In this document: piece after piece, positions 1 to 16,220 of the stretch
Position numbering within the stretch: the first letter of the stretch is position 1
Layout: each line of letters begins with the position of its first letter
Assembly (NCBI GenBank): GCA_024244665.1
Contig: JAAEOI010000084.1
Location: 1 to 16,220, forward strand
Length of the DNA stretch: 16,220 nucleotides
From: Bacteroidota bacterium
GTDB lineage: Bacteria > Bacteroidota > Bacteroidia > Bacteroidales > GCA-2748055
Direction of reading: 5' to 3'
Notes under the pieces: generated by a model
Told to the model about the DNA's origin: nothing
What the model saw: the letters and a program-made list of their open reading frames with translations, nothing else
Databases searched by the model: none
Position numbers and translations under genes: made by a program

Positions 1-173
1 CAGACACCCTGGAAATCAGTCCCGCAGGAAATATCGGGGAAATGACCAGGAAGAAACATGGAACTGTGAGGATTGAGCATAAAGGAGTCATAAATATTAC
101 TGCATACCCGAAGAAAACAATCAGCATGAGTAGCAGATTCAAATTCAAGGGCTTGGAACTTATCCCGGAATAA
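1..173 (+). CDS. C-terminal end of an unidentified plus-strand protein (partial)
   Basis: An open frame enters from the left edge (first full codon at 3) and ends at TAA 171-173, giving 56 residues that begin DTLEISPAGN and end GLELIPE. The composition (alternating hydrophobic residues, with stretches such as GVINITAYPKK) suggests the last strands of a β-sandwich domain, as at the end of many secreted glycosidases, but I do not recognise the family. It is on the opposite strand from all complete genes here and lies 25 nt upstream of another plus-strand remnant (199-400), so the two were probably in one operon. The other two plus-strand frames are closed by stops in this stretch, which supports this frame. 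Confidence 0.5.
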   Translation, partial: DTLEISPAGNIGEMTRKKHGTVRIEHKGVINITAYPKKTISMSSRFKFKGLELIPE

Positions 174-198
174 TCCAATACTGATTTTAATTATATGA

Positions 199-400
199 AT
201 GAGAAGACTAAAAAATTGCAATTATTGTTGTTGCAGCTTCCCTTAATTCTACTGCCCAGGCTAATCCGGACACCATAGCAAGCTGGATGTCCGGCTCCTG
301 GGGAGCATGGTTTCAATTATATGGAGGGGTAAGATTATTTAATAGTGCCCCGGCCTATGATTATGTTGCCTCATCATACCCTAAGCCTGCAGACTTATAG
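199..400 (+). pseudogene. Truncated, frameshifted start of a TIM-barrel glycosidase-like gene
   Basis: ATG at 199 opens MRRLK. Removing one A from the six-A run at 210-215 joins this to a second frame reading IAIIVVAASLNSTAQA, together a convincing signal peptide. The following residues, SWMSGSWGAWFQLYGG and then NSAPAYDYVA, resemble the mature start of the protein at 5445-6494 (residues 31-63: ESFCGTWGV, then AENFDL). The similarity ends near 370, and the frame stops at TAG 398-400, overlapping the 3' end of the convergent GH29 gene. Only about 55 of an expected 350 residues remain. I infer a gene broken by a deletion or rearrangement whose joint is about 361-380. The frameshift could be real or a homopolymer error, but the truncation does not depend on it. 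Confidence 0.6.
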
Positions 401-1899
401 TCGAGTATTATTTTGAATCCTATTACAGGCAGACCGGGGATTGATTCCGGGAGTTTAATCATCAATCCGCTTTCGCCTCGGTCCCAATTGATTTCTTCAT
501 TGCTTCCAAGCATACTTACGGATTTGATATTCTTCTCCAGTAAACCTTCTGTCTTTAAGGTCTTTATCAGGATGTCTTCAGTTGGGGGTGCAAGTATAAA
601 AGCATATAGGATACCGTCTTTCGTGGTAAAACGAATATCCTCCTGGGAAAAATCCGTATGATTCTCACCCTGGCGGCCATCCTTCATTTTCAGCGGACCT
701 TCACCAAAGCTCTTCCAGGGCCTGGAACCATATATTCCTTCAGTGTTTATTTTGAGAAAATCGCCAAAAGTACTCAGATACGCAGCCTGGTTTTCAGGCA
801 ATGTGCCATCGCCTCGCAGGGCAACATTCAACATAACCACACCATTTTTGCTGATGGCATCAATGGCATTACCGATCATGACCGGAATACTCATTCGATT
901 CACAGCGCCCTTGCGGTAATACCAGCCGCCCGACAAATCGGTGGCCCACATCCAGGGTTCGGCTTTGATATCTCCTGCACTTCCCCGCTCCAGATTATAG
1001 GTGAAAGCGGCCCTGTCTATTTTCCCACTCTTATGAGATACAACGCAAGTTTGTAAGCCGCCATTCTCCTTCAGGTCACGATTGACGAAATCGCTGAAGA
1101 GCTTCACACCGGAAACATCACCGAAATCCTCGGATGGGAAGGGTGAATCGTTATTGAACATGTCGGGGTCATATTTCTCGATAATTTCCCAGCAGCGTTC
1201 GAACCAGTGCCTGTTCCAGGATTCCTGTTTTGCATATCCTTTAGGATCATAATCCATATTAAATAATTCCCATGCCAGGGTACCCGGTTCCTGGTACTGG
1301 CGGGCGGTGTTGAAGAAACGGGGAGACCAGTACAGGTGCGTGGAAACACCAAACTTCATACCGTGCTTATATGCTGCATCTTTCCATTCCTGTAAAACAT
1401 CCCGTTTTGGCCCCATGTCCACAGCGTTCCAGGGATGAGATGAATTGTACATGTCGAAGTTATCGTGGTGACAGCCCACCGGCATCACAAAATTCGCACC
1501 ACAGTCCTTAAAAAATTTGCACAGGCCATCCGGATCCCAGTTTTCTGCCTTGAATAAGGGAACCAGGTCTTCGTAACCAAATTCGGAGGGGTGACCATAA
1601 CGTTTCGTGTGGAATTCTGAAAGCTTTGTGGTCATCTCCAGCTGCATGCCGCTTTCACCATCATTCGGGCCGTACATTCTTCTTCCGTAGTGCGAGCCGT
1701 CATTGGGCCGGTTCTCATCGGTGGCCGACGGGATTCCCCAGTGCATCCAGACCCCGATTTTACCATCCATAAACCATTCAGGTACCTGGTAATTTTCAGC
1801 CATCGATTCCCATGTGGCTTCGATATGCTGAGCATTACTACTATTCGGAACTAATGGCAGTAAGGCAAATACAAGTATGAAAGAGATCTTTTTAATCAT
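361..1899 (-). CDS. Secreted α-L-fucosidase, GH29
   Basis: The 512-residue product has a signal peptide cleaved near NAQ (residues 22-24). It carries the GH29 TIM-barrel landmarks: EWFMDGKIGVWMHWG at 41-55, HHDNFDMYNSSHPWN at 144-158 and KFGVSTHLYWSP at 182-193. The segment YDPDMFNND (243-251) fits the Y-x-P-D-x4-D pattern of the family, so D251 is the likely nucleophile. Later come LNVALRGDGTLPENQ and the GIYGSRPW motif, followed by a C-terminal β-sandwich. GH29 enzymes release α-linked L-fucose with retention, and the signal peptide places this one outside the cytoplasm. It starts 13 nt after the broken GH43-like gene, so it is probably in that operon. The last 13 or so residues (after FKII) look unlike a normal GH29 end and read through the joint with the plus-strand remnant. 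Length is otherwise normal and the domain appears intact. Confidence 0.93.
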   Translation of the reverse strand: MIKKISFILVFALLPLVPNSSNAQHIEATWESMAENYQVPEWFMDGKIGVWMHWGIPSATDENRPNDGSHYGRRMYGPNDGESGMQLEMTTKLSEFHTKRYGHPSEFGYEDLVPLFKAENWDPDGLCKFFKDCGANFVMPVGCHHDNFDMYNSSHPWNAVDMGPKRDVLQEWKDAAYKHGMKFGVSTHLYWSPRFFNTARQYQEPGTLAWELFNMDYDPKGYAKQESWNRHWFERCWEIIEKYDPDMFNNDSPFPSEDFGDVSGVKLFSDFVNRDLKENGGLQTCVVSHKSGKIDRAAFTYNLERGSAGDIKAEPWMWATDLSGGWYYRKGAVNRMSIPVMIGNAIDAISKNGVVMLNVALRGDGTLPENQAAYLSTFGDFLKINTEGIYGSRPWKSFGEGPLKMKDGRQGENHTDFSQEDIRFTTKDGILYAFILAPPTEDILIKTLKTEGLLEKNIKSVSMLGSNEEINWDRGESGLMIKLPESIPGLPVIGFKIILDYKSAGLGYDEAT

Positions 1900-1912
1900 G
1901 TTTTTTTATGGT

Positions 1913-2649
1913 TTATTTCCAATCTTCTATTTTGAGATAAAGGCCTGCGGAGGGATCTTTATCGTGACAGGCAAGGAAGAGGCATTCGGGCCGTACATTC
2001 TTCCATAATATGTGCGGACGCTCGGTTCGGGCCAGTTCAACACCAAAGTAAAATTCATTGGTCTGGTATCCTATTTCGGGCGTACCCCATTCTATACCGT
2101 CTTTTGATGTATTCAAAAGGCCGGGACGCCATCCCCCCCGGTCTTTTATTTGCATCCGGATCGGGATAGCCTTCAAGCATATCCTTCACACCCCTGCGGT
2201 CTTCTACAATCATATGGTATAAGCCTTTATAATAAAAGGCATATGGATCTTCAATATCCAGTTCATGATCTGCATAAGAAGTCAATGGGTTGTCCGGGTG
2301 GTTTTTATACGGCCCTTCAATAATATCACTGATGGCCAGTGAAATCTCACGATAAGACCCTCCGCTGTACTTATCTGTCATGGATTTAAAATAGATCCGG
2401 TATTTACCATCTTCATCTACCAGGAAAGTGGGGTTAGAAGCATGATTGATATTTGCTCCGTCCATTTGGAATTGCTGACATGAAGACATGGAGCTTTTCA
2501 TCCTCATCGTATATGGGTGCCATACACCATTCTAAAGTTTTATCAGTCTTTGAGCTGGCATCCTGGGCATTCATAATAAGTGTGGCGAAGCAGCCCAGAA
2601 GCAGGAGGGTGGCTGAAAATTTTCGTTTGACAGTTGTATTCATACTCAT
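1913..2649 (-). pseudogene. GH43/GH117-like five-bladed β-propeller glycosidase, broken
   Basis: Three reading frames together encode one protein. The first (2649-2434) has a signal peptide ending MNAQ, then CMAPIYDEDEKLHVFMSAIPNG. The second (about 2474-2134) has NINHASNPTF, ISLAISDIIEGPY, LDIEDPYAFYYKGLYHMIVED and KDMLEG. The third (about 2133-1913) has RPGLLNTSKDGIEWG, ERPHILWKN and ends AGLYLKIEDWK. These are blade motifs of the GH43/GH117-type propeller superfamily. The second-to-third shift lies in a seven-G run on the coding strand (plus 2133-2139); six Gs restore KRPGGWRPGLLN. The first-to-second join near 2455-2462 also changes frame and apparently lacks about one blade and a half, because SAIPNG runs almost straight into GANINHASNP. 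The remaining protein would be about 240 residues, short for the family. It begins 3 nt after the upstream β-helix gene, so it was an operon member. The substrate is not known. Confidence 0.75.
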
Positions 2650-2652
2650 TGA

Positions 2653-4929
2653 TTAGCGGTTTTTATCTTTCATTCCCATTTTTGAGACATCCAGTGGTTC
2701 GATACCCAGCTCAAGAGCCGGACTGCCTTCCCTGAAGCTGAAGTCCCCGCCAGCGGGATCCACGAACATGGGATCTGCAAATAAACTGGCCTGTTCATTT
2801 CCCACTTCACGCATTTTTACCAGATGTACATCCATCCAGTCTGCATTTGTTGGATGGTAGTAAAGGTTCGAATCCATAAGGGTTTCCACCAGGAGGGGGA
2901 GACCATCATAAGGATTCCCTCTTGCCCTGATCCTTTCGTTATGAGCATTGCCCCCGTCAGGGTGAGAAACTACAATATTGTTATATACTTCAGAGCCTTT
3001 TACACTTACCCATTCGTAGCTTAAATAGCCGGAACCGGGTTTCGTGCGTGGTGCGACAATAAAATTGTTGATGATGTCATTCACACCTTTTGAAGCAATT
3101 CCCGCAGAAAAACCATAGTTATTGTAAAGCACATTCCCATAAATAAGTGTTTCATGCTGGTCGTCATCACATCTGATGGTGGCCGGAAGGGAATGCTCTA
3201 AATTATCGTGTATATAATTATACCGAACAATATTCCCGCTTCCTGCCCCTGACACATAAACTGCATTTCCGTCGGATAGTAGCTGAACAGCATGGCTAAT
3301 CTCGTTGTATTCCAGAACATTGTGGCGAGCATGGTTGTATTTTTCTCGCAGCTTCCAGTTTTCGTAAGTCTCTTCGGTATTATCTACTACCTCCCGGGGG
3401 ATTTCATGATGCCTGACAGTCCTGCCTCCTTCTCCATCCAATCTTCTGTCCGGTTCTACCCGGTTGGTTATAAGAACTGCGGCATATCCACTATGGTGTA
3501 TGAAGTTATTGGCAATGTGATTATAACCACTCTGCCAGGCCCAGAATCCCGGAGAATGCCAGGTAATTTCACTGAAATGGTGAATGTGGTTATTGACAAT
3601 ATCATTGTGATGATTCACATCCTTGGTCCCCGGTCCGTAACCAGCCAGCAGGATTCCCGCCTCGCCAAGATGGGCAAATTCGCAATTTTCCACCCTGTTT
3701 CTTTGAGCATGGAGGTCGAACCGAAGCCCGGTACCACCTGAATTTATAAAGTTGCAATTGCTAACCTGGCAATTCTCCGCTCCACGGAACCTGAGCATGG
3801 CCGTGGGCCGATCGAACATATCCCAGTCATGCTGCATCCCCCAGCCCAGGCGTTCCTTATCGTTTGTCCAGGCCCAACGATCGCAATGGGTGAAGGTAAT
3901 TCCCGAAAAGGATATTCCGCGAACGGGTATATCTGTTGCACCCTCATAATCGATCTCTCCTTCAACCCGTATAAGCTCACAGGTACTCGGTGCCAGGATA
4001 CCTTCAGGGGAACCATCCGCCTCTGATGGATTCGCCGGCCATAAATAGATTTTCCCGGATTTGGTATTAACCACCCATTCACCAGGTTCATCCAGGGCCT
4101 CCAGGATGTTTTCCACCCACACCGTTGCTCCCAGCGAATTGTGTACCCACCCGGGCAGGTTGCCCATCTCATAGGTGGCAGAAACACCGGTTTTAGCAAT
4201 ACCTGAAGCCACATCGACTGATTCCAGGGGGAGCATATTGATTACCCACGGACGGAACGGCCTGACCTGTATTTCAATGTCCTCAAGATTGTCCCAATCT
4301 TTCAGCCCTCCCTCGGGAAAGTACAGGGTAAGATTATCTCCCGTTTTTCTTGGAATAAATCCGCTATTCCTGGCACGCAGTAATCGTCCCTCAGTATCGT
4401 AGAGCGTATGAAATAAATCAAGTCCCTCGGGCATATCAGCTACCCAGACCTTCCCCCGGGCCTTTGCAGGCAGATCAGGTAAATCTGCCGGGGTCAATTT
4501 CCAGCCTTCAATAGGAACCCCTCCACTAATAAGCGGATGTTCACCAGGGAAAGCTGCAAAGCTTAAATGAGCCGGACCAGTTGAAGGGCCTGCACCGTAT
4601 TCTTCAAACGGAGTTGGTTTTGCCGATGAAGATGCCGCGTCCTCTACTCCAAGTACGAGGGTCTGATCCAATTGATGACGACCATCTCTTAGGTATATGA
4701 TGACAGGATCTGAATTCCCGGATTCACGCAGGCTCCTCACAGCATTCACAGCACCAGGAATGGTAGCGAAGGGACTTTCCAGGCTTCCTTCCGCCTTATC
4801 ATTCCCGTCAATGGAAACATAATATTCAAGGGCTTCGTCAATACCGCAACCCGGGAATAGGAGTAAGATAAGAAGTATGGCCGGAATGATAGACCTAAAG
4901 CAGGTTCTGACAGCACTTGATTTCATCAC
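2653..4929 (-). CDS. Lipoprotein with right-handed parallel β-helix, possibly GH141-type
   Basis: The 758-residue product begins with a lipoprotein signal: hydrophobic residues 14-26, then lipobox LFPGC with C28 as the lipidated cysteine. A parallel β-helix domain starts at YYVSIDGNDKAEGS (37-50) and is followed by the segment HPLISGGVPIEGWKL (131-145). The N-terminal pattern (β-helix start, 'ISGG...GW', then a segment reading LYDTEGRLLRARNSGF) is one I associate with GH141 and similar β-helix glycosidases. The middle is rich in short repeats such as NNHIHHFSEI and NNFIHHSGYAA, typical of β-helix coils. GH141 contains an α-L-fucosidase and a xylanase, so fucosidase activity is possible but unproven. 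The lipid anchor suggests an outer-membrane or surface location. It is the first gene downstream of the cis-element at 4979-5005, and the broken propeller gene and GH29 follow closely. It shares no strong identity with the β-helix at 8164-10248. Confidence 0.8.
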   Translation of the reverse strand: MMKSSAVRTCFRSIIPAILLILLLFPGCGIDEALEYYVSIDGNDKAEGSLESPFATIPGAVNAVRSLRESGNSDPVIIYLRDGRHQLDQTLVLGVEDAASSSAKPTPFEEYGAGPSTGPAHLSFAAFPGEHPLISGGVPIEGWKLTPADLPDLPAKARGKVWVADMPEGLDLFHTLYDTEGRLLRARNSGFIPRKTGDNLTLYFPEGGLKDWDNLEDIEIQVRPFRPWVINMLPLESVDVASGIAKTGVSATYEMGNLPGWVHNSLGATVWVENILEALDEPGEWVVNTKSGKIYLWPANPSEADGSPEGILAPSTCELIRVEGEIDYEGATDIPVRGISFSGITFTHCDRWAWTNDKERLGWGMQHDWDMFDRPTAMLRFRGAENCQVSNCNFINSGGTGLRFDLHAQRNRVENCEFAHLGEAGILLAGYGPGTKDVNHHNDIVNNHIHHFSEITWHSPGFWAWQSGYNHIANNFIHHSGYAAVLITNRVEPDRRLDGEGGRTVRHHEIPREVVDNTEETYENWKLREKYNHARHNVLEYNEISHAVQLLSDGNAVYVSGAGSGNIVRYNYIHDNLEHSLPATIRCDDDQHETLIYGNVLYNNYGFSAGIASKGVNDIINNFIVAPRTKPGSGYLSYEWVSVKGSEVYNNIVVSHPDGGNAHNERIRARGNPYDGLPLLVETLMDSNLYYHPTNADWMDVHLVKMREVGNEQASLFADPMFVDPAGGDFSFREGSPALELGIEPLDVSKMGMKDKNR

Positions 4930-4978
4930 TTGTAGTTTTAGAATTTCCTAAGCAATTTCGTGAATAGGCGCTTGTCCA

Positions 4979-5005
4979 AATTGCTCAAACTAATCATTCA
5001 CTTGT
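4979..5005 (-). promoter_or_regulatory. Shared upstream element, copy 1
   Basis: This 27-bp stretch lies 50 nt upstream of the β-helix lipoprotein start. On the minus strand it reads ACAAGT, one variable base, AATGA, four variable bases, then TTTGAGCAATT. A second copy with 22 of 27 identical positions lies at 10309-10335, 61 nt upstream of the other complete β-helix gene. Its TTTG with preceding TTAG is one base from the Bacteroidota -7 consensus TAnnTTTG, so it may contain a promoter or an operator for both clusters. No partner regulator is visible. The element could also be inherited from duplication of the upstream region. Confidence 0.45.
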
Positions 5006-5013
5006 TGGAAACG

Positions 5014-5040
5014 CTCAAAGGTGAATTACTCACTTTTGAG
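5014..5040. repeat. Inverted repeat at the 3' end of the β-helix stub gene
   Basis: Arms CTCAAA (5014-5019) and TTTGAG (5035-5040) enclose a second pair GTGA (5021-5024) and TCAC (5030-5033), with one mismatched pair (5020/5034) and a 5-nt loop. The stop codon of the 5030-5470 gene lies in it. No T-tract follows on the minus strand, so this is not a standard intrinsic terminator. GCTCAAA occurs again 30 bp away at 4983-4989 inside the shared upstream element, so the repeat may belong to the same regulatory region. Confidence 0.35.
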
Positions 5041-5470
5041 AAAGCACCTTCAGAGTCATTTTTCTGTTTGTTCCTCCGGAAGCATCCATTACGTCCAATG
5101 TTGGTTTAATGGCTTTGAAAAGGTTTTTGGGATCTTCTTTCCATAGTGACGAGAGGACTTGGTCGAGCCCGGTGATTACCACCCTGTCCTTCTTGCTTAA
5201 GGGTTGAAATACAATGGGATTTGACTTTGTTCCGGAGAACGCCGGAGTGATCGTCTCAGAATAGATGCCGCCTGCAATGAGACACACATCACCAGGTTTC
5301 ATTATATCGGCCGCTTCCTGGATTGTCCTGAAGGGGGAACTCTTGCTACCATTGCCTGAACGGGCAGTACTGCCATCCACAAAATATTCTGTAGCGAAGC
5401 TTATTTTTACACAGAATAATAGAATTAAGATGATTGTGGTTTTATTACATTCCATTTTCAATAGCTTCAT
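5030..5470 (-). CDS. Truncated N-terminal stub of a secreted β-helix protein
   Basis: This encodes 146 residues. The first part is a signal peptide (best start probably M6, MECNKTT, at 5455; M1 at 5470 is the longest option). It is followed by EYFVDGSTARSGNG, SSPFRTIQEAADIMKPGDV and IAGGIYSETITPAFSGTKSNPI. This is the classic first turn of DUF1565/PL6-like parallel β-helix proteins: a 'distance-to-sheet' start, the 'ASP..GDxxxxxGGxY' pattern, then 'ITPAxSGTxxNPI'. Family members usually run to 450-900 residues, but this one stops soon after VVITGLDQVLSSLW, and the last 25 or so residues (from IKPTLDV) do not look like β-helix coils. The start overlaps the end of the upstream gene by 26 nt (11 nt for the shorter start), so translation may be coupled. 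It is probably a remnant with no enzymatic activity, although an expressed short protein cannot be excluded. Confidence 0.65.
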   Translation of the reverse strand: MKLLKMECNKTTIILILLFCVKISFATEYFVDGSTARSGNGSKSSPFRTIQEAADIMKPGDVCLIAGGIYSETITPAFSGTKSNPIVFQPLSKKDRVVITGLDQVLSSLWKEDPKNLFKAIKPTLDVMDASGGTNRKMTLKVLSQK

Positions 5471-6494
5471 TAAGCTCTAATAATTGTTTAAACTGTGGAA
5501 GAGCGAATCCATTGTCAACTCGCGCAACAGCCCATGTATACATTCCGCCTGCCTTTATAACCCGGTTTGTCCAGTCAATAGCCTGATCTGTTGGGAAACC
5601 TGCCTCCCCACGTCTCCAATGCCCCTGGATTGGTATAAAAATGGCTCCAAGGGCTGTTCCTTCACTATCATCCGGTGAGCCGTCCAGTCCAAGCCATGGC
5701 CCGGCTTCAATATTTTTAATCAAATCTATATTTTCGTGTCCGACTCCATTATCCCAGGGAACCTGTTCGTTCATCGTCCAGGGGTGACCTGCGGTATAAT
5801 CACAATATCTATCGGACTGGATGACCGGAGATCCAACTTTCTTATGCATTGTAAGCATTGCATTCGGATTCCCGGCACGAAGAGCGGTGGCAATGCGCAA
5901 TCTATCTATATCTGTATAATTGGCGCCAACACGATCAACCCACCAGCCGTCAATTTTCTCGCCGAACTTCGTTGAATAATATTCCAGTATTTTGATCACA
6001 CCTTCTTTATGCGATAAACCCGCAGATGCAAGGTAGTCATTCCATGTGTTCATTTGATCTGCAGTAAGATACCCTCTATCCATTCCGGTACTACTGAAAA
6101 AGACGAGCACTTTTAAACCTCTGGATTTTAAGGAATCCAGCAGCTCACCAAAAAAGTCACGCTCTGGAAACAGATCACTTCCCATGATGGCTTCCATCTC
6201 TGGATAGGGGGAGGAATACCAGCTGGATTGATGTCCCCGGGAAATATTGATCATGACATGGTTAATGGTAGTTAACTGGTCGATTTGAGACAGAAAGAAA
6301 TTCAGGTCAAAGTTTTCAGCATTCACTTTAGCGTTCGGCGTTTTGCTTTTATCATACGCCGTTGGGTGAAGAATACGAACCCCCCAGGTTCCGCAAAATG
6401 ATTCTGCACGAGCGTGTCGGGCTTCCTGCTGAGCATTGGCGCTTATGCCCAAAGCCATAAGCAATATCAAAAATGCAATTTTTTGTTTTTTCAT
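5445..6494 (-). CDS. Secreted TIM-barrel glycosidase-like protein, uncharacterised, GH29-like features
   Basis: The 349-residue product has a signal peptide (KKQKIAFLILLMALGISANAQ) and one domain of about 325 residues. Alternating strand and helix segments, for example NHVMINISRGHQS (78-90), LFPERDFFGELLDSLKSRGLKVLVFFSS (108-135) and FGEKIDGWWVDRVG (177-190), are typical of a (β/α)8 barrel. In IDGWWVDRVG, D187 is placed like the nucleophile of GH29 ('xxWxD'), but the family identity is uncertain. Near the C-terminus GPWLGLDGSP, IPIQGHWRRGE and VIKAGGMYTWAVARVDNG resemble the segment after the nucleophile in fucosidase-like enzymes. It is in the second cluster, between the chimeric genes and the β-helix stub, whose start it overlaps. 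A remnant of a related gene lies on the other strand at 199-400. It acts in the periplasm or at the surface; its substrate is unknown. Confidence 0.65.
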   Translation of the reverse strand: MKKQKIAFLILLMALGISANAQQEARHARAESFCGTWGVRILHPTAYDKSKTPNAKVNAENFDLNFFLSQIDQLTTINHVMINISRGHQSSWYSSPYPEMEAIMGSDLFPERDFFGELLDSLKSRGLKVLVFFSSTGMDRGYLTADQMNTWNDYLASAGLSHKEGVIKILEYYSTKFGEKIDGWWVDRVGANYTDIDRLRIATALRAGNPNAMLTMHKKVGSPVIQSDRYCDYTAGHPWTMNEQVPWDNGVGHENIDLIKNIEAGPWLGLDGSPDDSEGTALGAIFIPIQGHWRRGEAGFPTDQAIDWTNRVIKAGGMYTWAVARVDNGFALPQFKQLLELNEAIENGM

Positions 6495-6506
6495 ATGACC
6501 AAGACT

Positions 6507-6770
6507 TTAGCTTACTTCTTTATTATTTTCAAATTGATTGTCCTCAATCCAGCACGGTTTACCCCGGGGGTCCACATATGCTTCTTCCGAGAGGGCAAAG
6601 GTTTTTGGCTTATCAGAATCATTGTAAAAGAGCTGAATGAAATTCTCAGGAGCGGCAGACTCATCGATTTGAACCGGTGAATCAAGTTTGCCACTTGCAT
6701 ATTCGCGGGCTTCGTTCCACTGCGCCGCAGAATTAAACCAGGTATCAGAGTGAGTTCCACGGGTGGAATG
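6507..6770 (-). pseudogene. C-terminal tail fragment of a β-helix protein
   Basis: In the frame ending at 6507, from about 6770, the sequence encodes SDTWFNSAAQWNEAREYASGK, then FIQLFYNDSDKPKTFALSEEAYVDPRGKP. This matches the last domain of the complete β-helix protein at 8164-10248 (FERWYASAAEWVEARTYASG, then FYNDSDKPKTFALSEEAYVDPRGKP). The domain is a β-sandwich that ends many Bacteroidota polysaccharide-active β-helix proteins. The match stops right after RGKP. The complete protein continues VSGSVTVAPWRSVVLFKKQ, but here CWIEDNQFENNKEVS follows, so the last strands are missing. There is no start codon of its own. The only upstream frame is that of the GHL15-GH29 gene, from which this piece is out of frame. 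It appears to be a decayed fragment left by deletion. Confidence 0.7.
6559..6623. repeat. 65-bp perfect repeat, copy A
   Basis: Positions 6559-6623 are identical to 8228-8292, starting TTACCCCGGGGG and ending TATCAGAATCATT. It covers the NDSDKPKTFALSEEAYVDPRGK segment of the β-helix tail domain. Beyond 6623 the two copies fall to roughly 70% identity by eye, and before 6559 they share nothing. Confidence 0.9.
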
Positions 6771-8148
6771 AGTCATACCTATCGAAGTTGCCGTGATGGC
6801 TACCCACCGGCATAATGAAACAGGCACCGTTTTCTTTAAAGAATTTCACCAAAGCATCGGGATCCCATTTCTCTGCTTTCCAGAGATCGATGCGCTCGTG
6901 GGCAGTAAGCCCTTCCGGGCGGTTTTCAACAGAACCAGGTCCCCAATGCGACCAAATTCCAATCTTGCCATCAGCAAACCATTCCGGCACTTCGTAGTTT
7001 GTTGCCATTGACTCCCAGTTGGGCTCGATTTTTTTCGAGGGGCTTGATCCGCCACTGTTCAGGGGTTTAAAAGCATGCAGTTCAATCTTAGCTTCTTTCT
7101 TTTCGAGATCTACGGTCACTGTCATGTTTTCAAACTCGCGGGAGTATACCCACCCTTTTCGAACAGCACTGCCCAGGGCTTTGCCCGGTGCCAGATCATA
7201 CAAGGGATAATCATCGAACATCCCCTGGGTTTTATTATAGCCGGAGTTATAAATGTAATAGCTGTCAGGTCCGTAAAAGAGTAAAAACGAGGCATAACTA
7301 AAGAGAAAGGGTTCCCGGGTACCTGGCAACACAGATCTCGGGCTACCTCTGGGTATGATCATCTTACCTTTTTTTTGTGCCTTAATAAGGTTGTCAAAAA
7401 GGAATGCTGCTTCTTCCTTGGTATCAAGAGGTTTATGAAAGAAAAACTCAATGAATACTCCTGAAGTGTGATCAACAAAATCCTGCCCCCCCTGCAGGAC
7501 GGTCGAATCAACCCGGAAGCCGTTATAAATGACTATTTTATCTTCACCGATCTTTGCACGTACCTTATCAATCAATTTGAACAGGCTTTCATATTGCTCC
7601 TTCGGAACCTTTGGAGAAGCATCCAGGAATACACCATCCAGCTCACCTCTTAGAACCGGATCGACAATGGCATTCACCCACCACTCCTGTACCTCAGGAT
7701 TATTCAGGTCATACATGGGGACCGGATTTGCTTTTGCGTGCTGAAATACCCAGTCACGGTATTTCCATTCAGGATGTTTATTGAATTCCGTTTGAGACTC
7801 ATAGAAGTTCCAGTTAAGAACGATATTCCAGTACATCAGAACTTTAATGTCCGGGTTTATCTTTTTTAGCTTAAGCGCTGTTCCGATGGTTGCTGCTTCT
7901 GTATTAGGTTTTGGTCCGTAGTCGGCCCAGGCATGTCTTTTTTCGACAGTGAAAATAGAATAGTTCTTTGCGATATACTCATACTCCTCAGGTGTGAAAT
8001 CGTGGGGCTCGCTGAAGCCATGACCATACCTTTGAATCCGATTCTCTGAATGAGCTTGTTCCTGGGCTGATACACCTGTCCCAATGATCACAAAAAGGGC
8101 CACTAATACCCATATAGAAGATTTCGCTTTCATGATAGTCAAAGTCAT
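6745..8148 (-). CDS. GHL15-type putative glycoside hydrolase fused to a truncated GH29 domain
   Basis: The 467-residue product has a signal peptide (best start M6, MKAKSS, at 8133, or M1 at 8148) ending near VSAQ. Residues 40-355 are a barrel-like domain matching the family called hypothetical glycosyl hydrolase 15 (GHL15): RHAWADYGPKPNTEAATIGT (71-90), KVLMYWNIVLNWNFYE (102-117), FNKHPEWKYRDW (122-133), GELDGVFLDASPK (168-180) and HTSGVFIEFFFHK (227-239). D176 or E234 could be catalytic, an inference from position. A Ser/Gly/Pro linker (365-372) leads to a GH29 start: WESMATNYEVPEWF (378-391), KIGIWSHWG (395-403), SHHGNFDRYDSFHPWN (450-465). Compared with the intact GH29 at 361-1899, about 40 residues are missing between ENRP and DLWKAE. 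All sequence after FHPWN, including the nucleophile aspartate, is also lost. The GHL15 part may work; the GH29 part cannot. It starts 15 nt after the β-helix gene stop. Confidence 0.75.
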   Translation of the reverse strand: MTLTIMKAKSSIWVLVALFVIIGTGVSAQEQAHSENRIQRYGHGFSEPHDFTPEEYEYIAKNYSIFTVEKRHAWADYGPKPNTEAATIGTALKLKKINPDIKVLMYWNIVLNWNFYESQTEFNKHPEWKYRDWVFQHAKANPVPMYDLNNPEVQEWWVNAIVDPVLRGELDGVFLDASPKVPKEQYESLFKLIDKVRAKIGEDKIVIYNGFRVDSTVLQGGQDFVDHTSGVFIEFFFHKPLDTKEEAAFLFDNLIKAQKKGKMIIPRGSPRSVLPGTREPFLFSYASFLLFYGPDSYYIYNSGYNKTQGMFDDYPLYDLAPGKALGSAVRKGWVYSREFENMTVTVDLEKKEAKIELHAFKPLNSGGSSPSKKIEPNWESMATNYEVPEWFADGKIGIWSHWGPGSVENRPEGLTAHERIDLWKAEKWDPDALVKFFKENGACFIMPVGSHHGNFDRYDSFHPWNSL

Positions 8149-8163
8149 TAATATATAAGGGTT

Positions 8164-10248
8164 CTATTGCTTTTTAAACAGTACGACTGATCGCCAGGGG
8201 GCGACGGTAACAGATCCTGACACCGGCTTACCCCGGGGGTCCACATATGCTTCTTCCGAGAGGGCAAAGGTTTTTGGCTTATCAGAATCATTATAGAAGA
8301 GCCGGATGAAGTCATCCGGGGCGGTGGATTCATCTGCCATTACCGGTGCATCAAGATTGCCGCTTGCGTAAGTGCGCGCCTCCACCCATTCAGCCGCTGA
8401 GGCATACCAGCGCTCGAAGGCAGGCCGGCCCGGGTTACAGTTCTGATGGAGCTCATAAATGACCTTTGATCCCTTATAGGGCATGGCACATACATTATTG
8501 GTGAACAGCCCCTGGTTTTCCACATCACATTGCTCGGTCTCTTTTAGTGAGAAGCATGTCATAGCCCCATAATTGGCTATTGAATTTGCAGCATCCGTAC
8601 AGACAATGATGTTCTCTTCGAAGCGGTTCCCGGACATGGATGGGGGAGAGGCCTCACCTGGCTCCCGGTCATAAGGATCCCGATCCAGGGTAGTAATGCC
8701 TGCGCCTCTGACCAGCAGGGTGTTGCCCAGGAAGAGGTTGTCATTGGAATTAAAATTGATATGGATCCCCCGGTCGGGTCCCCTGTTGACCTGGGGAAAG
8801 GAGATGGTATTGTTGCGGATAACAAGATTCAGGGTTCCCCTGTCACACTGAATGCCCGTGGTGAAAGGTACTTCCATGTCGGCAATGATATCGCCCAGTC
8901 CAACCGTGTTGGGTATCCCATTCAGAATGATGTTTTCCTCAACCACGCTGCCCAGCTGATCATCATGGGTATAGATGGCTCCCCCATCAAATGCCACCAG
9001 GTTAAAACGGTCAATGACGTTTCGATTTATCTGGTTCCCTCCTTTTAAGTGCTGGATGCCCAGGTAGCCAATATTTCTTAACCTGTTATAGCTTGCTTCC
9101 GAATTTCCCCCCATCAGGTATATCCCATTCCTGCCAGAGCCCCGACCGGCAATCAGACCGATGTTTGAGATATTGTTTCTGGTGACTACAACACGGCCTT
9201 TCCCGTTGGTGCGGATGCCGGCACTGAAGCAATCGCTGATCTCGTTGCTGTTAATCAATGCAGAACTGGCCTCCACACGGATGCCCATCTGTCCACACAA
9301 GCTTACTTCACAATCACGCACCGTAGCAAGCTGACTGCTTTCAATACTGATCCCTGTTGAAACAGCCATTTCAATCTTCAATCCTTCCAGGGTGACGGAG
9401 CTGGAATTTTTGATGTTCACCACAGCCGGACTGAGGGAATAGCGGTAGTTTTTAATATTTGGATTTTCATGGGAGCAGAGATATAGTATTCGCTTTTCCT
9501 TATGATAAAACCATTCCCCGTCCATATCCAGGGTATTCAGATGTTTCTGAAAGAAATATCCGGCCTCCTGCAGGTTCTCATCTCCCTTTTTTGCCGTGGG
9601 CTTCTGATCATTGAGGATGTTTACGACAGTCCCCTCCACTGAGATGACCGGGTAGGGATCATACCTCCAGACATTCTTGCGCAGGATAAGCTCTGCACCG
9701 GCCAGCCCCTCTGCACCGTTCAACTCCGGGTCGAATAGCTTTGTAAATGTCCGGCTGCTGAAAGTATAAAAGGCATCGTTCGTCAGTATATCCCCGTTGG
9801 GAGTACGGCCCAGTGGGAGGGAGGTGCTTCCGCGCATCAGCAGGGCCACATCCGTCACATCCTCGGGCAAAGGCTGTTGATACACATTGCTCCGTCCTGC
9901 CACCGGTGACCAGGCCCCCGTCAGGGTCCTGGCCCCTGAGAGAATGGGTCGTTCACCCTCTCCAAATGCTCCGATTCGGATGTTGGACCCCTTTATCTCG
10001 ATCATCCCTTCGAAGCGTTCGCCCCGTCGGAAGAGAATACATGCGCCCTCCGGGAGGGCCAACTGTTGATTTACCCTGTCCAGTGTAAGCCAGGGCCCCG
10101 AAACACCATCGGTGTATTCAGCCGATTTACCATCCCATGCATCGTTGCCGTCACTGGATACATAGTAGTCAACTGCATCTGCATTGAGCCACCCTGAAAA
10201 CAGAAGAACAAGAGCAAACGCGCAGGGCATTAAAATCTGTCTGATCAT
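8164..10248 (-). CDS. Secreted right-handed parallel β-helix protein with C-terminal β-sandwich
   Basis: The 694-residue product has a signal peptide (cleavage near residue 25, NADA) and no lipobox. A β-helix begins at YYVSSDGNDAWDGKSAEY (28-45), followed by LPEGACILFRRGERFEG, SNIRIGAFGEGERPILSGA and a Trp-containing turn. Many coil repeats follow, such as VTLEGLKIEMAVSTGISIES, ALINSNEISDCFSAGIRTN and VVVTRNNISNIGL. From residue 608 on is a β-sandwich tail (RWYASAAEWVEARTYASG to VTVAPWRSVVLFKK). The fold is shared by polysaccharide lyases and some glycosidases (GH28, GH141 and others), and I cannot assign a reaction. It is the first gene after the susCD terminator and lies downstream of the second copy of the shared element (10309-10335). 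Its length and domain order look complete. Parts of it are repeated as fragments at 6507-6770 and 15808-16220. Confidence 0.8.
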   Translation of the reverse strand: MIRQILMPCAFALVLLFSGWLNADAVDYYVSSDGNDAWDGKSAEYTDGVSGPWLTLDRVNQQLALPEGACILFRRGERFEGMIEIKGSNIRIGAFGEGERPILSGARTLTGAWSPVAGRSNVYQQPLPEDVTDVALLMRGSTSLPLGRTPNGDILTNDAFYTFSSRTFTKLFDPELNGAEGLAGAELILRKNVWRYDPYPVISVEGTVVNILNDQKPTAKKGDENLQEAGYFFQKHLNTLDMDGEWFYHKEKRILYLCSHENPNIKNYRYSLSPAVVNIKNSSSVTLEGLKIEMAVSTGISIESSQLATVRDCEVSLCGQMGIRVEASSALINSNEISDCFSAGIRTNGKGRVVVTRNNISNIGLIAGRGSGRNGIYLMGGNSEASYNRLRNIGYLGIQHLKGGNQINRNVIDRFNLVAFDGGAIYTHDDQLGSVVEENIILNGIPNTVGLGDIIADMEVPFTTGIQCDRGTLNLVIRNNTISFPQVNRGPDRGIHINFNSNDNLFLGNTLLVRGAGITTLDRDPYDREPGEASPPSMSGNRFEENIIVCTDAANSIANYGAMTCFSLKETEQCDVENQGLFTNNVCAMPYKGSKVIYELHQNCNPGRPAFERWYASAAEWVEARTYASGNLDAPVMADESTAPDDFIRLFYNDSDKPKTFALSEEAYVDPRGKPVSGSVTVAPWRSVVLFKKQ
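8228..8292. repeat. 65-bp perfect repeat, copy B
   Basis: This is identical to 6559-6623 and lies inside the tail domain of the complete β-helix gene. The intact copy continues to the gene's natural end, while the other copy ends at a joint, so this one is the likelier source. Confidence 0.9.
9525..9643. repeat. 119-bp perfect repeat, copy A (in intact gene)
   Basis: Positions 9525-9643 are identical to 15995-16113. In protein it covers part of the β-helix segment VVNILNDQKPTAKKG and QEAGYFFQKHLNTL. Outside the block the two genes differ at roughly one base in four or five. Confidence 0.9.
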
Positions 10249-10308
10249 ATTTGAGTGTTTGTTGGTTTAGCCTTGAATAGATAAAATTATTCAATAGTCA
10301 GCCAGTGT

Positions 10309-10335
10309 AATTGCTCAAATACCTCATTTACTTGT
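10309..10335 (-). promoter_or_regulatory. Shared upstream element, copy 2
   Basis: This is the counterpart of 4979-5005, with 22 of 27 positions identical. The 3' half TTTGAGCAATT and the 5' half ACAAGT are fully conserved. It lies 61 nt upstream of the β-helix gene start and about 105 nt past the susD terminator, so it is well placed to start the second transcript. Its TATTTG only partly resembles the Bacteroidota -7 box. Confidence 0.45.
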
Positions 10336-10438
10336 CAGAATCTACGATCTGGGTTCAGTAGCAAGACCGGCCATAAATCTGTAACACCTTTTCAGGACTA
10401 GTCTGATAGATTGCTTCATTATCATTATCGAGAGAACG

Positions 10439-10470
10439 AAAAAAAAGCGCGTGAAGTTCTCACGCGCTTT
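10439..10470 (-). terminator. Intrinsic terminator after susD
   Basis: A perfect 11-bp stem, AAAGCGCGTGA (10444-10454) and TCACGCGCTTT (10460-10470), encloses a 5-nt loop. On the minus strand it is followed by a run of eight T (10446-10439, partly in the stem). It lies 64 nt past the susD stop codon and ends or attenuates the susCD transcript before the β-helix cluster. Confidence 0.9.
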
Positions 10471-10506
10471 ACACCTAATCTAACCTAACCTAAACATCCA
10501 TGAGAC

Positions 10507-10525
10507 ACCATATTTGTAATATGGT
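10507..10525. repeat. Hairpin just past the susD stop codon
   Basis: The arms ACCATATT (10507-10514) and AATATGGT (10518-10525) pair perfectly around a 3-nt loop, 9 nt downstream of the susD stop. No T-tract follows. It may stabilise the 3' end or act as a partial pause site with the terminator further down. Confidence 0.5.
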
Positions 10526-10533
10526 TCGGTTTC

Positions 10534-12258
10534 TTAGTACCCCGGATTTTGATCCAAAAGAGGATTTTTATTTATTTCGCTCTGTGGAATGGGCATGTAA
10601 TATAATTTCTCATCATAAATCCTTTCCTGCAGTAAGGAATAAGTATAGGTCTTAACTTCAGGATCCACCGTACGATCGGTATATACGTCCACCTTCTCGA
10701 CATTAACAAATGTCTGGTCAAGAATCATCCAGCGACGAACGTCAAAGAAACGGTGGTCTTCAAATGCCAACTCTATCCGCTTCTCATGCATTATATCATC
10801 CATGGTAAGTACTGCGAGCAGTGATTCATCGGGCATTTGGGCACGCTGGCGGATAGGTAAGACATACTCGCGGGCCCCGGCTCCATCTCCCAGCATTACC
10901 AGACACTCGGCATAGTGAAGATAAAACTCGGTCAAACGCATAAAGGGACAAAATGCTACCGTACCTTTCTGAAATTTGGATGTATGATCATCCCTCACAT
11001 GTTTATGACAATAATAGCCGGTGCGTGTGAAGTTCTTTGTTTCCTGCAGAACACCACCCTGCCGGTCGTATCCCGGGCGTGTTATTGTATCTCCATTTGA
11101 ATCAAATTCATGATATACACCTGACTCGACTTTATATCCAATCAAATCACCAGAGGGGACACGGGCCATGGTTTCACTGAAATGAGCCCCATCGTAAAGT
11201 ATGGTTTCATAAAAACGCAATTCCCTGTTAGAATATGGATCTTGCCCCATGGTAGTCCTGTCGAATTCAGTCCCGTCAGCCATCTGAAAAGCATCCACCA
11301 GACCTTGGATAGGTGTGGCAAGGCCCCAACCTCCCCAACTGGGAATACCAAAAAGAGTTGAAGAATAATTAAAGAAATGAACCAGGTTTTCGGTATTCAT
11401 ATATTTAGCCATGATTACCTCCGTATTTCCCATGCTTGGTGTATTATACCATACATCGTGGTAAGCTATGTCAGAACCTGGCATGCCATATAAGCTATAC
11501 TGAGGAAGATCAATAACTGCTTTACAGGCATTAGCAGCCAGGGTCCACCTGTTCATATCGTTATTCGGGTTATGCAATGGACTGGCATGATGAAGCAATA
11601 CCTGTGCTTTCACTCCCAATGCAGCTCCAGAGGTAATACGACCGGGCGTTGCCGTTTCAGGTAAATCAGGAATAGCCAGCTCTAATTCAGCTAAAATAAA
11701 AGCAACACAGTCATCATAGCTTGCGCGTACCTGGTCAACAGGATCGTCAGGAGAAAATAAGTTATCAGCGATAATGACTCCACCATAACATTTAATCAAC
11801 TGATTATGGTACCAGGCTCTTAAAAAGTGCATCTCTGCTAACCAGACATCGAGTTTACTTTGCTCTACGTCAAACCTCCCTTGCTCATAGTTGTCAAAGA
11901 ATACATTTATATGTTGAAGAATAGGGTAGAAATTTTTCCAGCCTCCGATATATTCCTGGGTATCCGGATTCAGTCTGTTATTGGTTATATCCTGACCTCC
12001 GCCCCATACGATATGAGGATAGGCTTCATCGGTGGCTTCTCCCCTGAAATGTCCCCAGGTCATTGGCCTTGGCGTACCGATTCTGGTAGTTTGATATCCA
12101 CCCAGCATGAGATAGGCACGATCAACGTAGCCCTGAATTGTATTTTCACTGGCCCAGAATACGCCATCAGAAAGACTGTCCTGTGGTTCTAAATCAAGAA
12201 CATCCTGGCATGAACCCAGGGTCAGGGCTGCTAAGAAAATTATATATATCTTTTTCAT
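10534..12258 (-). CDS. susD: SusD/RagB-like outer-membrane glycan-binding lipoprotein
   Basis: The 574-residue product has a lipoprotein signal with lipobox LGSC (lipidated C17) and the family N-terminus DVLDLEPQDSLSDGVFW. The α-helical core includes LAEMHFLRAWYHNQLIKCYGG, a TPR-like segment typical of the family. The C-terminus has FEDHRFFDVRRW, followed by YYMPIPQSEINKNPLLDQNPGY, the classical SusD/RagB end. SusD proteins sit on the cell surface over the SusC barrel and bind the glycan for import. The gene starts 12 nt after the susC stop, so the two are one operon. It is followed by a hairpin and a strong terminator. The glycan bound cannot be told from the sequence; neighbouring fucosidases suggest a fucosylated one. 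Confidence 0.97.
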   Translation of the reverse strand: MKKIYIIFLAALTLGSCQDVLDLEPQDSLSDGVFWASENTIQGYVDRAYLMLGGYQTTRIGTPRPMTWGHFRGEATDEAYPHIVWGGGQDITNNRLNPDTQEYIGGWKNFYPILQHINVFFDNYEQGRFDVEQSKLDVWLAEMHFLRAWYHNQLIKCYGGVIIADNLFSPDDPVDQVRASYDDCVAFILAELELAIPDLPETATPGRITSGAALGVKAQVLLHHASPLHNPNNDMNRWTLAANACKAVIDLPQYSLYGMPGSDIAYHDVWYNTPSMGNTEVIMAKYMNTENLVHFFNYSSTLFGIPSWGGWGLATPIQGLVDAFQMADGTEFDRTTMGQDPYSNRELRFYETILYDGAHFSETMARVPSGDLIGYKVESGVYHEFDSNGDTITRPGYDRQGGVLQETKNFTRTGYYCHKHVRDDHTSKFQKGTVAFCPFMRLTEFYLHYAECLVMLGDGAGAREYVLPIRQRAQMPDESLLAVLTMDDIMHEKRIELAFEDHRFFDVRRWMILDQTFVNVEKVDVYTDRTVDPEVKTYTYSLLQERIYDEKLYYMPIPQSEINKNPLLDQNPGY

Positions 12259-12270
12259 GATTATAAGATT

Positions 12271-15200
12271 TTAAAAGTTAAGAGTTATACCGCCTGTTAT
12301 GGTTCGCAGGATTTCATAAGATCTCCAGCTATTGATTTCAACATCACGCGAGATCTCCATTCCGTCGAAACAGAACAGGTTTTCACCACTGACAAAAATT
12401 CTTAGTCCCTGAATATTCGCCTTTGTCAGAAGCGATTGTGGTAAGTTGTAACCCAGTTCAACAGTTTTTACCCTTACAAAGGCAGCACTTTCTAACCAGA
12501 AAGTGGAACGCCTGTCATTATTATGGCTTCCGATTTGGTTATCACCAAGGTAGCAATAGGTCTTAGGATATTTATTATCACCCTCTTGCTGCCACCTGCC
12601 TTCATGCCAAGCATTATCATACCTGAGCATTTCCGGCTGGACAAATTGCCAGGCACGTGCCTGGCCCTGCAAACGGACTACAAAATCAAAACCTTTATAA
12701 CTACCTCCCAGATTCAGTCCAAATACTATTTCAGGGGAACGTACTTTGTCGGTCCTGACCCTGTCCTGATCATCAATTACACCGTCTGCCTCATCATAGA
12801 TCCCATCTCCGTTGGTGTCAATGGTCAGCTGATCGATATATCTTATATCACCAGGCTGTGCTCCTGACAGGTGAGGATAGTTATCTATTTCGTCCTGGTT
12901 CTGGAAAAGACCATCGGCCTCAAATATTAACCTTGACAGATCACTTCTGTCATTTGTTACAAGTGCGTCAACAGAGTGTCCTTCTTTCTTCTGAAATTCA
13001 AGTACCCCCGCTGCTTCGTCCAGGTACTCAACGCGGTTGCGGGTGAAGGTGAATGTACCTGCAGCATAGTATGAGAAGTCAGAGCTTGCTCTTTTCTGAA
13101 TTGCCAGACTTCCATCAAATCCCCAGCTATTTACTCTACCCAGGTTCTCATCAGGAAGATCAATTCCATAATAACCGGGCACGGATGCAGTTCTGGGAAT
13201 CAATATGTTCGTTCTTTTGTTGTAGAAGTAGTCGCCTGTAAAATCTATTAATCCATTTGCAAACTGCATGTCAAGACCCACATCATAGGACTCCTGTTCT
13301 TCCCAGGTTATAGCATAGTTCGGGACCCCGTCTGAGGCGAACGAAGGTACTACCAGACCTGCATCTCCTAAAAATGTTTGCCACCATCTGTTGGTCTCCT
13401 GAGAATATGTTGAGAGGTACTGAAACGGGGAAGTGTTGTCAAGACCCATTCTTCCCCATGATCCTCTGATCTTCGCATAATTGATAAAAGCTATGTTATC
13501 AGCAAAGAAAGATTCTTCGGAAATACGCCAGGCGGCAGAAACTGCCGGGAAAGTGCCCCACTTTTTACCATCCGGAAATTTATAACTTCCATCAGAGCGC
13601 AAGGTAAAATCCAGCATATATCTGTCTTTAAAGCCATAGAAAAAACGTCCGAAGTAATGCAGGGCTGCTGTTTCACTCATAGAACCGCCATTTGCATCTG
13701 TTAATTCATCACCTGCATTTATTATTTCCAACAGATTGGTTAAATAATCCCCTCTTGATGCCGACAGGTTTTCGTTAAAGCCTTGCCTTACTTCCATGCC
13801 TGCAAAGACATCCAGCCTGTGATCACCAAAAGTCCTGCTATAATTTAATTTGGTATTAATCTGGCTGGAATGGTTATCACGGTAATTTTTTGTCAATCTG
13901 GGATACTGGGTAGTCCATCCACTTTGAGAGGGTATGTAATCGTCTAAAGTCGGATCGTACTTATAAGTATACCAGGTATTTAACCAGTTGCTTGTTTTCC
14001 CGCTGCCAACACCATATTTTGCAAAACCATCAAGCGAAAGTCCTTCTGTAATCCAATCCAGCTGATAATCGTAGCGGAGAATTCCTGTTAAACTGTTGTC
14101 ATAAACCTTATTATAACCCGCAACTGTTGAACCCAGTATGACCGGATTCAGACCATATTGCATGGTTCCAACCAATCCATTGTCATATCTGAAAATGGTT
14201 TCAGGAAGAGCCTGTTTCGCACGTAACCTGGTCGAAGTAGTATTCTGTTCCTGACTTCTATCCTGTACTCTGGCAGATAAGTCAAGAGATACTGTGAGCC
14301 TTTTAGTGGCCTGAAAATCCAGATTGGATCTAAGCTGGTATTGTTTATAGGAGACAGCAGGATCGCTATTATCTTCTTCATACATTTTGTATTGTCCATC
14401 CTGGCTCAGAAATTCACCGGAAACGAAAAATCTCACCTTTTCCGTACCACCATTAACTGTAAGAGCATGTCTCTGCTGCGGCGCCCAATTGCTAAATGTC
14501 TCATCATACCAGTCCACATCCTGACCTGCATGGGTCAGAGGAGATGATCCCGTCCTTAATTTTTCAAGGGCCACATCATCATAAATAGCCACACCACCTC
14601 CATTGATCTTCTCCTCGTTCATGGCAACAGCAGTCTCATATGAATTTTGCCAGTTTGGTTTTCTTGTAGGTTGGGAAAATGCGACTGTGCTGGTCAAAGA
14701 ATATACAGGTTTTCCTACATGACCACGCTTGGTAGTAACGAGAATTACACCATTTGAAGCGTTTACTCCATAAATGGCTGCAGAAGCATCTTTCAAAACA
14801 GATATATTCTCGATATCATTTGGATTAAGGCGTGCAAGAGTATTTACACTGGTTGGAACACCATCGAGAATCATCAACGGGGCATTGGAGCTTCCAAGGG
14901 TTGCTTTACCCCGCACTAATATATCCACATCCTCGGCACCCGGTCTGCCATCACCCTGAGTGATGACCAGCCCCGGAATCTGACCGGCCAGACCGGTGGA
15001 AATATTAGCAGCATGGCTCTTAAGCATCTCATCACCACTAAATGATGCGACTGATCCGGTGACAGTTGCCTTTGTCCGTGATCCGTATCCGATGACCACC
15101 ACCTGTTCGAGTTCGGTGAGGTCTTCAGACATGATGACGTTGAGAGTAGTTTGTCCGGAAACGGCGATTTCCTGGGAGATATACCCCACGTAAGAAATTA

Positions 15201-15405
15201 CCAGGATTGCGTTTTCAGCAACACCTGGAAGAGAAAAGTTGCCATTCGCATCAGCAATCGTCCCGTTCGTAGTGCCTTTTTCAGCAATAGATGCACCTAA
15301 AAGAGGCGCTCCCGATTGGTCGGTTATTTTTCCAGAAATGGTTTGCTCCTGGGCAAACACAGTCACTGTCATAACCATAAAAAAAATAGTTAGGATTCTT
15401 TTCAT
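12271..15405 (-). CDS. susC: SusC/RagA-like TonB-dependent outer-membrane transporter
   Basis: The 1044-residue product has a signal peptide ending near TVFA (18), then a carboxypeptidase-D regulatory-like domain (about 21-92: QTISGKITDQSGAPLLGAS, ISYVGYISQEI). Next comes a TonB-box-like segment LTELEQVVVIGYG (97-109). The plug domain carries PLMILDGVP (177-184) and LNPNDIENISVLKDASAAIYG (193-213), the signature of the SusC/RagA group, then NGVILVTTKRG. A β-barrel fills the rest and ends ITGGITLNF with a terminal Phe. An Asp-rich loop near residues 860-880 (IDTNGDGIYDEADGVID) may bind calcium, as seen in family members. With SusD it imports oligosaccharides, energised by TonB. There is no STN domain, so signalling to an anti-sigma factor through this protein is unlikely. 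The start follows a 260-nt upstream region with a palindrome. Confidence 0.97.
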   Translation of the reverse strand: MKRILTIFFMVMTVTVFAQEQTISGKITDQSGAPLLGASIAEKGTTNGTIADANGNFSLPGVAENAILVISYVGYISQEIAVSGQTTLNVIMSEDLTELEQVVVIGYGSRTKATVTGSVASFSGDEMLKSHAANISTGLAGQIPGLVITQGDGRPGAEDVDILVRGKATLGSSNAPLMILDGVPTSVNTLARLNPNDIENISVLKDASAAIYGVNASNGVILVTTKRGHVGKPVYSLTSTVAFSQPTRKPNWQNSYETAVAMNEEKINGGGVAIYDDVALEKLRTGSSPLTHAGQDVDWYDETFSNWAPQQRHALTVNGGTEKVRFFVSGEFLSQDGQYKMYEEDNSDPAVSYKQYQLRSNLDFQATKRLTVSLDLSARVQDRSQEQNTTSTRLRAKQALPETIFRYDNGLVGTMQYGLNPVILGSTVAGYNKVYDNSLTGILRYDYQLDWITEGLSLDGFAKYGVGSGKTSNWLNTWYTYKYDPTLDDYIPSQSGWTTQYPRLTKNYRDNHSSQINTKLNYSRTFGDHRLDVFAGMEVRQGFNENLSASRGDYLTNLLEIINAGDELTDANGGSMSETAALHYFGRFFYGFKDRYMLDFTLRSDGSYKFPDGKKWGTFPAVSAAWRISEESFFADNIAFINYAKIRGSWGRMGLDNTSPFQYLSTYSQETNRWWQTFLGDAGLVVPSFASDGVPNYAITWEEQESYDVGLDMQFANGLIDFTGDYFYNKRTNILIPRTASVPGYYGIDLPDENLGRVNSWGFDGSLAIQKRASSDFSYYAAGTFTFTRNRVEYLDEAAGVLEFQKKEGHSVDALVTNDRSDLSRLIFEADGLFQNQDEIDNYPHLSGAQPGDIRYIDQLTIDTNGDGIYDEADGVIDDQDRVRTDKVRSPEIVFGLNLGGSYKGFDFVVRLQGQARAWQFVQPEMLRYDNAWHEGRWQQEGDNKYPKTYCYLGDNQIGSHNNDRRSTFWLESAAFVRVKTVELGYNLPQSLLTKANIQGLRIFVSGENLFCFDGMEISRDVEINSWRSYEILRTITGGITLNF

Positions 15406-15643
15406 AAGTAGTTGGATTTGAGTTTAATTAGAATTGCATTCTTTTAGTCATCATTAAGTTTTGGGTTTTTATGTTATAGTTTGGAATTTGCATCCATCTC
15501 AAATATGTATTCTACAAAGTGACAGTGCATTGAATTCCAATGCATTAAACAACTCAATCGTATCCACGAATTCAGTGAAATACGACTACTAATCATTCTA
15601 ATAAGTAAAGTTCAGTTGTTTCATTGTAGGTGAAATGCTGTAT
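15406..15643. promoter_or_regulatory. Upstream region of susC with a palindrome
   Basis: This stretch has no convincing gene and is AT-rich. It contains the perfect inverted repeat TGCATTG-5-CAATGCA at 15526-15544 (about 120 nt upstream of the susC start), a candidate operator. A TATTTGAG (minus strand, 15505-15498) about 93 nt upstream matches the second half of the shared upstream element in its TATTTGAG part. An ACTAATCATTC at about 15589-15599 also occurs in element copy 1. I cannot place a reliable -33/-7 pair. Confidence 0.4.
15526..15544. repeat. 19-bp palindrome, candidate operator of susC
   Basis: The arms TGCATTG and CAATGCA (7 bp each, perfect) surround AATTC. It lies about 120 nt before the susC start and well outside any gene. 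Confidence 0.45.
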
Positions 15644-16220
15644 TTAGTCTTTTTCTTGCTGAATTCGGTCAATTACCATTGCACGAAGGCGCTCCCCCTG
15701 CCATGCTGGTATGAATCCGCTCTCATCTCGAATCGGAGCAAATATGCCAGGCCTTTCTTCGACACCATGGAGATGCCCCATCCGGGTATCTCGCCAAAGA
15801 GATTTCCGCTTTCAATTATTATCCCGCTTGAAACAGCCATTTCAATCCGCAATTCATCCAGGGTGACGGAATTGGAATTTTCGATATTCACCACTGCAGG
15901 GCTGACGGAATAGCGGTATTCATTAGGATTCGGGTTTTCTTCGGAGCAGAGATAGAGTATTTGCTTTTCCATAGGAAAAACCATTCCCCGTCCGTATCCA
16001 GGGTATTCAGATGTTTCTGAAAGAAATATCCGGCCTCCTGCAGGTTCTCATCTCCCTTTTTTGCCGTGGGCTTCTGATCATTGAGGATGTTTACGACAGT
16101 CCCCTCCACTGAGGTGCCCGGATAAGGGTCAGACCTCCAGACATTCTTTCGCAGGATAATCTCCGCCCCGGCTAGATCTTCCGCTCCGCTCACTCCGGGT
16201 CGGTAAGCCTTGTAAACGTC
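15644..16220 (-). pseudogene. Degraded internal piece of a β-helix gene with an unrelated 3' part
   Basis: From the right edge to 15808 the minus strand encodes a paralogue of the 8164-10248 protein (roughly its residues 175-304): SGAEDLAGAEIILRKNVW, DENLQEAGYFFQKHLNTLD, then EKQILYLCSEENPN and LRIEMAVSSGIIIES. Two 1-bp deletions relative to the intact copy break it. One is near 16192 (CACTCC where the intact gene has CAACTCC) and the other near 15975-15985 (WFF followed by a shift before MEKQ). Beyond ESGN, at about 15807, similarity ends. Another frame is then open down to TAA at 15646-15644 and encodes MGHLHGVEERPGIFAPIRD and IPAWQGERLRAMVIDRIQ, which looks like the end of a different, unrecognised protein. 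The gene starts beyond the right edge. The perfect 119-bp repeat (15995-16113) lies in it. Confidence 0.7.
15995..16113. repeat. 119-bp perfect repeat, copy B (in pseudogene)
   Basis: This is identical to 9525-9643 although it lies in a frameshifted gene piece; see that entry for the diverged flanks. Confidence 0.9.

Follow-up and report, generated by a model that had tools for sequence, protein, structure and literature searches.

The locus studied here raises the question of how an intact β-helix gene came to share a perfectly identical block with a broken paralogue, when the DNA on both sides of the block has diverged. The window, that is the whole stretch of 16,220 nucleotides that was analysed, carries on its minus strand the genes of a polysaccharide-utilisation locus. 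A susC gene (12271..15405; TIGR04056, 828 bits, over the cut-off) and a susD gene (10534..12258; PF07980, 190.7 bits) are followed by an intact right-handed β-helix gene (8164..10248). The 694-residue product of the latter, P0001, matches Pfam families PF13229 (60.2 bits) and PF05048 (32.3 bits), both over the cut-off. Next to it lies a gene (6745..8148) that consists of a GHL15 and a GH29 part according to Pfam. Further genes of the locus on the same strand encode an α-L-fucosidase and a second β-helix protein with a GH141-domain match below the cut-off. The best relative of the SusC protein is 82% identical; relatives from Allomuricauda and Mangrovibacterium reach 64% and 52%, which makes a marine member of the Bacteroidota the probable host.

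The intact β-helix gene is flanked by two partial copies, both on the minus strand. The upstream remnant (15808..16220) can be aligned to about residues 165–307 of P0001; at one end the window cuts it off, and at the other, near 15800, it gives way to unrelated sequence. The downstream remnant (6552..6758), delimited by tblastn with residues 610–678 of P0024 and by a comparison of pieces, consists of about the last 70 residues, minus the final 20 or so. The GH29 part of the fusion gene ends near 6748, where it is joined to this remnant.

Of 7,992 candidates that were scored, 46 were related to P0001 at E ≤ 0.001, and the family alignment was made with P0001 and 31 of them (32 sequences). Compared with solved structures, the family profile found its best match in 9rx2, annotated as "Parallel beta-helix repeat protein", with an E-value of 1.2e-6. 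Two types were distinguished, with labels of our own, by the stretch at about residues 214–231: the A-type comprises P0006–P0012 and similar proteins, including P0001, the B-type consists of seven proteins with the motif PRGI, and the remaining ones are intermediate. The upstream remnant is A-type, whereas the downstream remnant is B-type outside a tract described below. In each of the A/B pairs P0006/P0032, P0009/P0033 and P0017/P0023 the longest contigs are of the same length, so that the two proteins probably share a contig. One member of the family, P0021, is a β-helix fused to a sulfatase.

The sequence-only reading had reported a perfect block of 119 bp between the intact gene and the upstream remnant, and 9525–9643 (about residues 202–242) is indeed identical to 15995–16113, both on the minus strand, at 119 of 119 positions. 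susC and susD lie between the two copies. The local alignment of 9337–9751 with 15808–16220 spans 415 columns, with no difference in the block and 55 differences in the 296 columns outside. The divergence of the flanks, put at 20–25% by the same reading, is slightly less: 17% on the low-coordinate side (32/188) and 21% on the high-coordinate side (23/108). The edges were also said to be sharp. This holds for the high-coordinate edge, where 6 of the first 20 columns differ, but the low edge is softer (2/20): a mismatch at 9524 is followed by 17 matches, then by a deletion and more differences, so that a tract of 137 bp containing a single change is another way to read it. The frameshifts reported on either side of the block were found as a one-base deletion on each side in the upstream remnant. 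The deletion on the 5' side of the gene lies about 29 bases before the window ends, a position at which assemblies are least reliable; this copy is broken regardless of that deletion, because its homology stops near 15808. Tract statistics were obtained by permutation, following the same idea as GENECONV. None of 200,000 shuffles of the differences reached a run of 119 bp, the longest being 100.

The window contains four direct exact repeats of at least 20 bp, of 119, 65, 21 and 20 bp, while dinucleotide shuffling of the whole window, repeated 120 times, never gave an exact repeat longer than 16 bp. The 65-bp repeat, absent from the earlier reading, involves the same intact gene with a different remnant as partner. 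It lies at 8228..8292 in the intact gene (residues 653–674) and at 6559..6623 in the downstream remnant, both on the minus strand. Differences amount to 0/65 inside and 26/95 in the flank columns, and a single one of 200,000 shuffles reached such a run. The low side offers only 14 alignable flank columns, and that edge is poorly defined; the tract is only about 7–12 bp from the end of the homology of the downstream remnant. Both repeats are sharply bounded identical tracts with diverged paralogous flanks, though the 119-bp tract ends less abruptly on its low-coordinate side. Near the 65-bp tract, the match of P0010, which is 86% identical to the intact protein, ends at residue 651 (8296), 4 bases from the tract edge; the two positions may mark a common break site or lie close together by chance.

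Silent positions are unchanged in both tracts. Third codon positions differ at 0/40 inside the 119-bp tract against 28/99 outside (Fisher p 3e-5), and at 0/21 inside the 65-bp tract against 14/29 outside (Fisher p 9e-5). When third positions only were shuffled, the observed run was reached 0 times per 100,000 for the 119-bp tract and 126 times for the 65-bp tract. At fourfold sites, the changes are 0/17 against 15/43 and, for the 65-bp tract, 0/11 against 4/16, a contrast that is weak on its own. These figures bear on the idea that the blocks have been kept since duplication by purifying selection on a protein, RNA or DNA function, which the sequence-only reading had named as an outcome that would speak against copying. 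In the six closest A-type relatives, residues 203–241 are well conserved (0.90–0.97), with 0.81–0.92 in the 5' flank and 0.63–0.76 on the 3' side, so that the contrast to the 3' side of the 119-bp tract is partly due to protein conservation. The 5' flank is also well conserved in these relatives, yet the upstream remnant differs there by 21%. Over the 32-sequence family the blocks are not specially conserved: the 119-bp window ranks 529/654, partly because B-type proteins lack five residues there, and the 65-bp window ranks 505/671. Moreover, the two tracts differ in sequence, the second copy of each lies in a broken gene, and the whole window gave no match to Rfam at the gathering threshold or in a tRNA scan. 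Purifying selection by itself cannot account for the unchanged silent sites, and as an explanation of the tracts it is hardly credible. A diversity-generating retroelement was also considered and rejected, as the repeats are identical rather than differing at adenines and no reverse transcriptase family was found in the nine ORFs scanned.

Kinship was then compared inside and outside the tracts, each piece of the remnants being matched separately, at the protein level, with 34 family members. Outside the 65-bp tract, the downstream remnant is closest to P0024 (82%), P0027 (80%) and P0032 (78%), and P0001 comes only 21st of 34, with 58%. Inside the tract P0001 is the sole identical protein of the 34, the next one reaching 82%. 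From the sequences, this reads as a clean change of kinship, from another subfamily to the intact product. The picture is less clear-cut for the upstream remnant. On one side of the 119-bp block P0001 ranks 6th of 34 with 71% (best 79%), on the other it ranks first with 73% (next 70%), and within the block it is at 100% with P0009 and P0010 at 97%. This remnant is A-type throughout, and the case for the 119-bp tract rests mainly on nucleotide identity. At the protein level, the intact paralogue is therefore closer inside the tract only, clearly for the 65-bp tract and partially for the 119-bp tract. Mosaics at the protein level are rare elsewhere in the family: in 5 of 441 windows, one of the seven B-type proteins was closer to one of seven A-type proteins than to the other six of its own type. 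The only clear mosaic is the N-terminus of the B-type protein P0032, aligned to residues 25–64 of P0001, which is A-like (identity 0.88 with P0001, 0.85 with P0006 and at best 0.72 with any other B-type protein). Judging by these identities, it is possibly a conversion tract in a related organism.

Taken with the exact tract, the diverged flanks, the silent sites and the second tract, these comparisons support the gene conversion proposed by the sequence-only reading. We consider it likely that both tracts are conversion tracts, produced by ectopic, non-reciprocal homologous recombination. A broken or gapped copy would have invaded another copy of the gene within the same cell and used it as a template for repair; about 120 bp in one case and about 65 bp in the other would have been copied, and the ends would have rejoined their own locus without crossover. 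The pathway would be of the RecA type, and a crossover is presumed to be absent. The conversion would be recent, with 0 changes in 184 bp and a 95% upper limit of 1.6% divergence. It is well supported statistically, and strengthened by the occurrence of the second tract in a remnant of another subfamily.

One point against conversion is the divergence of the flanks, 17–27%. In the transformation of B. subtilis, the mean integrated length is 130–340 bp at about 15% divergence, whereas at about 17–23% exchange is rare, with a mean integration of 3–4 bp, according to the excerpt of PMC6382021. By analogy, the tract lengths resemble the 15% case while the flanks are beyond it, so that either a locally more similar stretch at the start or a setting other than transformation must be assumed. 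A related mechanism deserves mention here, in which homologous and illegitimate repair act jointly: a piece of DNA, from the cell itself or taken up, would pair at one homologous end and be joined at the other with little or no homology. The position of the 65-bp tract, so near the truncation of the downstream remnant, fits such a homologous end with an illegitimate join, and the locus has other deletion joins, such as that of GH29 to the β-helix near 6748. Homology-facilitated illegitimate recombination is described in bacteria, for incoming DNA as far as the excerpts of PMC3240628 and PMC6382021 go. For the 119-bp tract no illegitimate end is needed, since both of its flanks are homologous. 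In a variant of this explanation, the tracts would be imports from a related strain, and the evidence fits a donor in a sister strain as well as one within the cell. Joint repair or import is improbable as the origin of the two tracts. Under conversion, breaks repaired from any similar template would be expected to yield both deletion joins and tracts.

The main risk to the conversion reading is the assembly. Read correction or simplification of the assembly graph could have overwritten one copy that was merely similar with the version of the other. Exact tracts are a typical product of assembler simplification, the window appears to resemble a metagenome contig, and the upstream remnant extends to the end of the window. 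An assembler merges a stretch only if the copies match exactly over a long distance at either end of it, and they would have needed far more likeness there than flanks of 17–27% divergence offer. The same would have had to happen twice, each time with another partner and with every copy retaining its own flanks, and the outcome would still mean a tract of raised identity. An artefact of this kind is judged unlikely, although it carries more weight than the other alternatives.

If the tracts are conversion tracts, the direction of copying is of interest. For the 119-bp tract, kinship is uninformative as to donor and recipient. For the 65-bp tract, the sequences weakly suggest copying from the intact gene to the downstream remnant. 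The mean identity of the tract is 0.67 to six A-type relatives and 0.64 to seven B-type relatives. Over this stretch, all seven B-type proteins lean towards their own type by at least 0.05, five of the six A-type proteins lean towards theirs by 0.02–0.08, and the remaining A-type protein leans towards the B-type by 0.05. P0001 leans towards the A-type by 0.02, so that the letters of the tract are A-like and the downstream remnant looks like the recipient. P0001 and P0006 are identical at 0.89 just upstream but only at 0.59 inside the 65-bp tract. Of 465 pairs, this one ranks third by the size of the drop; similar drops also occur in other, unrelated pairs. This drop fits poorly with a simple copy from the intact gene to the remnant, unless the stretch is merely variable. 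Divergence of P0001 from P0006 exactly in the tract is compatible with copying from the remnant to the gene.

Copying towards the gene would recall systems in which silent cassettes diversify an expressed protein, of which pilE is one type. The flanking partial copies would then be silent donors from which short parts of the exported β-helix protein are rewritten. In the Borrelia vlsE system, likewise, an intact gene lies beside partial silent copies with common short tracts, but there are 15 cassettes there and two remnants here, as given in the excerpt of PMC9159922. Repeats like those of vlsE, bordering a variable region, were not found here, and there is no evidence for the intact gene as recipient. 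Cassette-type diversification in this locus is thus very doubtful. A closer likeness is the ectopic conversion between tufA and tufB of Salmonella, which likewise leaves a continuous identical tract with differences outside; the excerpt of PMC5485169 gives 12 differences in 1185 nt between the copies and a conversion that fits a walk of about 1000 nt. Here, by contrast, the flanks are 17–27% diverged, the tracts are 119 and 65 bp long, and each pair includes a broken partner. The event seems to be a clear further instance of a known process, not a new kind of system. Literature searches, on gene conversion and polysaccharide utilization loci in Bacteroid- (judged by title) and on intragenomic gene conversion of Bacteroidetes paralogs (judged by title and start of abstract), returned nothing on topic.

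If conversion is real, copying took place between intact and broken copies at 17–27% divergence, a range in which DNA should pair inefficiently, and trees of such protein families of carbohydrate loci may be patchwork at a scale of 50–150 bp. From geometry only, an unequal exchange at the 119-bp copies would delete 6,470 bp including susC and susD, and one at the 65-bp copies would delete 1,669 bp with the GHL15-GH29 gene. DNA of a related locus was not found in plasmids (near mode), phages (by protein), viral contigs queried with P0001, the alignment A1 and 5445–6494, or genome contigs queried with A1 and SusC; these scans for relatives rely on a few exact peptide patterns and can miss some. 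The plasmid protein search returned only distant SusC proteins (169 records, all below 60%) and one weak match to 5445–6494.

In that case, fusion, truncation and patching occur together in this locus of an uncultured organism, probably of the Bacteroidota, and its best reading is a decaying polysaccharide-utilisation locus. At the join near 6748, the sequence GGAAC fits both GH29 and the β-helix, the parent sequence of the latter being deduced from the remnant. The GHL15-GH29 fusion itself is also found in P0172 (77% identity over 98%), and in other proteins GHL15 is fused with GH43 (P0177) or with other N-terminal parts (P0176, P0182). At 5030–5470, only 146 residues are left of a β-helix gene that weakly matches pectate lyase and DUF1565. 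Upstream of susC (15406–16220), plasmids and phages gave no match; beside the upstream remnant, a minus-strand frame at 15650–15807 gives 53 protein-like residues before a stop, without a match in Pfam or plasmids, and from its sequence this frame is perhaps the end of another cut gene. A GH43-like gene at 1916–2529, recognised by its matches to P0177, is in pieces. Compared with P0177, it has lost about 90 internal residues and changes frame near a run of seven C (about 2134–2140), which could be a sequencing error. The 21-bp exact repeat (1662–1682 and 1983–2003) lies in the α-L-fucosidase gene and in this GH43-like remnant, in different frames. Its copy in the remnant corresponds to WKNVRPEC, against WKDGKPEY in P0177; the repeat may be a third templated patch of very small size, or a chance match.
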